Assembly: GCF_016745095.1 (NCBI RefSeq)
Contig: NZ_CP067087.1
Location: forward strand, 2,220,501 to 2,284,500
Length of the DNA: 64,000 nt
Source: Croceicoccus sp. YJ47
Lineage (GTDB): Bacteria > Pseudomonadota > Alphaproteobacteria > Sphingomonadales > Sphingomonadaceae
Reading direction: 5' to 3'
The notes under the pieces are model-generated. The model saw nothing but the letters and a program-made list of their open reading frames with translations. It ran no database searches and was not told the origin of the DNA. The translations under genes and the position numbers were made by a program. Position 1 is the stretch's first letter. Each line of letters starts with the position of its first letter. Shown in pieces: positions 1-64,000 of this stretch.

Positions 1-544
1 GATCCTCGCGCATTTGCTTCCGAGCCTCCTCGATACGCTCCCAGAATTCATCGACAGCCTTTTGAACGATCTTGCTGGGGTATTGCCCCGGCTCATACTC
101 ACCCTCTGAAGTCTCTTGAGCCACGTCGAACGACCCTTGGTTGGCGATATGCCTCGCAGAGGTGAGTGACTTGGACGTACTCTCGCTCATCGCAACGCCA
201 TGCTTGTCGAGGAACTTCGTTATCTGATCCACAAGACTCCCGAACTTGTCTGCAATGATAACTTGCGCATCTGACCAATCGGGATCGGGAAAACGCGGGG
301 TTCCCAAAATGCTATCGTGCAGCCTGAAAAATTCCTCGGCGGCCAGTAGCTCACGGTCGAACATCAACTCCTGGCGCTTCAGCTTGAAGCGCAATTGTTC
401 GGCCTCGACCTCTAGCTCAGACTTCTGCTTTTGCAGCCATTTTGGAAAGATATAGCCGGATAGCAGGCTGCCAGCAGCACCTGCGATCAGCCCATATATG
501 CCGAGTAAACTCAGCTTCCCGATTTCAGTTGCCAACCAATCCAT
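1..544 (-). CDS. Membrane-anchored coiled-coil protein, 3' end beyond window
   Basis: The reading frame starts at ATG 544-542 and stays open through 181 codons to the window edge, so the C-terminus is missing. The start reads MDWLATEIGKLSLLGIYGL, giving one N-terminal membrane segment (about residues 12-33, ending GSLLSGYIF). A charged heptad-like helix follows (about 37-70, rich in E, K, L and Q), consistent with a coiled coil. The rest is soluble, acidic and helical; no enzyme motif was recognised. It lies 36 bp downstream of the methyltransferase on the same strand, so the two probably share a transcript. Base composition is less GC-rich than the core genes. The function is unknown; an accessory or sensor subunit of a methyltransferase-linked defence locus is only an inference. 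Confidence 0.6.
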   Translation of the reverse strand, partial: MDWLATEIGKLSLLGIYGLIAGAAGSLLSGYIFPKWLQKQKSELEVEAEQLRFKLKRQELMFDRELLAAEEFFRLHDSILGTPRFPDPDWSDAQVIIADKFGSLVDQITKFLDKHGVAMSESTSKSLTSARHIANQGSFDVAQETSEGEYEPGQYPSKIVQKAVDEFWERIEEARKQMRED

Positions 545-580
545 TACAGTCCCCCATCCAACGCGCCACGTCGTTATGTC

Positions 581-3337
581 TCACGCAGCCTTTGCGCTGG
601 TCATTTTGGTGTAGAGTTCGAACAGCTTTTCGAGGCGCTCGGTGTCGTTTTTGAAGCGGCGGCCGATGTAGATGCGTTCGAGGACTTCGTCGTTGCGATC
701 GTGCGCGTGGCGGAGGTTTTCGGGCATCTTTTCCGGATCGTAGAGCTCGGCGATGGTCTTGGGGAAATGTGCCTCACGGGCGAGGAGGATATCCTCGGCG
801 CAACGGGTCAGGTCGGCTTTGTGCTGTTCCGTGAGCTTGGGGACGGGGAAGGTATTGTAGCAAACGCCTGATGAATATCGGAAATCGGACTTCATTCGCC
901 CAGCCGTTAGGCCTACCCAGCAGATGTGCATTCGCGAGCAAATAAGTGACAGAACGTAGACTGGGGAATCGTATATCGCCTGTGCGGCATCAGAGATAAT
1001 TGCCGAGCGATCCTGCAATCCAACCGGGAGAAATTCTCGACGCTGGGAGGATACCCTTGGAATGATGAGCTGGCTCTTGTCGCCAACGATAGTGCGTTCG
1101 AACCTATACGGCGTATCAATTCCCAGCTTTCCGCGTTCGCTTCCAGTCTCGCGATAAGCCCTAACATCAGCCAGGCGATTAGCTATTTCCGGGATGCTAA
1201 GTGCCAAATCAACCTGGCCATCTTCGATCCAAAGGCAATATCGAACGAGATCATTGATGAACTCGCTCGATCCAAAAATTCTTCGGAACAGTTCGGCGCT
1301 GCCCGGGTGAGTAATAAGAACAGCGTCTCGCTCTTCCTTGCTGAACATGAAATTGCCGCGATCTCTTGGAATATTCCCAGCAAACATCTGTGGTAGCCCG
1401 CTGATGTTCTGAGGGCTCTTCGCAATGATGACGTCAGGGCCATCAATCAAATATGCGTTGATGTGCTGCGCTATCCGTTTCGTATCGCCCTCGTAAATCC
1501 GGAGCTCGCGAGGTTTGTCGGTGGTGACCCCGACGATGATGCAGATCACATTTGCATTCTTGCTAGCGTTGTTGGACCAATAGAAGTCCTTATGGCAAAA
1601 TCCAATCCGCTGCCCTCTTTTGAAGATCGCAGGCCAAATAAGCGGTACCTGTATCCCTTGGCAGATTGAATTTGTCGAAACGAACGCGAATGAGCCTCCG
1701 CTTCGAATGAAATCGGAGGCTTTCCAAAACCATCCTGCAATATAATCTACCGCTTTAGTGCGTTTACCAGCGTCAAGCTGTCGCAGGTCTCCCTTCTGCT
1801 CTGGCGACTGAAACTTGTCGCCGACATATGGGGGATTGCCACAAATATAGGTCTCACCGCCCTCATTTTCGAAATCGATTTCAGGTTGTTCAAGTGGGGT
1901 ATTGAAAAGATCGTTTCCTCTCACCTTCACCGTGCTTCCCGACGGAGGGCAGAGCTCCAGCCAGTCCATTCGAAGAGCATTCCCGCAGGTGATCCAGTTC
2001 TCGCTGTCGAGAGGGAGAAAGTCGGCGAGCGCCACCTTCTGGCCGCGATAAAGCACGTCGCACTGGAACTCGGCGATGATCAGCGCGAGGCGCGCGATCT
2101 CTGCCGGAAAGTCGCGGAGTTCGATGCCGCGAAAGTTGGTGAGCGGGATGTCGCTGTCGCGCTCGCTCTCGCCGCGCCGCTTGTTTATCTCGGCCTCGAT
2201 CTCGCGCATCTGCTTGTAGGCGATGACGAGGAAATTGCCCGATCCACAGGCCGGATCGAACACCCTTATCTTCGACATCCGGTTGCGCAGGTTTACCAGC
2301 TTACGGCCGTTGTCGCCCGCCTCATCCAGTTGCTGGCGCAGGTCGTCGAGAAACAGCGGGTTGAGCACCTTCAGGATGTTCGGCACGCTGGTGTAATGCA
2401 TGCCGAGCGCCCCGCGCTCCTCGTCATCGGCGACCGCCTGTATCATGCTGCCGAAGATGTCAGGGTTGATCTGCTTCCAGTTCAGGCCGCCGATATGCAG
2501 CAGGTAGCTTCGCGCCATGCGGCTGAAGCGTGGCACCTCGACACTGCCTGAAAAAAGCGCACCGTTTACGTAGGGAAAGGCGTCGGCGTGGGGCGGGATG
2601 TTCGCCGCCTTGCGATAGCGATCGTCCAGCCTGCCTTCGTGCCGCGTGGGTGTGTCCATCGCGCGGAAGATGTTGGAGATGATCGCGTGCGTGTTGGAGC
2701 TTTCCCGGTCGCTGAACCGCTCGACGGTGGAGGTGAACAGGCCCTCTCCGTTGAAGATGTCGGTATCCTCCGCGAAGAAGCAGAAGATCAGCCGCGCCAT
2801 GAAATGGTTCATGTCGGGCCGGCGCTCTGCTGTGGCCCATTCGGGGTTCTCTTTCAGCAGCTCGACATAGAGTTTGTTGAGCTTGCTGGTGGCGCGGATG
2901 TCAAAGCTGTTCTCGCGGATTTGCTTGACGGTGGTGATGCCAGCGAGCGGCAGGAACGCGCCGAAGTGGTTCGGGAAGTCGGTGTAGGCGCAGGCAACGG
3001 ATTCGCCGTTGACCAAATCCTCCGCCTGCAAGTCGGTGCCGTCCGTGGCGAGGATGAACTTGGCTTTTGCCGCGCTCGTCTTGGGGCTTTCACGCAGGGC
3101 CTTGAGCGTCTCGTCGACCGTGCCCGGATCGCACGTGGCGATATGGATATTGTTGCGCTGGAGGATGCCGCCGGGAAGGTCCGAGGCATTGGTTGTCCCG
3201 GCCCGCAATTGCTTCAGCGTGTTCGCCTTGCGCCCAAAGGCTTCGAGAAACGCGAATGGAAACTCCGCCCGGTCAAATGGCTGGGCGGCCAGTTCTGAAA
3301 TTGCCTCTTCGATTTCAACTGCATTCATGGCGCGCAT
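581..3337 (-). CDS. MmeI-like class I SAM-dependent DNA adenine methyltransferase, nuclease site lost
   Basis: A 918-residue protein with the layout of type IIL enzymes: an N-terminal nuclease-like region (about 1-140), a helical spacer, a methyltransferase core and a C-terminal target-recognition region. Motif I is FDPACGSGNFL (near residue 370) and the catalytic motif IV is GNPPYVG (near 500), the N6-adenine NPPY type. In MmeI the N-terminal domain carries a D...EXK site in a strand reading roughly EMKS; here the equivalent strand reads HIATC, so no E-x-K is visible. The protein is therefore probably methylation-only unless a partner supplies cleavage. ATG 3328 is an alternative start nine bases downstream. 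It is divergent from the DUF6602 gene across a hairpin-rich gap and followed by the coiled-coil membrane protein. Confidence 0.85.
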   Translation of the reverse strand: MRAMNAVEIEEAISELAAQPFDRAEFPFAFLEAFGRKANTLKQLRAGTTNASDLPGGILQRNNIHIATCDPGTVDETLKALRESPKTSAAKAKFILATDGTDLQAEDLVNGESVACAYTDFPNHFGAFLPLAGITTVKQIRENSFDIRATSKLNKLYVELLKENPEWATAERRPDMNHFMARLIFCFFAEDTDIFNGEGLFTSTVERFSDRESSNTHAIISNIFRAMDTPTRHEGRLDDRYRKAANIPPHADAFPYVNGALFSGSVEVPRFSRMARSYLLHIGGLNWKQINPDIFGSMIQAVADDEERGALGMHYTSVPNILKVLNPLFLDDLRQQLDEAGDNGRKLVNLRNRMSKIRVFDPACGSGNFLVIAYKQMREIEAEINKRRGESERDSDIPLTNFRGIELRDFPAEIARLALIIAEFQCDVLYRGQKVALADFLPLDSENWITCGNALRMDWLELCPPSGSTVKVRGNDLFNTPLEQPEIDFENEGGETYICGNPPYVGDKFQSPEQKGDLRQLDAGKRTKAVDYIAGWFWKASDFIRSGGSFAFVSTNSICQGIQVPLIWPAIFKRGQRIGFCHKDFYWSNNASKNANVICIIVGVTTDKPRELRIYEGDTKRIAQHINAYLIDGPDVIIAKSPQNISGLPQMFAGNIPRDRGNFMFSKEERDAVLITHPGSAELFRRIFGSSEFINDLVRYCLWIEDGQVDLALSIPEIANRLADVRAYRETGSERGKLGIDTPYRFERTIVGDKSQLIIPRVSSQRREFLPVGLQDRSAIISDAAQAIYDSPVYVLSLICSRMHICWVGLTAGRMKSDFRYSSGVCYNTFPVPKLTEQHKADLTRCAEDILLAREAHFPKTIAELYDPEKMPENLRHAHDRNDEVLERIYIGRRFKNDTERLEKLFELYTKMTSAKAA

Positions 3338-4038
3338 CTAAGGCAGAGGGACAGCTGAATCACAAGATGGCACAAGTAATTGCGGGCAAGAAATCATCTT
3401 GCCGATCACGTGGCTGCCCTTGCGGTCGACCTGCTCTATCCGCTGCGCGGACCGGGCCTGTAGTCCCGGCCCATTCGGGTGACGATCAGGAGCAGGTTCA
3501 AATTGAGCGGGATTTTCTGGATGACGCGCGCTGTCCCTCGCTTCCAGCGCTCCTGACGGCGCGGCGTTCTTGAGCTAACCCGCAGGCACTCTTGCCTCTC
3601 TCATTGCCGGAAGCCCGCTGGCGCACCGATCGCGCGCGCAGGGCTTCCGGCTGCTTCGCGCCGTGCAAGGGTGCCGTTGTTTGTGCGGATCGCTGACGCG
3701 ATCCTTTCGCGGGAACGCCAAGGGCTTCGCCCTCTCGTTCCCGAAACCGCAAATAGACGCCCCCGGGTGGCGGGCTGACGCCCGCGGGCCCGCGCCAGGG
3801 CATCAATTTGCGGTTTTCCCTCCCCCTCCCATCTTCGCCGGAAGGCAGGCGGCATGGCAAAGCCATGCGCGCCTGTGGTGACGGCATTCTCTCCATCGCT
3901 AGCGAGCACTTTATGCGCGATGCGGGAGATTCAGATGACCCGCGTTTGGAGGATGCGCTAGTGCTCTGGGTGTCAGCAGTTCCCAAAACGCTTCTAGCTG
4001 GTTGCTGATCGTAGTCTCGTAGGTCACAAAGGGCCGGT
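3338..4038. other. Divergent intergenic region with no supported gene
   Basis: About 700 bp between the methyltransferase and DUF6602 genes. Both strands have short open frames, but their composition (Arg/Ala/Pro-rich, no motif) follows from high GC and palindromes. It should hold the promoters of both flanking genes, but no confident -35/-10 pair was found. The middle part is densely palindromic and listed separately. From memory, similar hairpin-rich stretches recur in sphingomonad integrative elements; that needs a database search. Confidence 0.5.
3606..3875. repeat. Cluster of inverted repeats (five hairpins in 270 bp)
   Basis: Perfect inverted repeats: GCCGGAAGCCC at 3606-3616 with its complement at 3641-3651 (11 bp); GGATCGC at 3687-3693 with 3698-3704; CGGGAACG at 3710-3717 with 3736-3743, enclosing AGGGC-TTC-GCCCT at 3721-3733; AAACCGCAAAT at 3744-3754 with 3806-3816 (11 bp); GCATGGC at 3852-3858 with 3862-3868, extended by CAGGC 3846-3850 and GCCTG 3871-3875. 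The pairs are consecutive and not overlapping, as in a folded RNA or a compound recognition region. Confidence 0.75.
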
Positions 4039-4914
4039 ATGGACGGTGAAAGACTAAGAGAATTCTGGAATCAAGAGGTCGGTGCGCTGCTCGCCGTGTA
4101 CCGGCAATTCGAGACTTTGCTTCCGCATCCGACCACGGCAGGAGCGGAGCATAGGGGTGAAGACGGACGTTATGTCGAAGCGCTGTTGCGAAGTTACCTT
4201 CAAAAATACCTACCAAAGGATTTGGAGGTTCTCACTGGCTTCGTTCTCCGGCCAGCAGTGAAAACCGGGCAAAATGATCGGTTCAGGTCGGGTGAAGAGG
4301 ACACACACTCAACCCAGCTAGACATAATCGTGTATGATACTGGCACCTATCCGGTGTTTCAGCGAATGGGTGAGACCGTTATTGTTCCCCCTGAAGGCGT
4401 CGTCGCGATTTTGTCGGTCAAGAAGACCCTGAGAGACGCCGACATCGAAACCGAGTGTCGAACGTTGCTGAACGCTTCACATGTTTGTCGATGCGATCGA
4501 AAAGACCCTGCTCAACGTCGCCGAGGTCCCTTTCTCGCATTGGTGGGCGCAGGTTCCCAATTGGCCGACAGCGCGGCAGAAAAAGAAGGGCGGATCTTCA
4601 AAAAGCTTTCGGATTTGTACACGCCGTCCGTGACGTTTGACGGGATGATCGGATTTATCGGCGATCTTTCAGGATGGTACGTTTTCAAGGTTCGTCCGCC
4701 CGAAAAGCTGACACCGAAGAACATGAAGGCGAAGTACCTATTCCTGAGTCTAGCGGAGCAGCAGCTACACCACAGCTTTCAATTTCTTTTGTCAGGAATC
4801 CTGTCAGTTTACTACGATCAGACGAGGCGGAATATCCAGCGCCCCGGATACACAGCATTCCCCAAAATGCCAGCGAAGCCCCTTGGCTCTATCCCGTTCA
4901 GCGCACTTCGTTAG
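4039..4914 (+). CDS. DUF6602 family protein, PD-(D/E)XK nuclease-like
   Basis: 291 residues. The order of conserved blocks fits DUF6602: an N-terminal helix, then HPTTAGAEHRGEDGRYVEAL with the glutamate-containing helix, then YLPKDLEVLTGFV, then STQLDIIVYD and VVAILSVKKTL. The last two would be the D and x-x-K strands of a PD-(D/E)XK fold, but the usual Glu before VK is Ser here (SVK), so catalysis is uncertain. No signal peptide or membrane helix. The start ATG 4039 has no strong Shine-Dalgarno. It lies divergent to the methyltransferase, which could make it a restriction-like partner; this is inference. Moderate GC and unusual neighbours suggest acquired DNA. Confidence 0.7.
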   Translation: MDGERLREFWNQEVGALLAVYRQFETLLPHPTTAGAEHRGEDGRYVEALLRSYLQKYLPKDLEVLTGFVLRPAVKTGQNDRFRSGEEDTHSTQLDIIVYDTGTYPVFQRMGETVIVPPEGVVAILSVKKTLRDADIETECRTLLNASHVCRCDRKDPAQRRRGPFLALVGAGSQLADSAAEKEGRIFKKLSDLYTPSVTFDGMIGFIGDLSGWYVFKVRPPEKLTPKNMKAKYLFLSLAEQQLHHSFQFLLSGILSVYYDQTRRNIQRPGYTAFPKMPAKPLGSIPFSALR

Positions 4915-4982
4915 GCGATGGCGTCAAACCCTTTCCAACCTCGCGAGGTACCGGTTCCGTCTAATCTGCATGACCAACGAAA

Positions 4983-5026
4983 AGGGGCCGCTCTCCAAAA
5001 AGAGCGACCCCTAAGCCCGGTTTTTT
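4983..5026 (+). terminator. Rho-independent-type terminator after the DUF6602 gene
   Basis: AGGGGcCGCTCT (4983-4994) pairs with AGAGCGaCCCCT (5001-5012) with one internal mismatch and a five-base loop; six T follow at 5021-5026 after an eight-base spacer. Confidence 0.7.
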
Positions 5027-5605
5027 CCAATATCAGCCATCAGGAGTGACCGGAAACACGTTTGGGCTATATCGTTGGCGAAGCTGACCATCGCCTTCGC
5101 GCGTAAAATAGGGATGTCCAGCGAATGAGACAAGGCTTGTCTCGCGTGCGGATTTCAAAAGTCGGGACTAACATGGTCATCCGGAGTGTGAGTAGTCTTG
5201 GCTACCGGGCTAGCTGAATTTGGGCGAACGAGGCTGGACGAATGGGGACAATTCTGGCATCAAATCGACGCTGGAAAATGGTCCTGGGGCAAGACTTGGG
5301 GGCAGATTTTTTCGGCCTCTGAACTTCAAAAAATATAACAATTACATGGACTTGAAGTTCGGTGCCTCTTCTGGCACTATTTCCGGTTAATAGTTGAAAT
5401 ATCGCCATTTTTCGGGTCTCCGTGGCGGCTCGGCGCGAGAGCGTACGGGTTTGACTTCGATAGCGATCTGCGCGACCGATCCCCCTTCGCCGCGATGCAA
5501 TGGGCCATCGATGCCCGTTTCTTTTCGCCTGGCCACACGTGGATCAGGAAACCTCCGTCGTTCCGCGCATTATAGAGGATGGCCGTCTCGGCACAGGAGG
5601 ACGAA
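5027..5605. other. Gene-free stretch at the accessory/core boundary
   Basis: No open frame here has convincing protein character. The composition is more AT-rich than the genes to the right. A 17-bp odd palindrome GAGACAAG-G-CTTGTCTC sits at 5127-5143 and could be an operator. The 3' part should contain the promoter of the DUF2231 operon. No tRNA, integrase remnant or repeat of an attachment site was recognised. Confidence 0.45.
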
Positions 5606-6042
5606 TTGAGAACGCATGCTACGCGGCCGGGTGCAGGTATCGCACCGTTGCACGGAATATTGCTGGCGTTTCCGGTGGCGCTTTTCGCGGCCGCGCTCGT
5701 CGCCGACATCACCTATCTCAACACCGCCGAGGTCCAGTGGACCAATTTCTCGCAGTGGTTGATCGCGGGGGCAGATCTGTTTTCCGGTCTCGTTCTCGCC
5801 TGGGCGCTGCTCGCCGTGTTTTTCGGTCGGTCGGGACAGGGCAGCGGGCGGCGCGTGTTCTATCTGATCGTCGTGGCGATCATGTTCGTCTTGGGCGTGG
5901 TGAACGCGTTTCAACATGCGCGCGATGGCTGGCATTCGGTGGGTACGGTGGGGCTTGTCCTGTCGATCCTGTGTTCGGTGCTCGCGCTCGTCGCGGCTGG
6001 CTCGCCTATGGAAGCGGGCGCGCGGTGGAGTATGGCCGATGA
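5606..6042 (+). CDS. DUF2231 family inner-membrane protein, frameshifted near its 3' end
   Basis: TTG 5606 is chosen because AGGAGG lies five bases before it; ATG 5579 is in frame but has no such site. The protein opens with the family block PLHGILLAFPVALFAAALVA and continues with NTAEVQWTNFSQWLIAGAD; four membrane helices are predicted. The open frame runs to 6208, deep inside the next gene. The shifted frame instead ends GWLAYGSGRAVEYGR-stop at 6042, overlapping the next start as ATGA. Family members end in just this way, so one G appears to be missing near 5994-5996 (GTCGCGGCTGG). Function is unknown; DUF2231 proteins often sit beside PQQ or heme oxidoreductases, as here. Confidence 0.75.
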
Positions 6043-7391
6043 ACCGTCTTCCCCTTCTGGCCCTTGCGGCGGCGCTTTCGCTCTCGGCGTGTCAGCGTTC
6101 GTCCGATCCCTCGCTCGATCAGACCGGCGCGCGGCCCGACCTCCCGACGCAGAACGATACACTCCTGCCCGCGATGGAGATACCGACGCCCGAAGGTTGG
6201 GGCGATGAATTGCCGACCGTTCCCGCCGGGTTTACCGTCACGCCGATCGCCCGCGATCTCAAAATCCCGCGGCAGACGCTCGTCTTGCCCAATGGCGATA
6301 TTCTGGTGGCGGAGGGGTCCGGCGGCCATGCCCCGAAACTGCGGCCCAAGGATGTCATCGCCGGTTTGATCAAGAGCCGCGGCAAAAGCCCGGTCGAGGG
6401 GGGCGACCGCATCACGCTCCTGCGCGACAGCGACGGCGACGGGCGCACCGATCTGCAGACGGTTTTCATCGACGGGCTCGATGCGCCCTACGGCCTCGCC
6501 TTTGTCGACAACACGCTCTACGTCGCCAATCAGGGCAATCTGGTAAGCTTCCCCTATACCGCGGGGGCAACCAGCCTCCCCGGCCCCGGCACGGAGGTGA
6601 CGAAACTTCCTTCCAGGATCAATCACCACTGGACCAAGGCGATGACCGCGAGCGCGGACGGCTCGCGGCTCTATGTCGGCATCGGCTCCAACAGCAATGT
6701 CGGCGAGCGCGGGATGGACGTGGAGGAGGACCGCGCGGTGATCTGGGAAATCGACCGGGAAAGCGGGGCGAGCCGCATCTACGCCTCGGGCGTGCGCAAT
6801 CCCACCGCGCTGGCCATCCATCCGCAGACGAACGCGCTCTGGACCGTGGCGAACGAACGTGACGAATTGGGGCCGCAACTTGTGCCCGATTACCTGACCT
6901 CGGTGCGGCGGGGGGCGTTCTATGGCTGGCCCTATAGCTATTACGGGCAGAACGTCGATCCGCGCGTGCGGCCGCAGCGGCCCGATCTCGTGGAAAAAGC
7001 GATCGCGCCCGATTATGCGCTGGGCTCGCATGTCGCGGCGCTCGGCGTGGATTTCGCGCGCGACGGCGGTCTCGGCGGGGCCTTTGCCGAGGGCGCCTTC
7101 GTCGGCGAACACGGCAGCTGGAACCGGAGCGATCCGTCGGGATACAAGGTGGTGTTCGTGCCGTTTCGCAACGGACGCCCCTCCGGCAAGCCGGTCGATC
7201 TGCTCACCGGCTTTTTGAAGGATGGACATGCGCGCGGTCGCCCGGTCGGCGTGACATTCGATGCGGCGCGCGGGGTGCTGCTGGTCGCGGACGACGTGTC
7301 GAACACGGTGTGGCGGATCGCGCCCGAACGAGGCGCGCGTCCGCCCGTAATGGCAGTCAATCGGCCGGACACCGCCGCCGTGACCCGCTGA
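6039..7391 (+). CDS. Sorbosone dehydrogenase family (PQQ-type beta-propeller) lipoprotein
   Basis: 450 residues from ATG 6039. The N-terminus MNRLPLLALAAALSLSACQ is a lipoprotein signal with lipobox LSAC, placing the mature protein in the periplasm on a membrane. The body has glucose/sorbosone dehydrogenase blocks: LPNGDILVAEGSG, YGLAFVDNTLYVANQG, SGVRNPTALAIHP, GAFYGWPYSYYG and GEHGSWNRSDPSGYKVVFV, the last being a hallmark of the propeller. Likely a PQQ-dependent sugar or aldose dehydrogenase; the substrate cannot be told. The gene overlaps DUF2231 by ATGA, so the two are probably translated together. No PQQ synthesis genes are in the window. Confidence 0.88.
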   Translation: MNRLPLLALAAALSLSACQRSSDPSLDQTGARPDLPTQNDTLLPAMEIPTPEGWGDELPTVPAGFTVTPIARDLKIPRQTLVLPNGDILVAEGSGGHAPKLRPKDVIAGLIKSRGKSPVEGGDRITLLRDSDGDGRTDLQTVFIDGLDAPYGLAFVDNTLYVANQGNLVSFPYTAGATSLPGPGTEVTKLPSRINHHWTKAMTASADGSRLYVGIGSNSNVGERGMDVEEDRAVIWEIDRESGASRIYASGVRNPTALAIHPQTNALWTVANERDELGPQLVPDYLTSVRRGAFYGWPYSYYGQNVDPRVRPQRPDLVEKAIAPDYALGSHVAALGVDFARDGGLGGAFAEGAFVGEHGSWNRSDPSGYKVVFVPFRNGRPSGKPVDLLTGFLKDGHARGRPVGVTFDAARGVLLVADDVSNTVWRIAPERGARPPVMAVNRPDTAAVTR

Positions 7392-7643
7392 ACCTCGCAT
7401 CGCTTCGGCGAGGCGACAGGCGCAGCATAGAGCGGCGCCCGTTACGGACGTATGGGCTGCCGAAGCGGCCTTGCCGGTGCTGGCGACCCAATCCGCGGTC
7501 GCGCTTACGCGCTTGCAGGTCGCCTTTCCGTCACGGAATCGGCCCGCGCCCGCCATCGCCCCCATTCACGGCAAAACGCCCCACCGGATTGGCCGCCACA
7601 TGCCGCGCGCATCATCCTGCGGCGCCGCGCATCGATACCACGA

Positions 7644-7674
7644 AAAAGGGCGCCGCATTGCGCGGCGCCCTTTT
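7644..7674. terminator. Bidirectional terminator between convergent genes
   Basis: GGGCGCCGC (7648-7656) pairs perfectly with GCGGCGCCC (7662-7670) over a five-base loop, flanked by AAAA and TTTT, so it can work for the dehydrogenase gene and for the convergent CHRD gene. Confidence 0.85.
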
Positions 7675-7748
7675 CTTAGAGTCGATGCCGATGCGATCCG
7701 CGGGGAGGCGGGGCGATCCCGCCCCCGCGGCGCATCGTCATGGCGGGG

Positions 7749-9950
7749 TCAGGCGAACGATGCGCTCGATGCCATGTCCATCTGCACATTGCCCTGTGCA
7801 AAGGCGTCGATCATCATTTGAAGGTCGACCTGATCGAGCGCGGTAATCTCGTCCAGCGCGCCCGCGGCGACCGGCAAAGTCCCCTTGTAGCCCGCGGTAC
7901 CGTCCGCTTCGCCGCCATTGCTGCCTTCGCCCTCGGCGAGCGACTGCCCGTGGAGGACGATTTCGCGCAGGTCGAGCATCGGGTCGTCGCCAAGATCCTG
8001 TTCCGGCAGCTGGAAGCTCTGCGTAAAGGAGAGGTTTCCGTTTTCATCCGCCATGGGGAACTCGCCATCGCTCATCAGGCTGAGCAGGACGGGGCCGTAG
8101 CTTCCGGCTGCTTCCATCAGTTCGATGAAGCCGTCGCCATCGTCGTCCACGTCCATCGTGGGCACCATGGATTCCATGACCGAGCCATCCTCGCCCGGCA
8201 TGAAGCCGTGGATATGCTGCGCATGGACCTGCCCTGCCTCAAGCCCGCTGGCCTGGATCGTGACGGTGATGGTCCCGGTATCCTCGTCGAAGCCGACGAG
8301 GCCGATACCCGACACGCCCGAACCGTTGAGCGGCGTATAGGGCGTGAAGAAAAACCGGTCGGCCTCCTCATACGCGTCCACGCCGGTCAGCGCCGATGCG
8401 ATCAGGCCGAATTCGCTCGCGAAATCGCCGTCCGCGCCGAATGCGTCGATGATCGCGACGATACCGTCCCCGCCATCGGCATCCACCGCGTCGAGCGCAC
8501 CCGCCGCCACGGGCAGCGTGGCTTTATAGCCCGCGGTGCCATCGGCCTCGCCGCCGTTCGAACCTTCGCCTGCCTCAAGCGTGAGCCCGTGCAGCACGAA
8601 TTCCCGCAAGGCCAGCATCGGGTTCTCGCCCAGATCCTGTTCCGGCAGGGTGTAGGTCTGCGTAAAGGACAGCGAGCCATCGGCGTTCGCCGTCGGGAAT
8701 TCGCCGTTCTCGGTCAGGCTGAGGAGGACCGGCCCGTAATCGCCGGCCGCTTCCATGAGCTCGATGAAACCGTCGCCATCTGCGTCGGAATCGAGCGTAG
8801 GCACCATGGATTCCATGACCGAGCCATCCTCGCCCGCCATGAAGCCATGGATATGCTGCGGATGGAGCTGATTCGCTTCCAGTCCCTCGGCCATGATCGT
8901 GACCGTCACCGTGCCGCTATCGGCGTCATAACCCGCGATCCCGACGCCCGACACGCCCGAACCGTTGAGCGCGGTAAACTCGGTCGCGAAGATATTCTCC
9001 GCATCGAGATACGCATCGTCGCCCGTAAGGTTGAACGCGACCTGATTGAGCAGCGTGTTATATTGCGCAACCGTCGGGCCTTCGTCGATGTCGTTGATGG
9101 TGATCGACACGTCCTGCGAATCGGTCGCGCCGTCGCTGTCGGTGGCGACGACGGTGATGTCGAAGCTGTCCATCATCTCGAAATCGGGCGACGCGACGAA
9201 ACGCACTTCGCCGGTATCGCCATCGATGGTGAAGGCATCGGCGTCGTCGCCTTCGAGCGTGAAGGTGATGTCGTCGTTTTCGGGATCGGTCGCGGTGGCG
9301 GTATAGACCACCGTGTCGGTCGGCGTGTTTTCATCGACGTCGATCGTTTCGGCGGAGGTGATCGTGGGCGCCTCGTTCACCGGCGGCGGCGGGATGTCGA
9401 CATCGTTGTCGTCGTCATCGACCAGGAAATAGATACCTGCACCCACCGCGGCGATCCCGGCGATGGCGAGCAGGGTGCCCGATCCGTCGCCCATCCCGGC
9501 AAGGGCGGAGGCACCTTCGCCATCCTCGCCCGGCGCGGCACGAACGGCTTCGGCATCGGCGGCGGCGATGGCGGCATCCACCTGAAAGCCCCAGTCCATG
9601 GATGCGCTCGCGGGCAGATCCTCGGCGGCGTCTTCGGCGCCTTCTTCGTCTTCGTCCTTTTCATCGTCGACGAAGGCGAGGACGGTCTGCACCGGGGGGG
9701 CGGGCGTTTCGGCCGCCTCCGGCTCGGGCTGCGCGACGAGGCCGGCGGCGGCGAGCGCCGCGGTTTCGGCCTGACGATCCGCGGTGGGCGGGGCGAAGCT
9801 GTAATACGGGTTCGCGACGGGCGCCGTTGCCGGTTCGGCGGCACGCATCTCGGGATTGGCGGACGGCGCGGCGCCCTGCTGCGGCGCGGGGCCGGTATCG
9901 GGCGCGGCGTTGCCCGCCATGGCGGCGTTCGTGGGCGTATCGGTGGACAT
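7749..9950 (-). CDS. Cadherin-like/CHRD-repeat surface protein with EF-hand-like loops
   Basis: 733 residues from ATG 9950, preceded by GGGAGA; ATG 10019 upstream is less likely. Residues 1-155 are Ala/Pro/Glu-rich and disordered. A hydrophobic segment GTLLAIAGIAAVGAGIYFLV lies near 158-178, followed by DDDDNDVD. Residues about 190-287 form a cadherin-like Ig domain (APTITSAETIDVDENTP; ATDSDGATDSQDVSITINDI). Two CHRD-type units of 213 residues follow, each with LNGSGVSG, the histidine block QHIHGF and a calcium-loop sequence (DSDADGDGFIELME, DVDDDGDGFIELME). Probably cell-surface or secreted, perhaps calcium-dependent; the ligand is unknown. It is acidic throughout and lacks a classic cleavable signal. 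Confidence 0.75.
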   Translation of the reverse strand: MSTDTPTNAAMAGNAAPDTGPAPQQGAAPSANPEMRAAEPATAPVANPYYSFAPPTADRQAETAALAAAGLVAQPEPEAAETPAPPVQTVLAFVDDEKDEDEEGAEDAAEDLPASASMDWGFQVDAAIAAADAEAVRAAPGEDGEGASALAGMGDGSGTLLAIAGIAAVGAGIYFLVDDDDNDVDIPPPPVNEAPTITSAETIDVDENTPTDTVVYTATATDPENDDITFTLEGDDADAFTIDGDTGEVRFVASPDFEMMDSFDITVVATDSDGATDSQDVSITINDIDEGPTVAQYNTLLNQVAFNLTGDDAYLDAENIFATEFTALNGSGVSGVGIAGYDADSGTVTVTIMAEGLEANQLHPQHIHGFMAGEDGSVMESMVPTLDSDADGDGFIELMEAAGDYGPVLLSLTENGEFPTANADGSLSFTQTYTLPEQDLGENPMLALREFVLHGLTLEAGEGSNGGEADGTAGYKATLPVAAGALDAVDADGGDGIVAIIDAFGADGDFASEFGLIASALTGVDAYEEADRFFFTPYTPLNGSGVSGIGLVGFDEDTGTITVTIQASGLEAGQVHAQHIHGFMPGEDGSVMESMVPTMDVDDDGDGFIELMEAAGSYGPVLLSLMSDGEFPMADENGNLSFTQSFQLPEQDLGDDPMLDLREIVLHGQSLAEGEGSNGGEADGTAGYKGTLPVAAGALDEITALDQVDLQMMIDAFAQGNVQMDMASSASFA
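8161..9000 (-). repeat. Intragenic tandem duplication, 639-bp period
   Basis: The string GGCACCATGGATTCCATGAC occurs at 8161 and again at 8800, a spacing of 639 bp (213 codons). Flanking codons stay similar, so each CHRD unit arose by in-frame duplication. Confidence 0.8.
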
Positions 9951-10459
9951 CCTTGATTCTCCCTTTCGTATGCGCGCGCTTGGAACATCGGCGTGCGCGA
10001 ACGGCTGTCGCGCATGCAAGCGCTTGCAAAATGGCTATGTTGCGGGGCGATCGCGATGGAGCGAACATGCCGTATGTGCCGGTTTTCAAATCGGTTTTAC
10101 CGCGGCACGTATCGATCCCGATTGTCCCGAGAAGCCGTAGGACCAACCGGGCGTCGCGGGAAAAGGTCCGAACTTATTCCGTTTTCGGACCGGTATACGA
10201 CGGGGCGAGCCAAACGCGGGGCAGACCGATGGAATTAAAAGGATCGTTCGTCATTCGGGGGCGTATGGCAATGCCGTGTCGCGCATATCGCGCGTCGGGA
10301 CATTGCATGTCGGAACGGTGGGCGCGCTCCCTCAGGCTCAGTTTTGACGCAAAATGCCCCTCTCCAAAACTTCAGTCGCCCGGCGCGCATGCGAATGCGA
10401 CCCTTCCTCCTTGCGCGAAGGCCGATGTCCGTTGCCTTTGCGCCAGCCGGGAGAGATCA
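9951..10459. other. Intergenic region between divergent genes
   Basis: About 500 bp with no supported gene. It should hold the promoters of the CHRD gene and the SnoaL-like gene. Nothing else was recognised. Confidence 0.4.
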
Positions 10460-10984
10460 GTGACCGAACTTGCGACCTTGCTTGCAAAGGATGCCATCCG
10501 CGACCTGGCGGCGCGATACATGCGGGGTCAGGACCGGCTCGACCGATCGCTTCAACTTTCGACATTCTGGCCGGATTCCACGACCGACTACGGCATCTTT
10601 ACAGGCAGCGGGCCTGAATTCGTCGACTTTGCGCAGGACCTGCTCAAGGCGCATCTCGCCAATCAGCATATCATCGGTCAGCATCTCATCGACTATGATC
10701 CGGACCGGCCCGATGTCGCGTTCGGGGAAGTGTATTATTACGCCTTCCATCGCATCGTGGAAGAAGGCGCGCCGTATGACATGCTGATCTGCGGCCGCTA
10801 TCTCGACCGGTACGAGCGGCGCGGCGATGAGTGGCGCTTTGCTCACCGGACTGAGCTTGTCGACTGGGCCCGCAAGGACGCGGCGAGCGATGGCTTTCTC
10901 GCGACGGATCTTTCCGCATGCGTGCTGGGCCGTCACGACATGCAGGACCGTTCCTATGACCGGGAATGGCTTGAAAACGCCTGA
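10460..10984 (+). CDS. SnoaL-like (NTF2 fold) protein
   Basis: 174 residues from GTG 10460, with GGGAGAGA eight or fewer bases upstream. It begins TELATLLAKDAIRDLAARYMRGQDRLD, the opening helix of SnoaL_4 proteins, in which the Tyr and Asp are typical pocket residues. Further marks are WPDSTTDYGIFTGSGPEFVD and the strand-rich second half, YYYAFHRIVEEGAPYDMLICGRYLDRYE. The final part, WRFAHRTELVDWARKD, is also characteristic. The fold hosts dehydratases, isomerases and ring-hydroxylating dioxygenase beta subunits; this single-domain form may be a small hydratase or binding protein. It is cytosolic and apparently monocistronic. Confidence 0.7.
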   Translation: MTELATLLAKDAIRDLAARYMRGQDRLDRSLQLSTFWPDSTTDYGIFTGSGPEFVDFAQDLLKAHLANQHIIGQHLIDYDPDRPDVAFGEVYYYAFHRIVEEGAPYDMLICGRYLDRYERRGDEWRFAHRTELVDWARKDAASDGFLATDLSACVLGRHDMQDRSYDREWLENA

Positions 10985-11394
10985 TCCGCCATGGGTGCGC
11001 CCGCGAAGCCGCGCATGACCGGGGGGCGTGTGCATCGCTGCCGCTTTCCGGGAAACAAGGGCGGGGCCGGGGCGTAGTGCGCGAATGTCTCCGCATCCGC
11101 GCAACATGATACGGGTCGCGGCGTATTACGGCGACCGCCATGGATGGATCGTGCGAAGGCCAAGGATTGGGCGGGGCAGGCAGGCGGGTGGCTCGGCAGC
11201 TTATCGTAAAGCTTGCAGAAGCGCTCGCGGGCGGGATCACGCGGGCGGGATCACCGGGGGTGTGCCGCCACGCGCAATTTCGCGATGGGGTTCAGCATGC
11301 CGGGGGCCGGACCCGTGTGGACTTCGCCCGCATGCTGCGCCATGGGCGGGGCCGTTCCGCCCGTTTCGCGGCGGAAGAGCGAGCGAGGCCTTTC
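10985..11394. other. Intergenic region, no gene seen
   Basis: About 410 bp of GC-rich sequence between the SnoaL-like and esterase genes. Several open frames run through it, one of them in frame with the esterase, but the protein similarity starts only at 11395. No clear promoter or terminator. Confidence 0.4.
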
Positions 11395-12048
11395 ATGTCG
11401 AAGATCGTCAATGGGAAAAGCTGTCAGCCCCTGTCGGGGGCGGCGCCGCGCCGGATCGTGCTTTTGCTGCACGGCTACGGCTCGAACGGGGCGGATCTCA
11501 TCTCCATTGCGCCCATGTGGCAGCAGGCTCTGCCCGATGCGCTTTTCCTGGCACCCGATGCGCCCAACCCCTGCGACATGGGCATGGGGTATCAATGGTG
11601 GCCGCTCGCCGATCTGTCGCCCGATGCGCTGGCGCGCGGGGCGCAGAATGCGGCGGGCGCCGTCGATGACTTCATCACGCGAAAGCTCGCGCAATATGAT
11701 CTGACCGAGGCCGATCTCGCCATCGTCGGGTTCAGCCAGGGCACGATGCTCGCGCTGCATATCGGGCCGCGCCGGTCGCGGCAGGTCGCCTCTATCGTGG
11801 GGTATTCGGGCATGCTGACCGGCGCGGCGCAGCTTCGCGACGAGGCGGTCACGAAACCGCCGGTGCTGCTCGTGCATGGCGATGCGGACCCGGTGGTCCC
11901 CTTTGCCGCGATGGCGGATGCGGAAACCGCGCTGGCGGCGTGCGGCTTCGATGTCGCCAGCCACGCGGCGCCCGGCATCGGCCATTCGGTCGATCCCGAA
12001 GGGTTGCGGCTGGGCGCCGAATTCATCGCGCGGCATTTCGCGGAATGA
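11395..12048 (+). CDS. Alpha/beta hydrolase, phospholipase/carboxylesterase family
   Basis: 217 residues from ATG 11395, where recognisable homology starts. The fold's oxyanion block is IVLLLHGYGSNG (21-32), the nucleophile elbow is GFSQG with Ser114, the acid lies in VHGDADPVVP (Asp about 167) and the histidine in GIGHSVD (about 198). The WWPL and FLAPDAPNPCDMG segments are typical of the YpfH/EstB-like carboxylesterase group. No signal peptide, so cytosolic. Likely hydrolyses short-chain or lyso-phospholipid esters; the substrate is not known. It ends shortly before the cobalamin riboswitch. Confidence 0.85.
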   Translation: MSKIVNGKSCQPLSGAAPRRIVLLLHGYGSNGADLISIAPMWQQALPDALFLAPDAPNPCDMGMGYQWWPLADLSPDALARGAQNAAGAVDDFITRKLAQYDLTEADLAIVGFSQGTMLALHIGPRRSRQVASIVGYSGMLTGAAQLRDEAVTKPPVLLVHGDADPVVPFAAMADAETALAACGFDVASHAAPGIGHSVDPEGLRLGAEFIARHFAE

Positions 12049-12135
12049 AGGCCGGATGGGCGGTGACCGCCGCCCGATGCGGGCCGGGCATTTCCCGCTT
12101 GCGCAACGACGGGCCGCGCCATATCCCGGCGGATG

Positions 12136-12303
12136 CGACAGGTTCCCCGTGCGGGGATTGAAAGGGAAGTCGGGTGAAAGCCCCGCGCTGCCCCTGCAAC
12201 TGTAAGCGGAGAGCCATCGGGCCAGGCGCCATTGGGACGTTGTTTCATGTCCCGAGAAGGCGGCACGCATGGCATCGACCCGCAAGCCAGGAGACCTGCC
12301 GGT
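12136..12303 (+). promoter_or_regulatory. Cobalamin (B12) riboswitch
   Basis: The conserved elements occur in order: AAAGGGAAGTCGGGTGAAA near 12160, CTGCCCCTGCAACTGTAAGC (the B12 box region with the CAACTGTAAGCGG core), GCCATTGGG, the CCGAGAAGGCGG segment, and the closing GCAAGCCAGGAGACCTGCC at about 12283-12300. It precedes the cob operon, so coenzyme B12 binding should lower cob expression. The expression platform lies between 12301 and 12518. Confidence 0.92.
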
Positions 12304-12483
12304 CGCGGTCGTTCTTCGTCCGGGCAGGGTGCCCCGGCCGAACGGGGCTCGCCTCGCGCAGCGACGGATGAAACCTGCCTCGTGCGTCGATGCCGCCCGG
12401 GGGCGCCGGGCCGTGCGAGGTGTCACGGCCGTGCTCTCCCACGGTACGCTCACGCGGGGCGAACGCCGTGCGAGGACAAGACA

Positions 12484-12522
12484 ATGACCGTTTCCGACAG
12501 CAGGATGGGCGCCGTATCATGA
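12484..12522 (+). CDS. Possible 12-residue leader peptide overlapping cobT
   Basis: ATG 12484 is preceded at eight bases by GAGGA and encodes MTVSDSRMGAVS before TGA at 12520-12522. The stop overlaps the cobT start as ATGA. The leader has a better-spaced ribosome site than cobT itself (AGGA thirteen bases upstream), which suggests translational coupling. It could also be chance. Confidence 0.3.
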   Translation: MTVSDSRMGAVS

Positions 12523-13535
12523 ACGGCTTTGCGACGCGGGACGCGTTTCACGCCGCACTCGCCGCCATGCCCCGCCCGGATGCGGCGGCCATCGCGGCGG
12601 CACGGGCGCGGCAGGCGCAGCTCACCAAGCCAGCCGGATCGCTCGGCAGGCTGGAGGAGATTGCGGTCTTCATCGCCGGGTGGCAGGGGCAGGCCCGGCC
12701 CCGGCTCGACCGGGTGCAGGCGGTGGTGTTCGCCGGCAATCACGGCGTCGCCGCACGCGGGGTCAGCGCATTCCCCCCCGAAGTCACCACGCAGATGGTC
12801 GCCAATTTCAACGCCGGCGGCGCGGCGATCAACGCGCTCACGCAGGCATGCGGGGCGGAACTCTCGGTCGTGGACCTGACTGCGGAGGGGCCGACCGCAG
12901 ACATCTGCGACGCCCCCGCGATGAACGAGGCGGAGTGCCTTGCCGCGCTGTCCGCCGGTGCGATGGCGGTCGATCCTGCGGCACAGCTGCTATTCGTGGG
13001 CGAGATGGGCATCGGCAACACCACGCCTGCGGCGGCGATCTGCGCTTGCGGATTTGGCGAAGGGGCGGCGGAATGGGTCGGGCGCGGGACCGGCGTGGAC
13101 GATGCGGCGCTGGCGCATAAACGTGCCGCGGTGGACCGGGCGCTCGCCCTCCACCGCGCGCATTGCACCGATGGTTTCGAAACGCTGCGCCGGCTCGGCG
13201 GGCGGGAGATCGCCGCGATGGCGGGCGCGGTGCTGCGCGCGCGGCAGCTGCGTATCCCCGTGCTCGTCGACGGGTTCATCGCGGCGGCGGCGGTGCTGCC
13301 GCTTGCGCTTTCGCATCCCGACATGCTGGACCATTGCCTCGCCGCGCATCGTTCGGCGGAGGCGGCGCATGGCCGCCTGCTCGCGGCGCTGGGGCTGGAT
13401 CCGCTGCTCGATCTCGGCATGCGGCTGGGCGAGGGGACGGGCGCTGCGCTCGCGGTCCCGATCGTGCGCGCGGCGGTGACGGCGCATGATTCCATGGCAA
13501 CCTTCGAGGAAGCCGCGGTCACGGATCGCGCATGA
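12519..13535 (+). CDS. cobT: Nicotinate-nucleotide-dimethylbenzimidazole phosphoribosyltransferase
   Basis: 338 residues, the usual CobT length. It transfers phosphoribose from nicotinate mononucleotide to dimethylbenzimidazole, giving alpha-ribazole phosphate for the lower ligand of cobalamin. Family marks are QLTKPAGSLGRLEEIA near the N-terminus, VFAGNHGVAARGVSAFPPEVT, GGAAINALTQACGAEL, LFVGEMGIGNTTPAAAI and the C-terminal LGMRLGEGTGAALAVPIV with the catalytic Glu in GEGTG. The start ATG 12519 directly overlaps the short leader frame. It is the first gene of the riboswitch-controlled operon and overlaps cobC by four bases. Confidence 0.95.
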   Translation: MNGFATRDAFHAALAAMPRPDAAAIAAARARQAQLTKPAGSLGRLEEIAVFIAGWQGQARPRLDRVQAVVFAGNHGVAARGVSAFPPEVTTQMVANFNAGGAAINALTQACGAELSVVDLTAEGPTADICDAPAMNEAECLAALSAGAMAVDPAAQLLFVGEMGIGNTTPAAAICACGFGEGAAEWVGRGTGVDDAALAHKRAAVDRALALHRAHCTDGFETLRRLGGREIAAMAGAVLRARQLRIPVLVDGFIAAAAVLPLALSHPDMLDHCLAAHRSAEAAHGRLLAALGLDPLLDLGMRLGEGTGAALAVPIVRAAVTAHDSMATFEEAAVTDRA

Positions 13536-14098
13536 CCGGGCAACGGCTCTATCTCATCCGCCATGGCCGGACTGCGGGGGCGGGCACGCTGATCGGCCAT
13601 GCGGATCCGGCGCCGCTGGAATCGGGCACGGCGGCCTGTCTCGAACAGAGCGTCGGCCTGTTCCTGCATGCGGTCATCTCCTCCGATCTCATGCGGGCGT
13701 GCCTCGCGGCGGAACGGATCGCGGCATGGCACGGCGTTGCGGTGCGGAGCGACCCGGACTGGCGCGAACTGCATTTCGGCGAATGGGAGGGGCAATCGCC
13801 AGCCGATCTCGACGATGCGGCGCTGTCGCGGTTCTGGGCCGATCCCGATGCCGATCCGCCGCCCGGCGGCGAACGCTGGTCCGCGCTGTGCGACCGGGTG
13901 GCACGGGCGCTGCGCCGGGTCGGGCCGGACACGCTGATCGTGGCGCATGCGGGGTCGATCCGGGCGGCGCTGTGCCGCCTTTGCGGGTTCGGTTACGCGC
14001 AATCCTGGGCGATCGACCTGCCCTATGGCGTGCTCGTCACGTTGGAGGTCCACCGGTTCGAGCCGGGCGGCGCCCGCATATTGGCGTTGCAGCCGTGA
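13532..14098 (+). CDS. cobC: Histidine phosphatase family alpha-ribazole phosphatase
   Basis: 188 residues. The phosphatase signature LYLIRHGRT carries the catalytic His11 between Arg10 and Gly12; the second catalytic histidine is in LIVAHAGSIRA, and the acid/base Glu region is WRELHFGEWEG. It removes the phosphate from alpha-ribazole phosphate or from adenosylcobalamin phosphate. The name rests on the cob-operon context, because the sequence alone only says histidine phosphatase. It overlaps cobT by ATGA and cobS by GTGA, so the operon is tightly coupled. Confidence 0.88.
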   Translation: MTGQRLYLIRHGRTAGAGTLIGHADPAPLESGTAACLEQSVGLFLHAVISSDLMRACLAAERIAAWHGVAVRSDPDWRELHFGEWEGQSPADLDDAALSRFWADPDADPPPGGERWSALCDRVARALRRVGPDTLIVAHAGSIRAALCRLCGFGYAQSWAIDLPYGVLVTLEVHRFEPGGARILALQP

Positions 14099-14805
14099 GA
14101 TCCGCGATCATCGCGATACAATTCATGACCCGCATACCCATGCCCCGCGTACGGATGGAGTCGGGTGATTTCGCCGCGTCGATGCGCTGGTTCCCGCTTG
14201 TCGGATTGATCGTCGGGGCGATGGTGTGGGGCGCGGCGGCGGCAGGGGCCATGGTGGACCCGATGCTGGGCGGGTTGCTTGCGCTGGTGATGTGGGTAGC
14301 GGTCACGGGCGCGCTGCATCTCGACGGGCTGGGCGACATCGCCGATGCGGCGGGTGGCGCGCATCGCGATCCGGCCCGCCTCGACGCCGTTCTTGCGGAC
14401 CCGCATGCCGGGACTTTTGCGGTGACAGTCATCGCGCTTCAGCTGCTGGCCAAATTCGTGCTGCTCGTCCTGCTCCTGGAACGGGGGGCGGGCTGGCCGC
14501 TGCTCGCCGTGGCGGCGCTTGCGCGGCTGGGCACGTTGATGTGGAACCGGTTCCTCCCGCAGCGGGGGACGGGGCTGGGGAGCCAGTTCGCCGCGGTTCG
14601 TCACGGGCCTGCGATGGTGGTGTGGAGCGTCGGGGGAATTGCCGCTGCGTGGTTCGCGCCGCCGCTGCTCGTCGCGCCGGTGGTATGGGCGCTGTGGGGT
14701 GTGTGGCTGAAACGGCGGATTGGCGGGATTTCCGGTGACGGCCATGGCGCGGGTATCGAGCTGTGCGAGACGGCTATGTTGCTCGCGCTCGTGGTCGCGG
14801 GATGA
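14095..14805 (+). CDS. cobS: Adenosylcobinamide-GDP ribazoletransferase (cobalamin synthase)
   Basis: 236 residues from GTG 14095, which overlaps the cobC stop. It joins adenosylcobinamide-GDP to alpha-ribazole, the last main step of the nucleotide loop. The opening AIQFMTRIPMP is typical, as are LHLDGLGDIADA (metal-binding aspartates), HAGTFAVTVIALQLLAKF and WNRFLPQRGTGLGSQF. Multiple hydrophobic helices make it an integral inner-membrane protein. The product ends in the overlap with cobD (ATGA at 14802). Confidence 0.93.
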   Translation: MRSAIIAIQFMTRIPMPRVRMESGDFAASMRWFPLVGLIVGAMVWGAAAAGAMVDPMLGGLLALVMWVAVTGALHLDGLGDIADAAGGAHRDPARLDAVLADPHAGTFAVTVIALQLLAKFVLLVLLLERGAGWPLLAVAALARLGTLMWNRFLPQRGTGLGSQFAAVRHGPAMVVWSVGGIAAAWFAPPLLVAPVVWALWGVWLKRRIGGISGDGHGAGIELCETAMLLALVVAG

Positions 14806-15758
14806 GCGACGCCTTCGCCTGGCACGGCGGGCGTCTAGACGCGGCGCGCGCGCATTACGGCGACAGGCGCGAGGGGTGGGTCGATCTGTCGACCGGGCTC
14901 AACCCCGTGCCGTGGCCGGTCGCGCGCGCGCCGGGCTGGAACTGGGCGGCGTTGCCGTCGGTGGCGGCGCTGGCCGGGCTGGAGCAGGTGGCGGCGCGCT
15001 TTTTCGGGCTCGACCCGGCTCATCTCTGCGCCGTTCCGGGCAGCGAGATCGCCCTGCGGTTGCTCTCCGGAATCGTGCCGGGGCCGGGGCGCCATATCGC
15101 GCCCGCCTATCGCAGCCACGGCGCCGTGTTCCCGGCGAGCGACGGCGGCGGCACGTTGCTGCTCGCCAATCCGAACAATCCCGACGGGCACTGCCGGTCC
15201 CGGGCGGAGATGGACGCGCTGCTCCACCGGCAGGCGCAGCAGGGCGAATGGCTGATCGTCGACGAAGCCTTTGCCGACGCGCGGCCGGAGCATAGCATGG
15301 CCGCCGCGGTGGCGGACGGGCGCCGGCTGATCGTGTTGCGGTCCTTTGGCAAGTTTTTCGGGCTGGGCGGGGTGCGGCTCGGCTTCGTGCTCGGGCCTGT
15401 GGCGGTGATCGCGGCCTATCGGCGGCGGCTGGGCGACTGGCCCGTTCATGCGGCTGCGCTTGCCATCGGGGCGGCGGCCTATGTCGATGACGAATGGATC
15501 GCATCGGCGCGGGCGGATATTGACGCGCGGGCGGATCGTCTTGCGCGCCTGCTCCGTGGCCACGGGTTTGCGTCGGTCGGGGATTGTCCGCTCTTTACAT
15601 TGATCGAGACGGATGCGGCGCCGGAGCTTTTCGAGCGTCTTGCCCGCCATGGCGTGCTGACGCGGCGGTTCGATTATGCGCCGCGCTGGCTCCGCCTCGG
15701 CCTGCCGGGCGGGGCGGAGCAATGGGACAGGCTCGACAAGGCGCTGCGCGATGGATGA
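14802..15758 (+). CDS. cobD: PLP-dependent threonine-phosphate decarboxylase
   Basis: 318 residues, an aminotransferase fold I enzyme that decarboxylates L-threonine-O-3-phosphate to aminopropanol phosphate, used in the aminopropanol linker. The PLP lysine lies in VLRSFGKFFGLGGVRLGF. The cofactor-contacting LLANPNNPDG and the DEAF of LIVDEAFAD are present, and the N-terminus HGGRLDAARAHYG is the CobD-type opening. The gene is called cobC in some alphaproteobacteria. It overlaps cobS by four bases. No cbiB, which normally uses its product, is in the window. Confidence 0.92.
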   Translation: MSDAFAWHGGRLDAARAHYGDRREGWVDLSTGLNPVPWPVARAPGWNWAALPSVAALAGLEQVAARFFGLDPAHLCAVPGSEIALRLLSGIVPGPGRHIAPAYRSHGAVFPASDGGGTLLLANPNNPDGHCRSRAEMDALLHRQAQQGEWLIVDEAFADARPEHSMAAAVADGRRLIVLRSFGKFFGLGGVRLGFVLGPVAVIAAYRRRLGDWPVHAAALAIGAAAYVDDEWIASARADIDARADRLARLLRGHGFASVGDCPLFTLIETDAAPELFERLARHGVLTRRFDYAPRWLRLGLPGGAEQWDRLDKALRDG

Positions 15759-15794
15759 GGGAAGGGCGTCGATGAATTTTTGCGGAAACCTGCG

Positions 15795-16301
15795 ATGAGC
15801 GCGCTGCTGGTGCTCGGCGGGGCGCGTTCGGGCAAGAGCCGCCATGCGCAGCTTTGGACCGAGGGCACGCCGGGGCGCCTCGCCTATATCGCGACGGCGC
15901 AGGCGTTCGACGCCGAAATGACCGACCGCATCGCCCGGCATCGCGAGGATCGCGGCGAACGCTGGCATACTGTGGAGGCGCCGTTCGACCTGTCGGGCGC
16001 CATCGGGCAGGCGGCGGTGCACCATGATGCGATCCTCGTCGATTGCCTGACATTGTGGCTGTCGAACTGCATGCTGGCGGAGCGGGATATCGACGCGGGC
16101 ACTCGCGCGCTCGAACAGGCGATTGCCGCATGCGACGTTCCCATTGCGCTGGTCGCGAACGAGGTCGGGCTTTCGATCGTGCCGGACAATGCGCTCGCCC
16201 GCCGGTTTCGCGACGAGGCCGGCCGCCTGAATCAGCGTATTGCCGCCATCGCGGACCATGTGGTTTTCGTCGCGGCGGGATTGCCTCTCCCCCTGAAATA
16301 G
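15795..16301 (+). CDS. cobU: Bifunctional adenosylcobinamide kinase/adenosylcobinamide-phosphate guanylyltransferase
   Basis: 168 residues from ATG 15795. A TTG at 15780 is in frame, but the family starts with MSALLVLGGARSGKS, where the P-loop is residues 8-15. It phosphorylates adenosylcobinamide and then attaches GMP, feeding CobS. The GMP-accepting histidine segment is DRIARHREDRGERW; LVDCLTLWLSN and LVANEVGLSIVPDN are also typical. It is the last gene of the cob operon. There is a 36-bp gap after cobD, longer than the other junctions. Confidence 0.93.
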   Translation: MSALLVLGGARSGKSRHAQLWTEGTPGRLAYIATAQAFDAEMTDRIARHREDRGERWHTVEAPFDLSGAIGQAAVHHDAILVDCLTLWLSNCMLAERDIDAGTRALEQAIAACDVPIALVANEVGLSIVPDNALARRFRDEAGRLNQRIAAIADHVVFVAAGLPLPLK

Positions 16302-16392
16302 ACATGCGCCGGGCGGCGGCTGCGCCCCTGCGGGAAATGCCCAGGGGCATGGCGATCAAGCCTTAACCAATCGGCCCTATCATGCAGGCGAG

Positions 16393-17673
16393 ATGGTGCA
16401 GGCGCAGAACATCCGCCCCCGCATTTTCGATGCGGATGACCCGGCGCTGACCGCCGGGTCCGATCGTCTTGGCGTGTTGATCGTGGACGACGACGACGCC
16501 GTGGCACGCTTCCTCGGCGATGCGCTGGCGCGCATGGGTTGCGAAATATCGCTGGCCCATGATTTCGACCAGGCGATCCGTCAGATGCATGTCGGCATCG
16601 ACATGGTCGTGACCGACCTGCGCATGCCGGGCCGCGACGGCATGGACCTCGTGCGGGCGCTGCGCGGGTCGCACGACCGGGCCCTGCTCCATGTCGTGAT
16701 GATCACCGCGTGCAAGGACGAGGAAACGATCGGCCTCGCGACCGAGGCCGGGGTGGACGATTTCCTGTTCAAGCCGGTCGATCCGGTCAAGCTGATGCTC
16801 GTCCTGTCGCGCACCCGGCGGTCGGTGCGACTGCATCGCATGCTGCAACGGCGCAACACGATGCTGACGCGGACGCATGAGCGGATGCGCACGCTTTTGT
16901 GCGAGCTGCGCGACGATCTCGATGCGGCGGCGGGAATGCACCGGCGCCTGCTCCCGCGGGAAGAACAACTGCCCGGATTGCGCATGACGCATGTCTATCG
17001 CCCGGCCACGATGCTGGGCGGCGACACGATTGGCGCGGTCACGGTGGGGGCGGGGCGCACGCTGTTCTTCCTCCTCGATGTGCAGGGCCATGGCGTGCGC
17101 GCCAGCCTCGCCAGCTTTCACTATCATCGCCGCCTGCAGCAGATGGCGCCTGCCGATGCGGATGCGCTGTCGCTGGCGATGCAGCGGCTGAACCGTGAAA
17201 TCCTGGCGGAGAAAGACGAGATCTACGCGACCGCCATTGCCGGCATCGTCGATGTTCCCGCCGGGGAGGGGTGGATCATCCGCGCCGGGCATCCCGAACC
17301 CCTGGTCATGCAGGCGGGCGGCGGCGCGGCTGGCGAAACCCGTCGGCTCGATACCGCGGGCGCCTTTCCGCTCGGCTGGTTCTCACAGTCCGAGTTCCGG
17401 GCGACGCGCTTTCCTTTTGCGGAGGGCACACGGCTCGTCATCTATTCCGACGGGCTGCTCGATTGCTGCGAAGCGGCCGGAATGCCGGACGCGCAATCGC
17501 TCTCCGCGTGGATCGGCACCTGCCGCGACCGGCCCATCGCCGCCATCGGCGCCCTGGTGGAGCGGCTGCTCGCGCACAGGGACGGCGACCTGCCGCTTGC
17601 CGACGATGTCTCACTGCTTGCTATCGAGCCGGATTGCGCATCCGGTGCCCTTCACGAGAGGACCGATCCTTGA
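16393..17673 (+). CDS. Response-regulator receiver fused to PP2C/SpoIIE phosphatase
   Basis: 426 residues. Residues 25-145 are a receiver with acidic pocket VDDDDA (32-35), phosphoacceptor Asp75 in TDLRMPGRDG and the conserved lysine in FLFKPVD. A helical linker (about 150-200, ending MHRRLLP) leads to a SpoIIE-like PP2C domain with metal aspartates in MLGGDTIG, LLDVQGHGVRAS and LADDVSLLAI. It should dephosphorylate the STAS antagonist encoded next, in response to a histidine kinase not present here. Its stop overlaps the STAS start. This is the input module of a partner-switching pathway such as those governing general stress or biofilm responses. Confidence 0.87.
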   Translation: MVQAQNIRPRIFDADDPALTAGSDRLGVLIVDDDDAVARFLGDALARMGCEISLAHDFDQAIRQMHVGIDMVVTDLRMPGRDGMDLVRALRGSHDRALLHVVMITACKDEETIGLATEAGVDDFLFKPVDPVKLMLVLSRTRRSVRLHRMLQRRNTMLTRTHERMRTLLCELRDDLDAAAGMHRRLLPREEQLPGLRMTHVYRPATMLGGDTIGAVTVGAGRTLFFLLDVQGHGVRASLASFHYHRRLQQMAPADADALSLAMQRLNREILAEKDEIYATAIAGIVDVPAGEGWIIRAGHPEPLVMQAGGGAAGETRRLDTAGAFPLGWFSQSEFRATRFPFAEGTRLVIYSDGLLDCCEAAGMPDAQSLSAWIGTCRDRPIAAIGALVERLLAHRDGDLPLADDVSLLAIEPDCASGALHERTDP

Positions 17674-17987
17674 CCGACACGGCCATCATACATGTCGCGC
17701 ATACCCGGCTGGATGCCGCAGCGGCGCCCGATTTCCGCGCAATGCTGGACGCGAAAGTGGGGCCGGAATGTACCCGCGTCCTTCTCGACCTGTCGGTGGT
17801 GGAGTTCATGGATTCCACAGGGCTCGGCGTGCTCGTATGGCTGGTGAAACATGTGGGGGACCGGGGCGCTATCGCCATTGCCGGAACCCGTCCGGCGGTC
17901 GCCACGCTGTTCCGGCTCACAGGATTCGATACCTTGCTGCCAATCTGCGGGAGCGAGGAGGAGGCACGCGATGCCCTCTCGCTCTGA
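17670..17987 (+). CDS. STAS-domain anti-anti-sigma factor (RsbV/SpoIIAA-like)
   Basis: 105 residues from TTG 17670, preceded by GAGAGGA at a good distance and overlapping the phosphatase stop. The single STAS domain contains LDLSVVEFMDSTGLGVLVW; the serine of DSTGLG is the usual phosphorylation site of the family. Dephosphorylated by the PP2C protein, it would bind the HATPase protein encoded next and release that protein's target. No sigma factor gene is adjacent, so the final target is not known. Confidence 0.85.
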   Translation: MTDTAIIHVAHTRLDAAAAPDFRAMLDAKVGPECTRVLLDLSVVEFMDSTGLGVLVWLVKHVGDRGAIAIAGTRPAVATLFRLTGFDTLLPICGSEEEARDALSL

Positions 17988-18405
17988 TCCGTTCATCCGC
18001 GTGCCCGCCAATCTGGAGGCGGTGCGCGACCTCGCCGCATGGGCGCAGGGCGCGTGCAGCGATGCAGGCGTTGCCGACGATATTGCGCTCGAACTCGAAC
18101 TCGCGCTTGTCGAGGCGGCGACCAATATCGTCGTTCATGCCATGCCGGGCGATGGCAACGCGGATGCGGTCGGCGAAATCACCTGCACCGCGCATTTTAC
18201 CGCCGATGCGGTGCGCTTCACGTTGAACGACGACGGCGCCCCCGCACCGGCGGGCACGTTCACGACCGCGACGACGCCCGCCGACCCGCTGGCCGAAACC
18301 GGGCGCGGCATGGCGATCCTGCAATTGTGCATCGACGAACTCGAATATTCCCGCGCGAACGGGCGCAACCGGCTGGAGTTGCGCCGGCGCCTGCCCGCGC
18401 GATAA
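17971..18405 (+). CDS. HATPase anti-sigma/serine kinase (RsbW-like)
   Basis: 144 residues from ATG 17971 with GGAGGAGG just upstream, overlapping the STAS gene by 17 bp. The GHKL kinase motifs are visible: N box LALVEAATNIVVHA, then the DDGAPAPAG loop and the GRGMAILQL lid region. Such proteins phosphorylate the STAS antagonist and sequester a sigma factor or other partner. The last 56 bp of the gene lie in copy 1 of a tandem duplication, so an orphan copy of its tail exists downstream. Confidence 0.85.
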   Translation: MPSRSDPFIRVPANLEAVRDLAAWAQGACSDAGVADDIALELELALVEAATNIVVHAMPGDGNADAVGEITCTAHFTADAVRFTLNDDGAPAPAGTFTTATTPADPLAETGRGMAILQLCIDELEYSRANGRNRLELRRRLPAR

Positions 18406-18691
18406 TGCGAGATTCGATAGCCTAGGATCAAAACCGGATATTGGCGCCCGCCGTGATACGCGCGCCATAATCGGCGCTTGCCGCGGGTACGCGTATATCC
18501 GCGCGGCGAATATCCGTGTACCCGCGCGAACGGGCGCAACCGGCTGGAGTTGCGCCGGCGCCTGCCCGCGCGATAATGCGAGATTCGATAGTCCGGCATC
18601 AAAACCGGATATTGGCCCCCGCCGTGATACGCGCGCCATAATCGGCGCTGGCCGCGGGGACGCGTATATCTTCGCTACGAATATCCGTGTC
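18350..18691. repeat. 171-bp tandem duplication across two convergent gene ends
   Basis: The segment starting CCCGCGCGAACGGGCGCAAC at 18350 is repeated at 18521. Each copy carries the tail of the RsbW-like gene (ending LPAR-stop) and, on the other strand, the last residues of the porin (ITAGANIRF-stop). The copies differ at about ten positions, mostly in CCTAGG versus TCCGGC after the rsbW tail and in the DIRRAD/DIRSED stretch of the porin end. Confidence 0.9.
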
Positions 18692-19468
18692 GCTGTAGCG
18701 GAGCGTGAAGGATAGCGGCGCCAGATTATATTCGCCGCCGATCGCCCAGTCGTTATAGGCGCCGCCGGGCCGCAGACGTTCCGCGCGGGCGGGGTCGTCG
18801 ACGGAGCCGCTCGACCGCCCGACATGGGCGTTGAGCGCCAGAGGAGAGCCCCAGAAACCGAAACGCCCCTCCAGCCTGCGGTAGAAATTGCTGCCGCCGA
18901 TCGCATCCTGCGGCGGGGCATAGCTCGCCAGGAGGGTGACCGAGGCCGGGCCGAGCGCGCCGCCGATGCCGGCCTGCGCCTCGGCATAATCCTGCTCCCC
19001 GTCGCCGCCGGGAAAGACATGGCCGATCGCCATCGCGTAGTAATTGGCAAGGCCGATCCGGCCGCCGTAGCTGGCATTGAGATCGACGCCGATTTCGGCC
19101 CCGCCATGCCGCGCCGAACCGCGCAGCGTGGTGGCCTCGGCGCCGACGGCGATATTCGTGGTCACGGGCAGGCTGCCGAAAACGTGTGCGGCGGTCCGCC
19201 CGTCGCTCCAGCTCAGCCCCCGCACGCGTTCATCTGTCGTCACGCCGGCTTCGATCGTGGGTCCGGTCTGGGCGTGCGCTGCGGGCGACACCGAAACCGC
19301 CGCGCCCACGGCGAGGAGGATGCTCCATGTGCTGGACGAAAATCGGGTCGGGTCTGAAGAAATCGGTCGTCTCCCACAAAGGCGTTCGAACAAGTCCGCG
19401 CGCTTAACGCAAAGGGCTTGCTGCAATGTGTATGAAACGAAATTTCCATCTTCGGCGCAGGTGATCAC
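18599..19468 (-). CDS. TorF family putative porin
   Basis: Up to 289 residues if ATG 19468 is used; the true start is uncertain and may be nearer TTG 19399. A signal peptide core ILLAVGAAVSVSPAAHA-QTG precedes the mature protein. The body shows alternating beta strands and family blocks: TIEAGVTTDERVRGLSWSDGR at the mature N-terminus, GLANYYAMAIGHVF, GPASVTLLASYAPPQ and the terminal Phe of ITAGANIRF. It is an outer-membrane channel of unknown solute, common in sphingomonads. Its 3' end is the second copy of the tandem duplication. Confidence 0.78.
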   Translation of the reverse strand: MITCAEDGNFVSYTLQQALCVKRADLFERLCGRRPISSDPTRFSSSTWSILLAVGAAVSVSPAAHAQTGPTIEAGVTTDERVRGLSWSDGRTAAHVFGSLPVTTNIAVGAEATTLRGSARHGGAEIGVDLNASYGGRIGLANYYAMAIGHVFPGGDGEQDYAEAQAGIGGALGPASVTLLASYAPPQDAIGGSNFYRRLEGRFGFWGSPLALNAHVGRSSGSVDDPARAERLRPGGAYNDWAIGGEYNLAPLSFTLRYSDTDIRSEDIRVPAASADYGARITAGANIRF

Positions 19469-19609
19469 GTGCCGAAGCTACGAGTGTTGGCGAGACGGCG
19501 TCGACGGCCAGGGGGCAGCGGAAGCGCCACGTGGTATTTGCCGAATTCGGCCCCTGCCGTGACCGCGCGCGATCCGCTGCGCTGGCAACGCCACTGGCGT
19601 TCGGGGAGG

Positions 19610-19993
19610 GGGGCGGCAAGTCTTGTCGATGAAGCGGAGCGGCCCATACCAGCTCATGATCGGAACGCCGGCATCATTACGCACGTGTAGATAGCCGGTG
19701 ACGAGCGGATTGTCCGTAAAACGCGGATTGTGTGCGGCGTTCAGCAGCTGCACGGCTCACCGATAGTATGGGCGCAGAACGCGCATTCGCGGCGGCTCGG
19801 GCACAGAAGCAGGCGGTGCCGCGCCTTGAACCATTGCCGCGTTCTGTCGATGACTGATGGCCGCGATGGGGCATCCGGTCAAACCCGCCGCCTCATCGAC
19901 GATTCCATCAAGAGATGGGGCCGGATCGGTATCGGGAATGTCGCGACGATACAGCTCCGACAGTCGTTTCGATTCGAGAGAACGACGCGGCAT
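19610..19993 (-). pseudogene. Degenerate GAF-domain sensor fragment
   Basis: Pieces of one GAF domain are found in order on the minus strand but in three frames: RLSELYRRDIPDT and GLTGCPIAAISH from 19993; WFKAR and then ECAFCAHTIGEP in another frame; NAAHNPRFTDNPLVTG and RFIDKT in a third. GAF domains of sensor kinases and cyclases have this order (DRQWFKAR, FCAH, DPRFADNPLV, CVID). At least two frameshifts separate the pieces, and no kinase or GGDEF domain follows. The rest of 19469-20100 holds nothing else convincing. Confidence 0.7.
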
Positions 19994-20100
19994 TCATGGT
20001 GCTCGCGATCCGATGCCGCGCATGATGCTCCCGGCATGGCGAGCATCAAGCGCGGACGTCGTCACTGTGCGCAAGAAGGTTTCCGGCGTCGTCGGCCGTG

Positions 20101-21144
20101 TCAGGCCGCCTTGGCCTTCTCCTTCGTCTTCGCGAGGATCCAGTTGCCCACCTCGGCAGCCGTGACCGATTCGGCCGCGACGCCGAGTTCGTCGAGCGCG
20201 GGCTTCCGGCTCTCGCCGCCGGTTTCCACGCAATCCTGCACGAACACGTCGGCGCCGCTCTTCGACAGCGCCTGAAGCCCGCGGGCGCCATCCTTGCTCG
20301 TTCCCGAAAGCAGGCCCGCCAGAACCGGTGTCCCCGCCCGTGCGAAGCTTGCGAAAAGCATGTCGGCAGAGGGCCGCGCCCCGCCGATCGGTTCTTTCTC
20401 GACCAGCTTCAGCAGCGGGGCGAAATCGTTTTCGAACACGACATGCTTGTGCTTTGCATAGACGAGATAGACCGTTCCGGGCACCATCATGGTTTCATCG
20501 CCCGCCGTTTCGATCTTGCACGCGACGCTTGGCCGGAGGGGGTCGATCATGCGGTCGATAAAGGATTCGTCCGCATCGATGAGGACCACGGTTTCCGGAC
20601 AATTGGCAGGGTAGCCGGCGATCGTTTCGCGAATGACCTCGATACTTTCCGTGGCGCCGGCAAGAACGACAATGCGCCCGTCCGGTAGGTAATCAGCCAG
20701 GGCGACGGAGGCCCCGCCCTGCGGTGCTCCGCGATTTTTAAGGTCGGTATTGGCCGCTTCGTTCACGATCGCGCCGAGCTTGGCGACGGTTGCATTGAAC
20801 TGTTCCGGGGTGGTGTGAAGCGGTTTGGGAAAACAGCCCACCGCGCCGAGCTCCAGCGCCTTTTGCGCGGTGCCCGTGCCATCCTGCGTCACGCTGGACA
20901 GCATGATGACCGGAATAGGGTCGGTTTCCATCAGCTCGGCCAGAAATTCCATCCCGCTCATGCCGGGCATTTCGACATCGAGGGTGAGAACATTGGGCTT
21001 CAGGGTCGGGATGAGCTTGCGCGCTTCCTCCGCGCTGCGCGCATCGCCGACGACTTCGACGCCCTTGGCCTGTTCGAGGATGTCGCGAAACAATGCGCGC
21101 ATCGCGGTGGAATCATCGACGATCAAAACGCGGGCCGTACTCAT
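20101..21144 (-). CDS. CheB-like protein with intact receiver and inactivated methylesterase domain
   Basis: 347 residues from ATG 21144, preceded by AAGGA. The N-terminal receiver is complete: VDDS, TLDVEMPG with the phosphoacceptor Asp, LSSVTQ and CFPKPL with the conserved lysine. The C-terminal domain aligns with CheB methylesterases but has lost the catalytic serine (the GSSTGG position reads AGATES) and histidine (the VQH position reads LID). The acid region GLLSGTSKDGARGL keeps its Asp. It should still be phosphorylated by CheA but not demethylate receptors, so a phosphate sink or adaptor is likely. It is divergent from the chemoreceptor gene across about 290 bp. Confidence 0.85.
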   Translation of the reverse strand: MSTARVLIVDDSTAMRALFRDILEQAKGVEVVGDARSAEEARKLIPTLKPNVLTLDVEMPGMSGMEFLAELMETDPIPVIMLSSVTQDGTGTAQKALELGAVGCFPKPLHTTPEQFNATVAKLGAIVNEAANTDLKNRGAPQGGASVALADYLPDGRIVVLAGATESIEVIRETIAGYPANCPETVVLIDADESFIDRMIDPLRPSVACKIETAGDETMMVPGTVYLVYAKHKHVVFENDFAPLLKLVEKEPIGGARPSADMLFASFARAGTPVLAGLLSGTSKDGARGLQALSKSGADVFVQDCVETGGESRKPALDELGVAAESVTAAEVGNWILAKTKEKAKAA

Positions 21145-21437
21145 GGCGCTAATCCTTTGCATGGTCTGGACGGAAAAACCGTTCTGAACGGCTGTCCTTT
21201 CGCCATCCTATGGCGTGCGCACTCACAAACCTCGCCTTACCGCACCCTAGGGAATGGACCTTAACCGGACATAGCGAGTCCGTCAGCACCACGGCGCATA
21301 AGAAGGGGCAGGGAGACAGAAGCGGTCGCGTCGAGCCTATGGATTTATCCGTAGGACATACGACACGCGATCGGTCCACTTTCGGATGTAGTTGGCCGTA
21401 AATGGTGAGGGATTCGCCGTCGCTACAATCGATATTT

Positions 21438-22904
21438 ATGAAAGTTACTGACATGCTTGACTGGTTTGAGAAATCAGCTCCCATTCGCAAGAAATTCGAT
21501 ACGCTGATCACAATATTCGCGACTCTTTCGATTCTCGAAATTATCGTCGTCTTTCTGGGACGGATGGACGTGATCGGGGCCAGCCTCGAAGAGGGCGTGA
21601 TCGTATCGAGCGCGCTTCTCACCATGACGACCATTTATCTGGCGAAACGGCGCGTGTGCGATCCCTATGTCGATACGGTGGAGCGTATGGAAGGGCTCGC
21701 GGCGGGTGATACCCAGTCGCGCATCGGCTACGAAGACTATACCGATTGCGTCGGACGCATGAACAAGGCGATGACCACGTTCCGCGACAACGCGGAAGAG
21801 GTCCGCCGGGCGCAGAAAAGCTCCGAGCAGGTCGTTCAGGATTTTTCCACGGCTCTCAACCGCCTCGCCGACGGCGATCTTACCGTGCGCATCGAGCAGA
21901 CGGGGCACAGCGAATATGCCGCCCTGCACGACGCGTTCAACCGCTCCGTCTCCGGCCTGTCCGACATGATTCAGCAGGTGCATGCCTCGGCCAGCGGGGT
22001 GAATACCGGCGCCAATGAAATCCGCGCCGCGTCCGACGATCTCGCGATCCGCAACGAACAGCAGGCCGCGAGCCTGGAGGAAACCGCCGCCGCGATGAGC
22101 CAGGTGACCGATCTGGTCAAGAAAGCCGCCGAAAACGCCGCCGATGCGCAGACCGCCATGTCGCAAACGCATCAGCAGGCCACCAATGGCGGCGAAGTGG
22201 TCGAGAAGGCCGTGTCCGCGATGGCCGCGATCGAAAAATCGGCCAATGAAATCACGCAGATCATCGACGTCATCGACGGCATCGCGTTTCAGACCAATCT
22301 GCTCGCGCTCAACGCAGGGGTCGAAGCGGCCCGGGCGGGCGACGCGGGCAAGGGCTTTGCCGTGGTCGCCAACGAGGTCCGCGCACTTGCGCAGCGCAGC
22401 GCCGATGCCGCGCGCGACATCAAGGAGCTGATCAACGCCAGTTCCAAGCAGGTCGGCGCCGGCGTGCAGCTGGTCGGCGAAACCGGCGGACTGCTCTCGC
22501 AGATCGTCACCGGGGTCGACGACGTCCACACGCAGGTCAACAATATCGCCCAGATGGCCGCATCGCAGGCCTCGCGCCTCGAACAGGTCAATGGCTCGGT
22601 GGCCGACATGGATCGCATGACCCAGCAGAACGCCGCCATGGTTGAGCAATCGACCGCAGCAGCCCGCAGCCTTGCCGAAGAGGCGAACGAGCTGGGCGAG
22701 CTGGTCAAGCAATTCCGTACCGGCGCCACCAGGCCGGGTGCGACGCGCGCAAAGACCGCTGCGAAGCGGGTGCCGGCCGCCGCCAACGCCGCGCCCGCGA
22801 TCAAGCGGGTCGTCAGCGCCGCACCGGCACGCGCCGTCCCCCGTGTCGAGGGCAACCTGGCCGTTGCGGAATCCTATGACGATCAGGACTGGAGCGAGTT
22901 CTAA
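21438..22904 (+). CDS. Methyl-accepting chemotaxis protein with DWSEF tail
   Basis: 488 residues from ATG 21438; ATG 21402 and 21453 are alternatives and none has a clear ribosome site. The N-terminus holds two hydrophobic helices (LITIFATLSILEIIVVFLG and SSALLTMTTIYLA) with almost no periplasmic loop, so it probably senses from the membrane or cytosol. HAMP-like helices follow, then the signalling hairpin IDGIAFQTNLLALNAGVEAARAG. The C-terminus ends DDQDWSEF, matching the xWxxF pentapeptide that tethers CheR and CheB in other receptors. It starts the chemotaxis operon read on the plus strand. Confidence 0.9.
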   Translation: MKVTDMLDWFEKSAPIRKKFDTLITIFATLSILEIIVVFLGRMDVIGASLEEGVIVSSALLTMTTIYLAKRRVCDPYVDTVERMEGLAAGDTQSRIGYEDYTDCVGRMNKAMTTFRDNAEEVRRAQKSSEQVVQDFSTALNRLADGDLTVRIEQTGHSEYAALHDAFNRSVSGLSDMIQQVHASASGVNTGANEIRAASDDLAIRNEQQAASLEETAAAMSQVTDLVKKAAENAADAQTAMSQTHQQATNGGEVVEKAVSAMAAIEKSANEITQIIDVIDGIAFQTNLLALNAGVEAARAGDAGKGFAVVANEVRALAQRSADAARDIKELINASSKQVGAGVQLVGETGGLLSQIVTGVDDVHTQVNNIAQMAASQASRLEQVNGSVADMDRMTQQNAAMVEQSTAAARSLAEEANELGELVKQFRTGATRPGATRAKTAAKRVPAAANAAPAIKRVVSAAPARAVPRVEGNLAVAESYDDQDWSEF

Positions 22905-22925
22905 CTCGCGAGGAAGGAAAAGCAG

Positions 22926-23189
22926 ATGTCAGTGATTGAATTGCCAGCCCTGTGCGACCGGGATGCGGCCATCGCGATATGTCCCGAACTGCGCGAAGCG
23001 GCGGGGGAGCGCGCTGTTCGCGTGGACGCATCCGCGGTCGAGCGCATCGGCATCGCAATGCTCCAGTTGCTGGTGTCTGCCGCGCATACGGCAGGGGGGG
23101 TCGCCATCGTCGACCCGTCCGACCAGTTTGAAGAGGCGCTGCGCATTGCGGGCCTCGCATCGAAATTCAATCGCGGGGAAACAGCGTGA
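22926..23189 (+). CDS. STAS-domain protein in the chemotaxis operon
   Basis: 87 residues, preceded by AGGAAGGA. It is a single STAS fold with DASAVERIGIAMLQLLVSAA where antagonist proteins have DSSGLxxL; the phosphorylatable serine is not present. Similar small STAS proteins sit between receptor and cheA genes in other alphaproteobacteria, but their role is unclear. It overlaps the cheA start by four bases, so the two are coupled. It probably binds another signalling protein rather than serving as a kinase substrate. Confidence 0.78.
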   Translation: MSVIELPALCDRDAAIAICPELREAAGERAVRVDASAVERIGIAMLQLLVSAAHTAGGVAIVDPSDQFEEALRIAGLASKFNRGETA

Positions 23190-25299
23190 ACAGCGAAGAC
23201 ATTCAGAACATCTTCTTCGTCGAGTGCGAGGAATCGCTCGAAGCGGTAGAAGCTGGGCTGGAGGCGTGCCGGGACGGGACGCACGATGGCGAAACCATCA
23301 ATGCGATCTTTCGCGCGGTCCATTCGATCAAGGGTGGCGCGGGTGCGTTCGGATATGGCCCGCTGCAGGCGTTCACCCATGTCTTCGAAACCCTGCTCGC
23401 CGACGTTCGTGAGGGCACGGTTGCGGTAACCGACGATCTGACGGGGCTCCTGCTGCTGTCGCTCGATTGCGTGCGCGATCACGTCGAGACTGCGCGCTTT
23501 GGCGGAACTGCGCCGGACGATGCGGCCTTGATGGCGCAGTTGAACGAGGCGCATGAAAAGGCCGGTGCCGGCGAGGCGACCGGCGAAAACGCCGCCGCTC
23601 CCGCCGAGGCGCCGGCGTCCCCCCGGCGCCCGTGGACGACGATCTGGATGCGATGCTCGACGATCTGCTCGGCCCGGCAGCGCCCGCCACGCCGAAGGAG
23701 CCCTGGCTGTTCCACATGCGCGCGCACGGCGGCGCGATGACGAATGGCAGCGAACCGCTCTACTGGCTGCGCGAATTGCAGGAAATGGGCGGCGAATGCG
23801 TGGTTTGCGACAGCGCGAACGTCCCGCCGCTCGACGATTTCGACGTGCAGCATGGTTATCTGGGCTGGAGCTTCGCGATGCCCGCTTCGGTCAGCCGGGA
23901 GCAGGTGAGCGAAATCTTCGACTTCGTCGGCGACGATTGCGCGATCGCGTTCGGGGCGGAGGAAGGCATTCCCCCGATGCACCCCGACGCGGTGGAGCAG
24001 GCAGCGACGGCAAGCGTCGAAACCGCGGCCGGTCCGGTGCCGGCGCAAGGCGACGATGCCGGAAACGAAGCAAAGGACGCGCGCCCCGATGCCGCACAGG
24101 CCGCCTCCCGTTCGCCCAAACCGCAATCGATCCGCGTCGATCTCGCGAAGCTGGACAAGATGAACGACGGGGTCGGCGAACTGGTCATCGCGCAGGCCAT
24201 GCTGGCGCAGCGGCTCGCCGATGAAAACCTGATGCACATCGAGGAACTGGCCGTGCTCGACGCGCTCGTCCGCGATGTGCAGGAACATGCGATGGCGTTC
24301 CGCGCACAGCCGATCAGCGCGGTCTTCAGCCGCGTGCCCCGCCTGCTGCGCGAACTCGCGTCGAGCACGGGAAAACATGTCAACCTGGAGGTGACGGGCG
24401 AAACGACCGAGCTCGACAAGACGGTCGTCGACCGGTTGAGCGAGCCGCTTACCCATCTCATCCGCAATGCCGTCGACCACGGTATCGAATCCACCGAACG
24501 GCGCAAGGCCGCGGGCAAGGATCCCGAAGGCACGCTGACCCTCTCGGCCGAACAGAAATCGGGCCGGGTCGTCATCCGCATCGCCGACGACGGCGCCGGG
24601 ATCGACCGCGAACGCGTCTTTGCAAAGGCGGTCGCCAATGGCCTGATCTCGCCCGATGCGGATCTGCCCGACGAGGAAATCGACCACCTGATCTTCGCGC
24701 CCGGCTTCTCCACGGCGGAGCAGGTATCGAATATTTCCGGTCGCGGCGTGGGCATGGATGTGGTGCGCCAGAACGTGAAGGAACTGGGCGGGCGCATCAC
24801 CATCGAATCGCGCCCCGGCAAGGGCACCGCCTTCGTGCTTGCCCTGCCGCTGACGCTGGCGATTTCGGACGGCATGGTGGTGCAGGTCGGCGGGCAGTCG
24901 CTGGTCCTGCCGCTCGCGCATGTGGTCGAAAGCCTGCGCCCGCTCGCCTCCGACCTCAAGGGCATGGGCACGAGCCGGCAGCTCATCAACATTCGCGGCA
25001 GCTTCGTGCCGATCGTCCGGCTCGATCATCTGGCGGGCGAGGAACTCGCCATCGACGATCCTTGCAAGGGCGTACTCGTCATCGTCGATACGGAGCGGTG
25101 CGGACAGGCGGCGCTGCTCGTCGATTCCATCACCGATCAGCGTCAGTTCGTGATCAAGAATCTCGACACCCATTTCCGCGCCGTCGAAAGCGTGGCGGGT
25201 GCGACGATCCTAGGCAATGGACGGGTCGCGCTGATCATCGATGTCGACAATCTGGTGCAGAGCGAAAACGCCCATCCCACCCTCCAGGCGGCTGCGTGA
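23186..25299 (+). CDS. cheA: Chemotaxis histidine kinase CheA, reading frame shifted in the P1-P2 linker
   Basis: The frame from ATG 23186 encodes P1 with the phosphoacceptor His46 in FRAVHSIKGGAGAFGY and reaches the Pro/Ala linker, then would stop at 23740. The remainder is in the -1 frame: VDDDLDAMLDDLLG, a P2-like domain, P3 (SIRVDLAKLDKMNDGVGEL), P4 (N box HLIRNAVDHGIES, DDGAGID, GRGVGMDVV) and P5 up to 25299. The switch falls at a run of six C at 23619-23624; a seventh C would restore one frame of about 705 codons. Either a sequence error, a true mutation or slippage. It would phosphorylate CheY, CheB and the CheB-like protein. Confidence 0.9.
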
Positions 25300-25301
25300 C
25301 G

Positions 25302-26178
25302 ATGGGCGTTTCCGCCGCCGTGGCCGACACGCGCTCGCTCGTGCCCGGGGTCAGCCCGCAAATCTACTCGTCCGCCGATTTCGAGGCGATCGCCCGGCTG
25401 CTGCGCGACGAGGCGGGGATCGTCCTGTCCGACAACAAGAAGATGCTGGCCTATTCGCGGATCGCGCCGCTGCTTCGCGAAACGCATTGCGAAACGTTCG
25501 ACACCTATCTGCGCAAGGTCGGCGAGGATGCCGCCTTGCGCACGCGCACGGTCGCCGCCCTCACGACGAACCACACCTATTTCAATCGCGAATCCCATCA
25601 TTACGAGCATTTTGCCAAGGTCGTGCGCCCGCACCTCCTTCAGCTGGCGGAGGCGCGGCAACCCGTACGCCTGTGGTCGGCGGCCTGTTCGAGCGGCGAG
25701 GAAATCTGGACGCTGATGATGGTTCTTCTGGGGGAGGACAAGGCGGCGGGCCGGCACATCGCGGATCGCGATATCGTGGCGCTCGCCACCGATCTCGCCG
25801 ACCATGCGCTCAAAGCGGCGGCAGAGGCGCGCTACGAAAGCAAGGCGATGGAGGCCGTTCCCGAAGCCCTTCGCCGGAACTGGTGCACGAACGGGGGCAA
25901 GGAGACGCAGGTTGACGCCGCGTTACGGAACATGGTCCGGTTTCGCCGGCTCCAACCTGTTGCGAGCCTGGCCATTCAAGACGCTGTTCGACGTGATATT
26001 CTGTCGCAACGTCATGATCTATTTCGATCAGCCGACGAAGGAGCAGCTCGTTCTGCGCCTCGCGCAGCAACTCCAACCGGGGGCCTATCTCTATATCGGT
26101 CATTCGGAACGCGTGTCGGGAGAGGCAGCCGACATGCTCGAACTGGTGGGGCCGACCGTCTACCGGCGCCGTGACTGA
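25302..26178 (+). CDS. cheR: Chemotaxis methyltransferase CheR, frameshifted
   Basis: The frame from ATG 25302 covers the N-terminal helical domain (FEAIARLLRDEAGIVLSDNK) and the SAM-binding core (LTTNHTYFNRESHHYEHF, LWSAACSSGEEIWTL) up to NMVRFRRL. The true continuation NLLRAWPFKTLFDVIFCRN, then VMIYFDQPTKEQL and YIGHSERVSG, is in the +1 frame and ends at 26178. One extra C at 25952-25953 explains the shift. CheR methylates receptor glutamates using SAM. Its stop overlaps the cheB start (TGATG). If the insertion is real, the protein loses its C-terminal half and receptor methylation should fail. Confidence 0.9.
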
Positions 26179-27209
26179 TGACGATTCGCATCCTCATTGT
26201 CGAGAATTCCAGCGTCGTGCAACGGCGGCTGGCCGCGCGCCTGTCGCCGCATGACGACCTCGAAATCGTGGATTACGCCCGCGATGCGCAGGAGGGGCGC
26301 GCCATGATCAAGGCGCTCGACCCCGATGTCGTCGTTATGGATACGAAGCTGCCCGGTCTCGATGGGCTGTCCTTTCTCGAAAAGATCATGACGCTGCGCC
26401 CCACGCCGGTTGTAATGATCGCCGACATGGCCACGCCGGGCGACCCGGTCGCGGCCCGCGCCAGACAGCTGGGTGCGGTGGGGTGTTGCGCGCGCGACAT
26501 GGCGCCGCTCGGACCGTTCGGCGGGCGCGATGATCCGCTCGTGTCACTGGTGCGTCAGGCGGCGCGAACCGGGCGGGCTGGTCTGGCGGCATCGGCGCGG
26601 GCCGTGCCGGTCCGCACGCGGCCGCCCGGCTTGCCCGAATTGATCGCGATTGGATCGTCGACCGGCGGGGTGGAGGCGTTGCGGGAGCTGCTGGTCGATT
26701 TTCCGCGCATGTGCCCGCCGACCGTCATCGTGCAGCATGTCAAGGCGCGCTTTGCCGGCGACATCGTCGATGCGCTCGATGCGCTCGCGCCGCCGCGGGT
26801 CGTGCTCGCGCAGACCGATACCGTGCTGAAGCCGGGGCATGTCTATCTCGCGCCGGGCAATGACCGGCACCTGCGCATTTCCTCGACACAGCGCGGTATC
26901 ATCAGCCTGCTGCGCCCCGGTCCGCCCGTTTCGGGCCACCGGCCGAGCGTTGACGTGATGTTCGCATCCGTCGCGCAGAACATGGGCGCGCGGGCGATCG
27001 GCGTACTCCTGACCGGCATGGGGCAGGATGGGGCAAAAGGCCTGTACCAGATGGCGCAGGCCGGCGCCTGGACCGTGGCGCAGGACGAGGAAAGCTGCGT
27101 CGTGTTCGGCATGCCGAAGGCGGCGATCGAGATGGGTGGGGCGTGCGCGGTAAGGCCGCTGCCCCGGATCGCCGAGCATATTTTTACAAGCGAAGGAGCT
27201 TGCCTGTGA
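26178..27209 (+). CDS. cheB: CheB methylesterase with degenerate receiver domain
   Basis: 343 residues. The methylesterase domain (about 155-343) has all catalytic parts: IGSSTGGVEAL with the serine, VIVQHVKARF with the histidine and VLLTGMGQDGAKGL with the aspartate. The receiver half (1-120) is damaged: the acidic pair reads VENSS rather than VDDS, the Thr/Ser position is Ala (MIADMA) and the conserved Lys-Pro is Arg-Asp (CCARDM), although the phosphoacceptor of VVMDTKLPG is kept. It removes methyl groups from, or deamidates, receptors; phosphorylation control is doubtful. It overlaps cheR and cheD. Confidence 0.9.
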   Translation: MTIRILIVENSSVVQRRLAARLSPHDDLEIVDYARDAQEGRAMIKALDPDVVVMDTKLPGLDGLSFLEKIMTLRPTPVVMIADMATPGDPVAARARQLGAVGCCARDMAPLGPFGGRDDPLVSLVRQAARTGRAGLAASARAVPVRTRPPGLPELIAIGSSTGGVEALRELLVDFPRMCPPTVIVQHVKARFAGDIVDALDALAPPRVVLAQTDTVLKPGHVYLAPGNDRHLRISSTQRGIISLLRPGPPVSGHRPSVDVMFASVAQNMGARAIGVLLTGMGQDGAKGLYQMAQAGAWTVAQDEESCVVFGMPKAAIEMGGACAVRPLPRIAEHIFTSEGACL

Positions 27210-27760
27210 AACACGCCGCTATTCCGGAGGTCGCCGAACGGGTGCGCGTCACCATCCTGCAGGGCGAGGCCAAGGCCAGTGACGATCCGAATGTGGAATT
27301 CAGCACGGTTCTGGGAAGCTGCGTGGCGACATGCATGTTCGATCCCGTCGCGCGAATCGGCGGCATGAATCACTTCCTCCTCGCCGAACCGCCATCCTAT
27401 GCCGACCGGACGACCTTCGACGATCATTATGGGCTCTTCCTCATGGAATTGCTCGTGAACGAAATGTTCAGCCTCGGCGCGGTCAAGGCGCGGATGAAGG
27501 CGCGGCTGTATGGCGGTGCCAATCTGCGCGAGGGGATGGCCGCGATCGGGTCGGTCAACGCCGCCTTTGCGCGCAAATTCCTCAGGGACGAGGGAATCGA
27601 GATGGTTCACGAGGACATGGAAGGGCGCAACGCGCGCCGCGTCCATTTCCTTCCCGCCAGCGGACAGGTGCGTTGCCGCACCACGGTAAACACCGCGGCA
27701 CCTACGCAACAACCACTAGCGCCCCGGAAAGCCGGCAGTGGCGATGTGACATTATTTTGA
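27206..27760 (+). CDS. cheD: Chemoreceptor glutamine deamidase CheD
   Basis: 184 residues from GTG 27206 with AAGGAG eight bases upstream, overlapping the cheB stop. The catalytic cysteine is in TVLGSCVATCMFD and the histidine in IGGMNHFLLAEP, the two CheD signatures; KARLYGGANLREGM and VHEDMEGRNARRVHFLPASG are also typical. It deamidates receptor glutamines to glutamates, giving methylatable sites. The C-terminal 20-odd residues after the core are Pro/Thr-rich and variable. It is encoded just before cheY. Confidence 0.93.
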   Translation: MKHAAIPEVAERVRVTILQGEAKASDDPNVEFSTVLGSCVATCMFDPVARIGGMNHFLLAEPPSYADRTTFDDHYGLFLMELLVNEMFSLGAVKARMKARLYGGANLREGMAAIGSVNAAFARKFLRDEGIEMVHEDMEGRNARRVHFLPASGQVRCRTTVNTAAPTQQPLAPRKAGSGDVTLF

Positions 27761-27780
27761 GGGGCGAGGGAGCACACGCC

Positions 27781-28158
27781 ATGAAGCAAGCGACACGAAT
27801 ACTGACCGTGGATGACAGTCCGAGCATGCGAGCCCTGCTTCGCAATGCCCTGACCACCAATGGTTTCGAGGTGGAACAGGCCGAAGACGGACAGGAGGCG
27901 CTCGACTGGCTTGCTTCCAATGAGGTCGATGTGGTGCTGACCGATATCAACATGCCGCGCCTCGACGGGTTCGGGCTGATCGAACGGCTGCGCAGCAGTG
28001 CGCGCCATTCGAACCGGCCCATCCTGGTGCTGAGCACGGAAAGCTCGGACGAGAAGAAGCGCCGGGCCCGCGATGCCGGGGCGACCGGCTGGATCGTGAA
28101 ACCTTTCGATGCGGAAAAACTGACCAATGCGGTCCGGCGCGTGACCCATTCGGCCTGA
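27781..28158 (+). CDS. cheY: Chemotaxis response regulator CheY
   Basis: 125 residues, a stand-alone receiver with acidic pair Asp11-Asp12 (TVDDSPSMR), phosphoacceptor Asp55 (LTDINMPRLDG), LVLSTESSDE with the switch Ser/Thr, and the conserved lysine in GWIVKPFDAEKL. It should carry phosphate from CheA to the flagellar motor or another effector. It follows cheD by 20 bp and precedes cheW by 14 bp. No flagellar genes lie in the window. Confidence 0.93.
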   Translation: MKQATRILTVDDSPSMRALLRNALTTNGFEVEQAEDGQEALDWLASNEVDVVLTDINMPRLDGFGLIERLRSSARHSNRPILVLSTESSDEKKRRARDAGATGWIVKPFDAEKLTNAVRRVTHSA

Positions 28159-28172
28159 ACGAGGACCAGACA

Positions 28173-28613
28173 ATGCCTTATGAACTCATAACTTTTCAGG
28201 TGTCCGGACAGCTGTTCGGGATCGACATCATGGCGGTGCGCGAAATCCGGGCCTGGTCGCCCGTGACCCGCCTCCCGCATGTGCCGAAATACGTGGCCGG
28301 GGTGGTCAACCTGCGCGGTGCGGTGCTGCCCGTGCTCGACCTTTCGGTGCGGCTCGGCTGGGATGCGATGGAGGCGACGCCCCGCAATCCGATCATCGTG
28401 GCCGAACACGAAGGGCAGTCGCGCGGTCTCATCGTGCATGGGGTGAACGATATCGTCTCGATCGACGAGGATACCATACAACAGCCCGACGCCGCCGCGC
28501 AGGACGGCATCTCCCACTTCCTCAAGGGGGTCGCCCCGATGGAGGAGGACATGGTCATGGTGCTCGACCTGCAGAAGCTGATGATGGACGAAGAAATGGA
28601 CATCGCGGCATGA
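28173..28613 (+). CDS. cheW: Chemotaxis coupling protein CheW
   Basis: 146 residues, a single CheW domain. It starts YELITFQVSGQLFGIDIMAV, with the typical REIRAW, PHVPKYVAGVVNLRGAVLPV and SRGLIVHGVNDIVSID segments. It docks CheA to receptors. The C-terminus ends with an acidic tail (MDEEMDIAA). It lies at the 3' part of the operon, which places it after cheY, not next to cheA. Confidence 0.93.
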   Translation: MPYELITFQVSGQLFGIDIMAVREIRAWSPVTRLPHVPKYVAGVVNLRGAVLPVLDLSVRLGWDAMEATPRNPIIVAEHEGQSRGLIVHGVNDIVSIDEDTIQQPDAAAQDGISHFLKGVAPMEEDMVMVLDLQKLMMDEEMDIAA

Positions 28614-28636
28614 TCCACGCCCGTTTGACGCGGTAG

Positions 28637-28906
28637 TTGGTGACAGGCGTGGTCGAGGCATTGAACGTGATATCGCGCGACATAGAGGCGCTCGGCGCGT
28701 TGCTATGCGCCGATGCGGACATTGCCGCCCGCCATGCCCACAGCCTGCAGGACGTGGACCGCATCGCGCAGGTCGCACGGCAGCTCGCCACCGTGCTCGA
28801 TGCCGAACATCCCTCCGATGCGGTGGAACTCATCGGCATCGACGCGCTGCGCCATCAATTGCAGGAAGCGGCGGAGATGGAGCCGGTTCGCGTCGCCTGC
28901 CAGTAA
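28637..28906 (+). CDS. Small helical protein at the end of the che operon, possible phosphatase
   Basis: 89 residues if TTG 28637 is the start; GTG 28640 is the next codon and equally likely. The protein is all helix and acidic, with no membrane segment. The middle reads SLQDVDRIAQVARQL, in which D-R-I-A-Q has the D-x-x-x-Q spacing of the catalytic Asp and Gln of CheZ phosphatases. No CheZ, CheC or CheX is otherwise in the cluster. A CheZ-like CheY phosphatase role is therefore a reasonable but unproven guess. The terminator at 28929 ends the operon. Confidence 0.6.
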   Translation: MVTGVVEALNVISRDIEALGALLCADADIAARHAHSLQDVDRIAQVARQLATVLDAEHPSDAVELIGIDALRHQLQEAAEMEPVRVACQ

Positions 28907-28928
28907 AGAACCCGTCCGGACCACGATC

Positions 28929-28968
28929 GGGGCCGTGCCTTTCACCCAAGGCACGGCCCCTTTCGTTT
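28929..28968 (+). terminator. Terminator at the end of the chemotaxis operon
   Basis: GGGGCCGTGCCTT (28929-28941) pairs perfectly with AAGGCACGGCCCC (28948-28960) over a six-base loop, followed by TTTCGTTT. It also faces the convergent glutamate dehydrogenase gene. Confidence 0.85.
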
Positions 28969-28989
28969 CAGGCCTTAACGCGTCAGGCC

Positions 28990-31900
28990 TTAACGCGAGA
29001 GCAGGTTCCGCGCCTGACTCGCGATCTGCGCCAGCATGGCGGGCGTCACCGGCGTGCTGGCCTGCGCACGGCCGACCATCGCGCGGAACTGCCGGATCGC
29101 GCTTTCATGCTCGTCCGCCCATTGTTGCACGGCGTCGGCCGGCGCGCGCTGCGCTGCTTCGCCGCGGGCGAGGGCGCGCAGGAAATCGAGGCGCATCTGT
29201 TGAAAATCGCGGGCGAGCCCCGCCACCAGCAGCCTTTCCCAAGGGTCGGACGGGTTCATGATCGCCGCGGTCCCCTGGGCCCAGTCCAGCCGCAGCCGTG
29301 CGCCCAGATCGGTGAACGAATGCGTCACCCGGCGCGGATCCATGCCCACCGCGGCGGCGAGATCGGCAATGCCGACCGCCCCGTCGAGGTCGAAGACATG
29401 CGATACGATCCGCGCATATTCGTCGGGAGCGCCCGCCGCGGCGAAACTCTCGCGCAGTTTCACCGAATGATCGCGTGCCTCGCTGCCCAGCAATTCTTCG
29501 GTATCGCTCGAGATCGCGGCGACGGGTTCGCGCAGCCGGGCGTAGAGTTGCGACGGTTCGATCCGGCCCCCGCCAATGCGAAGCAGATCGGCCATGTGGC
29601 TGCGGATGCCCAGCGCGAGCCGGTCATGCATCAAGAGCCGCGCATCTTCCGACATGTCCGCATGTTCGAGCCGGTCCCATACCGGCGAAAGGTCGAACAG
29701 CCATTCGGCCATGACGAAGGCCGCCACGACCTGCGACAATTCGGCGCCTTCCTCCTCCGCAAGCTCGAACGGGTGCACGAGACCGAGCCGGTTGACGACG
29801 CGATTGGCGAGTTTCGTCGCGATGATTTCGCGGCGCAGCCGGTGCCCTTCGATGAATTCGCGGTATTCTTCCCGCATCGGCGCGGGAAACGCGGATAGCA
29901 GCATGTCGACCAGCGCAGGATCGTCGGGCAGGGCGCTGTTCTCCGCCGCGTCCTGCAACACCAGCTTGGAACTGGACAGCAGCACGGCGAGCTCCGGACG
30001 GGTCAGGCCCATTCCCTCGCTCGCCCGGCGGGCCAGCGTTTCCGATTCGGCAAGTCCCTCGGTCCTGCGGTCGAGATCGCCGCTATCTTCGAGCATCTCG
30101 ATCAGCCGCATGTGCGAGGCCGCGCTCTGCGCGCCGCCGCGCGACGCAACGGAGAGGGCGAGCGCCTGCAGGCGGTTGTCCTCCAGCACGAGCTGGGCGA
30201 CCTCGTCGGTCATGTCTTCCAGCAGCCGGTTGCGCTCCTCCTCCGACAAGGCCCCGGCGCGGCGGGCGGCGGCCAGCGCGATCTTGATATTCACCTCGTT
30301 GTCGGAACAGTCGACGCCCGCCGAATTGTCGATGAAATCGGTATTGATCCGCCCACCGTTCAACGCGAATTCGATGCGCCCGGCCTGCGTGATGCCGAGG
30401 TTCGCGCCTTCGCCGATGACTTTCACGCGCAGGTTTTCGCCATCCACGCGCAGGGCATCGTTGACCGTGTCGCCGACCTGGACGTTGTTTTCCTTCGACG
30501 ATTTGACATAGGTGCCGATGCCCCCGAACCAGAGCAGATCGGCCGGTGCGCGCAAAATCGCGGAAATCAGGGCTTCGGGTTCGATCTCCTCGGCCTCGAT
30601 GCCGAGCGCGGCGCGCGCTTCGGGGGACAGGGGCACGCGCTTCATCGTGCGGGCGAACACGCCGCCGCCCTCCGAAATCAGCGCCTTGTCATAATCGTCC
30701 CAGCTCGAATGGCGGAGCGCGAAAAGGCGATTGCGCTCGTCCCAGCTTTGCGCCGGATCGGGATCGGGGTCGATGAAGATGTGGCGGTGGTCGAACGCGG
30801 CGACCAGCTTGATCGCTTTGGACAGGAGCATGCCATTGCCGAACACGTCGCCCGACATGTCGCCGCAGCCGACCACGCGGACCGTATCGCTCTGCACGTC
30901 GATACCCATCTCGCGGAAATGCCGCTGCACCGAAATCCATGCGCCGCGCGCGGTGATCCCCATCGCCTTGTGGTCGTAACCGTTGGACCCACCGCTCGCG
31001 AAGGCATCGTCGAGCCAGAAATCCCGGCTCTCCGCGATGCCATTGGCCACGTCGGAGAAGCGCGCCGTCCCCTTGTCCGCGGCGACCACGAAATAGGGAT
31101 CCTCGCCGTCGTGGATGACGACGTCCTGCGGATGCACCACCGTGTCATCGACGATATTGTCGGTGATCGACAGCAGCGTGCGGATGAACACCTCGTAACT
31201 GGCCTGCCCCTCGGCGGCCCAGGCGGCGCGGTCGCGCGCGGGATCGGGCAATTGCTTGGGATAGAAACCGCCCTTCGCACCCGTCGGCACGATCACGGCG
31301 TTCTTCACCCGCTGTGCCTTCATCAGGCCGAGCACCTCGGTCCGGAAATCGTCGCGCCGGTCGGACCAGCGCAACCCGCCGCGCGCGATCGGCCCGGCGC
31401 GCAGGTGAATGCCCTCCACCCGGCGGGAATAGACGAAGATTTCGCGCCATGGCACCGGCTTGGGAAGGCCGGGCACCAGGCTGGAATCGAGCTTGAACGC
31501 CAGCGCCTCCTTCGCCGCCGGGGCGAACGCATTGGTGCGCAGGATCGCCTCGATCACCGAAAGATAGCGGCGCAGCAGCCGGTCGTCATTGATCGCCATC
31601 ACGTTGACCAGCGCGACCCGGATGGTTTCGCGTGCCTCGTCGGCGGCAGCATCGCGGTCGCCGGCAAAGGCGGGGATCGTGGCGCGCGCGGAAAAGGTCG
31701 ATCAGCGCGCGGGCAATGTCGGGCGAATGGCCGAGCGCGTCGACCACGGTATAGATGGTGAAGCTCGCGCCCGCCTGCCGCAAATAGCGATAGAAGGCGC
31801 GCATCCACTCGGCCTCTTCGGCCTGCAGCGCGGCGGACACGACCAGCCCGTTGAACACGTCGTTTTCCGCCGCGTGGTTCAGCACCGCGGTGATCGCGCC

Positions 31901-33760
31901 CTCGATCATGTCGGCGCGGTTCAGCAGCGGTGCGGCATCGTCGCCCGATGGCAGGGCGAGCGTGAAATCGTGGATCGTGCCGAGTCGCCCTTCCTCCAGC
32001 ATGGTCGGCACCTCGCCCAGCACGCGGAAGCCGAAATTCTCCAGCGCCGGCACCGCGTCGGACAGCGGCAGATTGCCTTCATGCTGATAGATTTTGAGGC
32101 GCAGCCGTTCGGGCGCATCGGTATCGAGCCGGTACAGCCGCGCATCGCGCGTCGCGGTGCCGCCCGAAATCACTTCCAGCTCGCCCGCGGCGAGCCGGCG
32201 GATGCGGCGAATGTCGAGCGCGGCCTCCGCTGCGCCATATTCGGCGCGGTAGCCATTGGGAAACGCATCGGCAAAGCGCGCGGCAATCGCGGCGGCGCGG
32301 CCCGGCTCCTCGTCCTTGGCAAGCTCGGCCTCCACCGCGTCGGGCCAGCCACGCAGCATCGCCTGCAGCTTGTCGTCGAGCGCGGTTTCATCGGGCACCG
32401 TCTGCGCATCGCGAATGTCGAGGACGAAGCGCATCATCGCGAGCACGCCGCCTTCGACCTGCAGGCTCCAGTCGAGGATTTCGGCCCCCGTCGCCTCGCT
32501 CAAAAGGGTCTGGATCCGCTGGCGCGCGCTTGTCGAGATCATGTCGCGCGGCAACCACACGAACGCGAACAGATGGCGCGCAAGTGGCGCCTCCACCAAG
32601 GTCAGTTTCGGACGCGGCCGGTCGGTCAGGCTCGTCATCGTGGTCGCGACGCGTTCAATGTCGCTGTCCGAAAATCCGATGACCAGATCGTGCGGCAATT
32701 TCGTCAGTGCATTGAGCAGCGATTTTCCCGTGTGGCCGCCGGGGTCGAAGCCCAGCTTGTCCATGAGCTTGGCAAGTTGCCGGCGCATGCGGGGGACGCG
32801 GTCGGGCGGGGTGTTCATCGCCGCGCTGGTCCAGATGCCGGCATGGATCGACAAGGCCACGACGGTGCCATCCTCCATCACCGGCACGATGAAGAGGTCG
32901 AGCGGAACCCGCCGATGGACGAGCGAAATACGGTTCGCCTTCACCACCAGCGGCGCCCGCCCGCGCCCGCCGTGCGTTTCCCGATCGAACCAGTCGAACG
33001 CCGCGTCATAGGACGCATCGGCGAGGATCTTCCTCGTGCTGCGGCGGCAGATGCCCATCGTCTGCGCCTCGGTCCCGTCGCGGCGGCGGGTGATATGGCC
33101 AAGATGCGTCATCATCCCGTCGTTCAGCCAGCGCAGCAGGGCGGCGCCTTCCTCGTCCGCGATGCTGTCCGCATCCTCGGACAGCAAGGCGCGCATCTCG
33201 GCCCAGTCGTTCACGGCGGCGCGCACGTCGCCCACGGTGACCGCGACGGCCTGCTCGAGTGCGCGGCGCTGCTTTGCATCCACGCGCGAGGTTTCGATGT
33301 AGATCATCGATTCGCTCGCGGTATCGGGCGCCGCATCCTCCGCAGGGCCGGCGCCGACCTCGTGCAACATGCCGTCGCCGTCGCGCCGCACCGGCACGAC
33401 CGGATGGATGAGCCGGTCGATGACAAGCCCCTGCTCCGCAATGGCCAGCGCCAGCGAATCGACGAGGAACGGCATGTCGTCATTGATGATCGCAATGCGG
33501 ATGAAACGGCGCCCCTCGCTCGCCGAGGCCAGCCCGATTGCCGGACCGTCCTTGCGGCACGCCGCCGTCTCCAGCAGGAATTGGGCCACGTCGGACAATT
33601 CGTCATCGGACAGCGGCGTATCGCCAGAGAGCAGCGATTGCCGGATATGGGTCGTGATCGCCGCGATCATGCCGGGGTCCGCCGACGCGTGCGTCCCGTC
33701 CGCGCGGTTGTCCACGCCATGGTCGGTGCCGACGGTTTCATCCTGATCATTCGAACCCAT
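28990..33760 (-). CDS. gdhB: Large NAD-specific glutamate dehydrogenase, frameshifted
   Basis: The gene encodes about 1,590 residues, the length of the NAD-GDH class, starting at ATG 33760 with GGAGA upstream. The N-terminal frame (to about 31689) holds the ACT-like regulatory half, e.g. IRIAIINDDMPFLVDSLALA and KLTLVEAPLARHLFAFVWLP. The rest is in the other frame: AINDDRLLRRYLSVIEAILR, then the catalytic VEGIHLRAGPIARGGLRWSD and VPTGAKGGFYPKQL with the lysine. The break lies in an alternating CG run (FRAR then ATIPAFAG), where one base is missing. It oxidises glutamate to 2-oxoglutarate with NAD. A stand-alone C-terminal frame with its own start is not expected to be active. Confidence 0.93.
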
Positions 33761-33897
33761 TATCGTCTCCGTTCCGGCCTTCCAAAGGCCCGTTATTTTA
33801 TTACACGGGTGCGCAGCGATCGTTCCCGCATTTGCCCGGTCCATAGCAATCTGGCCACGCGGCGAAAGGACCAATCGGGCGCGGCGCAGGCCCGGAC

Positions 33898-34758
33898 CTA
33901 TTGCACCGGCATATTGTCGATCAGCCGCGTGCCGCCAATCCGCGCCGCGACGAACAGGCGGATATGCGGGCCGGGCGCATGGGCGAGCGCGAGCGTATCG
34001 GCGTCGCGCATTTCGGCATAGTCGATGGTGTCAAAGCCCGCGCCGCGCAATGTGGCCCGCAATGTCGCGAGCGCCGCATCCGCCGGCGTGCCTTGCGCCA
34101 TATCGGCAATGGCGGCGCGCATGGCGGCGGGCAGGGCGGCCGCATCGCTGCGCTGCGTTGGCGAGAGATAGCGATTGCGCGAGCTGAGCGCGAGGCCGTC
34201 TGCCTCCCGCACGATGGCAACGCCGTGAATGGCATCGACATGGGGATGGCACAGGTCGAGATCGCGGGCCATGCGGCGAATGACGGCGAGTTGTTGCCAG
34301 TCCTTTTCCCCGAACAGGGCGAGATCGGGCCGGACCTGGTTGAACAGCTTCAGCACCACGGTCGCCACGCCGTCGAAATGGCCGGGCCGGTCCGCACCGC
34401 AAAGCCCGGCGCTCACCCCGTCGACCGACACGTTCGTCGCATATCCATCGGGGTAGATTTCACCGGCATCGGGCGCCCACAACACATCGACGCCCGCATC
34501 GCGAAGCATGTCGGCATCGCGTTGCAGCGTGCGGGGATAGGCGTCGAGATCCTCGTTCGCGCCGAATTGACGCGGGTTCACGAAAATGGACACGGCAGTC
34601 AGATCGGCGCGCCGTTTCGCCTCCTTTACCAAGGTCAGGTGCCCTTCGTGCAGCGCGCCCATCGTGGGCACGAGCGCAAGGCTGGACCCCGCGCCGGCGT
34701 TTTCGCGCAACTCCGCGATGGCGCGGCGCAGTGGATTGAGCGCATGGATGGTTTGCAC
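33898..34758 (-). CDS. panC: Pantoate-beta-alanine ligase (pantothenate synthetase)
   Basis: 286 residues. It makes pantothenate from pantoate, beta-alanine and ATP in coenzyme A synthesis. The ATP-binding HIGH-like block is LVPTMGALHEGHL (29-41); FVNPRQFGANEDLDAYPR, RPGHFDGVATVVLKLFN, FGEKDWQQLAVIRRM and the KMSKS-like LALSSRNRYLS are all present in order. No panB or panD is next to it. It is followed at the 5' side by mipZ on the other strand, so panC and mipZ share a divergent promoter region at 34759-34893. Confidence 0.95.
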   Translation of the reverse strand: MQTIHALNPLRRAIAELRENAGAGSSLALVPTMGALHEGHLTLVKEAKRRADLTAVSIFVNPRQFGANEDLDAYPRTLQRDADMLRDAGVDVLWAPDAGEIYPDGYATNVSVDGVSAGLCGADRPGHFDGVATVVLKLFNQVRPDLALFGEKDWQQLAVIRRMARDLDLCHPHVDAIHGVAIVREADGLALSSRNRYLSPTQRSDAAALPAAMRAAIADMAQGTPADAALATLRATLRGAGFDTIDYAEMRDADTLALAHAPGPHIRLFVAARIGGTRLIDNMPVQ

Positions 34759-34893
34759 GGGTCGAAAGCCTTCCGTAAGGAACGATATATGCGGTCGCAG
34801 GACCGTTTCATGCGATACCTACGCCCCGCCCGCCGCACCGGCAAGCAGGGTGGGAAGAACGAACCACAACAGCAATCGAGCGAGAGCGACCCA

Positions 34894-35700
34894 GTGAACC
34901 AGCCGCATCGTATTGTCTTCGCGAACGAGAAGGGCGGGACCGGCAAATCCACCACCGCCGTCCATATCGCGGTGGCCCTCGCCTATCAGGGGGCAAAGGT
35001 CGCCGCCATCGACCTCGACCCGCGGCAGCGCACCTTCTATCGCTATTTCGAGAACCGCGTCGGCACCGAACAAAGGCGCGACATCGCGCTCCCCGGTGCG
35101 GCGGTCGCGGTGTTCGACGGCCCCTCGATCGAGGATCTCGACGCGTTGAGCGAGGAGATCGGGGGGGGCTGCGATTTTCTCATCTTCGACACGCCGGGCA
35201 AGGACGACCCCTATGCCCGCCATGTCGCGACCAAGGCGGATACGCTGGTGACGCCGCTCAACGACAGCTTCGTCGATTTCGACCTCATCGGGCAGGTCGA
35301 TTCCGAAACGTTCAAGGTGAAGCGCCTGTCCTTCTATGCAGAGCTGATCTGGGACGCGCGCAAGAAGCGGGGGTTGAGCACGCTTCACGATGGGAAGAAG
35401 GAAATGGACTGGGTCGTGGTCCGCAACCGGACCCAGCATATCGAGGCGCGCAACATGCGCCGCATCAACGAGGCGCTCGCCGAATTGTCGAAGCGCGTCG
35501 GTTTCCGGACCACGCCGGGCCTTTCGGAACGCGTGATCTATCGCGAATTGTTCCCGAGCGGTCTGACCCTCCTTGACAAGGGGCATCTCGGCGATCTTGC
35601 GACCAGCCATCTCGTCGCGCGGCAGGAACTGCGCGGGCTGCTCAAGGGGCTCAACCTGCCGGAGGTCGGCGCCCGCGTCGATGCGGCGATGGCCGGATGA
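34894..35700 (+). CDS. mipZ: Division-plane positioning ATPase MipZ (ParA family)
   Basis: 268 residues from GTG 34894; ATG 34810 would add a Lys/Gln-rich tail and cannot be ruled out. The deviant Walker A is VFANEKGGTGKSTTAVH (Lys13 and Lys18), Walker B is FLIFDTPGKDDPYARHVA, and LVTPLNDSFVDFDLIGQVD is specific to MipZ. In Caulobacter MipZ binds ParB at the poles and blocks FtsZ polymerisation, so the ring forms at mid-cell. It overlaps the following J-domain gene, suggesting co-expression. Confidence 0.93.
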   Translation: MNQPHRIVFANEKGGTGKSTTAVHIAVALAYQGAKVAAIDLDPRQRTFYRYFENRVGTEQRRDIALPGAAVAVFDGPSIEDLDALSEEIGGGCDFLIFDTPGKDDPYARHVATKADTLVTPLNDSFVDFDLIGQVDSETFKVKRLSFYAELIWDARKKRGLSTLHDGKKEMDWVVVRNRTQHIEARNMRRINEALAELSKRVGFRTTPGLSERVIYRELFPSGLTLLDKGHLGDLATSHLVARQELRGLLKGLNLPEVGARVDAAMAG

Positions 35701-35984
35701 TGAAATTCGTCGTCATTGCGATTGCGCTGGCGGTGATCTGCCGGATGCTGTTCCGCGCATGGCCGTGGGAATTGTGGCGCAGGAGCGAACGCTCGCAGCA
35801 ACGGGCGCAGGCGCGCAGCTTGCTCGGCGTTTCGCGTTCGGCCACGCGGGAGGAAATCGTCGCGGCGCATCGGCGTTTGATGTACGATGCGCATCCCGAT
35901 CGCGGCGGCACGGCGGGCAAGGTTCACGAAATTGACGCGGCCCGCGATTTATTGTTGGAACATAAGGGCGGCGAAACGCGCTGA
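35697..35984 (+). CDS. Membrane-anchored J-domain protein
   Basis: 95 residues, overlapping the mipZ stop. An N-terminal helix MKFVVIAIALAVICRMLF anchors it, and the J-like domain spans about 38-90 with SLLGVSRSATREEIVAAHRR and the HPD motif in YDAHPDRGGTAGKVHEID. This short Tim14-like layout suggests a partner that stimulates DnaK at the inner membrane. It always seems to follow mipZ in related genomes from memory, but its client is not known. The second Met (35700) is an equally possible start. Confidence 0.85.
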   Translation: MMKFVVIAIALAVICRMLFRAWPWELWRRSERSQQRAQARSLLGVSRSATREEIVAAHRRLMYDAHPDRGGTAGKVHEIDAARDLLLEHKGGETR

Positions 35985-36103
35985 CCGGCATAACAAGGCC
36001 GCGCAGCATTTCGTGTCGCAGGGGCGCAGAGGTTGCTTGCCATTCGGGCAGTTTTCGAAACCGTGGAATCCGGACCGGATTTCGCTCCTGTTGAAAGGTT
36101 ATT

Positions 36104-37516
36104 ATGGCTCATACATTCGATTCCACCGTCCTTCGCGAATACGACATTCGCGGCATCATCGGCGAGACGCTCGGTCCCGACGATGCACGCGCTATCGGAC
36201 GGGGCTTTGCCACGCTGCTGCGCCAGGCGGGGGGACGCAAGGTCGCGGTCGGTTATGACGGTCGGGTCAGTTCCCCGACGCTGGAGCATGCATTGTGCGA
36301 GGGATTGACGGCGAGCGGCTGCGACGTGGTGCGCGTCGGCATGGGGCCGACGCCGATGCTGTATTATGCCGAGGCGTCATCCGAAGATGTTGATGGCGGC
36401 ATTCAGATAACTGGCAGCCACAATCCCGCCAATTACAATGGCTTCAAGATGGTATTTCAGGGCCTACCGTTTTTCGGGTCCGATATCGTCAAGCTCGGCG
36501 AGCTGGCTCTCAATGGAGACTGGATCGATGGCTCCGGCACGACCGAGACCCGGGACATCATGGACGAGTATATCGAACGCCTCCTCGAACCCATCCGGCA
36601 ACTCCCCGCCGTCTGCCAGGATCGGCTGGCCTCCCTTCGGGTCGCGTGGGACGCCGGGAACGGCGCGGCGGGCCCCGCGCTCGAACTGCTCACGGCCAAG
36701 CTCCCCGGGGAGCACTTCCTTTTGTTTACCGACGTTGATGGCAATTTCCCCAATCATCATCCAGATCCTACCGAGGAGAAGAACCTTGCCGATCTGAAGG
36801 CGATTGTCGCCGACAAGAACCTCGATTTCGGACTTGCTTTCGACGGTGACGGCGACAGGATCGGCGCGATCGACGGCGAGGGGCGGGTCATCTGGGGTGA
36901 CCAGCTGCTCATGATCTATGCCGAGGATCTCCTGAAGCTCGTCCCCAACTCCACCATTATAGCCGATGTGAAGGCCAGCCGGGCGCTCTTCGACCTGGTT
37001 TCCGAAAAAGGTGGCACGCCGGTCATGTGGAAGACGGGCCATTCGCTGATTAAGTCCAAAATGAAGGAAACTGGCGCGCCGCTCGCCGGAGAGATGAGCG
37101 GGCACGTGTTTTTCAAGCATGAATATTACGGCTTCGACGATGCGCTCTACGCGGGGATTCGCCTGCTCACGGCGAGCGCGCGGCTCGACCGGTCCGTCAC
37201 GGCCATGCGCGGCGCGATGCCGGACATGATCAACACGCCCGAAATGCGCTTTCAGGTCGACGAAAGCCGCAAGTTCGCCGTCATCGACGAGGTGAAGGCC
37301 CGGCTCGCCGACAGCCCCGACGATGTGAACGACACCGATGGCGTGCGCGTGACCAATGACGATGGCTGGTGGCTGTTGCGGGCGTCCAATACGCAGGACG
37401 TTCTCGTCGCGCGTGCGGAGAGCGAGAGCGAGGCGGGGCTGGAGCGGCTGATGGCGCAGATCGACGGGCAGCTTGCGCAAAGCGGCCTCGAACGCGGCGA
37501 GCAGGCCGGCCACTGA
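36104..37516 (+). CDS. Phosphoglucomutase/phosphomannomutase (PgmG/ManB-like)
   Basis: 470 residues. It interconverts hexose 1- and 6-phosphates, supplying sugar nucleotides for polysaccharides and LPS. The phosphoserine is Ser105 in QITGSHNPANYNGFK, the metal loop is LAFDGDGDRIGAIDG, and the sugar-binding segment is GEMSGHVFFKHEYYGFDDA. The final domain has RASNTQDVLVARAES where phosphate is held. The bifunctional PGM/PMM type is usual in sphingomonads, where PgmG feeds exopolysaccharide. It stands alone, with a strong terminator 220 bp downstream. Confidence 0.92.
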   Translation: MAHTFDSTVLREYDIRGIIGETLGPDDARAIGRGFATLLRQAGGRKVAVGYDGRVSSPTLEHALCEGLTASGCDVVRVGMGPTPMLYYAEASSEDVDGGIQITGSHNPANYNGFKMVFQGLPFFGSDIVKLGELALNGDWIDGSGTTETRDIMDEYIERLLEPIRQLPAVCQDRLASLRVAWDAGNGAAGPALELLTAKLPGEHFLLFTDVDGNFPNHHPDPTEEKNLADLKAIVADKNLDFGLAFDGDGDRIGAIDGEGRVIWGDQLLMIYAEDLLKLVPNSTIIADVKASRALFDLVSEKGGTPVMWKTGHSLIKSKMKETGAPLAGEMSGHVFFKHEYYGFDDALYAGIRLLTASARLDRSVTAMRGAMPDMINTPEMRFQVDESRKFAVIDEVKARLADSPDDVNDTDGVRVTNDDGWWLLRASNTQDVLVARAESESEAGLERLMAQIDGQLAQSGLERGEQAGH

Positions 37517-37836
37517 TAAGGGCGATTCGCGGCACGCTATACGTATCGTGTCGCGAATTTCCGCTTACGTCATCTAAAATATGAGCGGTGCCCCGCGCTA
37601 AGGCATTGATTTATCGTACTTTGGCTTTAGTTGCAAAAATTACAAACCCTCTTGTTTATTTTGCGGTTGCGAAGATGGGTGCTGCGGTGCACAAAGAATG
37701 AGCCTTTTAGGCATCCTCTCCCAAACTTCATGGCCCGGCCGGTTTCGAACCGCCGGGCCTTTTTTTCGTCCGATTCCATCGGGCTGCGATCAGATTCGCC
37801 GAACCCATCCAGCGGGTTCGTGCGTTGGGAGAATGC
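37517..37836. other. AT-rich intergenic region with a strong terminator, possible small RNA
   Basis: 320 bp with no coding frame. 37600-37670 is unusually AT-rich (TTGCAAAAATTACAAACCC and then TTGTTTATTTTGCGG), promoter-like for this genome. About 100 bp later comes the terminator at 37732-37766. The distance fits a short non-coding RNA, and CCTCTCCC at 37716-37723 resembles unpaired pyrimidine loops of alphaproteobacterial sRNAs. Alternatively it is simply the end of the mutase transcript. Confidence 0.35.
37732..37766 (+). terminator. Strong Rho-independent terminator
   Basis: GGCCCGG (37732-37738), a bulged C and CGGTT pair with AACCG and CCGGGCC (37748-37759) around a three-base loop, followed directly by seven T at 37760-37766. 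Confidence 0.9.
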
Positions 37837-40278
37837 ATGGCGGTTCCCGAACAGATTGCGCGCTGGTTCGACAGCCGGGGATGGCGCATCCGCCGGCATC
37901 AACATGACATGCTCGAGGTGGACGATGCAAGCCAGCACGCGTTGCTGACCGCCGACACGGGCGCGGGAAAGACGCTCGCCGGCTTCCTGCCCACCCTGGC
38001 GGCATTCAGCACGGACCGCCTCGACGGGCGCGCCCCGCCGGAGGGCCTGCATACGCTCTATATCTCGCCGCTCAAGGCGCTGGCGACCGATGTGGGCCGC
38101 AATCTTGTCGCCCCGATAGAGGAGATGGGCCTGCCGATCGCGGTCGAAACACGCAGCGGTGACACGCCGTCGAACCGCAAGCAGCGTCAGCGGCGCAAAC
38201 CGCCGCACGTGTTGCTGACCACGCCGGAATCGCTGTCGCTGCTGATATCCTACCCCGATGCGGCCGCGCTTTTCGCAGGCGTGAAGCGGGTGGTCATCGA
38301 CGAAATTCACGCCTTCGCCACCGGCAAGCGGGGCGATCTTCTGGCGCTCGCCCTGTCGCGGCTGGAGGCGCTGGCCCCGGACATGCGGCGGATCGGCCTG
38401 TCCGCGACGGTCGCCTCGCCCGATGCGTATCGCGAATGGCTTGCGCCGTGGGGCGATATCGACGCGGTTCGCCATGTCATCGGCGAACCCGGCGCACCGC
38501 CCGACGTGGAGATCATGCTCCCGGTTGAGGAGCGCGTGCCGTGGGGCGGGCATGCCGCAACCTGGGCGATACCGCAGATCTACGAGGAGATACGCCGCAA
38601 TCGCACGACGCTGATCTTCACCAATACGCGCTTTCTGGCCGAATATATCTTCCAGAAATTGTGGAGCGTGAACGAGGATACGCTGTCCATCGGGGTGCAC
38701 CACGGCTCGCTTTCGGTGGAGGCGCGGCGCAAGGTCGAGGGGGCGATGGCGCGCGGCGAGTTGCGCGCGCTGGTTGCGACGGCGAGCCTCGATCTCGGCG
38801 TCGACTGGGGCGACATCGATTGCGTGTTGCAGATGGGCGCGCCCAAGGGCTCGTCACGCCTGCTGCAGCGGATCGGCCGGGCCAACCACCGCCTCGATCA
38901 ACGCAGCCGCGCCATCCTCGTGCCCGGCAACCGTTTCGAGTTCCTCGAGGCGCAGGCCGCGCTCGACGCGGTGGACGAGGGGCAGCGCGACGGCGAGGAT
39001 TTCCGTCCGGGCGGGCTCGACGTGCTGGCGCAGCATGTGATGGCCTGCGCATGTGCCGGCCCGTTTCAGGAAGATGCGCTGCTGCGCGAGATACGGTCCT
39101 CGCTTGCCTATGCCTGGGTCGAAGATGCGGTGTGGCAGCGTGTTCTGTCGTTCGTCGGGAACGGCGGCTATGCGCTGCGGGCCTATGACCGCTTTCAACG
39201 CATCACGCGGGAGAAGGACGGCTGGTGGCGGCTGACCCATCCGGACCAGGCGGCGCGCCATCGGCTGAATGCCGGGATCATTCTCGACGGCGAAATGATG
39301 ACGGTGCGTTTTCGCAACGGCCGCGCGCTCGGCAAGGTGGAGGAACGCTTTGCCGCGACGCTTTCGCCCAAGGATACGTTTCAATTCGCCGGCATGGATC
39401 TGGAGGTCGAGGCGGTCAAGGAATCGGAGGTGATCGTCCGCGCTGCGAAGAAATCGGCCATGATCCCGAGCTATGGCGGGGCGCGCATGCCGCTCACCAC
39501 CCATCTCGCCGACCGGGTGCGGGCGATGTTGATCGACCGGCCGGGCTGGGCACGCTTTCCCGACGATGTGCGCGAATGGCTGGAGGTACAGGACTGGCGC
39601 TCGCACCTGCCCGGCCCCGGCGAGCTGCTGGTCGAGAGTTTTCCCCACGGGGGCCGCGAATATAGCGTGTTCTATACGTTCGAAGGCTGGAACGCGAACC
39701 AGTCGCTCGGCATGCTGATCACGCGGCGGATGGAGGATCGCGGCCTGTCGCCGCTGGGCTTTGTCGCGAATGATTATTCGCTGGCGGTGTGGGGGCTGAA
39801 ACCCGTTCGCGAACCGGCTGCGCTTCTGTCGCCGGATATCCTTGCGCATGAATTCGTCGAATGGGTCCAGAATTCGCATCTCCTGCGCCGCGCGTTTCGC
39901 GAGGTGGCCGTGATTTCCGGTCTCGTGGAACGGCAACAGCCGGGAAAGCGCAAGACCGGGCGCCAGGTCACCTTCTCCACCGATCTGATCTATGACGTGC
40001 TGCGAAAATACGAACCGGATCATGTGCTGATCGAGGCGGCATGGGCCGATGCCCGCACGCGCATGACCGACGTGGGCCGGGTCGGCGACCTGCTCGACCG
40101 CGCGGCGGGGCAGCTTGTGCACGTGGAACTCGACCGCGTCAGCCCGATGGCAGTGCCGGTGATGGTGGGCATCGGGCGCGAACGCACGCCGACCGGTTCG
40201 GCGGACGATGACCTTCTGGTGGAGGCGGAATCGCTCGCGTCCGCTGCCATGACGCCGGGGGAACGGCGGGAACGCTGA
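37837..40278 (+). CDS. Ligase-associated Lhr-type DEXH-box DNA helicase
   Basis: 813 residues from ATG 37837, preceded by GGGAGA. Helicase motifs: Walker A ADTGAGKTLAGF (39-50), YISPLKALATDV, VVIDEIHAFATG (DEIH), RIGLSATVASPDA, LIFTNTRFLAEY, LVATASLDLGVDWGDID and QRIGRANHR. The C-terminal half is the Lhr-specific winged-helix/DUF region. This family is usually encoded with an ATP-dependent DNA ligase and a PdeM-like phosphoesterase and links to DNA repair; neither partner is adjacent here. Substrate and polarity in this organism are not known, but Lhr proteins are 3'-5' DNA translocases. Confidence 0.93.
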   Translation: MAVPEQIARWFDSRGWRIRRHQHDMLEVDDASQHALLTADTGAGKTLAGFLPTLAAFSTDRLDGRAPPEGLHTLYISPLKALATDVGRNLVAPIEEMGLPIAVETRSGDTPSNRKQRQRRKPPHVLLTTPESLSLLISYPDAAALFAGVKRVVIDEIHAFATGKRGDLLALALSRLEALAPDMRRIGLSATVASPDAYREWLAPWGDIDAVRHVIGEPGAPPDVEIMLPVEERVPWGGHAATWAIPQIYEEIRRNRTTLIFTNTRFLAEYIFQKLWSVNEDTLSIGVHHGSLSVEARRKVEGAMARGELRALVATASLDLGVDWGDIDCVLQMGAPKGSSRLLQRIGRANHRLDQRSRAILVPGNRFEFLEAQAALDAVDEGQRDGEDFRPGGLDVLAQHVMACACAGPFQEDALLREIRSSLAYAWVEDAVWQRVLSFVGNGGYALRAYDRFQRITREKDGWWRLTHPDQAARHRLNAGIILDGEMMTVRFRNGRALGKVEERFAATLSPKDTFQFAGMDLEVEAVKESEVIVRAAKKSAMIPSYGGARMPLTTHLADRVRAMLIDRPGWARFPDDVREWLEVQDWRSHLPGPGELLVESFPHGGREYSVFYTFEGWNANQSLGMLITRRMEDRGLSPLGFVANDYSLAVWGLKPVREPAALLSPDILAHEFVEWVQNSHLLRRAFREVAVISGLVERQQPGKRKTGRQVTFSTDLIYDVLRKYEPDHVLIEAAWADARTRMTDVGRVGDLLDRAAGQLVHVELDRVSPMAVPVMVGIGRERTPTGSADDDLLVEAESLASAAMTPGERRER

Positions 40279-40279
40279 C

Positions 40280-40309
40280 AAAAAAAGGGCGGACCGAATG
40301 GCCCGCCCT
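40280..40309 (-). terminator. Terminator of the tonB-exb row
   Basis: On the minus strand AGGGCGG (40309-40303) pairs with CCGCCCT (40292-40286), then a run of seven T (40286-40280). Confidence 0.82.
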
Positions 40310-40333
40310 CTGCATCCAATAATATCTGGCGCA

Positions 40334-40786
40334 TTACACGCCGGGCTGGACACCGCCCTTGCCGAAATCGCGATATTGTTCGTTGCCGACAAAACCGAAT
40401 TTCGTCGCGCCCGATGCCTTGATGATTTCAAGCACATTGGCGGACAGTTCGTAGCGCGCGAATTCCTCGGGCTGGAACTGCAGCTCGGGCTCCACCGGCA
40501 GGGCCAGCGATTCATTGAGCAGCGAGACGAGCTGGTTGTCAGAAACCTGTTCGCCGTTCCACAGAATCACGTCGTCCTGAGTCAGCACGACCTTGTTTTT
40601 CACCGGGTTGACCGGCGGGTTGGATGGATTGTCGCTCGGCGCGGGGAGGTCGATATTCACCGCATGCGTCGCGACCGGAATGGTGATGATGAACATGATG
40701 AGGAGAACGAGCATGACGTCGATCAACGGCGTCGTGTTCATTTCCATCATCGGCGAACCATCGTCGGAACCACCTGACATTGCCAT
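40334..40786 (-). CDS. exbD: Biopolymer transporter ExbD (second copy)
   Basis: 150 residues. The N-terminal cytosolic part MAMSGGSDDGSPMMEMNTTP leads into the single membrane helix LIDVMLVLLIMFIITIPVAT with the essential Asp, then a periplasmic domain. It couples the proton gradient to TonB together with ExbB. It lies 12 bp downstream of the other exbD, and the two share only their membrane part. Two different ExbD copies in one row are common in Xanthomonas and sphingomonads, where they may serve different TonB-dependent receptors. Confidence 0.93.
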   Translation of the reverse strand: MAMSGGSDDGSPMMEMNTTPLIDVMLVLLIMFIITIPVATHAVNIDLPAPSDNPSNPPVNPVKNKVVLTQDDVILWNGEQVSDNQLVSLLNESLALPVEPELQFQPEEFARYELSANVLEIIKASGATKFGFVGNEQYRDFGKGGVQPGV

Positions 40787-40798
40787 GGTATCGTCTCC

Positions 40799-41326
40799 TT
40801 AGGGTTCGACTGGGTTCGAAATGAACCCGACAGTGGGATAGCCTGCGGCCTGGATCTGATAGATCGCGCCGGCCACGCATTTCCACGGTGCGTCGACGTC
40901 ACCGCGAATGTGGACCTGGGGGATCTTGTCCGGGTCGTTGGCAATCGCTTCGGGCCCGCCTTCGCGTTCGATGATTGCGTCGAGGCGATTGAACGCCTGC
41001 TCCTGCAATTCATCCGAGCTGACCGGCACGATATTGTTGAAATACACGCGGCACTGGCCGTCGCGCGATGCACCGGTATAGCCGGATTCACCCGGGCTGC
41101 GGCCGGTAGAATCCGTGGAGGTCACCGACAGGAGAAGGTTTTCCACCTTGTCCTGCGATTCCTCGGACACCAGCACCGGTATCTCCAGATTTTCGATCGT
41201 CTGGATCGCGACGGGAACCGCGATCAGGAAGATGATCAAGAGCACCAGCATCACGTCGACGAGAGGCGTGGTGTTGATGTCGGACATCGGGGCGCCTTCG
41301 CCGCCGGATCCCGCAGAAATCGCCAT
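40799..41326 (-). CDS. exbD: Biopolymer transporter ExbD (first copy, extended periplasmic domain)
   Basis: 175 residues. SGGEGAPMSDINTTPLVDVML precedes a membrane helix LLIIFLIAVPVAI with the family Asp in TPLVDVM. The periplasmic part is longer than in the second copy and includes two cysteines (QCRVYF and PWKCVAG) that could form a disulfide, and ends IYQIQAAGYPTVGFISNP. It is encoded between exbB and the other exbD. The 140-bp gap to exbB is wider than the gap between the two exbD genes. Confidence 0.93.
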   Translation of the reverse strand: MAISAGSGGEGAPMSDINTTPLVDVMLVLLIIFLIAVPVAIQTIENLEIPVLVSEESQDKVENLLLSVTSTDSTGRSPGESGYTGASRDGQCRVYFNNIVPVSSDELQEQAFNRLDAIIEREGGPEAIANDPDKIPQVHIRGDVDAPWKCVAGAIYQIQAAGYPTVGFISNPVEP

Positions 41327-41464
41327 TATCTCATCCTATCTCGTACTTGTTCGCTCCCTGTTCGGGAACATGCCGCCTGTCGTGTCGCGCATGGCGAGGG
41401 CGACAGGAGAATTGGCCCCGAGGGGCAGACCGGCGGCACCGATCACGGCGCCGCCGGGTAACGC

Positions 41465-42280
41465 TTACTTCTTGACCGTGGTGGTGGTCGTGGTCGTGCC
41501 GGTCGCGGGCGCGGTCGCCGGCTTCTTGGTGGTCGCACCGGCCGCGGTCGTCGCGGTCTTCGTCGAAGCGGTCGCGATCGCGGGCTTCACATTGCCGCCC
41601 GAGGTGATGTTGGCGAGCACGTCGGTCGAGAAGCCGTTCAGCTGCTCGGCGATGCGCTTGTTGCGCGACTGCAGGTAGTTGTAGGCGAGCACGGCCGGAA
41701 CGGCGACGAGCAGACCCAGCGCGGTCATGATCAGAGCTTCACCAACGGGACCGGCGACCTTGTCGATCGAGGCCGAACCGGCGATGCCGATGTTGATCAG
41801 CGCGCGGTAGATGCCGACCACCGTGCCGAACAGACCGATGAACGGTGCGGTCGCGCCGACGGTGGCGAGGAAGGGCAGGCCGCCGGCGAGGCGGGCGTTG
41901 ACCATCGCTTCCGAACGGGCGAGCGAGCCGTGCAGCCAGTCGTGCGCTTCGAGGCTGTCGGTCATCTTGGTGTGCTGTTCCTGCGCGGCGATGCCGTCAT
42001 CGACGAGCTGACGATAGGCGGTGTTCTTGCCGAGCTTGCCGGCACCTTCGCGCAGCGAGGGCGCGCGCCAGAAGGACGTGCGTACTTCGCGGCCCTGCTT
42101 CAGGATCTTGTTCTGTTCGAACCATTTCGTGAACAGGATGTAGAACGAACCGAAGGACATCACGCCGAGAATGGCGACGGTGGCGTAGGCGATGAAACCG
42201 CCCTGCTCGAGCGCTTCGGCAAAACCGAACTTGTTCTGCGGAGCGGCTTCGCCGGCCGCGGCAAGGATTTCGATGAGCAT
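41465..42280 (-). CDS. exbB: MotA/TolQ/ExbB proton-channel protein
   Basis: 271 residues. Three membrane helices: GFIAYATVAILGVMSFGSFYILF, LPFLATVGATAPFIGLFGTV and ALIMTALGLLVAVPAVLAYN, with the conserved TAPFIGLFGTVVGI loop. It forms the channel pentamer around ExbD and drives TonB. The C-terminal 60 residues are unusual: Ala/Thr/Lys-rich, ending ATGTTTTTTTVKK, encoded by repeated ACC codons; the tail is probably disordered in the cytosol. It is 75 bp downstream of tonB. Confidence 0.93.
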   Translation of the reverse strand: MLIEILAAAGEAAPQNKFGFAEALEQGGFIAYATVAILGVMSFGSFYILFTKWFEQNKILKQGREVRTSFWRAPSLREGAGKLGKNTAYRQLVDDGIAAQEQHTKMTDSLEAHDWLHGSLARSEAMVNARLAGGLPFLATVGATAPFIGLFGTVVGIYRALINIGIAGSASIDKVAGPVGEALIMTALGLLVAVPAVLAYNYLQSRNKRIAEQLNGFSTDVLANITSGGNVKPAIATASTKTATTAAGATTKKPATAPATGTTTTTTTVKK

Positions 42281-42355
42281 TGGGTTAATTCCTTATGATC
42301 GAATATTTGATGAGTCAGAATGGCCGGGCGGATGGCGGTCCATCCGCCCCACCGA

Positions 42356-43051
<696 letters not shown>

Positions 43052-43430
43052 TCAGATGCATCACTCCATTACTTCCCCGGGCAGAACGCGGATGCGAACG
43101 GCCGTGTAAAAAGAACGAACCAGTCTTGTCGACCGGATCGTACGCCCCATGTATACCCCTGCCGGCTGTACCGGGCGAGGGCTGCAAGCCAGCGAGACTT
43201 CGAAGCCTCGAAAACCGTTGAACCCGCGCAAAACGCAAACCGGTCTCAAGCCGGCTTATGTTCGAAGCTTTAACGGCGAAGCGTCAGCCACGCAATTGCT
43301 TTGTCGATTAACCCTTAATTCAGCACGTCTGTTGTTCTTTGCCTGAACAGTTTATGACATGGAGGCCTGCCCCGGTTCGATGCTCTCGCGCCACCTATGG
43401 GCGGAGCATCCGCAAACCTGGTGTAGCTTT
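43052..43430. other. Divergent promoter region, no gene
   Basis: About 380 bp between tonB and the secreted hypothetical protein. It includes the perfect palindrome AAGCCGGCTT at 43248-43257 and an AT-rich segment around 43290-43350. No iron-box could be recognised with confidence. Confidence 0.4.
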
Positions 43431-44318
43431 ATGCAAATGTCCTTCGGTCGCGGTCTGGCACTCTCCTTTTTGATAGGGACGATGCCGCTGGCGGCTCTCT
43501 CCGTCCCGGCCACCGCGCAGCCTTCCATGGCGCAGCCTGCCGCAACGCAGGCGAACGCTGCCCTCGAATCGCAGCTTCCCTATGCTGACCTCGTCGATCT
43601 GGCGGCGGGGGCGCCGCTGACCGTGCTGGGCACCGTGCGGCGCGCCAGCACGCTCGATGCCGACCGCACCGGGCCGGTGCGCGCAGGCTGGGCGCGGGTG
43701 TACGTGGAAGTCGAAACGAATCGCCTCATCGCCGGCACGACTCCGGTGGGGCAAAAGCTCAAGTTTCTCGCGGATGTGCGCCGCGATGGGCGCGGCAAGG
43801 TGCCCAAGCTTAAAAATCGCGACGTCGTGCTGTTCGCGCGCCCCGTGCCCGGACGTCCCGGCGAATTGCAGCTTGTCGCGCCGGATGCGATGCTGCCGGT
43901 CGAGGCGGTCGGCACGGCGCGGCTGCGCGAATTGTCGGCGCAGCTGCTCGACCCCGCGGCGCCGCCGGTCGTAACGGGCGTGCGCGATGCGTGGCACACG
44001 CCGGGCAATCTTGCGGGTGAGGGCGAGACGCAAATCTTCCTCGACACCCCGGGCGAGGAAGCGGCCTCCATCACCATCGTCCGTCGCCCGCGGCAGGCGC
44101 CGCGATGGGGCCTGTCGATCGGCGAGCTGGTCAATTCCGACAGCCGCCCGCCCGAACGCGGGACGCTGGCATGGTACCGGCTCGCCTGCGCGCTTCCGGC
44201 GACCCTGCCGCAATCGGCGCTGTCCTCCGGCGATCCGGCGCAACGGGAGGCCGCTGTGGCCGATTATGCGCTCGTCATCGAGCAGCTGGGCGAATGCGGG
44301 CGCACCCGGGTATTCTGA
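43431..44318 (+). CDS. Conserved secreted protein of unknown function
   Basis: 295 residues from ATG 43431; a second Met lies two codons later. A Sec signal peptide (GRGLALSFLIGTMPLAALSVPATAQ) is followed by a mature domain that begins LESQLPYADLVDLAAGAPLTV. The domain is mostly beta (VLGTVRRAS, ARVYVEVETNRLIAG, LKFLADVRRDGRGKVPKLKN, VVLFARPV). I do not recognise a named family. The last residues include two cysteines (YRLACALP, LGECGRTRVF) that may form a disulfide. It is the gene before hom and could be periplasmic or outer-membrane associated. Confidence 0.72.
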   Translation: MQMSFGRGLALSFLIGTMPLAALSVPATAQPSMAQPAATQANAALESQLPYADLVDLAAGAPLTVLGTVRRASTLDADRTGPVRAGWARVYVEVETNRLIAGTTPVGQKLKFLADVRRDGRGKVPKLKNRDVVLFARPVPGRPGELQLVAPDAMLPVEAVGTARLRELSAQLLDPAAPPVVTGVRDAWHTPGNLAGEGETQIFLDTPGEEAASITIVRRPRQAPRWGLSIGELVNSDSRPPERGTLAWYRLACALPATLPQSALSSGDPAQREAAVADYALVIEQLGECGRTRVF

Positions 44319-44328
44319 AATTGCGATC

Positions 44329-44352
44329 GGGGCGCGTTTCTTCGCGCGCCCC
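44329..44352 (+). terminator. Weak terminator-like hairpin
   Basis: GGGGCGCG (44329-44336) can pair with CGCGCGCCCC (44343-44352) with a bulge over a six-base loop. No T run follows, so it may only stabilise the 3' end of the preceding transcript. Confidence 0.35.
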
Positions 44353-44455
44353 ATGATGTCCGCGACCACCGTCGCGCAACACTATTGCGGTTCCCCTCTG
44401 GCCAACGGGCGTTTGCTCGCCTAACCCGCACCGGCCAAATGGAGGACACTATTCA

Positions 44456-45772
44456 ATGACCGAGCCGCTGCGCATCGCCCTTGCCGGCCTTGGCACCGTG
44501 GGTGCCGGGGTCATTCGCCTGATCGAGACCAATGCCGATCTGCTCACCCGCCGGGCCGGGCGCGAAATCCGCATTACCGCCGTGAGTGCGCGCGACCGCG
44601 GCAAGGATCGCGGCGTGGACCTGTCGCCCTATGCCTGGGAAGACGACATGACCGCGATGGCCGCGCGCGACGATGTCGATGTCGTGGTCGAGCTGGTCGG
44701 CGGGTCCGACGGGCCGGCGCTGACGCTTGCGCGGCGGGCGGTGGCGCAGGGCAAGAGCTTCGTCACCGCGAACAAGGCCATGGTCGCGCATCACGGCCTC
44801 GCGCTCGCCCGCGAGGCGGAGGCCGCAGGCGTCGCCATGAAGTTCGAGGCCGCGGTCGCCGGCGGCATTCCGGTGATCAAGGGCCTGCGCGAAGGGGCCG
44901 CGGCCAATGCGATCGAGCGGGTTTACGGCATTCTCAACGGGACGTGCAATTACATCCTGTCGACGATGGAGGATACCGGCGCCGATTTCGCCGACGTTCT
45001 CGCCGAGGCGCAGGCCATGGGCTATGCCGAGGCGGACCCCAGCTTCGACATCGACGGGATCGATGCCGGGCACAAGCTGTCGATCATGGCCAGCATCGCC
45101 TTTGGGACCGAGCTTGACTTTGCGAATGTCGGGGCCGACGGCATCCGCCGCATCCTGTCTGCCGACATCGCGCAGGCCGATGCGCTGGGCTACGTGATTC
45201 GCCTGCTCGGCATGGCGAATGTCGAACCGGCCGTCGATGCCGCGGACGGCGACACGGTCCGCCTGTTTCAGCGCGTGCACCCCTATCTCGTGCCCAAGGA
45301 TCACCCGCTCGCCCATGTCGACGGCGCGACCAATGCCGTCGTCGCGGAGGGCAATTTTTCGGGTCGCCTGCTGTTTCAGGGGGCCGGTGCCGGCGACGGG
45401 CCGACGGCCAGCGCCGTCGTTGCCGACATCATCGACATCGCGCGGGGCGAAATCGGCGCGCCGTTCTCCATCCCCGTGTCCGAGCTCAACCCCACTGCGC
45501 CTGCACAGACCGGCCACCGGACCGGCAAGGCCTATCTGCGGTTTCAGGTGGTCGACAAGCCGGGCGTCCTCGCCGAGCTTGCGGCCGCGATGCGCGATGC
45601 GGGCGTCTCGATCGAAAGCCTCATCCAAAAGGGCGCGGGCGACGGCCCCGTGCTCGTCGCGATGGTCACGCACGAGGGCGAGGAAGCCTGCGTCGACAAG
45701 GCGGTCGAACTGCTCTCCGGCTCGCCCAGCCTGGTCGAGGCGCCGCTCGTCATGCATATTCTCAAGCAATAG
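44456..45772 (+). CDS. hom: Homoserine dehydrogenase
   Basis: 438 residues with a GGAGGACA ribosome site upstream of ATG 44456. It reduces aspartate semialdehyde to homoserine for threonine and methionine. The nucleotide-binding Rossmann start is IALAGLGTVGAGV; SFVTANKAMVAHHG and KFEAAVAGGIPVIKGLREG contain substrate and cofactor residues; GILNGTCNYILSTMED is a signature. The C-terminal ACT domain (YLRFQVVDKPGVLAELAA to the end) allows feedback by threonine. It is followed by glpX after 110 bp. Confidence 0.96.
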   Translation: MTEPLRIALAGLGTVGAGVIRLIETNADLLTRRAGREIRITAVSARDRGKDRGVDLSPYAWEDDMTAMAARDDVDVVVELVGGSDGPALTLARRAVAQGKSFVTANKAMVAHHGLALAREAEAAGVAMKFEAAVAGGIPVIKGLREGAAANAIERVYGILNGTCNYILSTMEDTGADFADVLAEAQAMGYAEADPSFDIDGIDAGHKLSIMASIAFGTELDFANVGADGIRRILSADIAQADALGYVIRLLGMANVEPAVDAADGDTVRLFQRVHPYLVPKDHPLAHVDGATNAVVAEGNFSGRLLFQGAGAGDGPTASAVVADIIDIARGEIGAPFSIPVSELNPTAPAQTGHRTGKAYLRFQVVDKPGVLAELAAAMRDAGVSIESLIQKGAGDGPVLVAMVTHEGEEACVDKAVELLSGSPSLVEAPLVMHILKQ

Positions 45773-45881
45773 GGTGCGCCGGGCTTTATCCCGGTCTGCA
45801 TTCGTATCATAACGCGCGGGCCGGCGCCTGTTTTGGGCGTCGCCCGCCCGCCATCCCGGCCATAGCGACAGGAAGACCCAC

Positions 45882-46859
45882 GTGACCAAGCCCGCCCCCA
45901 GCAATGCCCTCGACCGCGTGCTCGTTCTGGAAATGGTCCGCGTGACGGAGGCGGCCGCGATGGCGGCCTCCCGGCTGGTCGGGCGCGGCGATGAAAAGGC
46001 CGCCGATGCCGCCGCGGTCGAAGCCATGCGCAAGGCGTTCGACGAGCTGTACATGGACGGCACCGTCGTCATCGGCGAGGGCGAGCGCGACGAGGCGCCC
46101 ATGCTCTATATCGGGGAGAAGGTCGGCGGCGCGCCGGGCACGGGCCCGAAGATCGACATCGCGCTCGACCCGCTCGAAGGGACGACGATCACCGCGAAGG
46201 CGGGGCCGAACTCGCTCGCCGTGCTGGCTGCGGCGGAAGAAGGATGCCTGCTCAACGCGCCCGATGTCTACATGGACAAGATCGCGGTCGGCCCCGGCTA
46301 TCCCGCCGACGTGATCGACCTTAACAAGAGTCCGACCGAGAACGTGAAGGCCGTCGCCAAGGCGAAGGGCGTGGAGCCGCACGAGATCATCGCCTGCGTG
46401 CTCGACCGGCCGCGCCATGAAAAGATCATCGCCGAATTGCGCGCGATGGGTTGCGGCATCGTGATGATCCCCGACGGCGACGTTGCCGGCGTGATCGCGA
46501 CGACCGATCCCGACACCACGATCGACATCTACATGGGGTCGGGCGGCGCACCCGAAGGCGTGCTGGCCTGCGCGGCGCTGCGCTGCGTCGGGGGGCAGTT
46601 CAAGGGGCGGCTGCTGTTCCGCAACGACGACGAACGCGCGCGGGCGGCCAAATGGGGGATCGACGATCTCGACCGGATCTACGATCTCACCGATCTGGCG
46701 AAGGGCGACTGCATCTTTGCCGCGACCGGCGTGACCGACGGCTCGCTGCTTCAGGGGGTGAAGCGCCGCAAGGGCGGTCTGGTCACGACCGAAAGCGTCG
46801 TGATGCGCGCATCGTCGGGCACCGTGCGCTGGGTCCGGGGCGAACATCACAACGGGTGA
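45882..46859 (+). CDS. glpX: Class II fructose-1,6-bisphosphatase
   Basis: 325 residues from GTG 45882, whose ribosome site is GGAAGA. It dephosphorylates fructose 1,6-bisphosphate in gluconeogenesis and needs a metal. The GlpX marks are GRGDEKAADAAAVEAMRKAF, the metal/phosphate site VIGEGERDEAPML, the DPLEGTT motif, and GSGGAPEGVLAAAL-like GGAPEGVLACAALRCVGG. The N-terminus is a little shorter than in E. coli. It is co-directional with hom and terminated before prs. Confidence 0.95.
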   Translation: MTKPAPSNALDRVLVLEMVRVTEAAAMAASRLVGRGDEKAADAAAVEAMRKAFDELYMDGTVVIGEGERDEAPMLYIGEKVGGAPGTGPKIDIALDPLEGTTITAKAGPNSLAVLAAAEEGCLLNAPDVYMDKIAVGPGYPADVIDLNKSPTENVKAVAKAKGVEPHEIIACVLDRPRHEKIIAELRAMGCGIVMIPDGDVAGVIATTDPDTTIDIYMGSGGAPEGVLACAALRCVGGQFKGRLLFRNDDERARAAKWGIDDLDRIYDLTDLAKGDCIFAATGVTDGSLLQGVKRRKGGLVTTESVVMRASSGTVRWVRGEHHNG

Positions 46860-46910
46860 GGCGGCGCGGCGCGGCGCGGGTGATGCCGCGCGCCTGCAAC
46901 GGAACGGGAC

Positions 46911-46947
46911 AAAGGGGGCCGCGCGGGATGACCGTGGCGGCCCCTTT
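46911..46947 (+). terminator. Terminator after glpX
   Basis: AAAGGGGGCCGC at 46911-46922 pairs, with one bulged G, with GCGGCCCCTTT at 46937-46947, then CTC. The loop is long, so the signal is moderate. Confidence 0.6.
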
Positions 46948-47072
46948 CTCGTGCGCGGGCGCGTGCCCAATGTTGCAATTGTGCGACCGTGCGCTAGGGA
47001 CGCAAGCCATTGAGGGATCACCAACGGACGGCCCGGACCGGTGCCGCTTTCGACCAATAGCGGGAACGCGCA

Positions 47073-48008
47073 ATGAAGATCATGTCGGGCAATGCCAACC
47101 TGCCGCTGGCGCGGGCCATCGCGGGCTATCTCGAAACGCCGATGACCGATGTCAGCGTGCGGCGGTTCGCGGACGAGGAAATCTTCGTCGAAATCCACGA
47201 GAACGTCCGCGGCGAGGATGTGTTCGTCGTGCAGTCGACCAGCTTTCCCGCCAACGACAATCTGATGGAGCTGCTGATCTGCATCGATGCGCTCAAACGC
47301 GCGTCGGCGCGGCGGATCACGGCGGTCGTCCCCTATTTCGGCTATGCAAGGCAGGACCGCAAGCCCGGCCCGCGCACGCCGATCTCGGCCAAGCTGGTCG
47401 CCGATCTCATCACCCGCGCGGGGGCGGACCGGGTGCTGTCGGTCGATCTGCACGCCGGACAGATTCAGGGTTTCTTCGACATCCCGACCGACAATCTTTA
47501 CGCCGCGCCCGCGATGGCCGCGGATATTCAGGCGCGCTACGGCGATCAGGATCTGATGGTCGTATCGCCCGACGTCGGCGGCGTGGTGCGTGCACGGGCA
47601 CTGGCCAAGCGGCTCGACAATGCGCCGCTCGCCATCGTGGACAAGCGGCGCGACCGGCCCGGCGAATCGGAGGTGATGAACATCATCGGCGAGGTCGAGG
47701 GCCGGCATTGCATCCTCATCGACGACATCATCGATTCGGGCGGCACGCTGTGCAACGCGGCGCAGGCGCTGCTCGATCAGGGGGCGAAATCGGTCGCGGC
47801 CTATATCACCCATGGCGTGCTTTCGGGCGGCGCGGTGGCCAAGGTCTCGGGCAGTGCGCTGACCGAACTGGTCATCACCGACACGATCCGCGCGACCGAT
47901 GCCGCGCGCGACAGCGACAAGATCCGCATCCTGTCCATCGCCACGCTCATCGGGGAGGCGATTCGCCGCATCGCCGATGAAAGCAGCGTGTCGAGCCTGT
48001 TCGACTGA
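47073..48008 (+). CDS. prs: Ribose-phosphate diphosphokinase (PRPP synthetase)
   Basis: 311 residues. It makes PRPP for nucleotide, histidine and tryptophan synthesis. The starting [13 protein letters not shown], the catalytic flexible loop [12 protein letters not shown] (here [12 protein letters not shown]), the ribose-5-phosphate loop region [16 protein letters not shown] and [16 protein letters not shown] are all present. The stop overlaps the hisN start by a base (TGATG), which links PRPP production to the histidine-phosphatase gene in one transcript. Confidence 0.96.
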
Positions 48009-48790
48009 TGCGGATCGCGGACGATATCGCGCTGGCGGAGCGCCTCGCCGATGCTGCGGGCGCGGCGATCCGGCCGTATTTCCGCACCGCGCTCGACACA
48101 GAGCGCAAGGGCGATGCCAGCCCGGTCACCGTCGCCGACCGGGAGGCGGAGTCCGCGATGCGCGACATTCTCACGGCCGAGCGGCCCGAGGACGGCATCA
48201 TTGGCGAGGAATACGGCGTCGAACGGGCCGGGGCGAAACGTCAATGGGTGCTCGACCCGATTGACGGCACGGCGGGCTTCCTCGCGGGGCGGGCGATGTT
48301 CGGCACGCTGATCGCATTGATGGTGGATGGCTGGCCGGTGCTCGGCGTGCTGGATCAGCCGATCGCGGGCGAACGCTGGATCGGGGCGGCGGGGCTGCCG
48401 ACGACGCTGAACGGGGCGGAGGTGCGCACGCGCCGGTGCCGCGAGCTGAGCGAGGCGACGCTGGCCACCACAGGGCCGCATTATTTCGACGATCACGACG
48501 GCGAACATTTCATGGGGCTTGCGGCCAAGACCGATCACAAGCGCATGGTGATGGGCGGCGATTGCTACAATTATGCCATGCTGGCGACTGGGCAGCTCGA
48601 CATCGTGGCGGAGGCCGGGCTGAAGCTTTACGACTGGGCCGCGCTGGTTCCCATCGTGGAGGGCGCGGGCGGGACCATGGCCGACTGGAACGGCGATCCG
48701 CTCAATGCGACGAGCGACGGACACGTGATCGCACTGGGCGAACCGGCGCGGCTCGAAGAGGTGGTTGAAGCGCTCGCCTGTCATCACTAG
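48008..48790 (+). CDS. hisN: Inositol monophosphatase family histidinol-phosphatase
   Basis: 260 residues. The metal-binding marks are VTVADREAE, the GEE at 66-68 (IIGEEYG), DPIDGTAGF at 83-90 and KLYDWAALVPIVEGAGG near the end. These are the IMPase fold; the histidinol-phosphatase name rests on similarity to the HisN class, as opposed to SuhB, which is more divergent and usually starts differently. It should remove phosphate from histidinol phosphate. It is coupled to prs and is followed by a short membrane-protein gene. Confidence 0.82.
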   Translation: MRIADDIALAERLADAAGAAIRPYFRTALDTERKGDASPVTVADREAESAMRDILTAERPEDGIIGEEYGVERAGAKRQWVLDPIDGTAGFLAGRAMFGTLIALMVDGWPVLGVLDQPIAGERWIGAAGLPTTLNGAEVRTRRCRELSEATLATTGPHYFDDHDGEHFMGLAAKTDHKRMVMGGDCYNYAMLATGQLDIVAEAGLKLYDWAALVPIVEGAGGTMADWNGDPLNATSDGHVIALGEPARLEEVVEALACHH

Positions 48791-48850
48791 GCTGCCCGTC
48801 ACGGGTTGTTAAGCATCCCCATGCAACCCTGCCATCTGCATGGGCCGGGG

Positions 48851-49078
48851 ATGACGGACGGACGAATCGTGATATCTTTGTTCAAGGCGATTTTTCCGGC
48901 AGCCCTCATGACCTGGATCGTGGCGAAGGTCGCGGCGATGCAGGGGACGCGCGCCGGCGTGCTCAACGTGCACTGGGTGATCATCGGCGACTGGAGCACC
49001 TATTGGTCGTGGCCGATGATGGGCATCGCGCTCGGCCTGTGCTGGTCGATCACCTTCATGCTCGATTCCCTGCGATAG
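48851..49078 (+). CDS. Small two-helix membrane protein, unknown function
   Basis: 75 residues if ATG 48851 is used; GTG 48869 is another option. Two hydrophobic helices: LFKAIFPAALMTWIVAKVAAM and WSWPMMGIALGLCWSITFML, separated by a short loop with WVIIGDWSTYWSW. No family recognised. The codon use matches its neighbours, so it is probably a real gene. It is in the space between hisN and the ribosomal-protein operon, separated from rpmI by 134 bp. Confidence 0.6.
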   Translation: MTDGRIVISLFKAIFPAALMTWIVAKVAAMQGTRAGVLNVHWVIIGDWSTYWSWPMMGIALGLCWSITFMLDSLR

Positions 49079-49212
49079 GGTGCGCGAAGGCTTGCAATGT
49101 TCGTCGCGCCCGGTTATGCGCGCGGCTTCCATCGACACGTGATTTCCAAAGCCGGCCTGGCGACAAGGGCTGCCAGGGCTGGTCGGACGTGTTTCTATAC
49201 AAGGAGACGAAA

Positions 49213-49416
49213 ATGCCCAAGCTCAAGACGAAGAGCGGCGTGAAGAAGCGCTTCAAGCTCACCGCGACCGGCAAGGTCAAGCATGGCGTGGTAAGCAAGC
49301 GCCACCGCCTGATGAGCCATAACGCCAAGTATATCCGCCAGCAGCGCGGCACGAAGGTGTTGTCCGATGCGGACACCGCGACCATCAAGAAATGGGCGCC
49401 CTACGGGCTGAACTGA
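49213..49416 (+). CDS. rpmI: 50S ribosomal protein L35
   Basis: 67 residues, the normal length, preceded by AAGGAGACGAAA. It begins MPKLKTKSGVKKRFKLTATG and keeps HRLMSHNAKYIRQQRG; basic throughout. It is cotranscribed with rplT 12 bp later. In many bacteria infC precedes the pair, which is not the case here. Confidence 0.97.
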   Translation: MPKLKTKSGVKKRFKLTATGKVKHGVVSKRHRLMSHNAKYIRQQRGTKVLSDADTATIKKWAPYGLN

Positions 49417-49428
49417 GGAGCATAGACA

Positions 49429-49788
49429 ATGGCACGCATCAAACGTGGTACGACCACGCGTCAGAAGCACAAAAGGCTTCTCGAACAGGCCAAGGGTTAC
49501 CGGGGCCGCCGCAAGAACACGATTCGCGTCGCGCGTCAGGCCGTCGAAAAGGCCGGCCAGTACGCCTATCGCGATCGCAAGGTTAAGAAGCGCAATTTCC
49601 GCGCCCTCTGGATTCAGCGCATCAACGCCGCGGTCCGCGCCGAAGGCCTGACCTATTCGCAGTTCATGCACGGCACGAAGCTTGCCGGCATCGAGCTCGA
49701 CCGCAAGGTGATGGCCGATCTCGCCATGAACGAAAGCGCGGCCTTCGCTGCGATCATCGCTCAGGCGAAGAAGGCGCTGCCCGCGTAA
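49429..49788 (+). CDS. rplT: 50S ribosomal protein L20
   Basis: 119 residues with the conserved start [19 protein letters not shown] and the segments [37 protein letters not shown] and [13 protein letters not shown]. The protein binds 23S rRNA early in assembly. The gene ends the short operon at a strong terminator; pheS and pheT, which often follow, are not here and the next gene is convergent. Confidence 0.97.
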
Positions 49789-49810
49789 GACTACGCTGGC
49801 AACCGAACGC

Positions 49811-49849
49811 AAAAAAGGCGCGGGGGCAAATGCCTCCCGCGCCTTTTTT
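49811..49849. terminator. Bidirectional terminator after rplT
   Basis: GGCGCGGG (49817-49824) pairs with CCCGCGCC (49836-49843), extended by GGC/GCC inside, with six A before and six T after, so it serves rplT and the convergent amidohydrolase gene. Confidence 0.88.
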
Positions 49850-49887
49850 CATGGACGCCGCCCCGGTGAGGGGGCGGCGCCTCTCCG

Positions 49888-53226
<3,339 letters not shown>

Positions 53227-53297
53227 GAACGATCCCGAAGCATCAAAAGGATCGCCACCCTAGACCGGAACCGACCGACTGCAAGGATGCGATGCGA

Positions 53298-53332
53298 AAG
53301 GGGCGCGGCGGTGCCGAACCGCCGCGCCCCTT
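53298..53332 (-). terminator. Hairpin terminator after the globin-coupled receptor gene
   Basis: AAGGGGCGCGGCGGT (53298-53312) pairs perfectly with ACCGCCGCGCCCCTT (53318-53332) over a five-base loop; only a short T-rich tail follows on the minus strand. Confidence 0.65.
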
Positions 53333-53361
53333 GTCGCGCATTTGGTGCCGTCCGCCCGCGG

Positions 53362-54822
53362 TCAGCCGTGCGTCCCCGTCCGATTGCCGCGCGCATTGTC
53401 GTTGGCGAGGGAGGGGCGGGTCGCCGTTCCGCCCTCGCTCGTCCGGAAGGTGGAGACCAGTTCGGTGAGCTCCTGCGATTCATTGGCGAGGCTGCGGGCC
53501 GCTGCGGTGGATTCCTCGACCATGGCGGCGTTCTGCTGCGTCATGGTGTCCATCCGCCCGACGGCAAGGTTCACCTGCGTGAGATTGGTGGATTGCGTTT
53601 CCGCCGACACCGCGATCTCGTCGACAGACGCGCTGACTTCGCCCACGCGGCCGACGATCTTGGTCAGCAGCTCGCCGGTTTCGCCGACCAGCTTCACGCC
53701 ATTGGTGACCTGCTTGGAGCTGTTGGTGATGAGATCCTTGATATCCTTGGCCGCATCCGCCGACCGCTGTGCCAGGGCGCGGACTTCGTTCGCGACAACG
53801 GCAAAACCCTTGCCCGCATCGCCGGCGCGTGCCGCCTCGACCCCGGCGTTGAGCGCGAGGAGGTTGGTCTGAAACGCGATGCCGTCGATCACGCTGATGA
53901 TCTGGGAAATCTCCTGCGACGAGGTTTCGATCTCACCCATGGCGGCGGTCGCCTTTTCGACCACCTTGCCGCCGTCGGTCGCCTCTTCGTGCGCCGCGCT
54001 GATCGAGCGCTGCACTTCGATGACGCGGCCGGCGGTTTCCTTCACGATGCCGGTGACCTGGTTCATGGCCGCGGCGGTTTCCTCGAGGCTGGCGGCCTGC
54101 TGTTCGTTGCGATTGGCAAGATCGTCCGATGCGGCGCGGATTTCGGCCGAGGCGGTCGACATCGACTGCACCCCGGAAATCACGGCCAGCATGGTTTCCT
54201 GTAACGATTCCATCGCCGTGTTGAAATCCTTTTCCGCCTGCGCGAACTCGCTGGGCAGTTCGGACATGCGGGTGGTGAGATCGCCTTCGGCCAGACGGGC
54301 GAGCGACTTGCTCATCGATTCGATGACGAGATGGATGTTCTGCTCGTTCCGGTCGAAATAGGTGGAGAGCGCGATATCCATGTCGAGCAGCGATGCACGC
54401 ACCAGGAGCGAGACATCCTCCGCCAGCCTTTTGCGTCCGGGCAGGAAGCGTTGCACCCCCGGCGCGATGAGCGCGTGGATGGTTTCATCGAGGATGAGCG
54501 AATAGCCGCCGATATACCATTTCGGCTTCAGATCGATGCGGGCGTGAACCTCGCCAATGACCTTCGAGCGTTCGAGATAGGCATCGTTCAGCCCTTGCGA
54601 GAACAGTTTTTGCCAGTGGGTTTTCTGGGCCGACTTGGCGCGGGCGATCTGCTGTCCGCCGGAAAACATCGCGGCCAGATGGGGCGTGCCCTGTATCTTG
54701 GCGTAAAATCGCGAAATCGCGCTGTCGAGGAACTTGTCGAGCTTGCGTCCCAACTTCTGCAAACGGCCATCGGAAGCGTCCAGCTCGTAAAATGCGACGC
54801 GATCGTGAATGGAATTTTTCAT
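53362..54822 (-). CDS. Globin-coupled chemoreceptor (HemAT-like)
   Basis: 486 residues from ATG 54822; ATG 54852 adds ten residues. The N-terminal domain (about 1-165) is a protoglobin: FYAKIQGTPHLAAMF, KSAQKTHWQKLFSQGLNDAY and IGEVHARIDLKPKWYIGGYS, whose His is the likely heme ligand. No membrane helices, so a soluble receptor. A HAMP-like helix and a signalling domain follow, with IDGIAFQTNLLALNAGVEAA at the tip. It likely senses O2 or another heme ligand and acts through CheA/CheW. It ends RGNRTGTHG and lacks the DWSEF-like tether of the other receptor. Confidence 0.9.
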   Translation of the reverse strand: MKNSIHDRVAFYELDASDGRLQKLGRKLDKFLDSAISRFYAKIQGTPHLAAMFSGGQQIARAKSAQKTHWQKLFSQGLNDAYLERSKVIGEVHARIDLKPKWYIGGYSLILDETIHALIAPGVQRFLPGRKRLAEDVSLLVRASLLDMDIALSTYFDRNEQNIHLVIESMSKSLARLAEGDLTTRMSELPSEFAQAEKDFNTAMESLQETMLAVISGVQSMSTASAEIRAASDDLANRNEQQAASLEETAAAMNQVTGIVKETAGRVIEVQRSISAAHEEATDGGKVVEKATAAMGEIETSSQEISQIISVIDGIAFQTNLLALNAGVEAARAGDAGKGFAVVANEVRALAQRSADAAKDIKDLITNSSKQVTNGVKLVGETGELLTKIVGRVGEVSASVDEIAVSAETQSTNLTQVNLAVGRMDTMTQQNAAMVEESTAAARSLANESQELTELVSTFRTSEGGTATRPSLANDNARGNRTGTHG

Positions 54823-55182
54823 GTTCTGCCCCCAGGAACCGTCGGGAAACACGGGGTGAATGAGCGATCCAGTTCATTCGGCTGACTGCGCCATTTCGGG
54901 CAAGGCCGGTTCGCCGACATGGCGCCCGGATGCATCCTGCGTGTCATCCTGTTACCCCGCGCGGATCGGGTCCGCCCGCTTGTGCCCGAAGAACGCCGAA
55001 TGCGTTTCTCCGGAAAAATCAAAACCTGTCCGGTGCTCCGATCACTGCGGCGCATCTGACATGACGATGATTATGCGGAAATCGGGAAAGCTCGCCTTGC
55101 AAGGCGGATAGGGGCAATCGCGTAATGCGATCGCCGGTTCCGCACTATCGGGTCCACATATGGACCTTTTGCCGCGAACGGG
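54823..55182. other. Intergenic region, no gene
   Basis: About 360 bp. Includes the inverted repeat GGTCCA-CATA-TGGACC at 55151-55166 with TTTT on the plus strand, but no plus-strand gene ends here. Otherwise nothing recognised. Confidence 0.4.
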
Positions 55183-55962
55183 TCAGACGAAGCCTCGCTC
55201 CTTGAGAGAAACGTGGCCGCTGCTGCTCATGATGATGTGATCGACGACGCTGACGTCCATCAATCGTCCCGCCTCGGCAATGCGGTTGGTCAGCTTGATA
55301 TCGGCCTGGCTCGGCTCGGGATCGCCGCTCGGATGGTTGTGCACGAGGATCAGCGCGGTCGCCCCGAGGTTGCAGGCCCGGTGAATGACCTCGCGCGGGT
55401 GCATGGCGGATTCGCTGATGGATCCGTCGCTCAGGTGCTCGTCCTTGATCAGTTCCAGCTTGCCATTGAGATAGAGCACGCGCGCCCGCTCGCGCTTCAG
55501 ATGGTTGAGATCGGTGGCAAGATAATCGAGCAGCGTCTTCCAGTTGTTGAGCACCGGCGCCTGACGCAATTCGGTCGCGGCGAGATGTTTCGACGCGACG
55601 AGCGCGATTTTCAACGCGCCGATCACCATGTCGCCGACCCCGTAGATCCGCCGCAATTCGTTGGGATCGGCGTTAAGCAGGGCGGAGATCGACCCGAAAT
55701 GTTCGAGCAGCCTCTTGGCCAGCGGCTTGGTATCGCGCCGTTCGATCGCGGCGAAGAGGAGGAATTCGACCACCTCGTAATCCGCCAGCGAATCGTGGTC
55801 CCCCTCGATCAGCCGCTTGCGCAGGCGGGCGCGGTGACCCCATCCGGCATGCGTTTTTCGGCCTGCATCCTCGGAGCGACCGGGCCGCTGCTCGTTGAGC
55901 GAGGTGGGCATCCTGCTGCGCCAGGCGTCGGGATCCTCGAAAGGCTGGTCGTTGTCCTGCAT
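55183..55962 (-). CDS. radC: RadC family JAB-domain protein
   Basis: 259 residues from ATG 55962; a longer frame opens at 56094 but adds a basic, low-similarity tail. The N-terminal helix-hairpin-helix-like part is HRARLRKRLIEGDHDSLADY, and LAKRLLEHFGSISALLNADP follows. The JAMM/MPN-like motif HNHPSGDPEPSQAD comes near 205 with its upstream ARVLYLNGKLELIKDEH. Despite the name, RadC's role in DNA repair is not established; it may act on DNA or be linked to anti-phage functions. There is no partner gene nearby. Confidence 0.9.
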   Translation of the reverse strand: MQDNDQPFEDPDAWRSRMPTSLNEQRPGRSEDAGRKTHAGWGHRARLRKRLIEGDHDSLADYEVVEFLLFAAIERRDTKPLAKRLLEHFGSISALLNADPNELRRIYGVGDMVIGALKIALVASKHLAATELRQAPVLNNWKTLLDYLATDLNHLKRERARVLYLNGKLELIKDEHLSDGSISESAMHPREVIHRACNLGATALILVHNHPSGDPEPSQADIKLTNRIAEAGRLMDVSVVDHIIMSSSGHVSLKERGFV

Positions 55963-56349
55963 AGATTCGATCCGCTGCGATTCGGAAAAATTCGTGCCGC
56001 TCACGATAACCGGCACGGGCAGGTTGGCCACCTTCGATTTTCGCCGCGTACATCGCGCCGGGCGAGAGTGGGCGCGCCGCAAAACGTGCCGCATGTGCCG
56101 AGGACGTGCCGGTGCGGCATGATGCGGCAGGTTCGTCGAACGTTACGAACATGGCTTCCCGATCAGGACCGCAGGTGTCGTTCGCGACGAGCGGGACCGC
56201 ACCGATGACCGATGCCGATGGACGGCATGCGCGTGATGCGCGTATCGGGGCCGACAGGCCGGGCCCGCTGCCGGGAAATTGGTTGGGCGGGCAAGCGGCA
56301 GGGCGGAAACGGGCCGAATGTTTACAACGCTATCGAACGGGATTTTTGG

Positions 56350-56652
56350 ATGAGCGACGAAGACTATGTTTACGACGAGGAGAGCGGCGAATGGATGCCC
56401 GCCTCGCAATTGGCGGACCGCACGGCGGCGCCCACGACGGTCGAGGTTCGCGATGCGGTCGGCAATGTCCTGACCGATGGTGACCAGGTCACGCTGATCA
56501 AGGATTTGAACGTGAAGGGGGCGGGGCAGACTCTCAAACGCGGCACGGTGATCAAGTCGATCCGCCTGACCGGCGACGAACAGGAAATCGATTGCCGATA
56601 CGAAGGCATCAAGGGTCTGGTCCTGCGCGCCGAGTTCGTTCGCAAGCGATGA
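56350..56652 (+). CDS. PhnA/YjdM C-terminal domain protein without zinc ribbon
   Basis: 100 residues from ATG 56350. Residues 30-100 fit the PhnA/YjdM domain: VEVRDAVGNVLTDGDQVTLI, KDLNVKGAGQTLKRGTVIKS, IRLTGDEQEIDCRYEGIKG and LVLRAEFVRK. In the complete family a CxxC...CxxC zinc ribbon precedes; here the N-terminus is instead acidic and aromatic (MSDEDYVYDEESGEWMPASQ) with no cysteines. The function of YjdM is unknown; despite its old name, phosphonate use is not supported. Upstream in-frame codons to 56212 look non-coding. Confidence 0.78.
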   Translation: MSDEDYVYDEESGEWMPASQLADRTAAPTTVEVRDAVGNVLTDGDQVTLIKDLNVKGAGQTLKRGTVIKSIRLTGDEQEIDCRYEGIKGLVLRAEFVRKR

Positions 56653-56944
56653 CGTACCCGGGCGGGTCTGCGAACGGTGCCGACCCTCCCGATGATACGT
56701 GATGATCTGATGGCTGTCGTTCGGTGCGGCTTAGGCCCGGCCCGCCCGGTGAGCACGTTGCCGTGCTGTCGCGCCGTATCCTCGGCCGCAAGGGCCGGGT
56801 GCGCGCTGTTGCCGGTGGCCATGGCACGGACGTTTTTTGGATTGCGCGGGAAGTCCCCGAACTGCGCGCTAGATTGGAAATGGGCGGAGCCCCGACCGAG
56901 AAGCACGGCTTTGATGCATGGCAAGACGCTTGTGGGAAGGGGGC

Positions 56945-57020
<76 letters not shown>

Positions 57021-57374
57021 ATACCGCACAAGTCTGCGGTTCCTGAGACTTACAGGCGCAGATCGGAAGGGCCGCTAGGATCCTTCGAATGCTCCTGGTT
57101 CCGTCGTTATTCCATCGGTATCGCGCCCGGGCCCGACGTTCCCACAGGCACGACACGCCGCTGATGATCTGCTTCGGCTGATGAGTCAACGCCAGAAAAC
57201 GAGGGGTCATCTGCGGAAGAGCCCGCTTGCGTGGACCTCACCCGACCGTAGCGACCGCTACGTCCGGTGCGGCAGGATGCCTTTCACGAAAGCGGATCCG
57301 CATCTATCCGAACGCGGGGGCGCGTTCCGGCCTAAGCGCGCATCCGGTGAAAGCCCGCCGCGCAAGCTATGGGC
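57021..57374. other. Region between tRNA-Thr and the pseudogene pair, nothing recognised
   Basis: Plus-strand frames run through it but have no family resemblance. No second copy of the tRNA 3' end was noticed within the neighbourhood, so an attachment site cannot be proved. Confidence 0.35.
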
Positions 57375-58053
57375 TCAGTTCCTTCGGACGAGGCGCGCCT
57401 GCGTGACATCGTATTCGAACCGGGTGATGGACCCATCCCTGATTCGTTCGACAGCCGCGCCTATCACGTGGATCGGGACCAGGAACAATTCGCGGCTGCA
57501 CGGGATTGCCGAATCGGTCGGCGATCGCAATGTCGATCTGGGCCGCGCCGAAGGCGCGGTGGTTGAGCCGTTCCAGCTTTGTCCGGTTAATATTGAAAAG
57601 GTGATATTCGGCGACGATCTCGACCTCCGCCATGAGGAAGGCGGTTGCCGCCGCGCATCCGCCACGCGCCTTTCGATACTCATGCTGGTAACCCCGATCT
57701 TGTGCAACGAGGTCCCGGCGCCCGGCAATGTGGAGGTGGTCCGACTTGCTGCGCAGGACGAAACTGTCGTCGATCGCCGGCGCGGCAGGAAGCGCGTGCG
57801 TATCGAGCGGCACAAGCAGTTCGCGCGCCTCGTCGAGCGCGCGCATGCCGTCGAACCGAACGGCATAGATCCGCTCGAATATGTCGCGATCCTCGCTATG
57901 CTGCGGCGCGCGGTCGTTCTGTTCGCGGAAACGGACGATATCCTCGAACCCTGCGATGATCCGTTCTTCGCGCAGCGGATAGGTTGGCGCCTTGACCGGC
58001 GCGATGTCGACGCCGAGCGCTGACCGCAGTTCCTCATCGGACAGATTAGCCAC
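57375..58053 (-). pseudogene. GIY-YIG nuclease family protein, frameshifted and internally deleted
   Basis: From GTG 58053 the frame gives VANLSDEELRSALGVDIAPV and IIAGFEDIVRFREQNDR, APQHSEDRDIFERIYAVR, the known start of this family. It then jumps to VLRSKSDHLHIAGRRDLV, skipping what should be about 150 residues. The catalytic part is spread over two frames: HKIGVTSMSIERRVADA, then FLMAEVEIVAEYHLF with NRTKLERLNHRAFGAAQIDI, then ELFLVPIHVIGAAVERIRDG to the stop at 57375. Frame changes fall near 57702-57708, 57641-57656 and 57491-57495. It is no longer an intact nuclease. Confidence 0.75.
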
Positions 58054-58830
58054 GGGCCGCCGCCTGCGCGCGATGGCGGGCAAATGCGGCGACACACTCG
58101 GCCAGCCGCTTCTCCCACCCATCCTGCGACGTGATTTCGGGCAGCGGGCCGCGCGCCTTCTCGAAGCGCAAGGCGCATGCGGCAAGCTCGCGCGCGTCCT
58201 CCGGCTGGATCTAAATGTTTTTCGCGGTGATGACGGATTGCACCTGCTGCAGCACGGTTTCGTTCATCGCCTTGGCGAACACGGCACAGGTCGCGTCGCA
58301 CGGGTTGATGCTGTCGATGAGCGCGGTTTTCGACCGCTCCGTACCGACGTCGGCCATGCCGCTCGCCACCGCCTTCGCCTTTAGCGTGAGGTCGAGCGCG
58401 GAGATCGCGTGTTGCCGCACCACCGCATGATCCTCGGCGCTGAGATCGGGATAGCGATCGCGAACGATCTTGCCCATCTTGCGCTGGATCAGCTCCTGCG
58501 GCACGGTTTCCTCGTTTAACAGGCCTTGCTCCAGGCTGCTTTTGTCCTGCACGAATTGCGTGATGAACTCGTTCAGGTCGTCCTTGCAGATCCGCTGCGC
58601 CTCATCGCTCTTCGGCTCGAAGAGCTCATTTATCACGACATGGACCTGCCCCGTATCGTCGCGCACGCCGACATTGTTTTCGGCGTCGCTGTATCCGCCC
58701 GGGCCATAGTCGAAATCGTCGAGCGGGCCTGGTTCCTTCGGGGTGAAGTGGAGGCGGGGGGCTAGCACCTGCGCCATGAGCAGGCTTGCCGCGACCGCGT
58801 TGGGATAGCGCCCGCTCACCCCGGAGGACG
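58046..58830 (-). pseudogene. C-terminal fragment of a large helicase-like protein, with an in-frame stop
   Basis: One frame reads FDYGPGGYSDAENNVGVRDD, VINELFEPKSDEAQRICKDD, LIQRKMGKIVRDRYPDLSAE and VLQQVQSVITAKNI, then TAG at 58213-58211, then continues IQPEDARELAACALRFEKAR to TAA at 58048-58046, overlapping the GIY-YIG start. The same series of blocks ends the DEAD/DEAH helicases that sit upstream of GIY-YIG genes in related genomes (from memory). No helicase motif remains, and a short deletion seems to follow TALIDSINP. The open frame upstream to 58966 looks non-homologous. It is a truncated relic. Confidence 0.6.
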
Positions 58831-58993
58831 AGGCTAGGTTTACGCCGGTCGCCCGTCCGGTGAGTGGGACGGCCAGGATGGCAGCGGCAGGGCTCTGGCC
58901 GCGATGCGCTATTGGCGATACCGGCATGCCATGCGGTTCGCGCCGCGAGCCATTGCGCGAATACAAACGTTCGGCCGCTGGCCCGGTCTTGCG

Positions 58994-59872
58994 TCAGGGC
59001 ACCCCGAAGGTCCACCCCTCGGTCGCGGCAATCTCGGCGCTCGTGGCCTGTGGCTGCCATAATTCGGGGCGATCCGCGGCGGTGCGCAACCATGCCGCGG
59101 TAAGGAGCGCGTCGGCGCTGTGGTCGTCGATCGGGCCGCGGCGCGCAACCGCGGCGCTGCCAAGGGAATGAAGGCCTGCGTTCAGCGATGCGCAATCGGT
59201 CATCTTGCTGCGCGCGGCGGTGCGTCCGGCGGCGATCGCGGCAAGCGCGGTATAGATTTCCACGATGACGGAACCGCCTTCGGGCAAGGGATCGATCGGC
59301 CAGACCGGAACCGCGCCGCCCAGCCGCGCGAGAACGCGCATGCCCGTCAGGCTCGACTTGCCCACCTGCGCCGCGCCGACGAGGTTGAAGTTGGAGTAGG
59401 GCTTGCACCCCTGCTGTTCCTGCGCCCATTCGGTGATCCGGAACCGGCCCCGGCGATGGGTGGCATCGGGGTGGTGAAAGGCGGCACCCTCGCGCCCGCC
59501 GTGCCGCCGGAAATACGCGCTGAGCCGGGGGTGATCGACAAGGCTGCCGACCTCCAGATTGGGATCGCCGGCGCAGATCGCATCGACCATGTCCCACAAT
59601 GCGCGGGCATTGGCGGGGCTGTCCGGCCAGCCCGGAAAATACGCCCCGCAATCGGCAAAGGGCAGCGCAATGCCGAGATCCATGCCGACCAGCGTGCCGG
59701 GCGCAAGCTCGTTGCGCAACCATTCCAGAACCTCGCCGCGCGACCACGGCCTGTCCCTCTGGACGAGCGTGGGCGGGCCATCGCCCGTGCATTGCGCGAC
59801 GGCGATACCGCGTTGGCGTTCCCCCTTCGCGCCGGACCAGTCGATTGCCGCGAAATGGCGAAACCGGCTCAT
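58994..59872 (-). CDS. Predicted RNase-H-fold protein (DUF429-like)
   Basis: 292 residues from ATG 59872, overlapping rarA by ATGA. The start FAAIDWSGAKGERQRGIAVA has the Asp of an RNase H/RuvC-like first strand; LVGMDLGIALPFAD gives a second acidic strand and DDHSADALLTAAWL a last one with Asp-x-x-Asp, in the order seen in DUF429-type predicted nucleases. In between is a segment with an aromatic cluster (GCKPYSNFNLVGAAQVGKSS). The activity is not proven. Coupling to rarA suggests a role near stalled replication forks, as an inference. Confidence 0.65.
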   Translation of the reverse strand: MSRFRHFAAIDWSGAKGERQRGIAVAQCTGDGPPTLVQRDRPWSRGEVLEWLRNELAPGTLVGMDLGIALPFADCGAYFPGWPDSPANARALWDMVDAICAGDPNLEVGSLVDHPRLSAYFRRHGGREGAAFHHPDATHRRGRFRITEWAQEQQGCKPYSNFNLVGAAQVGKSSLTGMRVLARLGGAVPVWPIDPLPEGGSVIVEIYTALAAIAAGRTAARSKMTDCASLNAGLHSLGSAAVARRGPIDDHSADALLTAAWLRTAADRPELWQPQATSAEIAATEGWTFGVP

Positions 59873-61206
59873 CCCTCGCCGGACGGCCCGCGCATGTCGC
59901 GGCGGCGCGCGTCCCACCATTCCATGCGTTCGGCGATGCGCTTTTCAAAACCGCGCGGGACGGGGCGGTAATATTCCTGCGCCGCCATGTCTTCGGGCCA
60001 GTAATCCGCGCCTGAAAATCCGTCATCCGCATCGTGGTCATAGGCGTAATTCTTGCCGTAGCCGATGTCCTTCATCAGCTTTGTCGGCGCGTTCAATATG
60101 TTTTGCGGCGGCATCAGGCTGCCGGTTTCCTTCGCGCTTTTCCACGCGGCCTTCATGGCCTTGTACGCCGCGTTCGATTTGGGCGCGGTCGCGCAATACA
60201 GGCACGCCTGCACGATGGCGAGCTCACCCTCCGGCGACCCGAGAAATTCGTAGGAATCCTTCGCCGCGAGACATTGCACCAGCGCATTGGGATCGGCGAG
60301 GCCAATATCCTCCGACGCGAACCGGACCAGCCGGCGCAATACGTAGAGCGGCTCCTCCCCCGCGGTCAGCATCCGGGCGAGATAGTAGAGCGCGGCCTGC
60401 GCATCCGACCCGCGCAGCGATTTGTGCAACGCGGAAATCAGGTTGTAATGCCCGTCGCGATCCTTGTCATAGACCGCGACGCGCCGTTGCAGGAACCGGC
60501 CTAGCGCCGCAGGATCGAGGGGCGCGTCGATCCCCGCGGCATAGAGCGTTTCGGCCTGGTTGAGCAGGAACCGCCCGTCCCCGTCCGCCGATGCGACAAG
60601 CGTGGCGCGCGCATCGGGATCGAGCGGGAGCGGTTGCTCCATCAAATCCTCCGCCTTCGACAAAAGCGCCGACAGCGCATCCGACCCCAGCCGTTCGAGG
60701 ATCAGTACCTGCGCGCGCGACAGCAGCGCGGCGTTGAGTGCGAAGCTCGGATTTTCGGTCGTCGCGCCGACCAATGTCACCGTGCCGCGTTCGACGAAGG
60801 GGAGGAAGCCATCCTGCTGCGCGCGGTTGAAACGGTGGATCTCGTCCACGAAGAGCAGGGTCCGCTGCCCAGCTTCGCGCGCGCGTTCGGCCTCGGCAAA
60901 GGCTTTCTTGAGGTCGGCGACGCCGGAAAAGACCGCGCTGACCGAGATGAAGCGCATGCCCACCGCATCGGCGAGGAGGCGCGCGATGCTGGTCTTGCCC
61001 GTGCCCGGCGGCCCCCACAGGATCATCGAGGTCAGCCGCCCTGCCGCCACCATGCGCCCGATCGCGCCATCCGCGCCGGTCAGGTGATCCTGACCGACCA
61101 CATCGGCCAGCGTCGCCGGGCGCAACCTGTCGGCGAGCGGGGCATCCGCTGCGGCGGGGGACGGCGACGGCGAGGGGGGCGGGTCGGATTGGAAAAGATC
61201 GGCCAT
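59869..61206 (-). CDS. rarA: Replication-associated recombination protein A
   Basis: 445 residues. An AAA+ ATPase with Walker A GPPGTGKT at 65-72, Walker B LLFVDEIHRFNRAQQDGF, sensor 1 LVGATTENPSFALNAALLSR and the MgsA C-terminal block LRGSDAQAALYYLARMLTAG, ASEDIGLADPNAL and MPPQNILNAPTKLMKDIGYG. RarA acts at stalled forks and gaps. The N-terminal 20 residues are Pro/Ser-rich. It is the first of two coupled genes on the minus strand. Confidence 0.95.
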   Translation of the reverse strand: MADLFQSDPPPSPSPSPAAADAPLADRLRPATLADVVGQDHLTGADGAIGRMVAAGRLTSMILWGPPGTGKTSIARLLADAVGMRFISVSAVFSGVADLKKAFAEAERAREAGQRTLLFVDEIHRFNRAQQDGFLPFVERGTVTLVGATTENPSFALNAALLSRAQVLILERLGSDALSALLSKAEDLMEQPLPLDPDARATLVASADGDGRFLLNQAETLYAAGIDAPLDPAALGRFLQRRVAVYDKDRDGHYNLISALHKSLRGSDAQAALYYLARMLTAGEEPLYVLRRLVRFASEDIGLADPNALVQCLAAKDSYEFLGSPEGELAIVQACLYCATAPKSNAAYKAMKAAWKSAKETGSLMPPQNILNAPTKLMKDIGYGKNYAYDHDADDGFSGADYWPEDMAAQEYYRPVPRGFEKRIAERMEWWDARRRDMRGPSGEG

Positions 61207-61408
61207 TGTTCACAATCTAGGATGCGGCACGCGGAATGCCAGATGCGCGCGGGCCGGAACGCACGGGTAACGCGGGCCTGCGTGCCGATAGGATGCGGCC
61301 GGGATGCCGTGCGAGCGTGGACTCGGTGGGCGGGGAATGGCGACTGCCGGGCGTATGCGCCTGTTCGCGGCGCGCGCATGTTGCGTCCCGCAAATGGATC
61401 AGCCTTGT

Positions 61409-62626
61409 CTATTCCGGCGCGCGGCCCCAGCGCAGCAGGCGGACATAGGTATCTGCGACCGCGCTGTTGATCGTGTCCCAGGCGTAATCGGCGGCCCGCG
61501 CCTCGCCCGCCGCGCCATGGCGCCGGGCGAGCGTTTCATCCGTGACATAGGCGGTGAGCGCCCGCGCAAATGCATCAATATCGCCCGGTTCGACCAGCAT
61601 GCCCGATTCGCCATCGGCGACCAGGCTGCTGCTCCCCGTGGCGGCGGCGGCGACCACCGGCACGGCGCAGGCCATCGCCTCCAGCGTGACATTGCCGAAT
61701 GTCTCGGTCACCGAGGGGTTGAAGAAAACATCCATCGACGCCACGGCGCGGCCAAGGTCTTCTCCGGTCTGATGGCCGACGAACACGCCGTGGGGGAGAT
61801 TGTCCTCGAACCATCCGCGCGCGGGCCCTTCGCCGATGACGAGTACGCGATGCGCAACGCCCGCATCGCGAAGCTGGCGCACGGCGGCGGTAAACACGTC
61901 GAGCCCTTTTTCCATGACGAGCCTACCGAGGAACCCCACCACCTTTTCATCGTCCCCGATGCCGAGCGATCGGCGCCAGCCCATGTCGCGCCGCGCGGGC
62001 GTGAAGATGTCCCGGTCCACCCCGCGCGTCCACAGCGACACATCGTCGTTCATGCCCTGCGCCTTCAACAGTTCCACCATCGAGGGCGAGGGCGCAACCA
62101 GCGCGTCGCAGCGATTGTAGAACCGGCGCAATCCCTTCACCATCAACGGTTCGAGAAACGCCGCATGATAATAACGCGGATAGGTTTCGAACCGCGTATG
62201 CACCGAGGCCAGCACCGGAATATCCCGCTCCCGCGCCCAGGTGACGGCGCGGTGGCCGAGGATGTCGGGGCTCGCCACGTGGACAACATGGGGCGCGAAC
62301 CGGGCAAGGTCGCGGCGCGCCGCCGCCGATAGCGCGATGGGGAGGCGATATTCGCTGCGCCCCGGAATCGGCACGGCCGGCACGCCGACCAGTGGGCCCG
62401 TCGCGGGAAAGGCGGGTTCGTCCACCACCGGCGAATAGGTGCGCACGTCGAACCCCTGCCGCAGCAGATATTCGACCAGCCGGTTGAGCGCCTGGTTCGC
62501 GCCATCGCGCACGTAATTGTAATTGCCGCTGAAGAGCGCGACACGCAGACCATTGGGTGACATGTCGCCGCCCATACCGCCCGCCGCCCGCTTTGGCGAG
62601 GGGGCTGCGTCGTCGTGGCCCGTCAT
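61409..62626 (-). CDS. GT4-type glycosyltransferase
   Basis: 405 residues from ATG 62626, overlapping the yhhQ-like gene by ATGA; MSPNGLRVALFSG at 62563 is an alternative start. The fold has an N-terminal acceptor domain (RVALFSGNYNYVRDGANQAL, HVVHVASPDILGHRAVTWAR) and a C-terminal donor domain (VVGFLGRLVMEKGLDVFTAA, VLVIGEGPARGWFEDNLPHG, FFNPSVTETFGNVTLEAMAC, with the E-x7-E motif). It resembles the mannosyltransferases that modify phospholipids or lipoglycans; the donor is not determined. No other polysaccharide gene is nearby. Confidence 0.88.
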   Translation of the reverse strand: MTGHDDAAPSPKRAAGGMGGDMSPNGLRVALFSGNYNYVRDGANQALNRLVEYLLRQGFDVRTYSPVVDEPAFPATGPLVGVPAVPIPGRSEYRLPIALSAAARRDLARFAPHVVHVASPDILGHRAVTWARERDIPVLASVHTRFETYPRYYHAAFLEPLMVKGLRRFYNRCDALVAPSPSMVELLKAQGMNDDVSLWTRGVDRDIFTPARRDMGWRRSLGIGDDEKVVGFLGRLVMEKGLDVFTAAVRQLRDAGVAHRVLVIGEGPARGWFEDNLPHGVFVGHQTGEDLGRAVASMDVFFNPSVTETFGNVTLEAMACAVPVVAAAATGSSSLVADGESGMLVEPGDIDAFARALTAYVTDETLARRHGAAGEARAADYAWDTINSAVADTYVRLLRWGRAPE

Positions 62627-63297
62627 GCCGGGGTGCGGCGCGATCCCGGCCGGTCGAGCCGCGTGCCGATCGCGACCGCCGCCGACACCAGCCACGGCAC
62701 GACAAGGAGCGAAAGCGTGACCTTCGCCAGCAATTGCCCGATGAGCAGCGGCAGGATCGGGAACACGCCCAGGAATGCGACCGTGATGAAGATGACCGTA
62801 TCGACCGCCTGCGAAATGGCGCCGGCGATCCCGGCGCGCACCCACACCGGCCCGCCCATGCGTTCGCGCACGAAGGAGATGATCGTCACGTTGAGCAATT
62901 GCGACACCCCATAGGCGATCGGCCCGGCGAGCCAGATCCGGAACGTCCCCGACAATACGGTCTGTATCGCGGTGAGGCGTTCGGGCTCCATGTCGGGGGA
63001 GGGGGGGAGCGCCGACACGAAGATCGACAGCAGGATCGCAGCCACCAGCGGGACAAAGCCCCACAGCACCAGCCGGTTCGCCACGCGCCGCCCGTAAAGC
63101 TCCGTCACCGCGCCGCCCAGGATCACGAGGATGAGAAACGCGAACATCCCCGATTCCACCGCGAACGGGCCGAGCGCGACCTGCTTGTTCCCCAGCACGC
63201 CCGCAATGCAGGTCATCCCGCCATAGAGCAGGGCGAACACGAAAAGGGCAGGGGCGATGACCGGTAGATCGGCGGGAAGAGCGGAATGTTCGTTCAT
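62623..63297 (-). CDS. Queuosine precursor transporter (YhhQ/VUT family)
   Basis: 224 residues from ATG 63297. Six membrane helices of the VUT type, with GGMTCIAGVLGNKQVALGPF, the family block GGAVTELYGRRVANRLVLWG and AGAISQAVDTVIFITVAFLG, the last carrying the SQxxD-type pocket. The protein imports queuine or a 7-deazaguanine precursor for tRNA modification. Some members are drug/vitamin-like carriers, so the substrate is inferred. It is transcribed ahead of the glycosyltransferase. Confidence 0.9.
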   Translation of the reverse strand: MNEHSALPADLPVIAPALFVFALLYGGMTCIAGVLGNKQVALGPFAVESGMFAFLILVILGGAVTELYGRRVANRLVLWGFVPLVAAILLSIFVSALPPSPDMEPERLTAIQTVLSGTFRIWLAGPIAYGVSQLLNVTIISFVRERMGGPVWVRAGIAGAISQAVDTVIFITVAFLGVFPILPLLIGQLLAKVTLSLLVVPWLVSAAVAIGTRLDRPGSRRTPA

Positions 63298-63447
63298 CCC
63301 TGCAGGCGATAGCCGGTTTGGCCCATACCGCAAGACCATACCGCATGCCCGTGCCGCGATCCGGGCGATTGACCGGCGGCCCGCCGCTGGCTAGTTCCGC
63401 GCGGGTTTCCTGTCCCTTTTAAATTCGCGTTTTGCCCGGAGAGCCGA

Positions 63448-64000
63448 TTGTCCGCCGAACCTTATGACATTGTCGCGCTGGGCGATGCCATCGTCGATGT
63501 GCTGGCCCGCCGGGACGATGCATTTCTTGCCGCCTGCGGGGTGGAGAAGGGCACGATGCGCCTTCTGGCCGATGCCGACGCGGCCGCCCTTGCCCGCGCG
63601 ATGCAGGACAGCGGCACGGTGGACGAAATTCCCGGCGGAAGCGCGGCGAACACGCTCGCCGGCGTGGCGGCGCAGGGGGCGCGGGCGCGCTTCATCGGGC
63701 AGACGGGCGCCGACCGGCTGGGCATGGTGTTCGCACAGCACATGGATGCGCTGCGAATCGATTTCGACACGCCGCCTGTCGCCGATGCGCCGACGGGTCG
63801 CTGCTTCATCCTCATCAGCCCGGATGCGCAACGCACCATGCAGACAGCGCCCGGGGCAAGCCATCTCCTGACCCGCGACGCGCTGGACGAGGATGCGATC
63901 CGTTCGGCGCGCATCCTGTTCCTCGAAGGGTATCTGTGGGGGCCGGACACGCCGCGCGGCGCCATGGTCCGCGCGATTGAGATTGCCCGGCGGGAGACGC
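63448..64000 (+). CDS. PfkB family carbohydrate/adenosine kinase, 3' end beyond window
   Basis: TTG 63448 follows GGAGA by a suitable gap; 184 codons are in the window. The N-terminal PfkB blocks are EPYDIVALGDAIVDVLAR, the GGSAANTLAGVAAQGARARF segment with the substrate-binding GG, FIGQTGADRLGMVF and GRCFILISPDAQRTMQTAPG, ending in LFLEGYLWGPDTPRGAM. These fit the adenosine-kinase-like subgroup. The anion-hole and catalytic Asp at the C-terminus are outside. It is divergent from the yhhQ-like gene. Confidence 0.88.
   Translation, partial: MSAEPYDIVALGDAIVDVLARRDDAFLAACGVEKGTMRLLADADAAALARAMQDSGTVDEIPGGSAANTLAGVAAQGARARFIGQTGADRLGMVFAQHMDALRIDFDTPPVADAPTGRCFILISPDAQRTMQTAPGASHLLTRDALDEDAIRSARILFLEGYLWGPDTPRGAMVRAIEIARRET

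Follow-up and report, generated by a model that had tools for sequence, protein, structure and literature searches.

The che operon in the window, the whole 64,000-nucleotide stretch of Croceicoccus sp. YJ47 analysed here, adjoins a gene for a CheB paralogue, CheB1, that has a complete receiver and a broken catalytic triad. By sequence, this conserved pseudo-esterase is the rule across its clade: the CheB domains remain recognisable, dN/dS is low and the gene is inherited together with one type of operon. We classify CheB1 on these features as a CheB paralogue and not as a methylesterase. Perhaps it is a non-catalytic phosphoryl acceptor that stands in for a sink CheY. We give an even chance to the fuller reading, in which CheB1, as a conserved CheB paralogue without catalysis in an operon resembling the rhizobial F7 type, mainly draws phosphoryl groups off CheA. 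A second protein, CheB2, has complementary losses; on the comparisons below, the complementary pair is a late state of Croceicoccus.

Residues and domains of CheB1

The cheB1 gene (20101..21162, minus strand) codes for 353 amino acids. The protein was aligned to Salmonella CheB (1a2o), whose numbering is used as the reference. All residues expected of a response regulator, two acidic residues, an acceptor Asp, Ser/Thr and Lys, are present as D16, D17, D62, S89 and K113, and the same set (D10, D11, D56, S83 and K107 in the reference) was found in all 51 copies of the clade. The Ser-His-Asp triad of a CheB methylesterase reads Ala, Asp, Asp in the window: Ser164 is replaced by A170 (codon at 20653-20655) and His190 by D196 (20575-20577), and Asp286 is retained as D291 (20290-20292). 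The reference segment SCVVFGMP is missing as well. The original prediction had assigned to this protein a full receiver and an esterase site with Ala for Ser and Asp for His, and the alignment confirmed these residues. Both the N-terminal receiver and the C-terminal CheB domain scored above the Pfam cut-offs (PF00072 and PF01339). With the NCBIfam model for CheB (NF001965, cut-off 293 bits), CheB1 fell below the threshold with 194 bits, whereas CheB2 exceeded it with 311 bits. The nearest solved structures to both proteins are CheBs. For the structural model of CheB1, the top whole-chain matches were 6ymz and 1a2o at a TM of 0.5, and comparison with single CheB domains gave TMt values of 0.78-0.85. 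An Rfam search around cheB1 gave no match.

A search of 396 genomes of the order Sphingomonadales detected the clade containing CheB1 (clade A) in 50, all of them from one family. A quick tree, calculated with the triad and receiver-site columns omitted, placed clade A and a second clade (B) on the two sides of a branch with a support of 100. The triad is kept in 58 of 58 clade B CheBs. It is broken in every clade A protein, through loss of both Ser164 and His190 (n = 21), of His alone (n = 26) or of Ser alone (n = 4); Asp286 and Gly287 are retained in all 51. The receiver is the conserved half of clade A, with a mean identity of 66% vs 45% for the esterase half, and the two halves of clade B are similar (59 vs 56%). 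Among three Croceicoccus genomes, dN/dS of CheB1 was 0-0.04 for the receiver and 0.05-0.10 for the pseudo-esterase. In a class-level search (385 genomes drawn, E <= 1e-38), no clade-A-type CheB1 was seen outside the family; matches occurred in 31 genomes outside it (top score 183 bits), and all 18 loci that were read among these retained Ser, His and Asp. Chance or sequencing error as the source of the changes in the two CheBs is excluded, because the broken triad recurs in 51/51 clade A proteins and the receiver changes of CheB2 are identical in two more Croceicoccus assemblies.

The operon and its inheritance across the family

Divergent from cheB1 lies a gene for a methyl-accepting chemotaxis protein (MCP; 21402..22904, plus strand), whose product ends in DWSEF, in line with the xZxxZ pentapeptide motif given in PMC7698151. 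The remaining genes follow on the same strand. A small protein encoded before cheA (22926..23189; STAS_2, E 1.6e-10) carries a single STAS domain and is therefore called CheS-like. Then come cheA (23186..25299; Hpt, dimerisation, HATPase and CheW domains), with a broken frame near 23610-23640, and cheR (25302..26178, counted from the first ATG after cheA), broken near 25935-25975; both breaks leave the two CheB genes untouched. After cheB2 follow cheD (27200..27760, start approximate), the sole cheY found in the operon (27781..28158), cheW (28173..28613) and a gene for a small CheT-like protein (28637..28906) with a DxxxQ phosphatase-type motif and no Pfam or NCBIfam match. The motif [LIF]QxxDxxxQ is present in 52 of 52 CheT-like profile matches, a count that is not independent of the window protein since the profile was grown from it. 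The CheS-like and CheT-like labels of the sphingomonad proteins are based on domain, motif and position, not on S. meliloti sequences.

In two close relatives (G408 and G398), cheA is a single open frame and cheR is whole. An NAD-GDH gene is likewise frame-broken in the window genome and open in both relatives, and these three breaks could be assembly errors. The second cheA of the window genome contains an in-frame stop and is one open frame in a relative, and no flagellin was found in the window genome; together these two observations look like decay. The window strain may be chemotaxis-defective. A search for FliM found it in two of seven genomes with flagellin.

Type-1 CheW (at least 120 bits) was detected in 48 of 396 genomes, all of which are among the 50 with CheB1; the cut-offs for this comparison were set after the scores had been seen. 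The co-inheritance of CheB1 with the operon partly reflects plain linkage and common descent. At the 42 loci with CheB1, cheA and cheB2, one CheY is encoded at 41 (the stretch of the other locus ends before cheY), a STAS protein at 42 and a CheT-like protein at 39, with three stretches ending early. A different operon type of the same family (L086-L090) has two CheYs, a STAS and a CheT-like protein and lacks CheB1 at five of five loci. Five loci from other families (L091-L095) and the second cluster of the window strain (L096) have one CheY and a STAS protein, with no CheT-like match and no CheB1. Away from the operon, cheB1 and a cheT-like gene are adjacent in two genomes (G201 and G241). CheB1 is present without a type-1 che operon in G305 and G251, and in G256 it occurs with two MCP matches and no CheA match. 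CheZ was found in none of the 67 genomes searched, CheX in three of them, one of which has CheB1.

Proposed role of CheB1

In the mechanism that we propose, CheA would phosphorylate the receiver of CheB1, whose pseudo-esterase would no longer demethylate and would act as a binding module. CheB1 would chiefly remove phosphoryl groups from CheA, so that the signals carried by phosphorylated CheY and by CheB2 might end sooner. It would occupy the slot that is filled in rhizobia by the sink CheY1, with the CheS-like and CheT-like proteins as putative helpers, and CheB2 would be the demethylating enzyme. Several observations count against this explanation. Ser and Asp are both retained in 26 of the 51 copies of CheB1, so weak esterase activity without His is conceivable. 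The loci without CheB1 or a CheT-like match indicate that not every operon is accompanied by a second acceptor, and the occurrence of CheB1 without the operon in G305 and G251 also weighs against this explanation. In addition, the CheT-like protein could end the signal by itself. The single CheY encoded in CheB1 operons scored 127-149 bits against the cheA-proximal CheY of two-CheY loci and 56-64 bits against the CheY encoded between cheB and cheD. It is nearer to the former, and a simple exchange of CheB1 for CheY1 is therefore not demonstrated.

A more detailed history can be drawn only tentatively. A CheB stripped of its enzyme may have become a sink dedicated to phosphoryl groups from CheA that replaced one of two CheYs in an F7-like system of sphingomonads, helped by the CheS-like and CheT-like proteins, and the CheB2 of Croceicoccus may then have dropped its phospho-switch, which would leave phosphorylation and demethylation on different chains.

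It is unlikely that CheB1 is instead a phosphorylation-gated competitor, whose pseudo-esterase would dock on receptors, at their methylation region or at a tail of the DWSEF type, and there block or position CheB2 or CheR. The recognisable CheB domains of the model and the invariant Asp286 and Gly287 are consistent with such docking, as is the xWxxF tail on 37 of 40 MCPs scoring above 300 bits in the stretches examined, including that of the operon. However, the lower conservation of the pseudo-esterase disfavours a tightly kept receptor surface, and the retention of CheB1 in G256 also speaks against a competitor.

CheB2 and the relation between the two losses

The cheB2 gene (26178..27209, plus strand; 343 amino acids) encodes a CheB with a kept triad and a degenerate receiver. 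S161 (26658-26660), H187 (26736-26738) and D284 (27027-27029) form the intact triad. In the receiver, the reference residues D10 and D11 are replaced by E9 and N10 (26202-26207), S83 by A82 (26421-26423) and K107 by R106 (26493-26495), and the acceptor Asp is retained as D55 (26340-26342). CheB2 thus deviates from the usual CheB residues at four of the five positions of the receiver site, which read E N, D, A, R in the window sequence and in G408 and G398; the domain nonetheless scores above the Pfam cut-off. The triad and the lost acidic pair, Ser and Lys had been predicted correctly; the retained D55 had been omitted. The changes are common to both close relatives, with low dN/dS. Relative to the esterase, the receiver of CheB2 trails by a mean of 12.5 identity points (-12.5, 56 pairs), compared with +3.7 (sd 5.1) for 1540 other clade B pairs.

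With most of its phospho-switch lost, the CheB2 of Croceicoccus, and of this genus only, is probably under minimal phosphorylation control or none. CheB1 and CheY would remain as the CheA-responsive proteins of the operon. We consider it improbable that the receiver is just partly disabled and that phosphorylation of D55 still activates the enzyme. The retained D55 would allow this, K to R is a mild substitution, and Glu at the first acidic position is also found in six clade B proteins with an otherwise intact receiver. On the other hand, Asn at the second acidic position, Ala in place of Ser and Arg in place of Lys are unique among the clade B proteins examined, 57 of 58 of which have D11, S83 and K107.

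The original prediction proposed a survey of whether both losses always occur together, and they turned out not to be coupled. At 41 of the 42 loci holding both proteins, the receiver of the partner CheB2 is intact, with Glu in place of Asp10 scored as intact; the exception is the window. Obligatory pairing is ruled out by these partners. Together with the CheB1 genes lacking the operon in G305 and G251, they indicate that CheB1 did not originate as a complement to a damaged CheB2. The triad loss of CheB1 runs through its whole clade; the receiver changes of CheB2 were seen in three Croceicoccus genomes. Within these three genomes, the predicted division of the CheB role, with phosphate on one chain and demethylation on the other, fits the residues and is possible. 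It is quite doubtful that the two chains act as one CheB, with phosphorylated CheB1 as the phospho-sensor that binds CheB2 and turns on its esterase. In its favour, the two proteins retain complementary halves and show low dN/dS in the three genomes, and the lagging receiver of CheB2 would be expected. Against this stand the intact partner receivers, the occurrence of CheB1 without this operon, and a third, canonical CheB encoded in the second che cluster of the window genome. A CheB-CheR hybrid is the sole further match at E <= 1e-20 in C. hydrothermalis (G398), whose assembly comprises 90 contigs at 99% completeness.

Ordinary relaxed decay of CheB1 as a spare paralogue heading for loss is very improbable: the catalytic residues lost do differ between subclades (a minimum of four changes at Ser and two at His on the tree of both clades), but dN/dS is low in both domains, the receiver residues are whole in every copy and the gene is present in all 48 genomes with type-1 CheW.

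Implications and comparison with known systems

CheB is usually viewed as an enzyme whose receiver merely serves its esterase. In CheB1, which is under selection and present across the family, it is the receiver half that is conserved, whereas the enzyme site has been lost; the output of CheA may therefore reach a CheB-shaped protein that would be incapable of demethylation. If CheB1 is a sink, it would give bacteria without CheZ another way to end the CheY signal. Because Pfam labels CheB1 a CheB methylesterase, such genes are easily miscounted as enzymes. In the titles and abstract openings of open-access literature, a coverage that leaves out most subscription papers, we found no CheB that combines a receiver with a disabled esterase. 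The CheB2 of Croceicoccus offers a naturally occurring CheB whose switch is damaged and is suited to probing the purpose of CheB phosphorylation.

CheB1 and CheB2 share the two domains, in the same order, with the CheB methylesterases of Salmonella (1a2o) and Pectobacterium (6ymz); unlike these, CheB1 has lost Ser and His from its triad. In Campylobacter and Helicobacter, CheBs exist that have no receiver domain. They set a precedent for methylesterases that have no phospho-switch of their own, as suggested for the CheB2 of Croceicoccus, which differs from them in keeping a receiver domain with the acceptor Asp under low dN/dS. The closest parallel to the proposed role of CheB1 is the sink CheY1 of rhizobia with CheS and CheT, as described for S. 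meliloti and A. fabrum in excerpts of PMC8429497 and PMC12654446. In both cases, a receiver protein of the type addressed by CheA is found beyond one CheY and beside STAS and DxxxQ proteins. Unlike the rhizobial sink, CheB1 is a member of the CheB family and has a pseudo-esterase domain in addition to its receiver.

The two CheB proteins of the window

The original prediction of two CheB proteins with complementary loss of function was examined by alignment to Salmonella CheB, and the observation is confirmed for both proteins and their positions in the window, which is part of a 3.35 Mb single-contig genome. CheB1 (20101-21162, minus strand) carries the full receiver (D16 D17, D62, S89 and K113), while in its esterase site Ser164 is replaced by A170 and His190 by D196, with Asp286 matched by D291. 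CheB2 (26178-27209, plus strand) has the catalytic triad (S161, H187 and D284); in its receiver, E9 N10 replace the acidic pair, A82 the Ser and R106 the Lys, and the acceptor D55 is still there. Each protein is recognised by Pfam as having both a receiver and a CheB domain. The AlphaFold2 model of CheB1 (14 sequences; mean pLDDT 79.7, pTM 0.56) best matched the solved CheBs 6ymz and 1a2o. The whole-chain TM was only about 0.5, owing to a different or uncertain placement of the two domains relative to each other; single domains reached a TMt of 0.78-0.85. The CheB2 model (8 sequences) had a mean pLDDT of 82.9 and a pTM of 0.60. Two more CheB-domain genes lie elsewhere in the genome (1970000-1989900), one a 1483-aa frame that also contains a CheR domain and the other a 363-aa frame that aligns poorly around the His, which may be lost.

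Conservation of the CheB1 lineage

A search with CheB1 covered 396 genomes from the order, of which 90 matched at E <= 1e-30. The CheBs in 67 stretches of at most 19.9 kb, which include every match of at least 190 bits, were read residue by residue and assigned to whichever of the two window proteins they matched better. This gave 51 CheBs in clade A (CheB1-like, 50 genomes) and 58 in clade B (CheB2-like). In a tree built by a quick method with the triad and receiver-site columns omitted, a branch with support 100 separates the 51 A rows from the 57 counted B rows; the reference and the CheB of the second che cluster of the window genome (L096) were placed in no group. In clade A, the five receiver residues and Asp286 are conserved in all 51 proteins, and Ser164 and/or His190 is missing from every one (both in 21, His alone in 26, Ser alone in 4). 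The triad is intact in 58 of 58 clade B proteins and the receiver in 57, six with Glu at Asp10 being scored intact; the exception is CheB2 of the window. Thus, the two sets of substitutions do not always occur together, and a strict division of the CheB role over two chains, as originally proposed, does not hold in general. What is surprising is a conserved pseudo-CheB whose receiver is fully kept. Outside the family, the best match to CheB1 in a class-wide search of 385 genomes scored 183 bits; 31 outside genomes matched, and Ser, His and Asp were all present at the 18 outside-family loci read.

Origin of the CheB2 changes and condition of the strain

The E N, A and R changes of the CheB2 receiver are common to an uncultured Croceicoccus isolate (G408) and C. 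hydrothermalis JLT1 (G398). G019, the closest genome beyond these three that carries the operon, has an intact CheB2 receiver (locus L036), which places the origin of the damage within the Croceicoccus lineage. Pairwise dN/dS among the window genome, G408 and G398 was 0.17-0.25 for the receiver and 0.09-0.12 for the esterase of CheB2, and 0-0.04 for the receiver and 0.05-0.10 for the pseudo-esterase of CheB1; neither protein looks to be evolving neutrally. In window CheB2, the receiver falls behind the esterase by 12.5 identity points (mean over 56 pairs), while in other clade B pairs (n=1540) it is ahead by 3.7.

The operon cheA and cheR are frame-broken in the window genome and open in G408 and G398. 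The second cheA (L096 13645-15876; near 114-116 kb of the genome) contains one in-frame stop; in G408, the corresponding gene is a single uninterrupted frame. A search of 12 genomes for flagellin found it in 7, including G408 and G398, the nearest relatives with the CheB1 locus, and not in the window genome, G305, G256, G396 or G403. The missing flagellin and the interruption of two cheA genes and one cheR suggest chemotaxis loss in the window strain or assembly faults. In either case, functional claims are better based on relatives, whose CheB proteins show the same features. Separately, one gene at 28990-33874, which we take to encode an NAD-specific glutamate dehydrogenase, is split into two overlapping frames, and the G408 and G398 stretches are open across that point.

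Gene content of the CheB1 operons

The window operon runs MCP, STAS, cheA, cheR, cheB2, cheD, cheY, cheW and a DxxxQ gene, with cheB1 upstream and divergent. At other loci, cheB1 may be located upstream in divergent orientation, at times many kb away from cheA, or it may lie downstream of cheW or off the operon. Also in the window are a 171-base unit present twice in tandem (18350-18690, 93% matching; alignment suggests one copy in G408) and, upstream of the che genes, a response regulator with a SpoIIE phosphatase domain (16393-18405), followed by frames that by eye resemble STAS and anti-sigma kinase genes, perhaps together a partner-switch module.

All 48 genomes with a type-1 CheW (at least 120 bits), among the 396, belong to the 50 with CheB1; the remaining two, G305 and G251, have only distant CheA (253 and 238 bits). 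G256 carries CheB1, CheW and the DxxxQ gene, and CheB2 and CheA were sought there and not found. At the 42 loci with CheB1, cheA and cheB2, the STAS gene was always present, a single CheY occurred at 41 (the L038 stretch ends before cheY) and the DxxxQ gene at 39, the other three stretches ending early (L038 at cheD, L041 at cheW, L042 at cheY). At 18 of the 51 clade A loci, cheB1 is followed within 1.2 kb by the DxxxQ gene. Two CheB1-type operons, L098 (G241) and L099 (G201), lack both genes; in these genomes, cheB1 and the DxxxQ gene follow MCP and CheA at a compact locus apart from the main operon (L074 6094-11093 in G201; L077 in G241). Pfam found no Hpt domain in the compact-locus CheA from G201, the one protein run. 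L100-L102 are pieces of genomes with CheB1 on a different contig.

The DxxxQ protein (28637-28906, with 51 further matches in the loci examined) is small and helical, and is encoded in che operons; the motif occurs in all 52 profile matches, and no match was found in Pfam or NCBIfam. It appears CheT-like and is possibly a CheZ-type phosphatase. Among 67 genomes searched, 52 with CheB1, CheZ was found in none and CheX in three, one of which has CheB1.

Comparison with rhizobial F7 systems

Like rhizobial CheY1, CheB1 could serve as a non-catalytic sink for CheA phosphoryl groups. The gene content of L091-L095 (other families) and L096, with one CheY and neither a CheB1 nor a DxxxQ match, counts against this. 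At five loci of another operon type in the same family (L086-L090), STAS and the DxxxQ gene are accompanied by two CheYs, and CheB1 is absent. Of the two CheYs at two-CheY loci, the cheA-proximal one is closer to the lone CheY of CheB1 operons, which complicates the idea that CheB1 simply replaced a CheY.

In rhizobia with F7 systems, according to PMC8429497, CheZ is absent and CheY1 is the phosphate sink for CheY2. Phosphoryl flow is steered there by CheS, a STAS protein, and CheT, a DxxxQ protein with a CheZ-like predicted fold (PMC12654446). The CheB1 operon would be labelled F7 by resemblance to these systems only. It has a STAS gene, a DxxxQ gene and a single CheY. With this gene content, CheB1 would therefore be the obvious extra acceptor for CheA.
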